Source: Polyangia bacterium (GTDB lineage: Bacteria; Myxococcota_A; Polyangia; Fen-1088). Taken from it: a stretch of 40,006 bases of DNA. The notes under the pieces were generated by a model. It searched no databases. It was given only the letters and a program-made list of their open reading frames with translations, and was not told the origin of the DNA. Below are positions 1 through 40,006 of this stretch, piece by piece (positions within the stretch are counted from its first letter, which is position 1; every line of letters begins with the position of its first letter). The position numbers were made by a program, and so were the translations under genes. The DNA is taken from assembly GCA_036268875.1 (NCBI GenBank), contig DATATI010000078.1, forward strand, positions 1-40,006, given 5' to 3'.

Positions 1-42
1 TGGACAGACAGCAAACGCTCATGTCTGGGGCGCGGGAGGACG

Positions 43-1032
43 ATGACATCATTTGGCGGATCTGGAATCGACCTTTCAGATGCGATTGGGTACGAACTCC
101 AAGCCATCGAGTACGTTCGCGCCACCCTTCACGATCAGCGCGAAGCCCAAAGTGGGGGGATGAGCTTGGTGCTCGGAGACTTGACCGCAAGTGGCGAGCA
201 GATGGCCACTGTGAATATGCATGCGGCGTTGACGGGAGTCTCCACGGGCGGAACCCGAGAAGCTCTCAACCGTCTGCGACCTCTCGCATTCAGTGCAGCT
301 TTCAAGCTGCAGGACATGGTGGTCGAGTGGATTCTCCGTGCGAACGGGATAGCCGGCTGGCGTTTCAGCGAAAAGCTCGCCGGGTACGACCGGTTGCGGA
401 TCGCGAGTGCGCTTGCCGAACCATCCCTTTTTTCTCAGCGACCAATTCTCGCGCGAGCGTTTTGGGAACTCTATAGGTTCCTCGTACCATTTCGTGGAAC
501 GGTCGTGCACTCTGGTGGGGTGTCTTTGGATCAGGCGGGGACCATCGAGGTCACCAAGGGGGGGGGCAATTGCCTCCGTTTCACCGCCGCTGAACAGGGT
601 TCCTATATGTGGGCTACGTGTCTGATTTCGAGAATCATGAGCGGTCAGACCAAAACGGATCTCTTCTTGGAAGGGCTCATTGAGGGAGATCTTTTGGCTT
701 TGGAGAAATATCACGGCACAAAAGGTCTCCTCATTCGCGGAGCGCGCCTAGAAGACCTCACCGTTCACATCCCTCGTTCGAACCTAATCGCCCATCACCC
801 AGTGTCGGTGTCTGTCGACTTCGCGTCCTTGCGCCGGAGGATGGAAGCAGCGTATCCAGTAGAGGCCGGCGGTCGATTGTATTTCTCCGTGACCATCGTT
901 GCGGACACCGACGGACGACAAGCGGTGTGGGAGATCCCCGTAGAATCCGTTCCGAACGGTGTCGTGACCCTTCAAGAAGGGGATCCGCAATATGACTCCT
1001 TCATGCGAGTTACCCAGGGGAATGCGGGGTGA
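43..1032 (+). CDS. HEPN-like hypothetical protein
   Basis: 329-residue protein of no family I can name with certainty. Residues ~85-160 look helical and end in the motif FRGTVVHSG, with R151 and H156 spaced R-x4-H. This is the signature pattern of HEPN domains (RNases or nucleotide-binding partners in toxin-antitoxin, Abi and other defence systems), so a HEPN-like role is an inference from one motif plus context. The C-terminal half is mixed alpha/beta without recognised motifs. The ATG at 43 follows a GGGAGGA stretch (34-40), a strong but closely spaced ribosome site. No partner gene such as an MNT nucleotidyltransferase lies downstream; upstream sequence is outside the window. It sits in the lower-GC accessory block. 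It could equally be an unrelated cargo protein; the coding call is much safer than the function. Confidence 0.7.
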   Translation: MTSFGGSGIDLSDAIGYELQAIEYVRATLHDQREAQSGGMSLVLGDLTASGEQMATVNMHAALTGVSTGGTREALNRLRPLAFSAAFKLQDMVVEWILRANGIAGWRFSEKLAGYDRLRIASALAEPSLFSQRPILARAFWELYRFLVPFRGTVVHSGGVSLDQAGTIEVTKGGGNCLRFTAAEQGSYMWATCLISRIMSGQTKTDLFLEGLIEGDLLALEKYHGTKGLLIRGARLEDLTVHIPRSNLIAHHPVSVSVDFASLRRRMEAAYPVEAGGRLYFSVTIVADTDGRQAVWEIPVESVPNGVVTLQEGDPQYDSFMRVTQGNAG

Positions 1033-1809
1033 GCTGCCCAACCAGAAGGCGTTTGATCCGGCCGCGGACGTAGGACGCCGCAAATCTCGTTGAGGGACGA
1101 GCGGCCGGATTAAACGTCGTGTTGAGCCAGGCCGCGGGTTTGAGAGCGGAAGCAGCTCTCCCGGGCATGGACAAAGAGGGTCGGTTCGGCGGTGCGCACG
1201 CACGCTGGAGGCGCGATCCGACAGACGTCAGCTTTGCTCGAATGTGAACGGCGGGCCCGGGACATGCTCGTGGCGTGCGGCAAAGACACGCGGGCGAGCC
1301 GGATCGTCCGCTTGCGCGCAGGGGTGGCTTTGAACGCCAAAGATGCCGCAAATGAAATGCAATGCGCAACGGTTCGGCACACGACACCCCGGCCGGCGCG
1401 ACGCTCGGAACGTCGCTGTGGCGACAGTCTGCCGAGGAATCGGTGCTGTTTCTTCTGATTGAGACAGGGTGCTCTTTCTGGCCACATGTGCCTATGGGCG
1501 GCAAAATCGAAAGGCTTCCCAGCCAGAGTGCCCGTCGCAATTTCCCTATTGGCCGTCTTCACTTTGAAAGTTGGCCAGGCGTAGTCGGACCCCTGAATGA
1601 TCGATACGATTCGGCCAACACCCACCTCAAAACCCTAGCGGCCAGAACTTATCGACAGCCACGAGGGAAAGCGGCGATGAAAAAGGTGGCAGCTATGGTA
1701 CCGCAGGAGCCAAGCAACCCGCTACCTGCCTGCAGCACTTGCGGTTTTGTAGTGCTTTTGCCACCAGTTGGCGCGCAGCGCAGCGATCCTGCACCCGCCC
1801 CAGTCACGA
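1033..1809. other. Gene-poor stretch, probably decayed DNA
   Basis: About 780 bases between the HEPN-like gene and a transposase remnant. Open frames exist on both strands but none has convincing composition, a ribosome site or a recognisable domain. I see no RNA gene, long repeat or terminator. Proximity to transposase debris suggests decayed mobile DNA. Confidence 0.5.
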
Positions 1810-2010
1810 ACGGAATCGACGGCCGGCGGCGTACCGGACATTGATGCTCGCAGTCAGATCCCGTCGAAGCTCGGTCGCCCGACCGTAGCCGGCGTCCATG
1901 ACGATCGGAGCCTTCGTCAGGCCCTCGGCGAGCAAGCGATCGATCTCGTCGACGATCTCCTTGGGCACGCCGGCTACGAGACGATGGTCGCGATCGGAGG
2001 CCCCGCAGCG
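1810..2010 (-). pseudogene. IS701-like transposase fragment
   Basis: Read on the minus strand, this stretch encodes a segment with APIVMDAGYGRATELRRDL followed by a V-x-Y-x-x-G-like end. This matches the DDE core of IS701-type transposases (the VVADAGYG...FR..L...Y.V pattern), including one catalytic Asp (in MDAGYG). Only ~65 residues can be aligned by eye. The flanks lose similarity and no inverted terminal repeats are seen, so it is a dead internal fragment rather than an intact insertion sequence. The family name is from memory of the motif. Confidence 0.6.
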
Positions 2011-2031
2011 AGGTCTCCACAATCAAGATGA

Positions 2032-2367
2032 CTATCGGGGAATGACTATGACATTTCCACTGCCAGATTGGCCATACGGGGACCCCTGATTCATCGGCGC
2101 ACCAGCGGCGCACCATGCCACAAGGTCATAGCTCGCATAGATACCGATGAAGGAGAAAATGTTCTTCATGCCGATCTTAGAGATGCCGTTCGGACATTTC
2201 TCTCGCGGGTCCCATGTCGAGTCTGACCCGAGCCAGAAGACGGTGTGACGAGTGTTGATAACCTGTGTACCAGGCGAAGCGCCGCTCACCAGGACGCTAC
2301 TCTCATGGGCACAGCTTACGCTTCCAAGCAACGCGATCGAGAACACGAGCCGTTTGAACAACACCAT
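2032..2367 (-). CDS. Bor/Iss-like lipoprotein
   Basis: 111-residue predicted lipoprotein. The start is the ATG at 2367, preceded by GGAGG with a 5-base spacer; an in-frame extension upstream lacks such a site. K5/R6 and a hydrophobic stretch lead to the lipobox-like LLGSVSC with Cys19 as the acylated residue. The mature part has the pattern of the phage lambda Bor / E. coli Iss family: TRHTVFWLG, a KCPNG segment where Bor has KICGG, then FSFIGIYASYDLVAWC matching the Bor C-terminal region (GFITLGIYTP...VYC). Bor is an outer-membrane lipoprotein expressed from prophages and linked to serum resistance in E. coli; a surface role here is inference. It is divergent from an HTH regulator gene (start 2738), which fits a phage or element lysogenic-conversion module. 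Confidence 0.7.
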   Translation of the reverse strand: MVLFKRLVFSIALLGSVSCAHESSVLVSGASPGTQVINTRHTVFWLGSDSTWDPREKCPNGISKIGMKNIFSFIGIYASYDLVAWCAAGAPMNQGSPYGQSGSGNVIVIPR

Positions 2368-2668
2368 CGAAACCTCCACTAGGTTTTGCTTCCGTTTTAC
2401 AGCCTGAACAAAGCGAACTGCGGCGTGACGCCACCGAGGGCGCCCCCCGCAGTAGGAAGTGAGGTGATAGAAACCCCCACGCGGATAGTTCATTGACGGC
2501 CCATTTGAAACATTTGTGCCCATGACCCCCAACCCGAAATATGCGGGAGCCGTGCCCATGAAATAGTGGCCATCCGATCTAAACATCCCGTCACGGTCAG
2601 CCCCCTCTGTTTTCGTGGCCCCAAGGCGAACACCTCAGTCAGCTTTGCGTGCGCGTAATGTCGTAACC
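2368..2668. other. Divergent intergenic region upstream of the Bor-like gene and HTH gene
   Basis: About 300 bases separating the minus-strand lipoprotein gene from the palindrome upstream of the plus-strand regulator. The lipoprotein frame stays open to 2586 but that extension has no ribosome site and poor composition. Apart from the operator-like palindrome at its right edge I see no RNA gene or repeat. Confidence 0.4.
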
Positions 2669-2687
2669 GACAAGTTATATTCTTGTC
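2669..2687. promoter_or_regulatory. Palindromic operator candidate (GACAAG-N7-CTTGTC)
   Basis: Perfect 6-bp inverted repeat with a 7-base AT-rich centre that includes TATATT (2676-2681), a plausible plus-strand -10 element; TTGACA read on the minus strand (2684-2689) overlaps the right arm. It lies ~50 bases upstream of the Cro/CI-type regulator start and between divergent genes, the expected place for an autoregulatory operator. Which protein binds is inference. Confidence 0.5.
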
Positions 2688-2737
2688 AATACCAACATGG
2701 ACCGACCCCCGCCTCCCTGGCAGCGTCTGGCGTGGGA

Positions 2738-3070
2738 ATGCAACGTCGCACCTTTCATCGCGCCCTCGCCGAGCGCGTGAGGAACTTTCGGGAAGGCCGC
2801 GGCTACACCCAGGAACAACTCGCCCAGCAAGTAGGTGTGGAACCGGCAACCATGTCACGGTACGAGACCGCAAAAGCCGACTTCCCCCTTGATGTACTGG
2901 TTCGCGTTGCTGCCGAGTTCGGAATTTCCGTGTCGGCCCTAGTCGATATTGAAGGGCCGCGACCACCTCCAGCAGAAACCACCGACGAAGTGATGGCGGT
3001 CTGGCGACGGTTGACGCCTCCTCGGCAGAGGCTTGCGCTGCGGATTCTTGGGCAGCTCCGACGCCCGTAG
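2738..3070 (+). CDS. Cro/CI-type (XRE) HTH transcriptional regulator
   Basis: 110-residue protein from the ATG at 2738 (an in-frame GTG lies 6 bases upstream; a longer frame from 2615 would run through the promoter/operator region). The N-terminal ~70 residues form an HTH_3 domain: FREGRGYTQEQLAQQVGV with recognition helix PATMSRYETAK, then LDVLVRVAAEFGISVSALV. The C-terminal ~35 residues are a short helical tail (MAVWRRLTPPRQRLALRIL) that may mediate dimerisation. Divergent from the Bor-like lipoprotein and preceded by a palindrome (2669-2687), so self-regulation is likely. Its element context suggests a phage-type repressor or accessory regulator. DNA-binding class is clear, target is not. 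Confidence 0.8.
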   Translation: MQRRTFHRALAERVRNFREGRGYTQEQLAQQVGVEPATMSRYETAKADFPLDVLVRVAAEFGISVSALVDIEGPRPPPAETTDEVMAVWRRLTPPRQRLALRILGQLRRP

Positions 3071-3302
3071 GCGAAGACAGCTGCCCGTCTGGCTGTAGAT
3101 GGCCATCGCGAAAGGGCGGGCTTCTGGCCGTCGTGGCCGCGGCCATGCGCGGATTTGCCCCGCGTCAACACCGAACCGGTTTTTGAGTATCTTTCCAGCT
3201 GACCTGTAGTGGCCGCTGCGATTGGGCCTTCATCGCCGAGCTTCACGAGCCGCCGTTCCTCGGCGCGATGGGCAGCCTCTGTCCCCTTTGGCCGTTCTGC
3301 TG
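3071..3302. other. Non-coding stretch downstream of HTH gene
   Basis: About 230 bases with no convincing frame, hairpin terminator or RNA gene; it leads into two gene remnants. Confidence 0.4.
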
Positions 3303-3495
3303 ATGTCCGACGACGACTATCAGAAGAAAGCTTTCGACTTCGGGACCGACATCGTTAAGCAGCTGATCGCCCTCTCGACGGGATCGTCACCCTCACCATC
3401 ACGTTCGCCAAGGATACGAGGCACGTGCCCGTGCGGTTTACCTGGCACGTTGGGAGTTCTTCGGTCGACCCGGGCGCTAACTCTGCCCGCTTGAG
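3303..3495 (+). pseudogene. Frameshifted remnant of a small membrane-protein-like gene
   Basis: ATG at 3303 opens with MSDDDYQKKAFDFGTDIVKQ then LIALSTG. At about 3380 the reading frame has to shift to continue as IVTLTITFAKD, a hydrophobic continuation that fits the start; a second shift near 3430 would give AVYLARWEFFG. I recall small hypothetical proteins with the layout xxYQKKAFDFASDxTKQLI followed by a membrane helix, and this looks like a decayed copy. The original function is unknown to me. Neighbouring transposase debris supports decay. Confidence 0.45.
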
Positions 3496-3545
3496 CAGCG
3501 CGCCGGCCTGTACCCCGAGGTGTAGACGATCATCGAGAAGCGCGG

Positions 3546-3567
3546 GTTATGCCGTGCTCGGCATAAC
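3546..3567. repeat. Perfect 9-bp inverted repeat (hairpin)
   Basis: GTTATGCCG and CGGCATAAC separated by a 4-base loop (TGCT). There is no T-run on either side, so a classical terminator is unlikely. It lies ~30 bases before an ISL3-like transposase remnant and may be debris of a mobile-element end, an operator or a recombination site. Confidence 0.55.
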
Positions 3568-3583
3568 AGCCGCTTTTGGATGA

Positions 3584-3865
3584 TCGTTTCCAGTCAAAGG
3601 CATCGGCGTCGACGAGATCGCTGTGTGGAGGGGTCACAAGTACCTCGCCGTCGTCTATCAGATCGACCAGGGGCTTCGCCGGTTGCTGTGGGTCGGTCGC
3701 GAGCGGACCGAGGACAGCTTCCGCGGTTTCTTCCAGACCTTCGGCGAAGCGCGCGCCAAGACGCTGCGGTTCGTGGCCAGCGACATGTGGGAACCCAGTT
3801 TGGAAAGCGACAGCGCCACGCTGCGACCAAAATTACGTCACCGAGCACGCGATCGCTGAGGTTCC
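3584..3865 (+). pseudogene. ISL3-family transposase remnant
   Basis: The plus frame reads GIGVDEIAVWRGHKYLAVVY, QIDQGLRRLLWVGRERTEDS, FRGFFQTFGEA and VASDMWEP. This is the DDE core of ISL3 (IS204/IS1001/IS1096/IS1165) transposases: xDEIAxxxGHxY...D...LWVGxxR...F....ASDMW, with the first Asp in VDE and the second in SDMW. A TGA stop at 3581 lies just upstream in frame, and similarity is lost after DMWEP, where the frame ends at 3859. The N-terminal zinc-finger/HTH and the C-terminal catalytic Glu region are missing. It is a non-functional internal fragment. Confidence 0.75.
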
Positions 3866-3987
3866 CGTCGCGACGGCCCATGGTTCCCATGCTGTTCATC
3901 CCAGTTGACGCGTGGTTCTGAGGGAAGAAATTGTGGTCGGCGCTTGACACTAGGTTCCCGCCGCAGAAGTGCTATTTCATTCCCAAT

Positions 3988-4794
3988 ATGAGTACCCGCA
4001 TCCCATCGCGCGCTGGTTCACGAAAAGATCCGGTGGCAGACGCGGGTCTCGATGAGGTTCGGCAGAGGGCGCGGAATCAGTTTTCCGTGCTGACGGACGC
4101 GAAGAAATTAGCGGACGTCGCTCACATCAGCGCGCAGCTCGGCCGCCTAATTGAATCGGTGGCATCGTCACGTCGCACCCAATCGCCACATCGACCTGTA
4201 CGGATAACTCCTGGTCTTAGGGTCATCGCGAAATTGGCTTGGTGTCTTGATAACGAGTCCACTGCTGCGCCAGCCAACACCGACCTGTCGGAGTCAGAGG
4301 ACGCCGACAGTCTCCAAGCAGTTGCGGTGTTTTTGGCATTCATCTCGCGGGCTCTGGCTGACCAAGTCAAGAACATGGCCGACGATGAAGACGTTCCTGG
4401 CGTGTGGGAAGACCAATTTGCAATAGAGGCTCGCTTGCTCCGAGAACAGCTGAACCTCAAACCGGTGGAAATTGGTCGCATTCTTGCCCGGGTTCATGAA
4501 AGGTTTCCCCGCCCCTCTCAGAGCGTGGAAGCTGCTGCTCAATCAGAGGCCCGGCGGAAGGAGGCGGATCGTCGACAAAGCGCTGCAACAAGATTGAGTC
4601 GGCCTTTGATCGCAGCATTAACCGATGCGATCCGTGCCGGCTTCCCTGGGGATCTACCCGACAATTCTGTGTTGGACGACCTCGTGCGACGCACATCAAT
4701 AGCGGCGCTCAGCGATCTCGACTCCTTCAACGAAATCGGTGAGATGAAGTCTAGGCCCGGTCGACCGCGCAAGAAACGGGCTCGGACGAGTTAG
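3988..4794 (+). CDS. Hypothetical protein with AT-hook-like C-terminal tail
   Basis: 268 residues from the ATG at 3988; an in-frame ATG at 3931 lies ahead of the TTGACA at 3944-3949, so the inner start is preferred although neither has a clear ribosome site. I recognise no family. It is hydrophilic and largely helical: an Arg-rich N-terminus, a stretch around residues 120-180 (helices with LLREQLNLKPVEIGRILARV), an Ala/Arg/Glu-rich segment (AAAQSEARRKEADRRQ), and a basic tail SRPGRPRKKRARTS resembling an AT-hook (PGRPRKK). Nucleic-acid binding is a weak inference from the tail. It lies between a transposase remnant and the integrase, as element cargo. Codon use looks coding, with lower GC than the core genes to the right. 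Confidence 0.6.
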   Translation: MSTRIPSRAGSRKDPVADAGLDEVRQRARNQFSVLTDAKKLADVAHISAQLGRLIESVASSRRTQSPHRPVRITPGLRVIAKLAWCLDNESTAAPANTDLSESEDADSLQAVAVFLAFISRALADQVKNMADDEDVPGVWEDQFAIEARLLREQLNLKPVEIGRILARVHERFPRPSQSVEAAAQSEARRKEADRRQSAATRLSRPLIAALTDAIRAGFPGDLPDNSVLDDLVRRTSIAALSDLDSFNEIGEMKSRPGRPRKKRARTS

Positions 4795-4851
4795 CAGAAA
4801 CTACGTCCGGTTCTTGCCGCGGGACTTCGGGCAGATTGTTCTTACGCGGCG

Positions 4852-5199
4852 ATGCCAGTCAAACCCGCCTCTTCTAACGCACACCTGCTCATCGACGACG
4901 AACCCGTCGGCGTACGGCGCTTGGCGCGTGTCGTCGCGCTCGAGATCGCTCACGAGCTGCGGCGGCAAGGTGTTATCGTGATCGAACCTGGCATTCGGTC
5001 GCGCCGAAGAAGGGAGATGACGGAATGGCGCGACAGAAACACGCAATTGGATACCGAGTCCACGGACCGTACGAATATAGAGGACGACGGCGAGTCGTCG
5101 TTGTGGATGCAGATGGCCGACGAGACGATCGATACTTTGAATCGGAAGAAGATGCGAAGCAGTTCATCAGGGCGCTCAAGAAGAAGCTCCAAAAGCTGA
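4852..5199 (+). CDS. Small hypothetical ORF overlapping the integrase start
   Basis: 115-residue open frame whose first ~58 residues precede the integrase and look protein-like (LIDDEPVGVRRLARVVALEI, then AHELRRQGVIVIEP). The remainder overlaps the integrase in another frame and is low-complexity Ser/Arg. It could be a small accessory (excisionase-like) gene, a decayed gene, or chance. No ribosome site is obvious. Kept because it occupies the usual position of a small regulator before a tyrosine recombinase. Confidence 0.25.
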   Translation: MPVKPASSNAHLLIDDEPVGVRRLARVVALEIAHELRRQGVIVIEPGIRSRRRREMTEWRDRNTQLDTESTDRTNIEDDGESSLWMQMADETIDTLNRKKMRSSSSGRSRRSSKS

Positions 5200-6179
5200 A
5201 CGCGAAGCCGCTGGAGATGGCGTTGGAGGAATACCGGGTGTACTTGCGCGACGACAAGGGCAACAAGGCGAAGTCGGTGGCACATACCATCGATCAACTT
5301 GGTCGCTTTTTCGGCGGGATGGCAGGAACCGTCGACGAGTTCGAGGACGAGGCGGCATGCGCGGCGCGGTATGACGTACTCCGCCAGCATAAGAAGAAAA
5401 ATGGAGCGCTGCTTTCCGTCGACACCCACAGGAACGCTCTCGCGGAAACGAAAACGTTCCTGAACTGGTGCGGAACCAAGGGCTATCTCAAGACCAACGG
5501 GTTAATGACGGTGAAGGGGACTGGGAAACGCCGGTACGGCAAGCCGCAGCTTTACATCGACGAGGCCCGCGCGTGGTCGGCGACGGCTCTCAACTTGGCT
5601 GCGATGGGAGACGGGGATGAGGTCAAGGAGGGTGCGCTGAAAGCGCTCATGGCACTGCACCTGGGATTGAGGGTGTCGGAGATCCTTCTACGACAGGTGA
5701 GGGACGTGGACGACAGGGGAGGCATGTTGTGGATCCCCGATTCCAAAACGGCGGCTGGACGGCGGCGGGTTGAGGTGCCGGGATTTCTGAGGCCGCTTCT
5801 CTTGCAGATGGCCGAAGGACGCCCCGGTTCAGAGTTCCTCTTCAAATATCGGACGGTCTCCGTGGTGAGGAACTGGGTGAAACGCATCTGCATCAAGGCT
5901 GGAGTTCCGAAGGTATCCGCGCACGCGATGCGCGGCCTCCATGGAACGCTGGCCGTCGATGCCGGTGCAACCTCTCACCTGGTGGCGTCGGCCATGGGGC
6001 ACGAGTCGTTCACGACCACCGCCACCAGCTACGCCAAGAGGGAGTCCGTCGAAGGCGCCAAGCACCGAAAGGCACTCCAAGCCCTCACGCTGCCGTCGGA
6101 CCCGGAGGAAGCGTCTGAAGAATCGAAGTTGCACAACTTATTGCACAACGAATCGATTGTTACCCGCAGAGCGTCGTAG
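5025..6179 (+). CDS. Tyrosine recombinase / site-specific integrase
   Basis: 384 residues, complete. ATG at 5025 with GGGAG 8 bases upstream. The N-terminal ~60 residues form a basic arm-type-binding-like region (HAIGYRVHGPYEYRGRRRVV), followed by a SAM-like core-binding domain (~65-165). The catalytic domain carries the full set: R216 in GLRVSEI, K241 in SKTAAGRR, H300-x-x-R303 in HAMRG, H326 in MGHES, and nucleophile Y336 in SYAKRES. It catalyses integration and excision of the accessory element. Its stop is 39 bases from the 3' end of tRNA-Ala and it reads toward the tRNA, so the attachment site is almost certainly the tRNA 3' end. It ends with two direct repeats (6129-6149) that may be arm sites. 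Confidence 0.92.
   Translation: MARQKHAIGYRVHGPYEYRGRRRVVVVDADGRRDDRYFESEEDAKQFIRALKKKLQKLNAKPLEMALEEYRVYLRDDKGNKAKSVAHTIDQLGRFFGGMAGTVDEFEDEAACAARYDVLRQHKKKNGALLSVDTHRNALAETKTFLNWCGTKGYLKTNGLMTVKGTGKRRYGKPQLYIDEARAWSATALNLAAMGDGDEVKEGALKALMALHLGLRVSEILLRQVRDVDDRGGMLWIPDSKTAAGRRRVEVPGFLRPLLLQMAEGRPGSEFLFKYRTVSVVRNWVKRICIKAGVPKVSAHAMRGLHGTLAVDAGATSHLVASAMGHESFTTTATSYAKRESVEGAKHRKALQALTLPSDPEEASEESKLHNLLHNESIVTRRAS
6129..6149. repeat. Direct repeats TTGCACAAC (x2, 12-bp period)
   Basis: Two identical 9-mers at 6129-6137 and 6141-6149 inside the 3' end of the integrase gene, ~70 bases from the tRNA 3' end. Spacing close to one helical turn and the position beside the attachment site suggest arm-type or excisionase sites; this is inference. 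They encode LHN twice in the protein tail. Confidence 0.5.
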
Positions 6180-6218
6180 TGGCGATCCCGGAAGTAGATA
6201 GAATCCTTAGTCTGTTTG

Positions 6219-6291
6219 TGGAGCTGAACGGGATCGAACCGTCGGCCTCCTGAGTGCGATTCAGGCGCTCTCCCAGCTGAGCTACAGCCCC
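6219..6291 (-). tRNA. tRNA-Ala (anticodon CGC)
   Basis: Folds as a 73-nt cloverleaf on the minus strand: acceptor GGGGCTG/CAGCTCC with one G-U pair, D arm AGCTCAGCTGGGAGAGC, anticodon stem CCTGA/TCAGG with loop ATCGCAC (anticodon CGC, reading GCG, alanine), T arm with GGTTCGATCC, discriminator A. CCA is not encoded (CAA follows). It is the apparent insertion site of the element to its left: the integrase gene ends 39 bases beyond the tRNA 3' end. Confidence 0.95.
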
Positions 6292-6327
6292 ATCGCGGTC
6301 GTCCGGGTTAGCTCGACCGCGGCGCGT

Positions 6328-6355
6328 ATTCTACGCACGGCGATCGGGTTTGCAA
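6328..6355 (-). promoter_or_regulatory. Promoter of tRNA-Ala
   Basis: On the minus strand: -35 TTGCAA (6350-6355), a 16-base spacer, and -10 TAGAAT (6328-6333). Transcription would start near 6320, ~30 bases before the tRNA 5' end. A good sigma70-type fit in an otherwise GC-rich gap. Confidence 0.6.
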
Positions 6356-6407
6356 CCGATCGCTGACGGTGGTCGACTTCCCGGCGGGGATGCCCTAGAA
6401 ACCGGCG

Positions 6408-7169
6408 GTGGCCGGCGACGGGCAACGCCCCAGCAAAAAAGTTCGCGCCGATCTCCTGGCGGTGGAACAAGGACTGGCGCCATCACGCGAGCGAGCCCGG
6501 GCGCTGATTCTAGCGGGCGAGCTGTTGGCGGGCGATCACGCAGTGGCCAAGGCGGGTGAGCTGCTGCCACTGTCGGCGGACCTGCGGCTGCGAAATGCAC
6601 CCATGCCGTACGTCTCGCGCGGGGGGCTGAAGCTGGCGCACGCGCTGGCGACGTTCGCGGTCGACCCATCGGGACTGGTGGCGCTGGACATCGGCGCGTC
6701 GACGGGCGGGTTCACCGATTGCCTGCTTCAGCGCGGAGCGACCCGCGTCTATTGCGTCGACGTGGGGCATGGACAGCTGGCTTGGAAGCTGGCCTCCGAT
6801 GGGCGCGTGCGTGTCCTCGACAAGACCAACATTCGCCTGGCTACCGCCGATCTCCTGCCCGAACCGGCCGACCTGGTGGTCATCGACGTCTCTTTCATTT
6901 CGCTGCGCCTGGTGTTGCCGGCGGTGCGCCTCCTGGCCCGAACGGGCGCGCCGGTCCTGGCGCTGGTGAAACCGCAATTCGAGGTCGGCCGCGCCGACGT
7001 CGGCAAGGGTGGCATCGTGCGCGACGAAGCGGCGCGGGCCCGCGCGCTGGCAGAAGTGGCGGCGGCGGCGGCGCAGCTTGGCTTCACTGTCGTCGGCGAC
7101 ACGCCGTCACCCATCACCGGCGGCAAAGGCAACATCGAGTTCTTGCTTTACCTGCGCTGCCCGGCCTGA
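6408..7169 (+). CDS. tlyA: TlyA-family rRNA 2'-O-methyltransferase / hemolysin A
   Basis: 253 residues from a GTG start. Residues ~12-70 form an S4 RNA-binding domain (RADLLAVEQGLAPSRERARA), then SRGGLKL and an FtsJ-type Rossmann methyltransferase with SAM motif LDIGASTGGFTDCLL (93-107). The 2'-O-methylase tetrad is visible: K75, D160 (VVIDVSF), K188 (LVKPQFE) and E244 (GNIEFLLYL). TlyA proteins use S-adenosylmethionine to methylate ribose of cytidines in 16S and/or 23S rRNA, affecting capreomycin sensitivity; some are annotated as hemolysin A. Length is normal. It is the first core gene after the tRNA and ends 45 bases before the epimerase gene. Family assignment is firm; the exact rRNA target is not shown. 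Confidence 0.93.
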   Translation: MAGDGQRPSKKVRADLLAVEQGLAPSRERARALILAGELLAGDHAVAKAGELLPLSADLRLRNAPMPYVSRGGLKLAHALATFAVDPSGLVALDIGASTGGFTDCLLQRGATRVYCVDVGHGQLAWKLASDGRVRVLDKTNIRLATADLLPEPADLVVIDVSFISLRLVLPAVRLLARTGAPVLALVKPQFEVGRADVGKGGIVRDEAARARALAEVAAAAAQLGFTVVGDTPSPITGGKGNIEFLLYLRCPA

Positions 7170-7214
7170 TCGCCGGCGACAAAGATCGCCCGCCTCGCTA
7201 TCCTGGGGCGGCGC

Positions 7215-8192
7215 ATGCGCATCCTCCTCACCGGCGCCGCGGGCTTCATCGGCTCTCACCTGGCCGACCGTCTGCTTGCCCGCGGCGACCAGGTGATCGG
7301 CATCGACAACTTCGATCCGTTTTATCCGCGCTCAACCAAGCTGCGAAACCTGGTTGGCCCGTCGACGAACCCTGCCTTCGCCTTTCACGAAGGGGACATC
7401 ACCGCGGCGGCGGACCTGGACGCGGCGCTGGAGCGCGCGGCCGCAGGGTGTGACGTCGTCGTCCATCTGGCCGCTCTGGCGGGCGTGCGGCCATCAATCG
7501 CCCAGCCGTTGCGTTATGGCCACGTCAATGTCATGGGCACGATGCAGATCCTCGACCTCTGCCGCCGCCGCGGCATCCGGCGGCTGGTCTTCGCTTCATC
7601 GTCGTCGGTCTACGGCAGCGACAGCGCGGTCCCGTTTCGCGAATCGGATCCCTGCCAGCGGCCCCTGTCGCCGTACGCGTCCACCAAACGGTCGGGCGAG
7701 CTGCTGGCGTTCACGGCGCACCACCTTGATGAGCTCGACGTGACCTGCCTGCGCTTCTTCACGGTGTATGGGCCGCGCCAGCGCCCGGACCTGGCCATCC
7801 ACAAGTTCACGCGCCTCATCGCCGCCGGCCGTCCGATCGAGCTGTTCGGCGACGGCAGCACCTCGCGCGACTACACCTGGATCGACGACATCGCCACCGG
7901 CGTGGTGGCCGCTATCGACGAGCAGGCGGCGGCCAGCACGCCCGACTATCGGGTGTACAACTTGGGCGGCTCGCGAACCACGTCGCTGGACGAGTTGGTG
8001 AAACTGATTGCCGGGGCGTTGGGCAAGGAACCGGTGATCGTCCGCCAGCCGGAGCAGCCGGGCGACATGCGGCGCACGCTGGCCGACGTAACCCTGTCGT
8101 CGCAGCGTTTGGGTTATGCGCCGCGTGTGGCGATCGAAGACGGGATCGCCCGCTTCGTCGCCTGGTGGCGATCAGAAAACGCCGGCGGCTGA
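7215..8192 (+). CDS. NAD-dependent nucleotide-sugar epimerase (UDP-glucuronate 4-epimerase-like)
   Basis: 325-residue extended short-chain dehydrogenase. N-terminal Rossmann motif TGAAGFIG (6-13), Asp31 for NAD ribose (GIDNFDPFYPR), SSSVYG (129-134) and the catalytic pair Y154/K158 in SPYASTK. The segment YDNFDPFY-like plus RFFTVYGPRQRPD and the later NLGGSRTTSLDELV resemble UDP-glucuronate 4-epimerases, which make UDP-galacturonate for surface polysaccharides; related UDP-glucose 4-epimerases cannot be excluded. ATG at 7215 with GGGGCGG just upstream. Cytosolic. No other polysaccharide gene is adjacent. It converges with the lipoprotein gene ending at 8222. Confidence 0.88.
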   Translation: MRILLTGAAGFIGSHLADRLLARGDQVIGIDNFDPFYPRSTKLRNLVGPSTNPAFAFHEGDITAAADLDAALERAAAGCDVVVHLAALAGVRPSIAQPLRYGHVNVMGTMQILDLCRRRGIRRLVFASSSSVYGSDSAVPFRESDPCQRPLSPYASTKRSGELLAFTAHHLDELDVTCLRFFTVYGPRQRPDLAIHKFTRLIAAGRPIELFGDGSTSRDYTWIDDIATGVVAAIDEQAAASTPDYRVYNLGGSRTTSLDELVKLIAGALGKEPVIVRQPEQPGDMRRTLADVTLSSQRLGYAPRVAIEDGIARFVAWWRSENAGG

Positions 8193-8221
8193 CCAGCGCT
8201 GGCGCTCCGTCGTCGCTGGCG

Positions 8222-8836
8222 TTAGTCGTCGCCGAAACAAGTCGTCAGCGTCGCGCAGGCGGTGGCCGTGCGGAACATGCACAGGTCGGTGCCGATGGCG
8301 TTGCCGCAGTCTTCGAAGTCAGCGACCGTCGCGTCGTCACAGTCGTCGATGCTGCTGACGCAGTCGTCCTGGTCGGCGTCGTCCGATTCGTCGTCAGCGC
8401 CCGGACACATGGCGGTCTGGCCGTATCCGCCTTGCTTGTTGTTCCACCAATCACACAGCGTGGGTTTCTGATCGTCGGTCAGATCGCCGATGGCGGTGGT
8501 GCGAGGCAGGCCGCTGCTGGTTCCGGTCATCATCATTCCGCCCGTGCCGGCGCTGGCGCCGCCGGTGCCACTGTTGTCACCGCCGGTGCCGGCGGCGTCC
8601 GCGTTGTCGCCGTTGTCGCCGCCCGTGCCGGTCACGCTGCCGCCGCCACTGCCATTGTCACCGCCGCTGCCAGTCCCGCTGTTGCCGCCGCTGCCGTTGC
8701 TCCCGCCGCTGGCATTACCGTTGCTGCCGCCGGTGGCGGTGCTGGAACCGCCTTTATCCGGGCCGCAGCCCCCGGAGATCACAATTCCTGCGAGGAAAAT
8801 CGATATAATGCGCAGCGAGTTGCCCATCCACTGCAT
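8222..8836 (-). CDS. Gly/Asn/Ser-rich lipoprotein
   Basis: 204 residues. Hydrophobic signal IISIFLAGIVISGGC with Cys24 as probable lipidation site; the lipobox is not canonical. Residues 25-104 are a low-complexity Gly/Ser/Thr/Asn/Asp linker (repeats such as GTGGDN and GGSNG). The C-terminal ~95 residues hold a compact domain with eight cysteines and acidic stretches (GADDESDDADQDDC), ending in ATLTTCFGDD. Disordered linkers of this kind between a lipid anchor and a small Cys-rich domain are common in myxobacterial envelope proteins. Function unknown; probably outer-membrane anchored. ATG at 8836, with an alternative ATG at 8827. It converges with the epimerase gene. Confidence 0.75.
   Translation of the reverse strand: MQWMGNSLRIISIFLAGIVISGGCGPDKGGSSTATGGSNGNASGGSNGSGGNSGTGSGGDNGSGGGSVTGTGGDNGDNADAAGTGGDNSGTGGASAGTGGMMMTGTSSGLPRTTAIGDLTDDQKPTLCDWWNNKQGGYGQTAMCPGADDESDDADQDDCVSSIDDCDDATVADFEDCGNAIGTDLCMFRTATACATLTTCFGDD
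8525..8764 (-). repeat. Low-complexity coding repeat (Gly/Asn/Ser linker)
   Basis: Degenerate GGC/GGT/AAC/AGC codon tracts encoding residues ~25-104 of the lipoprotein. The units are irregular with no fixed period, typical of a slippage-prone linker rather than an array. Confidence 0.6.
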
Positions 8837-8938
8837 TTAGCACGCGCTTGCCAAAGGACGCCAGCCAGCCGGGCGGTTTGAGAAGTTCTGGACACCATTC
8901 CGACCAAGGACTTCAACAGATAGGTCCGGCGGCTGAGC

Positions 8939-9370
8939 CTATGTTTCTTCGTTTCGTCGCTCGACGGTCAGGCGGTCGGCGGTGCGCTGCCGTTCCAGGT
9001 GGCGGTCGACGGCCTGCCGATCCTGCCGCGCTGCTGCGTAGGCCTGCCGCGCGCTGGCTTCCGATCGGGAGGCCGGTTCCAGGACAGTGACGCGGTGGCC
9101 ATCGGCTTGCCGCTGCCTGTATGCCGCGGCTGCGGCCAGCCGGCTGACAAAGCGGTGCCGCGCCAGCACATCGACGGCGGCCTCCTGATCGCCAGCCGTG
9201 GCGCGCTCTTTTTCCCAGGCAACCCGCGCCACTGCTGCATCGCGTTTCAGGGCCTGCTGGCCCGCCAGCGCCGCCGCGGCGGCGGCCGTCGCCCGGCCCA
9301 GCTCCAACGCCGCGTCGTCTTCCGCCTTGCGGCGAAGTTCCAGCAGCTTGTCTAGCGCGTAAGTGGACAT
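8939..9370 (-). CDS. FliJ-like coiled-coil protein
   Basis: 143 residues, almost entirely predicted coiled coil: MSTYALDKLLELRRKAEDDA with Ala/Arg/Glu/Gln heptads, and a charged C-terminus (VERRNEET). The opening 'LDKLLELRRKxEDxAxxELG' and the size match FliJ/YscO-type export chaperones of flagellar and type III secretion systems, which escort export cargo and stimulate the ATPase. No other flagellar or T3SS gene is in the window, so it may be an orphan or a general coiled-coil protein. Divergent from the Ser/Thr kinase gene, ATG 37 bases from the kinase start. Confidence 0.6.
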   Translation of the reverse strand: MSTYALDKLLELRRKAEDDAALELGRATAAAAAALAGQQALKRDAAVARVAWEKERATAGDQEAAVDVLARHRFVSRLAAAAAYRQRQADGHRVTVLEPASRSEASARQAYAAARQDRQAVDRHLERQRTADRLTVERRNEET

Positions 9371-9406
9371 TGAATCTTGGAAAGGTCGATCCTACCCTCG
9401 TCGGGG

Positions 9407-11221
9407 ATGAGCGCCACCCGCGAGATTGCGGCCCGTCGATACCGTATTGAACGTTATCTGACCGAAGGCGGGATGGGCGCCATCTACATCGGCAAGAAGC
9501 TGGGACCCGGCGGCTTTGAAAAAGAAGTCGTGCTCAAGCAGCTTCTGCCCGAATACACCTCGCGGCCCGAGTTTCGCGATCTGTTTTTCCGCGAGGCTAA
9601 GATCTCCGCCACTCTCGACCACGTCAACATCGTCCACACGTTCGATCTGGTCGAATCCGACGAATCGCTGTTCATCGTGATGGAGTTCGTGCGCGGCGCC
9701 GACCTGCGCACGATCATCCGGCGGGCCAAGTATCGGCGCCGGGAATTGTCCGTGTCCGCCGCCATTCACGTGGCGCTGGAGATCCTGGCCGGGCTTTCCT
9801 ACGCGCACAAGCGCCGCAATCCCAGCGGCGCCTCGCTGGGGATCATTCACCGCGACGTCTCGCCGTCGAACATCCTCTGCTCGGCGCAAGGCGAGGTGAA
9901 GCTGTCCGACTTTGGCATCGCCAAGGCGTCATCACACGCCTCGGTTTTTTATCGCGTGCGCGGCAAGGTCGGGTACATGTCGCCCGAACAGGCGCGCAAC
10001 GAGACCATCGACGCGCGCACCGATCTGTATTCGGTGGCGGTCTGTCTTTATGAAGCGCTGACCATCGAACGTCTGTTCATCGGCGATCTCAGCACGCCTC
10101 CGGACGTGATTTATGGACAGCCACTGCTGCCACCCTCGCGCAAGCGCAAGGGATTACCCACCGATCTGGATCGGGTGCTCTTGAAGGCGTTGGCCATCGA
10201 CGCCGGCCAGCGCTATCAGGACGCGGGCGCCTTCGCCGAAGCCTTGCGCCAGGTGGCCCACCGCCACAACCTGCTGTCCTCGGCGCCGCAATTGGCGGAA
10301 CACCTGCGCGAAATTCTGGGCTCCGATCCCGGTCGCTGGTTACAGGACGACAAAGGCGAGCCCTCCGATCCCGAAACCCACAAGCTGCCCACCCAGACCA
10401 TGGAAGGAAAAGAAGCGCAGTCTCTGGGAATTGTGGAAGGCGCAAACTTGTACGTCGTCAGCGGCGGGGACGTGGTAAGCCCAAATACCGTGGTACCGCC
10501 GAGTAAGTCCGGTTCTGGTATGCGCGCTGTGCCTCCGCCTTCAGGCTCGGAGACCACGCGCAAAGTGCCCGACCCGCGGCGCGCCGCCGAGTTGGCCAGC
10601 GATCTGTTCATCTCGGTCGTGGACGATGAAGAAGAGCCGACGCGCCTACGCGATTTCTCGTCGGGACCGCCTGCGCGCGGCCAATCGCCGGCCGCCGCCG
10701 CGGCCACCAAACCAGTCGCCGCCGTCTCTAGCCCGCCGGCCCGCCTGCGCATTCCGCCCCCCCCACCGCGCGAGGCGTTGGCGCCGCCGCGTCCGTCCAC
10801 GCCGGACTCCCCCTTCGAGGATGCCGACGAGCGCGATCAATTTCCTGCCACCCCACCGCCGGTCAGCATAGCTCCGGTGCCGACTGGTCGCTCCACGGGG
10901 AACCATGTGCCGGCTGGTTATTCTGCGAGCAGCCGTCCGGTTGCGCCGGCACCCGTCTCGCAGCGTCTGCCGTCGCAGTCGATCATTCAGCCGCGTCTAG
11001 ATCGCTCGCCCACCCCGCGCGAGCTGCCGCGGGTCGGCCCGGTCAACCTGCGCCCGCCCGAGACCATCGACTTTCGCGCGGAAGCACCGGTGGCGATCCG
11101 GCGGGGAGGCCCACCTGGATTGCTGGTGCTGCTGGTGCTCGTGGCCGCCGCCGTCGGTGGCGTCAAGCTGGCCGAGTTCGTGACCCGGGCCGACATGGTG
11201 AGCTTATCCGAAACGAAATGA
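9407..11221 (+). CDS. Hanks-type serine/threonine protein kinase
   Basis: 604 residues from the ATG at 9407 (a TTG 30 bases upstream is in frame). The kinase domain occupies ~10-285: Gly loop LTEGGMGAIY, K44 (EVVLKQLL), HRDVSPSNIL with D150, SDFGIAK with D168, GKVGYMSPEQ as the APE-equivalent, and helix F DLYSVAVCLYE. A ~270-residue Pro/Ala/Arg-rich linker follows, then one hydrophobic helix near the C-terminus (LLVLLVLVAAAVGGV) and ~18 further residues. It is thus a membrane-tethered cytosolic kinase with almost no extracytoplasmic sensor. HRDVSPSN, rather than HRDLKPxN, is common in myxobacterial kinases. Its stop overlaps the start of an FHA/sigma54 activator (ATGA, 11218-11221), so the activator is the likely phosphorylation target. 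Confidence 0.95.
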   Translation: MSATREIAARRYRIERYLTEGGMGAIYIGKKLGPGGFEKEVVLKQLLPEYTSRPEFRDLFFREAKISATLDHVNIVHTFDLVESDESLFIVMEFVRGADLRTIIRRAKYRRRELSVSAAIHVALEILAGLSYAHKRRNPSGASLGIIHRDVSPSNILCSAQGEVKLSDFGIAKASSHASVFYRVRGKVGYMSPEQARNETIDARTDLYSVAVCLYEALTIERLFIGDLSTPPDVIYGQPLLPPSRKRKGLPTDLDRVLLKALAIDAGQRYQDAGAFAEALRQVAHRHNLLSSAPQLAEHLREILGSDPGRWLQDDKGEPSDPETHKLPTQTMEGKEAQSLGIVEGANLYVVSGGDVVSPNTVVPPSKSGSGMRAVPPPSGSETTRKVPDPRRAAELASDLFISVVDDEEEPTRLRDFSSGPPARGQSPAAAAATKPVAAVSSPPARLRIPPPPPREALAPPRPSTPDSPFEDADERDQFPATPPPVSIAPVPTGRSTGNHVPAGYSASSRPVAPAPVSQRLPSQSIIQPRLDRSPTPRELPRVGPVNLRPPETIDFRAEAPVAIRRGGPPGLLVLLVLVAAAVGGVKLAEFVTRADMVSLSETK

Positions 11222-12573
11222 GCATCGACCGGTCAGCGACCCGCATCATCGATCCGTTGGCCGCGTTCGTGCGGCAGGCGGGCCGGGGACGTTTTTTGGT
11301 GGTGAAGGGCCCTGACCGCGGCGAATCCATCCGGCTTGGCGAGGAATCGATGACCCTGGGCTCGGGCGCGGGCAGCGACGTATTGCTCAGCGATCCCACG
11401 GTGTCGCGCCGCCACCTGGTCGCCGAGCCGCAAGGGCAAAGCTTGGTGGTGCGCGATCTGGGATCGACCAACGGCTCATTCGTTCAAGGCTCACGCTTTC
11501 AAGAGCTGACCTTGGGTTTTGGCGCCGAGGTGACCATCGGCCAGACAACGTTGAAGTACGTGCCCGACGAGGAAGCCGTCGACGTCCCGCCGTCCAACGA
11601 AGAAGCCTTCGGTTCGCTGGTGGGTCGCGATCCCAAGCTGCGCAAGCTGTTCCGCCTGCTGGGCGACGTGGCCGCTACCGACGCCACGGTGTTGCTGGAG
11701 GGCGAGACCGGCACCGGCAAGGAATTGTTCGCCGAGGAGATCCACCGTCACAGCGCGCGCGCCAACGGACCGTTCATCGTGTTCGACTGTGGCGCGGTGC
11801 CGTCCGATCTGATCGAGTCCGCGCTGTTCGGCCACGTGCGCGGCGCCTTCACCGGCGCCATCTCCGATCGCCGCGGCGCCTTCGAAGAGGCCGACGGCGG
11901 CACGTTGTTCCTGGACGAGATCGGCGAGCTGGCGCCCGAGATGCAACCGTCACTGCTACGCGCGCTGGACAAGCACACCATTCGTCCTGTCGGCGCCAGC
12001 GGCTACCAGCAAGTTTCGGTGCGCGTCGTCGCGGCGACCAACCGCGATCTGCGCGCCGAGATCGCCGCCAAACGGTTTCGCGAGGATCTCTATTACCGGC
12101 TGGCGGTGGTGCGCATCGCGGTGCCGGCGCTGCGCGATCGCCTGGACGACGTGCCGCTGCTGGTGTCGCTGTTCGTGCGCCACTTTGCCGGCAATCGTTC
12201 GCTGGAGATTCTCGACGAGCAGGTGCAGCGCTTGCGCAACCACCGCTGGCCCGGCAACGTGCGCGAGCTCCGCAACGTGGTCGAGCGGGCCTGCGCGTTG
12301 TCGCGGGGGTCCCGCCTGGAACTGGAAGACGCGATGGACGATCGCCCGACCGGACGAACACCCAGCGCCGAACCGACGCTGGCTGGCGACGTGGACCTGC
12401 CCTTCAAAGAAGCCAAGTCGCGGGTGGTCGACGATTTTGAACGCCGGTACGTCGAGTCTTTGCTGCTGCGCCACCGCGGCAATCTGTCGGCCGCCGCCCG
12501 CAGCGCCGAGATCGACCGCAAGCACCTGCGCGAGCTGTTGCGCAAGCACGGCCTGCGCGAGCCCAGCGAATAG
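11218..12573 (+). CDS. FHA-domain sigma54-dependent transcriptional activator
   Basis: 451 residues. FHA domain ~25-115 ([29 protein letters not shown]), which binds phosphothreonine. AAA+ sigma54-interaction domain ~132-370: Walker A GETGTGKE (162-169), GAFTGA loop (209-214) for sigma54 contact, Walker B GGTLFLDE (227-234), and the R-finger region [13 protein letters not shown]-terminal Fis-type HTH ~405-450 ([20 protein letters not shown]). It remodels RNA polymerase-sigma54 at -24/-12 promoters. The FHA input replaces the usual receiver domain, so a Ser/Thr kinase rather than a histidine kinase should control it. Translational coupling (4-base overlap) to the kinase supports this pairing. 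No defects seen. Confidence 0.96.
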
Positions 12574-12657
12574 ACCGGCGGTTTGCCCCGCCCGCCCCTG
12601 GCGCGCCACCCCATGTGGGCTGGTTTGGGGCCGGCAATGCTAGACTCAAGGTTGTTT

Positions 12658-13470
12658 ATGGGGCTTTTAGACGAGCTGCGCGCCCGTGCCGCCAGCCTGA
12701 CCAGAGACCTGACCGAAGGTGTCGCCGACTCTGGGCACACCGCGGTCTATCTGCGCCAGCTTCTGCGCGGCAACCGCGCCGATCGCGTGCAGTCCGCGCC
12801 CGTCCCGACGGTGACCATGGCCGGCGAGGACCACCCGCTGCCGCCCGCTGGTCCGCCGGTCCTGCTCATTCACGGTTATCTGGCCACGCGTGGGTCGCTG
12901 CACCTTTTGGAAGGTCAGCTGGTCCATCGAGGCCACGTGGTGATGAGCTATCCGCTGGGGCCGATCAACCTGCGCGACATCCGCGACTCGGCCGGGCTCA
13001 TCGCCCGCAAGGTCGAGTCGGTGGTGACCCAGACCGGCGTCGAACGCATCGACATCGTCGGGCATTCGATGGGCGGACTGGTCGGGCTTTACTATTTGAA
13101 ACGATTGGGCGGCCGGCACCGGGTGCGGCGTCTCATCCTGCTCGGGACGCCGGCCCAGGGGACCTGGTCGGCGCTGCTGGGTCTGGTCACCGCCCCGCTG
13201 GGCGTGGCCAGTTTGCAGTTGCTGCCCGGCAGCCCGTTTCTGCGCGATCTAAGCGAAGGGCCCCTGCCCGCCGGCGCCGAGGTCATCTCTATCGGCGCCG
13301 AACGGGATTGGCTGGCCCCAATGCCGTCAACCATGCTGGCCGGCGTGCGCCATCTGGCCTTGCCGACGGGGCATTCCGGACTGCTGGTCGAGGCGGAAGT
13401 GGCCGAGGTGATCGACCGCCTGCTGCGCGACAGGGGCGCGGTTGTTGACGGCGCCCCCCCAACAACTTAA
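12658..13470 (+). CDS. Alpha/beta-hydrolase, lipase / PGAP1-like
   Basis: 270 residues from the ATG at 12658 (AAGG upstream; in-frame starts at 12583 and 12637 look less likely). Alpha/beta-hydrolase fold: oxyanion HG in LLIHGYLATRGS (H72-G73), nucleophile S137 in IVGHSMGG, then candidate catalytic D217 (ERDWLAP) and H239 (PTGHSGLL). The pattern fits triacylglycerol lipases and PGAP1-like esterases acting on lipid esters. No signal peptide is seen, so the product is probably cytosolic or uses another route. It follows the sigma54 activator by 84 bases and precedes the FHA-DUF4388 gene by ~60, so it may belong to the signalling operon. Substrate unknown. Confidence 0.85.
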   Translation: MGLLDELRARAASLTRDLTEGVADSGHTAVYLRQLLRGNRADRVQSAPVPTVTMAGEDHPLPPAGPPVLLIHGYLATRGSLHLLEGQLVHRGHVVMSYPLGPINLRDIRDSAGLIARKVESVVTQTGVERIDIVGHSMGGLVGLYYLKRLGGRHRVRRLILLGTPAQGTWSALLGLVTAPLGVASLQLLPGSPFLRDLSEGPLPAGAEVISIGAERDWLAPMPSTMLAGVRHLALPTGHSGLLVEAEVAEVIDRLLRDRGAVVDGAPPTT

Positions 13471-13527
13471 AATTTCGAAGTTTTGAGCACCTTTAGGCCG
13501 CGAGACGTCTTGCAAGGCGGGAGTCCA

Positions 13528-14460
13528 GTGGGCTCAGAAGCCGTTCAGTGGGCACTTCGATTCATCTCGGGAAAGTATCAAGGGGGCGAGTTTCCCCTCC
13601 GGCCACATCGCGAGATCGTCATCGGCCGTTCATCCGACCTGGACATGGTCCTGGTCGAAGACATGGTGTCGCGCAAGCACGCCAAGATCACCACCGATGA
13701 GAAGGTCGTTGCCATCCAGGACCTAGGTTCGACCAACGGCACCTTCGTCAACGGCGAGAAGATCCGCAAAGTCGATCTGAAGGACGGCGATCGGATCTTG
13801 ATCGGCACGTCGATCATCAAGCTGGTCTACGTCGACGGTGAATTGACCCACAGCCTGTCGGAGACCGAGGCGCGGTCGCGCATGGCGGTGACGGCGAACA
13901 AGAAACCGCCGACGCGATCGATGTCCGGCAGCATCGAAGAGATTCCGCTTCCGGACTTGCTGCAATTGCTGTCGACCAGCCGCAAGTCGGGCGTGCTGGT
14001 GGTTCGCTCCGACGGTGGCGTGGGCAAGCTGTACATGCGCAAGGGGCAGATCTACTTCGCCAGCATCGACGACAGCTTCAACATGGGCCCACGCAAAGCC
14101 ATCTTTCGGATGCTGAGCTGGGCGCAAGGCTTCTTCGAACTGGAGCCGCCCGACGAGCGTGCCGTGCTGGAAGAGCTGCAAGATTCCACCGAGGGCCTGT
14201 TGATGGAAGGCATGCGCCAGCTGGACGAGTACCGCGTGGTGGTTGAAAAACTGCCGCCCTCAACGTCACGCCTCAGCATCCCGCGGCCGCTCGAGCCCAA
14301 GCTGCGCGAGCTTGGCCCTGAAGAGCTGGACGTCTTTCAGCAGGCGATGACCGCCGACACCATCCGCACGCTGCTCGACGAGAGCTCGCTGACGGATCTG
14401 TCGGTGGCCGAGAAACTGAAGAGCCTGCTCGAAAAAGGCTATCTGATCGTCAGCGGGTAA
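13528..14460 (+). CDS. FHA and DUF4388 domain protein
   Basis: 310 residues from a GTG at 13528 preceded by GGGAG; an in-frame TTG at 13483 would add 15 residues and has a poorer ribosome site. FHA domain at ~15-100 (IGRSSDLDMVLVEDMVSRKH, DLGSTNGTFVNG). DUF4388/PATAN-like domain at ~130-225 (SIEEIPLPDLLQLLSTSRKS, GVLVV, GKLYMRKGQIYFA). The C-terminal ~80 residues are helical and end in SLLEKGYLIVSG. The combination is characteristic of deltaproteobacterial/myxobacterial signalling and motility regulators; the FHA part should read phosphothreonine on partners, possibly substrates of the nearby kinase. Cytosolic. Converges with the MBL operon, which ends at 14472. Confidence 0.9.
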   Translation: MGSEAVQWALRFISGKYQGGEFPLRPHREIVIGRSSDLDMVLVEDMVSRKHAKITTDEKVVAIQDLGSTNGTFVNGEKIRKVDLKDGDRILIGTSIIKLVYVDGELTHSLSETEARSRMAVTANKKPPTRSMSGSIEEIPLPDLLQLLSTSRKSGVLVVRSDGGVGKLYMRKGQIYFASIDDSFNMGPRKAIFRMLSWAQGFFELEPPDERAVLEELQDSTEGLLMEGMRQLDEYRVVVEKLPPSTSRLSIPRPLEPKLRELGPEELDVFQQAMTADTIRTLLDESSLTDLSVAEKLKSLLEKGYLIVSG

Positions 14461-14471
14461 GCGTCGGCTGA

Positions 14472-15323
14472 TCAGACCGTGAGGCTGTTACCTTCGGCGG
14501 CGCCGACCAGCTTGATCGCGTTGCCACCTTGCTCGTCGAGCAGGCGGCGACCGCGCGCCAGCAAGGCGTCGACGTCGCTGTCGGTGTAGTCCTGGTCATA
14601 GTGAAACAAGACCAGCGTCTTCACCGCCGAGCGGACCGCGACCGAGACGGCGTCTTCGATCGACGACAGGCCGCGGTCGGGATAGCGGCGGCGATCTTCC
14701 GGCGTGTACGTGCTGTCGTGGATCAGCACGTCGGCGCCGCGATACAAGGCCAGCGACGCCTCGGGCGGGCCGGCGGAGGGATAGCCGGCGTCGCTGGCGT
14801 AGACCACCGCGCGGCCGGCCTCTTCGATGCGAAAGGCCAGCGCGCCCGAGCGGCCGTGCGGATTGGCGCAGGCGATCACGCGGCAGCCTTCCACGTCGAA
14901 CGGCGCGCCTTCGGTGACGGCGGCGATCTCGATGGTGGCGCCCATGTTCTTCAGCGTCTGCACCGGAAAATATTGCGGCGCCATCTGCCCTTCCAAGATC
15001 CCCTCCAGCATCGCCGAGCTTTTGCCGCCGCCGAAGATGTTGAAGACGTTGCCGGGAACGTAAAGCGGCACGAAGAACGGAAAGCCCTGGATGTGGTCCC
15101 AGTGGGCGTGGGTCAGCAAGATGCTGGCGGCGCCACGCCCGCTGCCGAGAGGCCCGCTCATCAGCGAAATTCCCAGATTGCGCGCGCCGGTGCCGCAGTC
15201 GAGGACGATCAGACGATCGTCGGCGGTGCGCAGCGAGATGCACGCCGTGTTGCCGCCAAAGCGCGTGGTGCCCGGCCCCGGCGCCGGGATCGATCCGCGC
15301 ACGCCCCAGAACGTCAACTCCAT
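14472..15323 (-). CDS. MBL-fold metallohydrolase (paralogue 2 of tandem pair)
   Basis: 283 residues. Opens MELTFWGVRGSIPAPG and carries the metal motif H72-x-H74-x-D76-H77 (LTHAHWDHIQG), a second histidine in ANPHGRSG, and later metal-ligand candidates in YASDAGYP and VLFHYDQDY. The family is cyclic-nucleotide-phosphodiesterase/RNase Z-like metallo-beta-lactamase-fold hydrolases (class II PDE / PhnP-type), acting on phosphodiesters; the substrate is unknown. The ATG (15323-15321) shares one base with the stop of the upstream paralogue, so the two are translationally coupled. The proteins share WGVRGS, GGNT, D-GTG, THWDHIQG-like and PEDxxR segments, indicating tandem duplication. No signal peptide. 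Converges with the FHA-DUF4388 gene. Confidence 0.85.
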   Translation of the reverse strand: MELTFWGVRGSIPAPGPGTTRFGGNTACISLRTADDRLIVLDCGTGARNLGISLMSGPLGSGRGAASILLTHAHWDHIQGFPFFVPLYVPGNVFNIFGGGKSSAMLEGILEGQMAPQYFPVQTLKNMGATIEIAAVTEGAPFDVEGCRVIACANPHGRSGALAFRIEEAGRAVVYASDAGYPSAGPPEASLALYRGADVLIHDSTYTPEDRRRYPDRGLSSIEDAVSVAVRSAVKTLVLFHYDQDYTDSDVDALLARGRRLLDEQGGNAIKLVGAAEGNSLTV

Positions 15324-16252
15324 CACTCGCGCCCCAGAACCACGTCCATGCCTTCGTAGGCGCCAACGACGTTGATCGCCACGCCGATGCGGGCGACGGC
15401 GGCGCGCGTGTCGGCGACGATGGCGTCGACCTCGGCGTCGGAGCGCTCGGGCGCGTGGTGGAACAAGGCCAGCTGGCGCGCGCCCGCCTCGCGACACACC
15501 TCCAGCGCGTCCGCCGGACGCGAGTGTCCATAGTGCGGAATGCGCTGGTAGTCCTCGGGCGTGAACATAGTGTCGTAGATGACCAGGTCGGCGCCCTCGC
15601 ACAGGCGCACCACGCGATCGCGCATCAGGATCAAGCGATCGCGATCGGCCTTGGGCAGCTGCGCGCCCGACGACGGCGGGCTGGCGATGAATTGATCCTC
15701 GAACAAGATGTCGGCGAAGGGCGCGGTGTCCGAGACATAGACGACGCTGGCCCCGTCGGCGTCCAACCGATACGCCGTGGCGATGTACGGATGGTTGAGG
15801 CGCGCGCAGGACACCTTGATGTCTTCGATGGCGAACTCGGCTGAATCGTGCAGCTCACGGAAGGTGATGCTGGCCTTGGTCTCGTCGAAGGGCACGGGAA
15901 AATACGGGACGTCGGTCTGCGAGGCGAAGACCGCGCGCAGGTGCACGTCGTCGCGTTTGCGCGCGTACACGGACAACTTGCTGCCCGGGTGATAGAGCGG
16001 CGAAAAAAACGGCAGCCCCTGGATGTGGTCCCAGTGGGTGTGGCTGATCAGCAAATGCACGTCGGCGCGGCCGCCGCTGTCCGATTGGGTGATCTCTTTT
16101 CCCAGGCGGCGGATGCCGGTGCCGGCGTCGACCACCACCCGCGTCCCCGCCGCCGAGCGAACCTCGACGCAGGAGGTGTTGCCTCCATAGCGTTCAGTCT
16201 TGAGCCCGGGGACCGGCAGAGAACCCCGCACACCCCAGAATCGAATCCTCAT
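15323..16252 (-). CDS. MBL-fold metallohydrolase (paralogue 1 of tandem pair)
   Basis: 309 residues, ATG at 16252. MRIRFWGVRGSLPVPG, GGNTSCVEV, VDAGTGIRRLG, metal motif H71-x-H73-x-D75-H76 (ISHTHWDHIQGLPFF), further ligand candidates in RLNHPYIATAY, VYVSDTAP and LALFHHAPERSD. Same class II phosphodiesterase-like MBL family as its downstream neighbour, with an insertion around residues 185-205 (FEDQFIASPPSSGAQLPK) that the paralogue lacks. Cytosolic hydrolase of unknown substrate; cyclic nucleotides or tRNA/RNA 3' ends are possibilities from family knowledge. First gene of a two-gene operon; no clear promoter was pinned down in the 300-base region upstream. Confidence 0.85.
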   Translation of the reverse strand: MRIRFWGVRGSLPVPGLKTERYGGNTSCVEVRSAAGTRVVVDAGTGIRRLGKEITQSDSGGRADVHLLISHTHWDHIQGLPFFSPLYHPGSKLSVYARKRDDVHLRAVFASQTDVPYFPVPFDETKASITFRELHDSAEFAIEDIKVSCARLNHPYIATAYRLDADGASVVYVSDTAPFADILFEDQFIASPPSSGAQLPKADRDRLILMRDRVVRLCEGADLVIYDTMFTPEDYQRIPHYGHSRPADALEVCREAGARQLALFHHAPERSDAEVDAIVADTRAAVARIGVAINVVGAYEGMDVVLGRE

Positions 16253-16494
16253 CGGCTGTCGTCAGCAGGAAGGGAGCGACCGCCGACCGACCTACGGCAG
16301 CGCGGGAACATCCCACGACAATAACACAATCGGCCGTCGCCGACGGACCGGCCAGCCGTCGCCCCACTGGGCAAAATCCCAGCGTTCGGGTTTCAGTTTC
16401 GAAACCGGTGACCAGAGACCCCGGGGAAAGGGCGGTGGCGGCGACAGGCGCGACGAAAGCCCGGACCGGTGAAGGGGGAAACGAACCAAATAGG
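16253..16494. other. Intergenic region upstream of MBL operon
   Basis: About 240 bases between the MBL operon start and the large inverted repeat. No gene or RNA recognised. It presumably contains the MBL promoter; the AT-rich spot ACAATAACACAATC (16318-16331) is the best candidate area, without a clear -35/-10 pair. Confidence 0.4.
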
Positions 16495-16546
16495 TGCCGG
16501 GCCAACCTGCCGCCCCCAGGGGGTGGGAGGACAGATTGGCCCGGCA
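16495..16546 (-). terminator. Large inverted repeat, probable terminator of the HK-like gene
   Basis: TGCCGGGCCAA (16495-16505) pairs perfectly with TTGGCCCGGCA (16536-16546). The 30-base interior can also pair (CCCCCAGGGGG, 16514-16524 region, plus flanking GG/CC), giving a ~50-base stem. It begins 8 bases after the stop of the minus-strand HK-like gene. There is no strong T-run on either strand, so it may be a hairpin terminator of weak type, a Rho-site barrier or a repeat element. Confidence 0.55.
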
Positions 16547-16553
16547 TTCGGAA

Positions 16554-17240
16554 TCACTGAAATCGAAAGACGAACGCCGGCCGCGGGGGCAGCCGTTCCA
16601 GCGTGCACCCGACGCGGGCGGCGAGGAACGTCGCCAGGAGCACCCGCCAGGACGTGGGCGGCGGCGACGAGGCAGAGCTTTCCACCTCGATGACCAGCGA
16701 CCCGCGTTCGGCCTGCACGTTGATGCGAATCTGCGGCGGCACCACCGGCACCAGACCGGGGACCCGCCGGCGAAAATCCGACGACCGCGCCAGGTCGGAC
16801 AGTAACGCGGCCAGCGCGCATTCGACCGCCGTGCCCACGTTCTTCACCGCCGCCGGGCGCGACTTTTTCACCGTGATATTCACGCCCCCCAGCGTCGGGG
16901 CGGCCATGGCCAGCGCCCGTTCGATCACCACGTCGACCTCGCACAAAAGCTGGTCGCCGTCCTTCATCGCGCTGTCCAGCGCGCCCAGCAGACCATTGAC
17001 GCTTTGGACGCTTCCTTCCATGTCGTCCAGCGTCTCGGCCATGTCGGCGGCCAACGTGGCAGGCAACCCGGACCGCAGTTCGGTGGTCCCTGCCAGAAGC
17101 AACGTCAGATGGTTTCGAAACTCGTGGACCACACCGTTCCAAACAGCGGCGAACCGCACCGGATCCTGGCTGTCCGTGCCCAGATGTTCAGCCCCAACCA
17201 CCGTCTTCATCACCGTTTTCAACAGGACGTCGTCCCTCAC
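16554..17240 (-). CDS. Degenerate histidine-kinase-like protein
   Basis: 228 residues. Residues ~30-100 look like a DHp (HisKA) dimerisation hairpin with an H-box-like motif VVHEFRNHLTLLLAG (H39, alternative H44). The remaining ~120 residues occupy the place of the HATPase domain (VIERALAMAAPTLGGVNITV, VECALAALLSD, GSLVIEVESS, VLLATFLAARVG) but I see no clear N-box Asn, DxGxG or G2 glycines. It may therefore be a histidine phosphotransferase-like or catalytically inactive sensor; this is inference. GTG start at 17240, with an alternative ATG at 17210. No membrane segment or input domain. A sigma54-type promoter candidate lies directly upstream (17253-17268) and a large hairpin follows. Confidence 0.65.
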   Translation of the reverse strand: MRDDVLLKTVMKTVVGAEHLGTDSQDPVRFAAVWNGVVHEFRNHLTLLLAGTTELRSGLPATLAADMAETLDDMEGSVQSVNGLLGALDSAMKDGDQLLCEVDVVIERALAMAAPTLGGVNITVKKSRPAAVKNVGTAVECALAALLSDLARSSDFRRRVPGLVPVVPPQIRINVQAERGSLVIEVESSASSPPPTSWRVLLATFLAARVGCTLERLPPRPAFVFRFQ

Positions 17241-17252
17241 GGGCCGGGCTTC

Positions 17253-17268
17253 TACAATTTGTGTGCCA
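17253..17268 (-). promoter_or_regulatory. Sigma54 (-24/-12) promoter candidate
   Basis: Minus-strand TGGCAC-ACAAA-TTGTA: the -24 box is perfect and the -12 box is TTGT instead of TTGC, with correct spacing. Predicted start is near 17243, just before the GTG at 17240, so translation from ATG 17210 may be more realistic if this promoter is used. A sigma54 activator is encoded 4.7 kb away. Confidence 0.4.
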
Positions 17269-17368
17269 CTGTGAGCGACCCCACCCCTCCGGGTGCAAGG
17301 GTGCGCGAGCTCGTCGCCGACGCGGCTGCACTAGCCGCCGCCAAGCACATCAGGGTAGAAACGGCGCC

Positions 17369-17863
17369 GTGAAACGGATCGGCCTTGCTTTGATGGTGCT
17401 GGGACTCTGCGCGCTGGCGGCCAGCGCCGGTTGTGCCCGCAAGGTGGGCGACGGCTGCACCACCAGCACCGACTGCGATCCCAACGGCAACCGCGTCTGC
17501 GATCTGTCGCAGCCGGGCGGCTACTGCACCATCGACGGCTGCGACAACACGTCCTGCCCGACCGATTCGGTCTGCATTCGCACCTTCCCGCAGTCGTACC
17601 TGACCAAGCCCTGCAACCCGCAGTGCGAGGACACCGACTGCGCCGCCGGCCGCGCCAATGACTGCACCGACGACGAACTCTGTATCGCCTCGGGCGTGTG
17701 CGCGCGCCAGGCCTTCGAGCGCCGCTATTGCGCCGCCACCTGCAGCACCAACAGCGACTGCCGCGGCGGCTATGAATGCACGGTGGGCGGCACGCACGGC
17801 AACTTCCCGCTGCTGTCGTCGCCGACCGCCACTGCCCATTTTTGCACGCAACTCGCCGATTGA
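17369..17863 (+). CDS. Cys-rich lipoprotein
   Basis: 164 residues from the GTG at 17369 (the frame extends upstream but that part is Arg-rich and lacks a site). Signal MKRIGLALMVLGLCALAASAGC; Cys22 is the likely lipidated residue. The mature 142 residues contain 18 further cysteines in a loosely repeated pattern (C-x5-C-x7-C, DCDPNGNRVCD, CDNTSCPTDSVC, CSTNSDCRGGYEC), as in myxobacterial Cys-rich surface proteins with EGF/knottin-like disulfide modules. Likely periplasmic or cell-surface; function unknown. It ends 20 bases before the DppB-type permease gene, so co-transcription with the permease pair is plausible. Confidence 0.78.
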   Translation: MKRIGLALMVLGLCALAASAGCARKVGDGCTTSTDCDPNGNRVCDLSQPGGYCTIDGCDNTSCPTDSVCIRTFPQSYLTKPCNPQCEDTDCAAGRANDCTDDELCIASGVCARQAFERRYCAATCSTNSDCRGGYECTVGGTHGNFPLLSSPTATAHFCTQLAD

Positions 17864-17883
17864 CCGTGCGACGCTAACACCGC

Positions 17884-18822
17884 ATGGCGGGCTTCCTGTC
17901 TTTCGTCGCGCGGCGGGGATTGGGAGCCGTCGCCGCGGTGGTGCTGGTGTCGCTGGCGGTGTTCGCCATGCGCCACGCCGTGCCCGGCGATCCCGTCGAC
18001 GCCATGCTGGGCGAGCAAGCCACCGACGCCGATCGCGACGCCCTGCGCGCTTGCCTGGATCTGGACAAAGGCATCGGGGGCCAGCTGCGCGCGTTCGCCC
18101 ATGACGTGTTTTCCGGCACGCTGGGGATCTCGTGCAACGATCGCCGGTCGACGGTGGCGTCGCTGATCGCCGCCGCCTACCCGCGCACCATCGAGCTGGC
18201 CCTGGCCGCCGTGGCGCTGGCGCTGGTGCTGGCGGTGCCGCTGGGCACCCTGGCGTCGCTGCGTCCGGGATCGTGGCTGGACAGCGCGGTGATGGGAACG
18301 GCGCTGGCCGGGATCTCCGTGCCGGCGATGTGGCTGGGGCCTTTGCTGCTGGCGTTTTTCTACGTGCGCCTGGGCTGGCTGCCCGGGCCGGCCGATCCAC
18401 CGTCCGCGGCAGGCGCGTTGATCTTGCCGGCGTTCACCCTGGCCAGCCACCTGGCGGCCATGCTGGCGCGCATGACCCGCTCGTCGTTGCTGGAAGTGAG
18501 CGGCGAGGACTTCATGCGCACCGCCCGTTCGAAAGGTCTGTCGCGCTGGGCGGCCCTGCGCCGGCACGCGCTGCCGAACGCGCTGCTGCCGGTGGTGACG
18601 GTGGCGGGCATTCAGCTGGGCGCGCTTTTGGCCGGCGCCATCATCACCGAGAAGATCTTCGCCCGGCCCGGCTTGGGCACCCTGCTGCTGGACGCGATCA
18701 GCGTGCGCGACTGGAAGGTGGTGCAAGGCGTGGTGCTGGTGATCGCGGTTTCGTACGTGCTGATCAACGTGCTGGTCGACGTGATGTACGCGCTTTTGGA
18801 TCCGCGGATCAGGCTGCGATAG
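17884..18822 (+). CDS. ABC transporter permease, DppB/OppB family
   Basis: 312 residues with six predicted membrane helices. N-terminal helix in FVARRGLGAVAAVVLVSLAV, then a periplasmic loop containing the family-typical PGDPVDAMLG, and the cytoplasmic EAA-type loop EDFMRTARSKGLSRWAALRR followed by HALPNALLPVV. The C-terminal segment LINVLVDVMYALLDPRIRLR is the classic DppB end. It forms the inner-membrane channel of a peptide/nickel-type ABC importer together with the DppC-type product downstream (8-base gap). No ATPase or substrate-binding gene is in the window, so the partners lie elsewhere. Substrate not predictable. ATG at 17884. Confidence 0.92.
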   Translation: MAGFLSFVARRGLGAVAAVVLVSLAVFAMRHAVPGDPVDAMLGEQATDADRDALRACLDLDKGIGGQLRAFAHDVFSGTLGISCNDRRSTVASLIAAAYPRTIELALAAVALALVLAVPLGTLASLRPGSWLDSAVMGTALAGISVPAMWLGPLLLAFFYVRLGWLPGPADPPSAAGALILPAFTLASHLAAMLARMTRSSLLEVSGEDFMRTARSKGLSRWAALRRHALPNALLPVVTVAGIQLGALLAGAIITEKIFARPGLGTLLLDAISVRDWKVVQGVVLVIAVSYVLINVLVDVMYALLDPRIRLR

Positions 18823-18830
18823 GCGATGAC

Positions 18831-19649
18831 GTGAAAAGACCAGGGACCATCGTCGGCGCATCGTTGTTCGGGCTGTTTCTGCTGGCGGCGTTGCTGGGTC
18901 CGCTGCTGGCCCCGCAGTCACCGCTGGCGCAGAACCTGGACACGCTGTTGGCCCCGCCCAGCGGCGCCCACTGGCTGGGTACCGACGAAAACGGCGGCGA
19001 TCTGCTGTCGATGGTACTGTTCGGCGCGCGCAAGGCGCTGCTCATCGCCGGGTCGACGGTGGGCATCTCGTTCGTCGTCGGGACCATCGTGGGGGCGCTG
19101 GCCGGCACGGTGGGCGGCTGGCTCGACGAGGCGTTGATGCGGCTGGTGGACGTGCTGCTGTCGTTTCCCGGGATCTTGCTCAACCTGGCGATCGTCGCCC
19201 TGTCACGCCAGCCGTCGACGGGGTTCATGGTCTTCGCGCTGACGGTGAACGGCTGGGTCGGTTACGCGCGCGTGGCCCGCGGGCAGACGCTGGCCGTGCG
19301 CGAGCGCGAGTACGTGCAAGCGGCGTGGGCCTCGGGCGCTGGCCTTGCCCGCGTGCTGCGCCGGCACGTCATCCCGTCGATCCTGGGGCCGCTGATTGTT
19401 CAGGCGACGTTCGGTTTCGGCGGCGTCATTCTGGTCGAGGCCAGCTTGAGCTTCTTGGGCCTGGGTCCGGCGCTGCCCTACACCTGGGGCGCGCTGCTCT
19501 CGCAAGGCACGACGTATCTGTGGCGGTCGATGCGCCTGGCGGCGGTGCCGGGCGGCGCCATCGCGGTGGTGGTGCTGGGTTGCAACCTCCTCGGCGATGG
19601 CTTGCGCGACTGGCTGGATCCGCGCCGACGATCGGACGTCGGCCCGTGA
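18831..19649 (+). CDS. ABC transporter permease, DppC/OppC family
   Basis: 272 residues from the GTG at 18831, right after the DppB-type stop; longer upstream frames overlap that gene and are not coding. Six membrane helices; N-terminal [20 protein letters not shown], then the family motif [20 protein letters not shown], the EAA loop [20 protein letters not shown] with RRHVIPSI, and the C-terminal [18 protein letters not shown]. Partner of the preceding permease in a peptide/nickel-type importer. It converges with the pirin gene, 36 bases apart. Confidence 0.93.
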
Positions 19650-19685
19650 GCGGACGTCGATCGAGCGAGCGAGCGGGACGCCGCT

Positions 19686-20708
19686 TTACCCGCGGGCGCG
19701 TTCGACCCGACCGTCGGCGTGTTTGGCGAAGCGGCCCTCGCGCGCGGCGTGCACCGGATCGTCGCTGGGCCAAGGCCAGCCACCGAACTGCGTGCGCTGA
19801 TAATCGCTGAAGGCCTGCTGGATCTCGGCGCGGGTGTTCATCACGAACGGCCCATACTGCACCACCGGCTCGCCGATCGGGCGGCCCTGCAGCAGCAACA
19901 GCTCGACCGGATCGTCGCCGGCCTGCAAGGTCACGGCAGCGTCGGCGCGCAAGCGCGCGCTGTGCGACGGCGGAATGGAATGGCCATCCACCTGCAGCGC
20001 GCCGCCGCGGAAGAAATACAGCATGCGGTTCGATCCTCGCGTCGCTGCCGGCAGCGCGAACGTCGCGCCCGGGTCCATCTTCAACGTCCAGATGCTGACG
20101 TCGCTCTCCGCCCGCGCCGCCCACGAATTCGGCGGCGCAGCCAGCGGTTTGGTGGCGCCCAGGTGGCCGGCGACGACGGTGACGTGCGTGTTCTTGCCGG
20201 CGGCGTCTTTGTGTTCGTGGTGAGGGACCTCGTCCTTCCAGAACATCGAGAAATACGGGTCGACCATCTTGTCGCGCGCCGGAAGGTTGAGCCAGATCTG
20301 GAACAGCTCCAGCGGATTGGGGCCGCCGTCGTCGAGCAGCGGGAACATCTCGGCGTGGACGATGCCTTTGCCGGCGGTCAGCCACTGCACGTCGCCGCGT
20401 CCATAGCGAGCGGTGGCCCCCAGCGAATCCGAATGGTCGATGAAACCCTGGCGCGCGATGGTGACGGTTTCAAACCCGCGGTGCGGGTGCTGCGGAAAGC
20501 CGGGGATGGTCTGGCCGTGGTACATGCGCCAGCCATCAATGCCTTCAAAATCCATCCCCAGGTTTCGCCCGGTCAGCGACGCCGCCGGTCCCATGCGCCC
20601 GTTGCCGACGGGATAGTGGTCATCGTGGTAGGCGCAGAACAAAAACGGATCCAGCGTCTCCCACGGGAAGCCGAGGGGTTTCACTTTCAGGACAACGTCG
20701 TCGCTCAT
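19686..20708 (-). CDS. Pirin family protein
   Basis: 340 residues, bicupin. The N-terminal cupin has the metal set H74, H76 ([14 protein letters not shown]) and H118, E120 ([12 protein letters not shown]), equivalent to the Fe ligands of human pirin and YhhW. C-terminal cupin around residues 190-290. Bacterial pirins are cytosolic iron proteins; some have quercetin 2,3-dioxygenase activity, others modulate enzymes or stress responses. It is ~50 residues longer than typical at the C-terminus ([18 protein letters not shown]), a tail also seen in some pirins from memory. ATG at 20708. The SDR gene on the same strand ends 41 bases upstream, so it could be the last gene of the catabolic operon. 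Confidence 0.92.
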
Positions 20709-20749
20709 GATGGTCGCTCTTTCGTCGCCAAGAAGCAGACAGCGTCCGG

Positions 20750-21520
20750 CTACGTTACCAGCACGCCGCCGTCGATGGGATAGGCAGCGCCGGTGACGAA
20801 CGACGCCTCGTCGGAGCAGAGATAAAGGGCCAGCGCCGCCACCTCTTCCGGTCTGCCCATACGCCCGACCGGTTGGTACTGGTGCAGCTTTGCCAGCATC
20901 TCGGCTTCGTGTCCGGGATAGCTCTTGGCGACGAAGCCATCCACGAATGGAGTATGGATGCGCGCCGGGCAGATACAGTTACAGCGAATACCCTTCTTCA
21001 TGTAATCGATAGCGATCGAATACGTCATGGTCAGGATGGCGCCTTTCGTTACCGAATAGGCGAAGCGCTCGGGGATGCCGATCAACGCCGCGATCGAGGC
21101 CATATTCAAGATCACGCCCCCGCCACGCGGGAGCATGCGCGCCACGGCGGCCTGGGCGCACAGGTACGCGCCCTTGATGTTCACCCGACACACCCGATCG
21201 AAATCAACCTCGCTGGTGGTTTCCAGAGTGCCGACCTGGGCGATGCCGGCGTTGTTCACCAGGATGTTCACCGGGCCGTGAGCGTCTTCGGCGGCGGCGA
21301 AGGCGGCCTTGACCGCCGCCGCGTCGGCGACGTCGCACGGAAGCGCCAGCGCGACCCCGCCCGCGGCGCCAATTTGCGCGGCAGTTTCGCGCGCTGGTTC
21401 CGCTTGTAGGTCCAGGATGGCCACGCGCGCGCCTTGACGGGCAAACAGCATACTCACCGCCTGGCCGATCCCAGAGCCGCCACCGGTGATGATCGCCGCC
21501 TTGCCTTTCAGATCAAACAC
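20750..21520 (-). CDS. SDR-family dehydrogenase (possible 2-keto-3-deoxy-L-fuconate dehydrogenase)
   Basis: 256 residues from the GTG at 21520, which overlaps the LarA-like stop by 8 bases; the frame continues upstream only through that gene. Classical SDR: TGGGSGIG (12-19), D37 after the second strand (AILDLQ) suggesting NAD preference, NNAG (89-92), N114, S142, Y155 and K159 (YSVTK), and a C-terminal YPIDGGVLVT. Location next to an FAH-family 2,4-diketo-3-deoxy-L-fuconate-hydrolase-like gene suggests oxidation of a 2-keto-3-deoxy sugar acid at C4, as in the Xanthomonas L-fucose pathway. That role is inference; other polyol/ketoacyl substrates are possible. Confidence 0.88.
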   Translation of the reverse strand: MFDLKGKAAIITGGGSGIGQAVSMLFARQGARVAILDLQAEPARETAAQIGAAGGVALALPCDVADAAAVKAAFAAAEDAHGPVNILVNNAGIAQVGTLETTSEVDFDRVCRVNIKGAYLCAQAAVARMLPRGGGVILNMASIAALIGIPERFAYSVTKGAILTMTYSIAIDYMKKGIRCNCICPARIHTPFVDGFVAKSYPGHEAEMLAKLHQYQPVGRMGRPEEVAALALYLCSDEASFVTGAAYPIDGGVLVT

Positions 21521-22832
21521 CGGTCGTCGCCCTTTCGTTTTCGTCTGCGCCCGCGCCGTCGCGAAGGTACGGGATGGTTTGCGGGCCTTCCGGCAACACC
21601 GCAATCGGCACGTCGCCGCCGCGCCGACCCAGCTCGTCGCGAATGCGCGCCGAGACGTCGCCGACCGGTTCCAGGTGCGCGCGACGCACCTCCGCCGGTG
21701 ACAACTCGCTGTAAAGACCGACCCGCGCTTTCAGCGCGACGATGGCCAGCAACTGCGCCTCCCATTGATCGAACATCGAAAAGCCCGGCGCCGTGATGGT
21801 GTGCAGCAGCGCGCGCGGCGAGGCGTGGTCGAAAAGCAACTGCTTGAAGTTGCCGTGGCTGGGAAACCCATCGTTGCAACGGGAAGCCGACAATATGAAT
21901 CCGCCCGGAGCCACGATCTGCATCGCCGCGTGCATGCCCTTCACGGTTTGATAAAGGTTCTGATCCAGCGGATAGCCTGCGTTGGTGGTGACGACGATGG
22001 GATACGGTTTGTCGCACGCCACCATCGCCGTCTCTTTCGCGAAGGCACAACCGGCGGTGTGGGCCGGCAGCACGTCGCCGCAAAAAAATCGGGTGATCTG
22101 CCGCCGGCTGTTCAGGGTGACGTTGACCAAAAAATCGACCGGCAACAGCGCGCCGTTGTGGCGAATCTGTTCTTGCGTCGGGTTGCCGTCCAGCACGCCC
22201 CAGGTGCTGCGCGGATGGCCGATGGTCTTGGCACCGTGATAACGCATGATCGACGCGATGTCGGCGATGGCGGGAAAGATGCCTTTGAAGCCGCCGGAAA
22301 AACCAGCCATGAAGTGCGGTTCGATGAAACCCAAGGCGATGCGCCGATCGGCGCGCACATAGTCAGCGGCCAGGAAAACTGGCTGGCCATCGGCGGTTTT
22401 CCCCACCGGCAGCAGCGTCGCCGCATCGTGGGCGTTGTGATTGATCACCCGATAGCGGGCCAATATGTCGGCGCCCACCATGCTGGCCAGTTCACCGGGC
22501 GTGTTCCCGCGGTGCGACCCGGTGCCATTGACGATGACGATGCGCTCGGGCGCCACCTGCGAAAGTTCGGCGAACAGCCAGCGCAGCAGACGATCGGTGG
22601 GCAGCGGGCGCGTGATGTCCGGGATGACCACGGCGACGGTTTCGTCTGCCCCGATGCGATCGCGCAGCGGGCGACCAGCGCCGCCTGCGCCCAGCGGCTG
22701 GCGCACCGCCGCGGTGAAGGCCGCCGCTTCGTCGGGCAGCCCATCGACGAACGTCGGCTCGATGATCCGCGTGCCGGCGGACGGCAGGTCGACGTCCAGG
22801 CCGTCGCGTCCGTACTGCAGGTGGACGCGCAT
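21513..22832 (-). CDS. larA: LarA-family nickel-pincer racemase/epimerase (lactate racemase-like)
   Basis: 439 residues. Active-site set matching Lactobacillus LarA at almost the same numbering: R75 in DITRP, H107 (GTGSHRGNTPGE), H173 (EPHFMAGFSGG), K183 (GGFKGIFP) for the covalent nickel-pincer nucleotide, and H199 (MRYHG). LarA interconverts L- and D-lactate by hydride transfer; related members act on other 2-hydroxyacids. Cofactor makers LarB/LarC/LarE are not in the window and must be encoded elsewhere. It sits between the FAH hydrolase (1-base gap) and the SDR gene (overlap), divergent from glcDEF, consistent with lactate handling. The exact hydroxyacid is inferred. Confidence 0.88.
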   Translation of the reverse strand: MRVHLQYGRDGLDVDLPSAGTRIIEPTFVDGLPDEAAAFTAAVRQPLGAGGAGRPLRDRIGADETVAVVIPDITRPLPTDRLLRWLFAELSQVAPERIVIVNGTGSHRGNTPGELASMVGADILARYRVINHNAHDAATLLPVGKTADGQPVFLAADYVRADRRIALGFIEPHFMAGFSGGFKGIFPAIADIASIMRYHGAKTIGHPRSTWGVLDGNPTQEQIRHNGALLPVDFLVNVTLNSRRQITRFFCGDVLPAHTAGCAFAKETAMVACDKPYPIVVTTNAGYPLDQNLYQTVKGMHAAMQIVAPGGFILSASRCNDGFPSHGNFKQLLFDHASPRALLHTITAPGFSMFDQWEAQLLAIVALKARVGLYSELSPAEVRRAHLEPVGDVSARIRDELGRRGGDVPIAVLPEGPQTIPYLRDGAGADENERATTGV

Positions 22833-22833
22833 G

Positions 22834-23694
22834 CTAGCGGCCGATGCTGGGCGCCACCGCTCGCTGCCGAGAATGCCCGAGGCCCTCGATGCCCAGCTCG
22901 ACGATGTCGCCGGCGTTCAAAAATTGCGGCGGCTTGGCGAAGGCGCCCACGCCGGGCGGCGTGCCCGTGCTGATGAGATCGCCCGGCAACAGCGTCATGA
23001 ACTCACTGATATAGCTGACCAGCGTCGGCACGTCGAAGATCATGTCCGCCGTGCTGCCGTTCTGTTTGCTGACGCCGTTGACCTTCAGCCACATCTTCAA
23101 ATTCGCCGTGTCGACCGTGTCGGCCGTGGCGATGAACGGGCCCACCGGCGCGAAGGTGTCACAGCCTTTTCCCTTGTCCCACTGTCCGCCGCGCTCCATC
23201 TGATATTCGCGCTCGGAGTAATCGTTGATCAGCACGTAACCGGCCACGTGCGACAGCGCCTCCGCCTTGCTGACGTAGGCCGCCTTCTTGCCGATCACCA
23301 CGCCCAACTCGACTTCCCAATCGGTCTTCTTCGAACCGCGCGGCAACAACAGATCGTCGTTCGGCCCGCAGTACGCCGTGGTGGCCTTCAAGAACAGCAC
23401 CGGCTCTTTCGGCGGATCGACGCCTTGCTCGCGCGCGTGTTCGTGGTAGTTCAAACCGACGCAGATGATCTTGCTGGGGCGGCCGGCGGCCGGCCCCCAG
23501 CGCACGTCATTACCGACGCGCGGCGCGCTGGCGCCGTTCTTTTCCATCCAGGCGTGCAGCCGCAAAAGACCGTCGCCGCCGAAGAATGCCTCGTCATAGT
23601 CCTGCCCGAAAGCAGAGACATCCACCAGCGCGCCGTCGTCGGCAATCACGCCCGGCTTCTCTTTCCCTGGCATACCAAACCGAAAGAGCTTCAT
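22834..23694 (-). CDS. FAH-family hydrolase (2,4-diketo-3-deoxy-L-fuconate hydrolase-like)
   Basis: 286 residues from the ATG at 23694 (MKLFRFGMPGKEKPGV, the usual start of this subfamily; a frame 27 bases longer exists). Fumarylacetoacetate-hydrolase fold: ICVGLNYHEHA (78-87), metal ligands E127 and E129 in DWEVELGVVIG and D158 in INDYSER, then RGGQWDKGKGCDTFAPVGP and ISTGTPPGVG. These segments closely resemble 2,4-diketo-3-deoxy-L-fuconate hydrolases and ureidoglycolate-lyase-annotated relatives. The fuconate enzyme cleaves its substrate to pyruvate and L-lactate. First gene of the minus-strand operon (FAH, larA, SDR), divergent from glcD. Cytosolic, Mg/Mn-dependent by family. Confidence 0.9.
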   Translation of the reverse strand: MKLFRFGMPGKEKPGVIADDGALVDVSAFGQDYDEAFFGGDGLLRLHAWMEKNGASAPRVGNDVRWGPAAGRPSKIICVGLNYHEHAREQGVDPPKEPVLFLKATTAYCGPNDDLLLPRGSKKTDWEVELGVVIGKKAAYVSKAEALSHVAGYVLINDYSEREYQMERGGQWDKGKGCDTFAPVGPFIATADTVDTANLKMWLKVNGVSKQNGSTADMIFDVPTLVSYISEFMTLLPGDLISTGTPPGVGAFAKPPQFLNAGDIVELGIEGLGHSRQRAVAPSIGR

Positions 23695-23724
23695 GCTCTG
23701 TGCATTAGTTCGTTCAGGCATTCA

Positions 23725-23753
23725 TTGTCAACTGACGGCTACGAATCTAATCT
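23725..23753 (+). promoter_or_regulatory. glcDEF promoter, overlapping a divergent -35
   Basis: Plus strand: TTGTCA (23725-23730), a 17-base spacer, and TAATCT (23748-23753), a good sigma70 match 15 bases before the glcD ATG. On the minus strand TTGACA (23726-23731) overlaps the same -35, with TAATGC 18 bases further (23702-23707) serving the FAH-larA-SDR operon. The overlap suggests coordinated or mutually exclusive use. Confidence 0.55.
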
Positions 23754-23768
23754 CCCGGGCGCGGGGCC

Positions 23769-25289
23769 ATGAAACAACGAACCAGCCACACCGTTCTGCC
23801 AGCATGGTCCAGCGGTCAGACCATGCCGGCGGATGGTCCGACAGACGAGCGAGGGGCCGCCAACCGCCGCGCGCTGCTGGCCGACCTGCGCGCGTTGTTG
23901 CCCGCCGAACGACTGTTGATCGAGAACGAAGATCTCTTCGCCTACGAATGCGACGCGCAGACCACCGATCGCGGAACGCCGCTGGCCATCGTCTTTCCCG
24001 AAACCACCGCCGAGGTGTCCGCGGTGGTGAAGGCCTGCGCGCGCCGAGGCATTCCTTTCCTGCCGCGCGGGGCGGGCACCGGTCTGTCGGGCGGCGCGGT
24101 GGCGATCGGCAGCGTGGTGATCTCGCTTGTGCGCATCAATCAAATCATTGAAGTGGACGCGGCCAATCGCCAAGCCTGGGTCGGACCGGGCGTGGTCAAC
24201 GCGCACCTGTCACGCGCGGTGGCCGCGCTGGGCTTGCACTACGCGCCTGATCCGTCCAGCCAGAACGCCTGCACCATCGGCGGCAATGTCGCGGAAAATT
24301 CCGGCGGGCCGCACACGCTGAAGTACGGCGTCACCACCAATCACATCTTGGCCCTGGAGGTGGTGCTGCCAGACGGTGAAGTGACAATGCTGGGCAGCCG
24401 GGTGGCGGACCCGCCCGGGTACGATCTGGTGTCGGCGTTCGTCGGCTCGGAAGGAACGTTCGGGCTGGCGACGAAGATTCTGGTCCGCCTGACGCCCAAT
24501 CCGGAAGGCGTGAAGACCGCGCTGGCGGTTTTTACCACCGTCAACGACGCCAGCCGCGCCGTCACGGAGATCCTGGCCCGCGGGATCACGCCCGCCGCCA
24601 TCGAGATGATCGACCAGGTCACCTTGCGCGCTGTCGAGGCGTTCATTCACGCCGGCTTTCCCCTGGACGCGGCGGCCGTGCTGCTGGTCGAGGTGGATGG
24701 GTTCCTGGACGATCTGGATGAACAGGCGGCGCGCGTGGTAGACGCCTGTCGGGCGATGGGCGCGCGCGACGTGCGCCTGGCGAAAGACGATGCCGAACGG
24801 TTGAAGCTGTGGAAGGGACGCAAACAGGCGTTCGGCGCGCTGGGCCGCGTGGCGCCGAATTACTACACCCACGACGGCGTCATCCCGCGATCAAAGCTGC
24901 CCGAGGTGCTGGACGAGATCTTTCGAATCGCCGCTGTCCACCGCGTGCTGATCGCCAACGTCTTTCACGCCGGCGACGGCAACCTGCACCCGGTGATCTT
25001 GTTTGACGAGCGCGAACCCGACGTCATCGATCGCGTGCGCGCCGCCAGCGACGCCATCTTGCGTCTGGTGATCCGGGTGGGTGGCGCGCTGTCCGGCGAA
25101 CACGGCATCGGCTGCGAGAAGATCGACTACATGGATCTGCTCTTCTCCGAGGAGGATCTGGCCCAGTTTCGCCGCCTGCGCGCGGTGTTCAATCCGACCG
25201 GGCTTTGCAATCCCGACAAGGTCATCCCGGCGCCGGGACGCTGCGTGGAGCTGGGCGCGGGCGCCACCGCGCGGCCGGTGGGCGCATGA
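23769..25289 (+). CDS. glcD: FAD-linked oxidase subunit GlcD (glycolate/D-lactate dehydrogenase)
   Basis: 506 residues. The VAO-type FAD domain includes IVFPETTAEVSAVVKAC, RGAGTGLSGGA (101-110), GGNVAENSGGPHTLKYGVT and AFVGSEGTFGLATKI. The C-terminal substrate domain holds HAGDGNLHP, SGEHGIG and FNPTGLCNPDK, typical of GlcD/D-lactate dehydrogenases. It oxidises 2-hydroxyacids (glycolate or D-lactate) with electrons passed through GlcE/GlcF to the membrane quinone pool. ATG at 23769; a later ATG at 23823 is possible, since the first ~20 residues are not conserved-looking. Its stop overlaps the glcE ATG (ATGA). Divergent from a LarA-type racemase gene, which favours D-lactate as substrate. Confidence 0.93.
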   Translation: MKQRTSHTVLPAWSSGQTMPADGPTDERGAANRRALLADLRALLPAERLLIENEDLFAYECDAQTTDRGTPLAIVFPETTAEVSAVVKACARRGIPFLPRGAGTGLSGGAVAIGSVVISLVRINQIIEVDAANRQAWVGPGVVNAHLSRAVAALGLHYAPDPSSQNACTIGGNVAENSGGPHTLKYGVTTNHILALEVVLPDGEVTMLGSRVADPPGYDLVSAFVGSEGTFGLATKILVRLTPNPEGVKTALAVFTTVNDASRAVTEILARGITPAAIEMIDQVTLRAVEAFIHAGFPLDAAAVLLVEVDGFLDDLDEQAARVVDACRAMGARDVRLAKDDAERLKLWKGRKQAFGALGRVAPNYYTHDGVIPRSKLPEVLDEIFRIAAVHRVLIANVFHAGDGNLHPVILFDEREPDVIDRVRAASDAILRLVIRVGGALSGEHGIGCEKIDYMDLLFSEEDLAQFRRLRAVFNPTGLCNPDKVIPAPGRCVELGAGATARPVGA

Positions 25290-26524
25290 CGAACGCGGGG
25301 CCGACGCTGGCGTCACCGACGTCGGAGGCCACGCTGTGCGAGACGCTGGCGGCGATGGCCAGCGCTGGCAGCGCCGTGACCTGCGAGGGCAGCGGCACCA
25401 AACGCCACCACGGCCCGACGGCGCCGGCCAGCGCGGCACGCGTGATCAGCTTGCGCGGTCTCGATGCGCTGACCGCCTACGAACCAAACGATCTGGTGGT
25501 GACGGCACAGGCGGGCATGCGGCTCGGGGATCTGCAGCGCCACCTGGCGGCGCGCCACCAGTGGCTGCCCATCGATCCGCCGTACGCCGAAGCCACGCTG
25601 GGCGGAATCCTGGCCACCAACAGCGCCGGGCCTCGCCGCCTGGGATACGGCACGATCAAGGATTACATCCTGGGCCTGCGCACCGCGAACGCCGCCGGCG
25701 TGATCACCAAGAGCGGTGGGCGGGTGGTGAAGAACGTGACCGGGTATGATCTGCACCGGCTGCACATCGGCGCCTTCGGGACCCTGGGCGTGCTGGTCGA
25801 GGTGAGCCTGAAAGTCGTTCCCCGGCCCGACGTGGTGGCCGCGGTGGTGATGGGATTCGCCGATCGCGGGCGGGCGCATCAGCGGCTGCTGGAGCTGGCG
25901 ACGTCGCGCCTGCACCCGGCGGCGCTGGAGGTTTACGACGGCGTCGCTGCGGCCGCTTTGCGACGGACGCGGGCGGATCTGCCCGCCGGTGAGGCGCTGG
26001 CCATCGTCGGCGTGGAAGGAACGCGCCCGGTGTTCGAGCGGCACCTGCGCGATCTGAACCTGGGGACGCTGCCACCGTCGGCGGGCGCGCTGCTGGAAGG
26101 GTCGGCTGTCGAGGCACTGTGGACCGCGGTGCAAGACCTGCGCGCGCTGCTATCAGACGCCGTGGTGCTGCGCATCGGCGCCCTGCCCCAGGCGTTGCCG
26201 GTCCTGCTGGAGAAATTGGCCCTGGCACGCGCCGGTGCCGTCGGCGTGATGGCACACGTGGGAACCGGCATCGCGCGGGTGATCCTGCCGGCCGACGATC
26301 TGGCCGCCACCGCCACCCAGTTGCAGCAGCCAACCGCCATCGCCGCGCGCGCCGGTGGTTATGCCGTGGTCGAAAGCGCGCCGCTCGGTTTGCCGGGCCG
26401 CGCGCAGTTGCCGTGGCGGACCGCTGGAGCGCTGGCTGGGGACGGTCAGCCTTCGCTGGACCAGCGTCTGCGCCAGGCCTGGGATCCACAGCGCCGCCTT
26501 AACCCTGGTCGGATGGCCTCATGA
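25286..26524 (+). CDS. glcE: FAD-binding subunit GlcE
   Basis: 412 residues. Short FAD-binding half related to GlcD: CEGSGTKRHHG, YEPNDLVVTAQAGMRLGDLQ, LPIDPPYAEATLGGILATNS, GPRRLGYGTIKDYILGL and VVKNVTGYDLHRLHIGAFGT. The C-terminal half is degenerate and variable, as is usual in GlcE, ending DPQRRLNPGRM. Works with GlcD and GlcF as the glycolate/D-lactate oxidase complex. Starts at the ATG overlapping the glcD stop (25286-25289), and its own stop overlaps glcF (26521-26524), so the three are translationally coupled. Confidence 0.92.
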   Translation: MTNAGPTLASPTSEATLCETLAAMASAGSAVTCEGSGTKRHHGPTAPASAARVISLRGLDALTAYEPNDLVVTAQAGMRLGDLQRHLAARHQWLPIDPPYAEATLGGILATNSAGPRRLGYGTIKDYILGLRTANAAGVITKSGGRVVKNVTGYDLHRLHIGAFGTLGVLVEVSLKVVPRPDVVAAVVMGFADRGRAHQRLLELATSRLHPAALEVYDGVAAAALRRTRADLPAGEALAIVGVEGTRPVFERHLRDLNLGTLPPSAGALLEGSAVEALWTAVQDLRALLSDAVVLRIGALPQALPVLLEKLALARAGAVGVMAHVGTGIARVILPADDLAATATQLQQPTAIAARAGGYAVVESAPLGLPGRAQLPWRTAGALAGDGQPSLDQRLRQAWDPQRRLNPGRMAS

Positions 26525-27864
26525 GCGGCAGCGCCGATCCGCCACCCGACAAACGCCAGGCCGAAGGCTGGCCGGCGTTCGAGACCATCGCCGCCTGCGT
26601 GCACTGCGGCCTGTGCCTGGAGGCCTGTCCGACCTACCGCGAGCTGCGGGTGGAGATGGATTCGCCGCGCGGACGCATCTATCTGATGAAAGGACTGCGC
26701 CAGCAGACCATCGCTCCGACGCCGACGGTGCTGCGCCATCTTGACCAATGTCTCGACTGTCGCGCCTGCGAGACGGCGTGTCCGTCGGGCGTGCAATACG
26801 CGCACATTCTGGAGAAGACACGCACGGCGCTGCAACCAGCGCGGCCGCTGTCGCCGACGGGGCGCTTCGTGCGCTGGTTTGTCTTCGCCGCATTGCTGCC
26901 GTTTCGTGGTGTGCAACGGCTGTCGTTCAAGCTCCTGTGGCTGCAACAGGCGCTGGGATTTTCGCGCCTGGGCGCCTGGCTGGGGCGGCGCGGACTTCTG
27001 CCCGGGCGGCTGTCGGCGGCCGCCACGCAGGCGCCGGAGATCCCGTGGCGTTCGTTCCGCGATGCGGAGGCGGGCGCGCGCGACCCGAAACGACCCGGCG
27101 TGCTGTTTTTCGCGGCGCGCGGCCAGCGACGCGCCCAGGTCGCTTTTTTCACCGGCTGCCTGGCCGATCAATTGTTCGCCGACGTCAACGAAGCCACCGT
27201 GCGTGTGCTGACCGCAAACGGCTGCGACGTCGACGTCATCGCCGGCGAGCGCTGTTGTGGCGCCTTGCACATCCATAACGGCGCCCGCGACGACGCTCAA
27301 GCGTTGGCCCGCGCCAACATCGCCGCCTTCGCGGCCGCCAGCTACGACGCCATCGTCTCGAACGCCGCCGGCTGCAGCGCCGAGCTGCGACACTATGGCG
27401 CGCTGCTGGACGGCGCCGCCGACGCCGTCGCCTTCGGGGCCAAGATACGCGACATCAGCGAGTTCCTGTGCGCGCTGGGCCTGCGCCCGCCGCGCGCGAA
27501 TGGACCCTCGCAGGCGGTGAAGGTCGCCTACGACGAGCCCTGTCATCTCTTGCACGCCCAGAAGATCAGCAATCCGCCCAAGCAATTGCTGCGCGCCATT
27601 CCTGGCGTCACGCTGGTGCCGCTGGAAGACGCCGACACCTGCTGCGGAAGCGCCGGGGTCTATTCGCTGCTGCAACCCGCGCTGTCGTCACGCATTGCCG
27701 CAAAAAAAATCGACGCCATCAAACGCAGCGGCGCCACCGTCGTGGCCACCGGCAACCCAGGCTGCCTGCTGCAGATCCGCAACGGCGTCAAAGACGCCGG
27801 CCTGGCCATTACCGTCGTCCACCCGATCCAACTGCTGGCCGACGCGTACGACGCGACGTCTTAG
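26521..27864 (+). CDS. glcF: Iron-sulfur subunit GlcF
   Basis: 447 residues. Two [4Fe-4S] ferredoxin motifs: CVHCGLCLEACP (C26, C29, C32, C36) and CLDCRACETACP (C77, C80, C83, C87). Two CCG domains follow: CCGALHIHNGAR with DEPCHLLHAQKI, and CCGSAGVYSLLQP near the C-terminus. GlcF passes electrons from the FAD subunits to the quinone pool and is membrane-associated without clear helices of its own. Last gene of the glcDEF operon; its stop abuts the stop of the convergent ferredoxin gene, with no room for a terminator between them, so transcripts probably run antisense into each other. Confidence 0.94.
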   Translation: MSGSADPPPDKRQAEGWPAFETIAACVHCGLCLEACPTYRELRVEMDSPRGRIYLMKGLRQQTIAPTPTVLRHLDQCLDCRACETACPSGVQYAHILEKTRTALQPARPLSPTGRFVRWFVFAALLPFRGVQRLSFKLLWLQQALGFSRLGAWLGRRGLLPGRLSAAATQAPEIPWRSFRDAEAGARDPKRPGVLFFAARGQRRAQVAFFTGCLADQLFADVNEATVRVLTANGCDVDVIAGERCCGALHIHNGARDDAQALARANIAAFAAASYDAIVSNAAGCSAELRHYGALLDGAADAVAFGAKIRDISEFLCALGLRPPRANGPSQAVKVAYDEPCHLLHAQKISNPPKQLLRAIPGVTLVPLEDADTCCGSAGVYSLLQPALSSRIAAKKIDAIKRSGATVVATGNPGCLLQIRNGVKDAGLAITVVHPIQLLADAYDATS

Positions 27865-28227
27865 TCACGAACCGCCGGCGCGTTTCAGCGCCTCGCGCAA
27901 TTCGGGGTGTTCATCCAGATATGCCTTGCGGCTCTCGCGGGTGATCTCGGCGACGATGGTGCTGTCGCGCAGGATCTTCGACTGGCAACCGAGACGCGAG
28001 TTCGCCCGCACGTCGAAGGCCTTGTCCATGATGTCTTCTTCGCGCTCGCTGGCCGGCGACAGATCGGCCAGGCCCTCCTTGACGTAGACGTGGCAAGTTG
28101 AACAGCCGCACACGCCGCCGCAAGCCGAGCCCACCTGCGCGTGGGCTTTGTTCGACGCTTCCAAAATGGTGGTGCCGACCGGCACGTCGATCTCGATTCC
28201 GTCGGGTTCGAATTTCACCTTGGCCAT
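27865..28227 (-). CDS. fdx: [2Fe-2S] ferredoxin, Isc type
   Basis: 120 residues from the ATG at 28227. Adrenodoxin-type fold with cluster ligands C36-x5-C42-x2-C45 (ACGGVCGCSTCHVYV) and C81 (RLGCQSK). The MDKAFDVRANSRLGCQ segment is characteristic of Isc ferredoxins, which supply electrons to IscS/IscU during cluster assembly. It has an extra cysteine (C40), and a C-terminal extension (~20 residues, RKAYLDEHPELREALKRAGG) beyond the usual ~110. Last gene of the isc operon, 4 bases after hscA, converging without gap on glcF. Confidence 0.94.
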   Translation of the reverse strand: MAKVKFEPDGIEIDVPVGTTILEASNKAHAQVGSACGGVCGCSTCHVYVKEGLADLSPASEREEDIMDKAFDVRANSRLGCQSKILRDSTIVAEITRESRKAYLDEHPELREALKRAGGS

Positions 28228-28231
28228 GTCG

Positions 28232-30226
28232 TCATCCGTGCGAATGGCCGGGGCCGCCGTGGCCGTGCGCTTCCATGCGCGCGGCGAGCTCCGTCTTCGG
28301 CGCGGTCTCCGCCACCTTCGCTTCGACAGCGGCGACGGTCTGGCCGCGCAGACCGGCATCAAGCGCCCGGTTCATCCGCCGCGCGGCAAAATCCTTTGAC
28401 GCCCGATCCAAACCTTCGACGGCGGCGCGGATGGCCAGATGGTCGGTGCCGGCCTTGGCCGCGGTCAGAACCTGCAACGCCGCGGCGATCCCCGCCCGAT
28501 CGCCGTCGGTGAGCAACTCGGGCGAGTCGGCCAGGGCCACGCGCGCCGCCGACGCGATCCGTTCGGCCTCGATGCGCTGTTCGGCCAAAAGGCGCGTTTT
28601 CACGTCCTCCTCGGCGTGCTGGAACGAATCCAGCAGCATCCGCTCGACCTCCTCGTCGGTCAGGCCGTAACTCGGTTTGATCTGCACCGCGGTTTCCTTG
28701 CCGGTGGTCTGTTCGCGCGCCGACACCCGCAAAAGACCGTCGGCGTCGACCAGGAAGGTGATCTCCAGTCGCGCCATTCCCGCCGGCATGGGCGGAATCC
28801 CGGTCAGCGAAAACCGGGCCAGCGATCGACACTCGGCGACCATCTCGCGCTCGCCTTGCACGACGTGCAGATCAAAGCCGGTCTGCTTGTCGGCGAACGT
28901 GGTGAAGGTCTGGGTGGCGCCGCAGGGAATGGTGGAATTGCGCGGGATCAATTTCTCCACCACTCCACCCATGGTCTCGAGGCCCAGCGACAGCGGCACC
29001 ACGTCGAGCAGCAACACGTCGTCGGTGGCGCGCCCGCCGGCCAGGATCTCCGCCTGCACCGCCGCGCCCAGCGCCACCACTTGATCGGGATCAATGTCGG
29101 TCAGCGGACGCTGGCCGAATAGCCCCTCGACAAATCGCTGCACCAATGGCATGCGCGTGGCCCCACCGACGAGGATCACCCCCGACAGCGCGGACGGCTG
29201 AACGCCGGCATCCTTCAGCGCGCGCCGCACGGGCCCGGCACAGCGATCGAGCACCGGCTGCACCAGCGCTTCCATTTCATTGCGGCCTAACGACAACGTT
29301 CGTGGCGCTGCGCCCGACAAGGCGATCGAAACCGTGGTGGTGCCCGCCACCGTCAGCTCCTCCTTCGCGGCGCGAGCGGCATCCAGCACCCGGCGCGCCA
29401 ACATTCGATCGCCGCCGGCGTCGTCGGGCGCGCCCAGCGCCCGCAGAAATTTCTCGGCAATGGCCCGATCGAAATCGTCACCGCCGAGCGCCGAGTCACC
29501 GCCGGTGGCCTTCACCTCGAACACGCCGTCTTCCAGCTTGAGGATCGAAATGTCGAAGGTCCCGCCGCCCAGATCAAAAACCGCGAACGTCCCTTCCGCT
29601 TGCTTGTCCAGGCCATAGGCCAGAGCCGCCGCGGTCGGTTCGTTCAACAGGCGCAGCACCTCCAGCCCGGCCAGGCGGCCGGCGTCGCGGGTGGCCTGGC
29701 GCTGGCCGTCGTCGAAATACGCTGGCACGGTGATCACCGCGCCTTCCAGCTCGCCACCGAGCTGGGTCTCCGCCCGCTGGCGCAGCACCTTCAAGATCTC
29801 CGCCGACACTTCGATGGGCGTCACCGCACGTGCGCCACCGGCCACCTGAAAGCGCACCACCGGATCGCCGGCCGCGGCCGGGGCGAACTGATACGAAGTC
29901 AGCTTGCGCGTGGCCTCGCCGTCGTCCGGGCCGCGGCCCATGAACCGCTTGACCGAAGCGATGGTGTCCGCCGGATAAAGCGGCGCCAACCGATCGCGCG
30001 CCTCGCGCCCGGCGACGACGCTGCCGTCGGCGCCGAAGAAGACCACCGACGGAACGATCGCTTCGCCCCTGTCGCCATCCTCGCTCAGACACACCGGCTG
30101 TCCCGCCCGGACCACCGCCACCAGCGAGTTGGTGGTGCCGAGATCGATCCCGATCGCCCGCCCTTTGCACGCCTCTTTCACGCGCGATTCGCCCGGCTCG
30201 CTGATCTGAAACAGCGCCTCAACCAT
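28232..30226 (-). CDS. hscA: Fe-S assembly Hsp70 chaperone HscA
   Basis: 664 residues. Hsp70 ATPase domain: [61 protein letters not shown] and [13 protein letters not shown]. Substrate-binding domain: [11 protein letters not shown] with IPRNSTIPC. HscA uses ATP to help release clusters from IscU, recognising its LPPVK motif, with HscB as J-protein. The length is slightly above E. coli HscA because of an N-terminal ~22-residue lead and a His/Gly-rich tail ([13 protein letters not shown]) that could bind metal; the tail role is inference. The start overlaps hscB by 8 bases. Confidence 0.95.
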
Positions 30227-30875
30227 GGGACGCGCCCTCCGCTTGCGCGGCCACCGATTCGTCGTGCACCGCCACCTCGTCGAGAAAACGCCGGTAATAA
30301 CGGACCGCCACCAGTTCGCCCGACGCGGCCGCCTGCGCTTCCGTCGACGGCAGTGTCGCGCCAGACAGCAACGTCGCCACCCGATTCATCGCCTCCTCAG
30401 CGCGCGCGCGCATGGTCTGGGCCATCGCTTGCACCTTGGCGTCGTCCCCTTCCAGACGCGCCTCGCCCAGCTCCTGCCGCAGCTCCAAGATCTCCACCAG
30501 CAGCGCGGGCGGCGCCGTCTCCGGCTTGCTTTTGCCCGCCGTCAGCAACTGCAGCAAATACTCCGCGCGGCGGACGGGATCTTTCAGGGCCCGCCACGCT
30601 TCGTTCAACTGAACGCTGCGACCCAGCGACGCCCGCCGGGCCCGCGCGTCCGCCCGCGCGAAGCGATCCGGGTGCAGCTTGCGGGTCAGCTCGCGGTAAC
30701 GCTGCTCCAGCACAGCGAGATCAACGTCAAAGCGGCGCTCGACGCCCATCACCGAAAAAAAGTCCGCCCCGGGATCAGCCGGCTGCAACGCCCCGCAGTG
30801 CGCGCACTCCATGCCGCCCCCGGCGGCCTTTTCACAAGACCAGCAAATCACCGCACCCTCTGTTTCGCTAGACAA
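30219..30875 (-). CDS. hscB: Fe-S assembly J-type co-chaperone HscB with zinc-ribbon N-terminus
   Basis: 218 residues. An N-terminal CxxC pair (C11-W-S-C14 and C24-A-H-C27) suggests a zinc ribbon, as in human HSCB and unlike E. coli HscB. The J domain follows with [18 protein letters not shown] at 68-70 (KLHPDRF) and [19 protein letters not shown]. The C-terminal three-helix domain (~125-215) binds IscU. Stimulates HscA ATPase. The start ATG at 30875 lies 31 bases after the iscA stop, and the end overlaps hscA by 8 bases. The extra metal-binding module is the notable feature. Confidence 0.93.
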
Positions 30876-30906
30876 CCAAGGCGGAGCAACGAACCATCGC
30901 CGCCGC

Positions 30907-31242
30907 CTAGAACTGCACGCTTTCCCCGCAACCGCAGGTGCCCTTGACGTTGGGGTTGGTGAACTTGAACCCGCGCGCCATCATCGACGTGGCGTACTCC
31001 AGCGTCGATCCGTCCAGGAACACAAAGCTCTTCGGGTCAATGAACACCCGCACCTTGCCGTCTTCGAACGACAGGACTTTGTCTTCCGGACGCGGCTCGT
31101 TGTCGGCCCATTCGAAGAGATACGAAAAACCGGTGCAGCCGCCGCCGCGAATGCCGACGCGCAAACCCTTGGGCGCGCTGGCGCGCCCTTCGGCCGCTTT
31201 TCGAATCGCCACGATGGCGCGCTCTGTGACTGCGATGGCCAT
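30907..31242 (-). CDS. iscA: A-type Fe-S carrier IscA
   Basis: 111 residues, HesB/IscA fold. Conserved cysteines C36 (IRGGGCTGFSYLF), C103 and C105 (GTCGCGESVQF). LRVGIRGGGCTGFSY and FKFTNPNVKGTCGCGES are family signatures. IscA accepts or transfers Fe-S clusters or iron between the IscU scaffold and target proteins. Located 13 bases after iscU in the standard isc order. Normal length with no anomalies. Confidence 0.95.
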   Translation of the reverse strand: MAIAVTERAIVAIRKAAEGRASAPKGLRVGIRGGGCTGFSYLFEWADNEPRPEDKVLSFEDGKVRVFIDPKSFVFLDGSTLEYATSMMARGFKFTNPNVKGTCGCGESVQF

Positions 31243-31255
31243 GACCCGGGCTCCG

Positions 31256-31666
31256 TTAGACCGCCGATTCCGTCTTGCCGGCGCGCGCCGCCCGCTTGGC
31301 CTTGTAGTCGGCGATGGCGCCCTTGATGGCGTCCTCCGCCAGCACCGAGCAGTGGATCTTCACCGGCGGTAGATTCAATTCCTCGACGATCTGCGTGTTC
31401 TTGATGGCCATCGCTTGATCGATGGTCATGCCCTTGACCCATTCGGTGGCCAGCGACGACGAGGCGATAGCCGACCCGCAGCCGAAGGTCTTGAACTTGG
31501 CGTCCTCGATGACGCCTTCATCGCTGATCTTGAGCTGCAGCTTCATCACGTCGCCGCACGCCGGCGCGCCGACCAGGCCGGTCCCGACGCTGGGATCGTT
31601 CTTGTCAAAGCTGCCCACGTTGCGGGGGTTCTCGTAATGCTCCAGGACTTTTTCGCTATACGCCAT
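31256..31666 (-). CDS. iscU: Fe-S cluster scaffold IscU
   Basis: 136 residues. Cluster ligands C37 (GAPACGDVMKL), D39, C63 (FGCGSAIASSS), H105 and C106 (IHCSVLAEDAI). The HscA recognition motif LPPVK is intact (99-103), which fits with hscA/hscB in the same operon. Receives persulfide sulfur from IscS and iron to assemble [2Fe-2S]/[4Fe-4S] clusters. 27 bases after iscS. Full length with a basic C-terminal tail (KAKRAARAGKTESAV). Confidence 0.96.
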   Translation of the reverse strand: MAYSEKVLEHYENPRNVGSFDKNDPSVGTGLVGAPACGDVMKLQLKISDEGVIEDAKFKTFGCGSAIASSSLATEWVKGMTIDQAMAIKNTQIVEELNLPPVKIHCSVLAEDAIKGAIADYKAKRAARAGKTESAV

Positions 31667-31693
31667 GACCGTTGCTCTCTTTCTGGGGCCTTT

Positions 31694-32911
31694 TTAGTGG
31701 GCGGCCCACTGGATGCTCTTCAAATCGATGCCCGCCTGAGCCATCTCGTACAAAGGCGACAGCTCGCGCAGCTTGTTGATCTTGCCGACCACCAGATTGA
31801 TGACGTAGTCGACTTCCTCTTCGGTGTTGAACCGCCCGATGCCGAACCGGATCGAGGTGTGGGCCATCTCTTCTTCGACGCCCAGCGCCCGCAGCACGTA
31901 CGACGGCTCCAGCGACGCCGACGTGCAGGCCGAACCCGACGACACCGCCACGTCCTTCAGCGCCATCAGCATCGCCTCGCCTTCGACGTAGGCAAAACTG
32001 ATGTTCAGGTTTCCGGGCAGCCGGTGCTCCATCGATCCGTTGACGAACGTGTCGCCGACCTGCGACTGGATGCCCTTGCGCAGCCGCTCGCGCAGAGCCA
32101 GCGTGCGCGCTGCCTCGGTGGCCATCTCCAGCCGGCACAGCTCGGCGGCCTTGCCGAAGCCGACGATGCCGGGAACGTTCAAGGTGCCCGACCGCATGCC
32201 GCGCTCGTGGCCGCCACCGTCGATGATCGCCGTGATGCGCACGCGCGGCTTGCGCCGCACGTAAAGCGCGCCGATGCCCTTCGGCCCGTACATCTTGTGC
32301 GCCGACAGCGACGCCAGATCGGCGCGCGCGGCGTTCACGTCGAAAGGAATCTTGCCCACACCCTGGACCGCGTCGATGTGAAAGAGCGCGCCGCGTTCCT
32401 TCACCACCGCGCCGATCTCGTTCACCGGATTGACGGTCCCGATCTCGTTGTTGGCCAGCATGATCGAGACCAGGATGGTCTTGTCGGTCATCGCCGCCTT
32501 GATCGACGCGGGCGTCACCCGACCGTCTTCGGCGACCGGCACGTAGGTGACCTCGAAGCCTTCTTTTTCAAGACGCTTGCAGGTGTCCAGCACGGCCTTG
32601 TGCTCGGTCTGGGCGGTGACGATGTGATTGCCGCGGTCCTTGTGAAACTCGGCGGCGCCTTTGATGGCCAGGTTGTCGGACTCGGTGGCGCCCGACGTCC
32701 AGACGATCTCCTTGCCGACGGCGCCGATCAGCGCGGCCACTTGCTCGCGGGCATCGTCGACAGCCTTCTCGGCTGACCAACCAAAGCTGTGCGATCGGCT
32801 GGCGGCGTTGCCGAAGACCTCGCTGAAGTACGGAAGCATCGTTTCCAGCACGCGCGGGTCAACCGCGGTGGTGGCGTTGTTGTCCATGTAGATGGGAAGT
32901 TTGAGTGCCAT
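31694..32911 (-). CDS. iscS: Cysteine desulfurase IscS
   Basis: 405 residues, class V aminotransferase fold. PLP Lys K206 ([17 protein letters not shown]), H104 ([10 protein letters not shown]), D180 ([11 protein letters not shown]), and a long catalytic loop with C329 ([17 protein letters not shown]), marking a group I IscS/NifS enzyme. Converts cysteine to alanine and delivers persulfide to IscU. ATG at 32911, 33 bases after the MerR-type regulator stop. All catalytic residues present. Confidence 0.96.
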
Positions 32912-32944
32912 GTGGTTATTGCCTTCGTCGTTTCGCCTGCGGGC

Positions 32945-33433
32945 CTAGCGCCGAGAAATTCCTTCGACCAGCAGCGGCGCCTTGCCGCCGTGGCCATGAA
33001 TGCCGCACGTCCCGCACTCGCCTTGCGAGTGCGAGGGCTCGCACGACCGACAGCTGTCCATGTACGCCAGCGTTTCGTTGAGCTCGCTCACCAGATGGGT
33101 CAGCCGCCCGATGGTTTCTTCGGTTTCACGCAACTTGTCGGCGAAGATCTCCCGGATGCGGTCCATCGCCTTGGGCGCGGTGTCACACTCTTCCCAGCCA
33201 CGCAGGAACGCCTTGATCTCGGTCAAGCTGAAACCCATGTCCTGCAGCTTCTGGATCCACTCGATCCGCGCCAAGGCCCGGCCCGAATAAAGACGGAAGC
33301 CACCCTTCGACCGCACCGCCGGCGTCAGCAGCCCCAACTCCTCATAAAGGTGTAGCGCTCGGACGGATTTGCCCGTCTTCTTCGCCAGTTCTCCCACCTT
33401 TAAGAGGGTCAGATTTTCCGCCGATACTTCCAC
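32945..33433 (-). CDS. MerR-family regulator with Cys-rich tail, in iscR position
   Basis: 162 residues. Winged HTH of MerR type at ~10-80: LKVGELAKKTGKSVRALHLY, EELGLLTPAVRSKGGFRLYS, then RIEWIQKLQDMGFSLTEIKA. A dimerisation coiled coil spans ~90-127. The C-terminus has C128-x2-C131-x8-C140-x2-C143 followed by HGHGG, plus C83 before the coil, resembling the metal or [2Fe-2S] binding tails of SoxR/CueR-type sensors without matching them. It is first in the isc operon, where the Rrf2 repressor IscR usually sits, so it probably senses Fe-S/iron or redox state and controls the operon and itself. A MerR-style operator lies 35 bases upstream (33468-33497). Confidence 0.88.
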   Translation of the reverse strand: MEVSAENLTLLKVGELAKKTGKSVRALHLYEELGLLTPAVRSKGGFRLYSGRALARIEWIQKLQDMGFSLTEIKAFLRGWEECDTAPKAMDRIREIFADKLRETEETIGRLTHLVSELNETLAYMDSCRSCEPSHSQGECGTCGIHGHGGKAPLLVEGISRR

Positions 33434-33467
33434 GCGATTTCTCCGATGTGCCGCTGTTTCAGGTCAA

Positions 33468-33497
33468 ACCCTAACTCTTACGTATACGTAAGGGTAA
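33468..33497 (-). promoter_or_regulatory. MerR-type promoter/operator of the isc operon
   Basis: Minus strand: -35 TTACCC (33492-33497), an 18-base spacer, and -10 TAGGGT (33468-33473). Inside lies the perfect 16-bp palindrome CTTACGTATACGTAAG (33477-33492), almost perfect over 20 bp. A dyad centred in an over-long spacer is the hallmark of MerR-activated promoters. The transcript would start ~30 bases before the regulator ATG. On the plus strand TAATAT (33495-33500) may serve the divergent lipoprotein gene. Confidence 0.7.
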
Positions 33498-33590
33498 TAT
33501 GTTGAGGCAACTCGCCGCTGTCAAGCCGATTTGCAACCCGGCCTGCGTCCAAACATATTTGTCATTGAGGGGTTATTCGCGAGGCCGGTC

Positions 33591-34103
33591 TTGAAGTTGT
33601 CGGTTTTCCGCCTATTGGTCTGGTTGGCGCTCGGCGCTGGCGCGTGCGCCACCGCACCTGCGGTCGGGCGCGGCGGACCAGTCTATGAGATCTCCATCGC
33701 GGCCGTGGATGGCCAGCCAACAGCGGCCCGCGGCCCCGCCGCCTTCCCGGCCATCACCATCCAGGTCGGCACAGAAGTGGCCCGCGTCTGGCTGGCGTAT
33801 CCCTCGCATCATCACGACACGGTCAGTCCGGTGATCATGGAGGGCGACGCCGAAGCGTTGAAAGACGGCATCCTGGTCGAGCGCAGTTGGAACGAAGCGG
33901 TGGTCTATCGGGTGACCGAGGATGATCTCAGCACCGGCGTGGCCATGGTCTATGTCCCGTCCATGCTCCACCCGCCCACCGTGGTCGAGCTGCACTTCGA
34001 TCCCGCGGCCAAGCCCGCGACGGCAACTTCACAACGTCAACACAATCTTTCCAAAGGCCGCTCGGCTCTCCAAGAGGGCGTGGCCCTGCGCCACTTCCGC
34101 TAG
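33591..34103 (+). CDS. Putative lipoprotein, function unknown
   Basis: 170 residues from the TTG at 33591, which has GAGG six bases upstream and begins a proper signal sequence (MKLSVFRLLVWLALGAGAC, Cys19 lipidated); the frame is open from 33531. The mature part is beta-rich (YEISIAAVDGQ, ITIQVGTEVARVWLAYP, MVYVPSMLHPPTVVELHFDP) with a His-rich spot SHHHD. No family recognised. The last ~25 residues (from about 34029) are antisense to the 3' end of the MDR gene, which suggests loss of an earlier stop. Divergent from the MerR/isc operon with the shared regulatory region between, so possibly coregulated. Confidence 0.6.
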   Translation: MKLSVFRLLVWLALGAGACATAPAVGRGGPVYEISIAAVDGQPTAARGPAAFPAITIQVGTEVARVWLAYPSHHHDTVSPVIMEGDAEALKDGILVERSWNEAVVYRVTEDDLSTGVAMVYVPSMLHPPTVVELHFDPAAKPATATSQRQHNLSKGRSALQEGVALRHFR

Positions 34104-35066
34104 CGGCAGCAGGCGATCGACCACCGGCCGCAACCGTTTGGTGGCGATCAGCTCCATCACGTCGAACAGGCGCGACTTCGACGCCAGCGTCGAACCCAAG
34201 ATAGAAAGCTGCCGCCAGAACACATGGCGCAGGTTCAAAACGGGTTCAAAGCCAGCGGTGGCCCCGCAGGTGACGATGCGGCCGCCGCGCGCGCAGGCCA
34301 CCACCGACTGCGGGAACGTCGCCGCGCCGACGTGCTCGACGACGATATCGGCGCCGCGTTTTCCGGTCAGTCGCTTGACGTCAGCCACCAGCGTGTCGCC
34401 GTTGCTGTCGATGGTCTCGTCGGCGCCCAGCGCGCGCGCGGCGCCGCGTTTCTCGGCGGTCGAGGCGGTGGCGATCACCCGCGCGCCGAACATCTTGGCG
34501 ATCTGCAGCGCCGCGCTGCCCACGCCCGAGCCGCCGGCCAGCACCAGCACGGTTTCGCCCTGCCGGATCTGGGCCCGATCGACCAGCATCTGCCAGGCGG
34601 TAATAAATGCGATCGGCACCGCCGCCAGCTCGGCGTCACTGATGGTGGCGGCGGCGCGCGGAACGGGCACCAGGTTGGCGGCGGGCACGACCACGAACTC
34701 GGCCTGTCCGCCCCAGTTGTGCTCACCTAGCAGCTGATAGTCGGGACAAAAATTGTCGCGGCCGTCGAGACACGCCCGGCAGCGGCCGCAGGACAACCCG
34801 GGGTTCAGCACCACGCGCGTGCCCTCGTCGACGCCGCACACGCCGGCGCCCAGCGCCGAGACCACGCCGCAGACGTCGCCGCCCGAGATGTGCGGCAGGG
34901 CGATCTTCAGCGCTGGCAACCCGCGCCGCAACCACAAGTCGATGTGGTTCAACGCCACCGCCGAGACCCGGACCTGCACCTGCCCCGGGCCGGGCGTCGG
35001 CGTGGGCACTTCGGCGATCTCCAGGACCTCGGGACCGCCGTGCTGCCGAAACAAAGCCGCGCGCAT
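34029..35066 (-). CDS. MDR-family zinc-binding oxidoreductase (quinone oxidoreductase/alcohol dehydrogenase-like)
   Basis: 345 residues. GroES-like N-terminal domain (MRAALFRQHGGPEVLEIAEV, ALNHIDLWLRRG, HISGGDVCGVV) and a structural zinc lobe with C93, C96, C99 and C107 (CGRCRACLDGRDNFC). NAD(P) Rossmann domain with VLAGGSGVGSAALQIAKMFG. N40 stands where zinc alcohol dehydrogenases have the first catalytic Cys, so the catalytic zinc is probably absent, as in quinone/enone reductases. NADPH-dependent reduction of a carbonyl or enone is the likely chemistry; substrate unknown. ATG at 35066, 21 bases after the NTP-transferase/aminotransferase fusion stop. Its 3' end overlaps the convergent lipoprotein gene by 75 bases. 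Confidence 0.9.
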   Translation of the reverse strand: MRAALFRQHGGPEVLEIAEVPTPTPGPGQVQVRVSAVALNHIDLWLRRGLPALKIALPHISGGDVCGVVSALGAGVCGVDEGTRVVLNPGLSCGRCRACLDGRDNFCPDYQLLGEHNWGGQAEFVVVPAANLVPVPRAAATISDAELAAVPIAFITAWQMLVDRAQIRQGETVLVLAGGSGVGSAALQIAKMFGARVIATASTAEKRGAARALGADETIDSNGDTLVADVKRLTGKRGADIVVEHVGAATFPQSVVACARGGRIVTCGATAGFEPVLNLRHVFWRQLSILGSTLASKSRLFDVMELIATKRLRPVVDRLLPLAEVAQGHALLESRAAFGKIVLTL

Positions 35067-35087
35067 GCTGACTGATCCTCCTATCGC

Positions 35088-37061
35088 CTAGGGCGCGCCG
35101 GCGCGGCGACGCCCTCCGCCGCCGGTCGCCACCGCTTCTTTCGTCGCCGTCACCACGTCCGTCACCGCCGCCAGAAACGCGTCCAGGGTGGCGTCGGAGA
35201 TCTCGCCCATGTTCGCCACCTGCACGTAGCGCTCGGCCAGCGCGCCCTTGCAGTGATAGATGACGAAGCCGCGCGCCTTGAGGCCCCAGTACAGCGCATC
35301 GACGGTGAGGAAGTCCGGCAGCCGCAGGGTCGAGATGGTGTGCGATTCGCGGCCGGTGTTGGTCAGCGATCCAAAACCCAGATCGGCGAACACCCGGCGG
35401 ATGCGCAAGGCGCGCTTGCGATAAAGGTCGCGCCGCGCCGGCACGCCCCCTTGCTCGCCGAGCTCGTCCAGCGCCGTCTCCAGGGCGAAGAACGACGACA
35501 CCGCCGGGGTGAACGGTGTCTGGCGCAGCTCGGCCAGATAGCGGCGGTGGCGTTTCATGTCCAAATAGTAAACCCGCGGCGCGATCGCTTCGATGCGCGA
35601 CCACACGGACGGCGCCACACACAGAAACGACACGCCCGACACCGAGTGCAGGCACTTGTTGGCCGACGAATAACAGATGTCGACGCCATCGCGCTGAACG
35701 TCCAGCTCTTCACCACCCAGCGCCGACACCGCGTCGACGATCAACGTGACGCCGCGGTCCCGGCACAAACGCCCGACGGCGCTGACCGGATTCAAAAGGC
35801 CCACCGATGTCTCGTGATGAATCATCGCCACCACGGCGATCTCCCCGTCGCTGTCCAGCGCCCGGCCCACGTCCGCCGGGTCCGGCAACGCGCCCCACGG
35901 ATAGCGCAGCACCACCCGCGGCAGCTGGTGCAGCTTGGCGATTTCTTCCAGCCGATCGCCGAAGGCGCCGTTGCTGATCACCAGAATTTTTTTCCCCACC
36001 GGCACCGCCGACGAGATGGCCATCTCCATTGCCGCCGTGCCTGAGCCGGTGATCAGCAAGGTCTCGTGCGCCGCCGAAGCGCCGAACACGGGCCGCAGTT
36101 TTTCCTGCAGCCGCTCCACCACCGCGGCATAGTCGTCGTCGCGGTGGCAGACATCGCGGTGAACCAGCGCCGCCTTCACCCGCGCCGACGTCATCACCGG
36201 GCCCGGGCTGAACAGCACATGGCCGGGCTGATCCTTTTCGGCCATCAGGCGTTCAATCAACGCCATGGTGTCTTCGGCATTGGATCGCGGCGCGGCCTGC
36301 ATTGTCGGGCGCTCCAGCTCGTCCCCGTACACGCGCAAAAGCCAGTCGGCGTGCAGGCGCATGTCCGTGCTGTCCACGTCCTGCCACAATTTCCCGACCA
36401 CGTCGTGCGCCGTCACCAACCCGCACGCCGCCGCCGCCTGCACGCCTTCCGTCAGCGACGGTTCGGGCAGACCGTCCAGCGCCGCCAGCAGGGTCGGCGA
36501 CATGATGAACAGGCCAGCGCTGACCGCCTGGTACTGGCGCAGCGCCTTGCCGATCTCATCCACTTGGTCGCCCGAAAGCCGCACCTTGGTGGCGTCATCG
36601 ATGTCGAACACGCGCGCCAGATCGCGGTCCACGCAGATCACGGTCCGATCGACGGCATCCGCACCGCTCGCCGGCAAGGCACCCAGCTCGCGCACCAGCG
36701 CCGGCGCGGCGATCTGATCGGCCATCACCAGCAATAGCCGCTGGTCGCCGCCTGCGACGATGAACGGACGCGCCGCCTGCACCGACAGACCGTTGGGTTT
36801 TTCCCAGTGCGGATTCTCAAAAAAGGTGATGCCCGATTTCTGCGCCGGCGAAAGCCGCGTCGAGGCCGCGACGTGCGCGCGCACCGCTTCGCCTCCCCAG
36901 CCGACGACGACGGCGATCGACTGCACGCCCACGCTCGCCAGTAGACCCAGCGTTCGTTCGAGCAGCGTGATTCGCCCCACCATGGCCAGGCAATTGGGCC
37001 CGGCGTGGGTGCCCACCTTCGCGCCCTTGCCGGCGGCCAGAATCAGCGCGCGGGTAATCAT
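35088..37061 (-). CDS. Nucleotidyltransferase-aminotransferase fusion (PntC-AEP transaminase-like)
   Basis: 657 residues, two domains. Residues 1-250 form a nucleotidyltransferase fold: LILAAGKGAKVG, MADQ with metal D114, and WQDVDSTDM with D228/D230. Residues ~278-640 form a class V aminotransferase like 2-aminoethylphosphonate:pyruvate transaminase (PhnW): LFSPGPVMTSARVKAAL, HRDVCHRDDDY, ITGSGTAAMEMAI, IVDAVSALGGEELD, PLP Lys K469 (SSANKCLHSVSGVSF). A PntC-AEPT fusion is known in phosphonate biosynthesis (Treponema denticola), making CMP-2-aminoethylphosphonate for lipids or glycans. Oddity: the usual GxGxR...PK motif reads GKGAKVGTHAGPNCL, without the normal Arg and Lys. No PEP mutase or Ppd gene is nearby, so substrate identity is open. 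Confidence 0.85.
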   Translation of the reverse strand: MITRALILAAGKGAKVGTHAGPNCLAMVGRITLLERTLGLLASVGVQSIAVVVGWGGEAVRAHVAASTRLSPAQKSGITFFENPHWEKPNGLSVQAARPFIVAGGDQRLLLVMADQIAAPALVRELGALPASGADAVDRTVICVDRDLARVFDIDDATKVRLSGDQVDEIGKALRQYQAVSAGLFIMSPTLLAALDGLPEPSLTEGVQAAAACGLVTAHDVVGKLWQDVDSTDMRLHADWLLRVYGDELERPTMQAAPRSNAEDTMALIERLMAEKDQPGHVLFSPGPVMTSARVKAALVHRDVCHRDDDYAAVVERLQEKLRPVFGASAAHETLLITGSGTAAMEMAISSAVPVGKKILVISNGAFGDRLEEIAKLHQLPRVVLRYPWGALPDPADVGRALDSDGEIAVVAMIHHETSVGLLNPVSAVGRLCRDRGVTLIVDAVSALGGEELDVQRDGVDICYSSANKCLHSVSGVSFLCVAPSVWSRIEAIAPRVYYLDMKRHRRYLAELRQTPFTPAVSSFFALETALDELGEQGGVPARRDLYRKRALRIRRVFADLGFGSLTNTGRESHTISTLRLPDFLTVDALYWGLKARGFVIYHCKGALAERYVQVANMGEISDATLDAFLAAVTDVVTATKEAVATGGGGRRRAGAP

Positions 37062-37099
37062 CCCGACGGCTGGCGATTGCTTCGCCCGATCATCGACCG

Positions 37100-37390
37100 C
37101 TATTTCGCGGTGGCGACAGCGTGTGGCAGCACGGCGTCGACCTCGGTTCGGAAGGTCAACTGATAGACCGAGTTCTCGGTCTCCACGTACAAACGATCAC
37201 CTGTCGGTTCGCCCATCACGCGCTTGACCGGCGTGGTAACCATGCGGTGGCCATTGGGATCGCGGAAGATCACCATGCCGCGGCCGACGATCGGATAACT
37301 GATCAAGTAACCGGCATATACGCGACCCACGCCCAGCGACGTCCGATCGCGGCCGTGATCTCGAATCTTTCTGGCGGTTACGTTGACCAC
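37100..37390 (-). CDS. Small hypothetical protein
   Basis: 96 residues from the GTG/ATG-type start at 37390 (MVNVTARKIRDHG). Beta-rich with a patterned core: RVYAGYLISYPIVGRGMVIF, RMVTTPVKRVMGEPTGDRLY, VETENSVYQLTF. It looks like a small SH3/PilZ-size beta domain but I assign no family. No signal peptide or helix bundle. Lies 38 bases upstream of the PntC-AEPT-like gene on the same strand, so probably co-transcribed. Codon composition is clearly coding. Confidence 0.65.
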   Translation of the reverse strand: MVNVTARKIRDHGRDRTSLGVGRVYAGYLISYPIVGRGMVIFRDPNGHRMVTTPVKRVMGEPTGDRLYVETENSVYQLTFRTEVDAVLPHAVATAK

Positions 37391-37516
37391 GCTGTCGAAT
37401 CTCTCTAACAGGCTAACACAGCGGCGTTCAAATTTCCCCCGCCGCGCTTGGCGGAATCTAGCACGACTGGGCCTTCTGCCGCGAGGCGCCCAAAGGGCAA
37501 AATACCCGCGAAATCG

Positions 37517-38284
37517 CTAGGGCCGGACCGGCCCAGCGCCGTAATCGACGATGGCCCGGGCCAGCGCGGCGGCCAGGCGATCCTGGCCCGCCGGCGAAGC
37601 CAGTGCCGCTCCTTCTTCTGGATGATCCAGGAAGCCTACTTCGACCAGGACGCCGGGCGCGCCAGTGCCACGAAGGACGTCCAACGATGCGCCCCGCTGC
37701 CGGATGCCGCGGCTGGCGTGTGGACCCAGCACTTCTTTCAACCGGTGCTCCACCAGATGAGCGGCGGTGGCCGAACGACCGGCAGCCGCGCGCACCCGGT
37801 GGGCTGCCCAGGCGGCGTCGGCGTCGTCGGGTTCCTTGGCCGCGGCGACGGCGGCGTCGTCTTCGATCTCCTGGGGAGACAGAACGTAGATCTCGAATCC
37901 ACGCCGCGTCCCGGGCGCCACCCCGGGCGGACTGGCATTGGCATGCAGGCTGACGAACAGGTCGGCGTGCGCCGCCTGCACGCAACGAGCCCGCGCCCGG
38001 ATGGGAACCAGGACGTCTTCTTGTCGGCACAGCACCACCTGGATCGACTCCGTCGACAACAGGCGATCGCGCAGCCGCCGCGCCAGATCCAGCGTCACCT
38101 TCTTCTCGAACACCCCGCTGTTGGGCGCGGTGGCGCCTAGATTGGAACCGCCGTGCCCGGGATCGATGGCCACCACCAGCGGCCGTCCGCCCGGCGCAGC
38201 CGAGCTGGTGGCCGGCGCGGCGATTGACACCGCCGCGGCGACCATCGCCAGGCAGACGCCGCCGGTCCGTCGGAAGCCGCTCAC
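37517..38284 (-). CDS. N-acetylmuramoyl-L-alanine amidase (Amidase_3)
   Basis: 255 residues from a GTG at 38284. Signal-peptide-like N-terminus (GGVCLAMVAAAVSIAAPATS) for export to the periplasm. Zinc amidase_3 core: H44 in DPGHGGSNLG, E60 in FEKKVTLDLARRL, H114 in FVSLHANASP, catalytic E215 in VLVEVGFLDHPEE. Cleaves the amide bond between MurNAc and L-Ala in peptidoglycan, used in cell separation or remodelling. No AMIN or LysM domain, unlike E. coli AmiC. Single gene, divergent from the polytopic membrane protein at 38348. Confidence 0.93.
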   Translation of the reverse strand: MSGFRRTGGVCLAMVAAAVSIAAPATSSAAPGGRPLVVAIDPGHGGSNLGATAPNSGVFEKKVTLDLARRLRDRLLSTESIQVVLCRQEDVLVPIRARARCVQAAHADLFVSLHANASPPGVAPGTRRGFEIYVLSPQEIEDDAAVAAAKEPDDADAAWAAHRVRAAAGRSATAAHLVEHRLKEVLGPHASRGIRQRGASLDVLRGTGAPGVLVEVGFLDHPEEGAALASPAGQDRLAAALARAIVDYGAGPVRP

Positions 38285-38306
38285 CGACGGACGATAACAC
38301 TGGAAG

Positions 38307-38336
38307 CTGACGGGCGCGCTTTTGCAGCGTTATACT
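38307..38336 (+). promoter_or_regulatory. Promoter candidate for the membrane-protein gene
   Basis: CTGACG (38307-38312), 18-base spacer, TATACT (38331-38336). The -10 is flanked by the inverted repeat GCAGC-N8-GCTGC (38324-38341). The predicted start falls ~5 bases before the ATG at 38348, so the message would be nearly leaderless. Confidence 0.4.
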
Positions 38337-38347
38337 GCTGCGCTTCA

Positions 38348-39928
38348 ATGCAGAGCCGGGTCCGCGCAGGAAACTTGACGGCCGCATTGCTGGTGGTGTC
38401 GCTGCTGGAGCTGCTGGTCAATCGGCTGGCCAATCGATTGTTCCTGCCGCGCTCGGTTTCGATGGGCGGCCGCCATGGCTTCTCGCTGGCCAGGGTGGTC
38501 GCCGATTCAGGGCCGTTCCTGTACCACCTGACCGGCGTGCTGGCGCTGCTGGTGCTGCTGGGGGCGATGGTCGGTCTCATCAGGCGCGGCGAGCTTTTCC
38601 CCCGGGCGGTGCGCTTTACGGTGGTGCTGATCGGCGCCATTTTCTGGCTGTTGACCGGGCTGGCCGTGTTTGCCGGCCAGATCCCACCGCGCTTCGCTCT
38701 GCCGATCGAAACCGGATACGGATTTTTGGCCCTGTTGGTGGCAGCGTCAGTGTTGGGCGCGCCGATCGAAAGGCGGCTGAAGGCAGGCGTGGGGATCTTG
38801 ATCCTGCCCGCGCTCTTGCGCATCGTCGCCCTCACTGCCGAGCGCACGGGTTGGTTTCACGACGACGGCGGTCTGCCGCTTCTGCTGGCCAAGCTGGCGG
38901 ATGGCGCGCTGCTGACGTGCGGCCTGGGCGCGCCGCTTTTCTGGCCGGGGCTGCCCTGGCGTCAGCGACGATGGGGCGCGCCTCTGGCCATCGCCTTCGT
39001 GGCGACCGCGGCCTTCGTCTGGCTGTTGATTGCGCGCTTCGATCTGTTGCAGGCGACGGTGCTGTACGGACTGCGCATCGAGATCGGCGGCATCGGATCC
39101 TTGTTCGGTCTGACATCGTGCCTGGCGCTGCTGGCCTGGGTCGTCGCGGTGGTGCAAACCTTCGCCGAGCCGGGCGCGATGCGGCTGGTCGGTTATGGTC
39201 TGTTGCTGGTGGCGGTGGCCGGGCCGCAAGCTGGTTCGCCGGTCGAGCTGGCGGTTTCGTTGGTGGGCTTGCTGGCGGTGGGTGTCGGCGCGCTGCGAGC
39301 GGGGCGTCCGGCGCCGCTGCCGGCGACCGCCCAGTCGCCGGGAGACTGGCGGGCCTACGTGGGACGCGTGGCGGGCGCGGCCAGCGACCCCGCGGGACCT
39401 GACGGCGCGCCGCCAGAAGCGGTGGTGGTCGAGGAAGACGACCTGGAAGTCAGTCGCATCCGCGGACACCGGCGCGGGCGTCCGGTGTGGATCCGTTTCC
39501 TACGCCGCCGCGGGCGGGTGATCGAATACGAAGCGGTCGTCGGCGAACCGGGGCGCGCCTCGCCCGACGCCACCATCGAACGTCATCGTAGCTGGCTGGC
39601 CCGCAGCCCCGAGCAACGCTTGCCGCTGCCGCGCATGCGCACCGGCGACGCCAGCTTTGATCAGAAGTTCAGCGTCCACGGACGCGTCCCGCTGGCCGAC
39701 GAGGCGCTGCGCCGCCGTTTCGTCGCCCAGGGCTCGGGCGTCCTGAGCTTGTGGGCGGGCGCCGCGGCCCGCTATCGCGCGCTCGGCGACGGCGCCACCG
39801 ACGGTGTGATTGATGCGCCGCTGGCCGGACGCTGGAACGGCGACGAGCCGGTGACGGCGGTGGTGGCCGATCTGGATCGTCTGGCCGACCTCATCGACGC
39901 CACGACCACGACGGCGGCCGCCACCTAG
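38348..39928 (+). CDS. Polytopic membrane protein with cytosolic C-terminal domain
   Basis: 526 residues, function unknown. The first ~320 residues hold about nine hydrophobic helices (e.g. LTAALLVVSLLELLVNRLAN, FLYHLTGVLALLVLLGAMVG, VVLIGAIFWLLTGLAVFAG, YGFLALLVAASVLGA, AIAFVATAAFVWLLIARFDL, YGLLLVAVAGPQ). The C-terminal ~200 residues are soluble and charged (VVVEEDDLEVSRIRGHRRGR, then AVVGEPGRAS and FDQKFSVHGRVPLADEALRR), possibly a beta-rich domain. No transporter or enzyme motif recognised. The ATG is at 38348, directly downstream of a promoter candidate. It probably sits in the inner membrane. Confidence 0.75.
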   Translation: MQSRVRAGNLTAALLVVSLLELLVNRLANRLFLPRSVSMGGRHGFSLARVVADSGPFLYHLTGVLALLVLLGAMVGLIRRGELFPRAVRFTVVLIGAIFWLLTGLAVFAGQIPPRFALPIETGYGFLALLVAASVLGAPIERRLKAGVGILILPALLRIVALTAERTGWFHDDGGLPLLLAKLADGALLTCGLGAPLFWPGLPWRQRRWGAPLAIAFVATAAFVWLLIARFDLLQATVLYGLRIEIGGIGSLFGLTSCLALLAWVVAVVQTFAEPGAMRLVGYGLLLVAVAGPQAGSPVELAVSLVGLLAVGVGALRAGRPAPLPATAQSPGDWRAYVGRVAGAASDPAGPDGAPPEAVVVEEDDLEVSRIRGHRRGRPVWIRFLRRRGRVIEYEAVVGEPGRASPDATIERHRSWLARSPEQRLPLPRMRTGDASFDQKFSVHGRVPLADEALRRRFVAQGSGVLSLWAGAAARYRALGDGATDGVIDAPLAGRWNGDEPVTAVVADLDRLADLIDATTTTAAAT

Positions 39929-40006
39929 ACCGCAATCAGGTTGAAGCGAGATCGAAGGGTGAATCGGTAACGTAACCGAGGCTGCACGCGCGGCTTGGAC
40001 GTGGCG
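39929..40006. other. Window end, no gene seen
   Basis: 78 bases after the membrane-protein stop; contains the tandem GTAACGTAAC but no hairpin terminator or start of a recognisable gene. Confidence 0.4.

Follow-up and report, generated by a model that had tools for sequence, protein, structure and literature searches.

Which protein controls the isc operon in a Polyangia bacterium (Myxococcota) whose genome encodes no protein above the cut-off of the IscR model? Fe-S cluster supply is essential, and the known bacterial feedback regulators of its biogenesis belong to few families (Rrf2 and SufR, with Fur and others helping). The window, i.e. the whole stretch of 40,006 nucleotides that was analysed, carries a complete isc operon. 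At its head, where IscR or another Rrf2 regulator would stand, is a protein of the MerR family, as the original prediction had it. Most of what is known of the MerR family concerns the activation of responses to metals and stress. The operon is read from the minus strand in the order regulator, then iscS-iscU-iscA-hscB-hscA-fdx:

32945-33433, minus strand: MerR-family regulator, 162 aa, GTG start, first gene of the isc operon (Pfam MerR_1, MerR and MerR-DNA-bind)
31694-32911, minus strand: iscS (TIGR02006 and NF010611 above the NCBIfam cut-off)
31256-31666, minus strand: iscU (TIGR01999 above cut-off)
30907-31242, minus strand: iscA-type carrier (TIGR00049 above cut-off)
30219-30875, minus strand: hscB (TIGR00714 above cut-off)
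28232-30226, minus strand: hscA (TIGR01991 above cut-off)
27865-28227, minus strand: ISC-type [2Fe-2S] ferredoxin (Pfam Fer2 above gathering score)

The presumed start of the ferredoxin gene is an internal ATG of the listed ORF 27865-28362; the best NCBIfam match of its product is fdx_isc, yet the score is under the fdx_isc cut-off. The regulator gene is present in a single copy in the genome. PF13411, PF00376 and PF09278 all exceed the Pfam gathering scores in its product, in which Pfam and NCBIfam detect MerR-family domains only and no Rrf2 domain. The protein falls under the cut-off of every NCBIfam MerR equivalog, including CueR, ZntR, CadR/PbrR, MerR and SoxR (49.5 bits against a cut-off of 116.9 for SoxR; best CueR score 72.3 against 147.4). 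The original prediction had named an IscR elsewhere that binds this promoter among the findings that would refute it; neither this genome nor any of 269 genomes of the phylum encodes a protein that passes the IscR cut-off. No SUF core protein (SufB/SufD core domain) was found in this genome either, so that isc is the only machinery detected here.

Other features of the window were recorded in passing. A divergent 190-aa ORF (33531-34103) without Pfam or NCBIfam match flanks the isc promoter, and a 33% match to it sits upstream of merR in locus L004. At the left of the window a tyrosine-recombinase-like ORF (5025-6179) adjoins a tRNA-Ala (cgc) gene (6218-6291), which suggests an integrated element. 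The 657-aa ORF at 35088-37061 reads as a nucleotidyltransferase fused to a 2-aminoethylphosphonate-type aminotransferase and possibly has a role in phosphonate metabolism.

To follow the gene pair through the phylum we searched 284 genomes for the regulator, which gave 92 places at E 8.4e-24 or better. From this search, a profile scan of genome contigs and fetched regions we gathered 153 distinct homologues with a complete N-terminus. The original prediction had proposed a survey of Myxococcota for the gene pair and the palindrome. For the pair, iscS lies directly downstream (at most 200 nt) of 140 of the 147 distinct high-scoring homologues that have at least 350 nt of downstream sequence. 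Seen from the other side, the regulator stands 1.26-1.82 kb upstream of IscU, on the same strand, in 67 of the 93 phylum genomes with an IscU above cut-off. The remaining 26 genomes include 15 of family f20, six of f19 and one of f23, and three in which IscU is about 1.1 kb from a contig end. An Rrf2-like ORF is found upstream of iscS in nine f20 loci (one was confirmed as Rrf2), and no regulator was seen adjoining iscS in f19 and f23. Within one phylum the isc operon is thus paired with a MerR protein, with an Rrf2 protein or with neither.

Four homologues of family f32 with a different neighbourhood form a separate clade in the tree and were left out of the count of isc regulators. The paralogous clade of this family (L109 580-1110, L118 2535-3089, L114, L117, L120 and L121) keeps the cysteine pairs described below and lies away from iscS. 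Two of its members adjoin a sigma-factor-like gene; several have an overlapping repeat rich in AACGTTAACGT upstream. One record, L195 (CAMAWH010000001.1), is titled Klebsiella pneumoniae, probably through mislabelling, and contains a merR-isc locus typical of the Myxococcota type.

The C-terminal tail of the regulator contains the two cysteine pairs that had been read from the window, C128xxC131 and C140xxC143, i.e. a C-x2-C-x8-C-x2-C motif:

33005-33052, minus strand: codons of both cysteine pairs, C128xxC131 and C140xxC143, without variation across 63 aligned homologues

Among 150 distinct high-scoring homologues both pairs are retained in 149 (138 as CxxC-CxxC and 11 with one CxxxC), the sole exception being L079. 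The original prediction was to be given up if the tail cysteines proved not to be conserved; they are conserved. The His/Gly tail that it also described is present, but its histidines are only partly kept (His146 in 33 and His148 in 37 of the 63 aligned homologues). In the same alignment a P-x-[LM]-V-A-[GA] motif comes after the cysteine/His region. The predicted structure of the regulator (mean pLDDT 88.1, pTM 0.74) places a long dimerisation helix, residues 86-126, immediately before the cysteines. MerR-family structures match this model at Z 9-12; the top match is SoxR (Z 12.1), tied with other MerR proteins at most one Z unit away. The four invariant cysteines, after helix 86-126, occupy the same place as the SoxR cluster region. 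The homologues do not share the Cys with which the dimerisation helix of ZntR-, CadR- and MerR-type metal sensors regularly begins: position 83 is Cys in the window protein and Ser, Ala or Glu in most homologues.

The four invariant cysteines are consistent with an Fe-S cluster that would control DNA binding. Arranged in two CxxC pairs, they could equally well hold Zn or mononuclear Fe, and CxxC...CxxC motifs are common in zinc and rubredoxin-type sites. The same repressor as the one proposed below could then bind a single metal ion in its tail, structural Zn or sensory Fe(II) or Zn, and no Fe-S cluster. A nearby His in half of the sequences would agree with such a site. However, 11 homologues have CxxxC in one pair, which is unusual for a zinc knuckle, and the linkage is to isc and suf, not to metal transport. 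We regard a single-metal tail as possible, though unlikely.

The original prediction had placed the operator in a perfect 16-bp palindrome. This palindrome, CTTACGTATACGTAAG, is present at 33477-33492, but it is not rare in itself: the window holds two perfect palindromes of 16 bp, and shuffled windows hold 0-4. Significance from the palindrome alone was therefore rejected, and what makes the window site significant is its position together with its conservation:

33474-33495, minus strand: candidate operator of 22 bp around the core palindrome 33477-33492; its centre lies near +4 relative to the predicted start
33519-33524, minus strand: -35 hexamer TTGACA (promoter scan)
33496-33501, minus strand: -10 hexamer CATATT, 17-bp spacer (promoter scan)

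In a search that involved no motif training, 122 of 137 upstream regions contained CTTACGTNNACGTAAG with three mismatches or fewer; of 685 shuffled regions 5 did so, and of 137 coding controls none. The weight matrix derived from these matches has the consensus AACYCTYACGTNNACGTRAGGGTT (22-24 bp). With this matrix, which was trained on the same 137 Myxococcota upstream regions that were scored, 134 of the 137 promoter regions contain a site that scores higher than 99% of the maxima from shuffled regions. Two f43 homologues have no operator. The site is also specific to the locus. In this genome, searched with up to two mismatches, 33474-33495 is the one full match; two extra weak matches were both at the level of reversed-pattern controls and none is convincing as part of a wider regulon in this genome. 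The strict pattern occurs in nine of 59 genomes of the class (this one and eight others), at a single place in each.

The position of the operator relative to the promoter differs from what had been predicted from the window. The operator had been placed inside an 18-base spacer; the promoter scan gives instead a single promoter at this site, TTGACA-17-CATATT (33524-33496, 10 of 12 consensus matches), which stands immediately upstream of the palindrome and ends at 33496, one base from the operator. The operator centre near +4 assumes a start seven bases after the -10 hexamer, transcription starts being predicted throughout from the hexamers. This promoter is conserved. Of 137 relatives 126 have TTGAC, where shuffled sequences give about 20. 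Among the 128 relatives with a TTGAC promoter 111 have a spacer of 17, and the -10 element that goes with TTGAC agrees with the consensus at 3.4 of 6 positions on average, compared with 1.9 when positions are chosen arbitrarily. In 120 of the 128 loci with a TTGAC promoter the operator is centred between -20 and +30. In most relatives the operator thus lies at the start of a normal TTGACA-17-TANNNT promoter or just downstream of it, which is the geometry of a repressor. Since the operator is conserved, single, placed over the start point, and accompanied by the regulator as first gene, the locus fits an autorepressor that would block RNA polymerase.

Some promoters deviate from this geometry. 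One of the 128 loci has no operator by this count, and a second operator is found about -52 in L163, L168, L171, L173, L192 and others. These upstream sites, present in a quarter of the loci, may serve looping, cooperative binding or activation. The regulator could then be a dual one, a site at or downstream of the start repressing and a site near -52 activating or forming a repression loop. This would account for the 33 loci that have an operator at -20 to +30 plus a second at -35 to -65, with a spacing of 72-74 bp (about seven helical turns) in 19 of them, and for the seven loci with an upstream operator only, mainly of family f32 (L107, L108, L110, L113 and L115). Because of these two groups activation from upstream is possible at some promoters, but 87 of the 128 loci, window included, have an operator between -20 and +30 only, and as a general description of the regulator dual control seems to us improbable.

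Classical MerR activators bind within an over-long spacer and, once loaded with ligand, untwist it so that the -35 and -10 elements come into line. This is the mode that the original prediction had chosen; it expected the regulator to activate isc by distorting the DNA, the reverse of the logic of IscR. The protein does have the MerR-family fold, and to our knowledge all characterised metal sensors of the best-scoring subfamilies work as spacer-untwisting activators. An 18-base arrangement of two weak hexamers can also be picked in the window: TTACCC and TAGGGT, 18 bases apart, each match the consensus at 3 of 6 only, and they are an arm and a flank of the operator. Among the 134 operator sites, however, the right-hand hexamer position has TAnnnT in at most 11, and the left-hand one matches TTGACA at five or more positions in 1. 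The promoter conserved upstream has a normal 17-bp spacer with the operator at or after its start, not the over-long spacer (19-20 bp) with the operator inside that this mode implies. An operator within an over-long spacer is a feature of MerR activators and not of all family members. We consider activation by DNA distortion very unlikely here. Given the repressor geometry, the regulatory logic is more likely the same as that of IscR and RisR (an Rrf2 repressor of Myxococcus xanthus) than the opposite.

It is most improbable that isc is really controlled by an Rrf2 protein encoded elsewhere in the genome and that the MerR protein has another part. The genome does encode two Rrf2 proteins, one with a cysteine-rich stretch (L002), but both adjoin genes of sulfate uptake or cysteine synthesis. 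Their scores of 86 and 82 bits compare with an IscR cut-off of 207.55; they also fall far under the SUF-regulator and CymR cut-offs and fit no Rrf2 equivalog, and the isc promoter lacks the RisR motif core GAC-N7-GTC and carries the MerR-linked operator. The Rrf2 protein with the cysteine-rich stretch (L002 1447-1914) adjoins a sulfate-binding-protein-like gene and is possibly a regulator of sulfur metabolism.

Homologues outside Myxococcota associate the same protein and operator with another machinery. In two Candidatus Eisenbacteria records (L202 and L217) homologues were found upstream of sufA-like, sufC, sufB and sufD genes. A search of 47 genomes of the Candidatus Eisenbacteria group gave 27 strong homologues, of which 26 precede sufA-like/sufC/sufB genes (gene families confirmed) and keep the cysteine pairs. 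All 26 carry the same operator (23-36 bits), with a conserved TANNTT just upstream of it; as the matrix was built on Myxococcota only, these operators are an out-of-sample confirmation. The remaining homologue (L256) is upstream of iscS and without operator. A quick tree, whose deeper branches are weak, unites the suf-linked proteins in a single group with support (SH-aLRT 98), which agrees with a single switch between the two machineries. By its linkage to isc or suf and its dedicated candidate operator at the promoter, the protein qualifies as a putative regulator of Fe-S biogenesis.

We therefore favour, with reasonable but not high confidence, a MerR-family protein that is the dedicated feedback repressor of Fe-S cluster biogenesis. 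A homodimer would bind the one palindromic operator overlapping the start point of the merR-isc promoter and, by blocking RNA polymerase, would repress isc and its own gene. Sensing would fall to the CxxC-x8-CxxC tail that follows the dimerisation helix; most likely the tail holds an Fe-S cluster provided by the very machinery under the regulator's control. The cluster-loaded regulator would repress; when clusters run short, under iron limitation or oxidative stress, the apo-protein would leave the operator and isc would be derepressed. Observed here are the association of the gene with isc, the invariance of the cysteines, the conservation of the operator and where it sits with respect to a promoter that is itself conserved, and the independent association with suf in the other phylum. 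From them we infer DNA binding by the regulator, repression, the nature of the cofactor and the choice of the holo- over the apo-protein as the binding form. This last choice follows the analogy of RisR, an Rrf2 protein (group IS6) that in its Fe-S-loaded holo-form represses isc and suf by occlusion at a site overlapping the -10 region, and whose repression is relieved by iron limitation or oxidative stress (PMC9973013).

If the model is true, the list of Fe-S regulators gains a family, with a MerR protein established at isc in much of one phylum and at suf in a second, under one shared operator; a novel arrangement of cysteines allows the MerR scaffold to accommodate a cluster; and the balance of cluster supply is explained in bacteria without IscR, here apparently isc-only. 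The operator makes a prediction that can be tested directly, and the neighbouring class, with the Rrf2 repressor RisR, lends itself to comparison. The original prediction named no characterised case, and in the literature covered we likewise found no MerR protein described as an isc or suf regulator; this is weak evidence, many subscription journals lying outside that coverage. As far as found, this would then be an Fe-S biogenesis feedback regulator built from a family unreported in that role. We incline, by a little, to a further proposal: a new class of Fe-S-sensing MerR proteins distinct from SoxR, which would act as ordinary repressors, in Myxococcota on isc and in Candidatus Eisenbacteria on suf, a further family recruited independently to Fe-S homeostasis, with paired operators for looping or dual control in some lineages.

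Compared with known systems, the regulator resembles IscR of Escherichia coli (Rrf2) in being encoded by the first gene of the isc operon, in its cysteine-rich sensor, in its operator at the isc promoter and, likely, in feedback repression. It differs by its unrelated protein family, its operator and its ligands, four cysteines in two CxxC pairs where IscR has three Cys and one His. RisR comes from the same phylum, is a repressor of Fe-S biogenesis operons, as the MerR protein probably is, and likewise shows that one regulator type can serve isc or suf; unlike the MerR protein it is an Rrf2 protein with three cysteines and a GAC-N7-GTC site, and it controls both machineries at once. SoxR, a [2Fe-2S] member of the MerR family, shares the fold and the cysteine cluster directly after the dimerisation helix, but has C-x2-C-x-C-x5-C spacing, senses redox and is an activator whose operator lies inside a 19-bp spacer. 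Other proteins of the MerR fold, HspR, GlnR/TnrA, CarA/CarH and CvkR, are plain repressors at ordinary promoters; they differ in having no cysteine cluster and unrelated targets. SufR of cyanobacteria and mycobacteria is another case of an unrelated DNA-binding family recruited as an Fe-S-loaded suf repressor, with another helix-turn-helix family and cysteine pattern. Set beside these systems, the MerR protein of the isc operon would be an autorepressor with cysteine ligands, probably loaded with an Fe-S cluster, that has converged with IscR, SufR and RisR.
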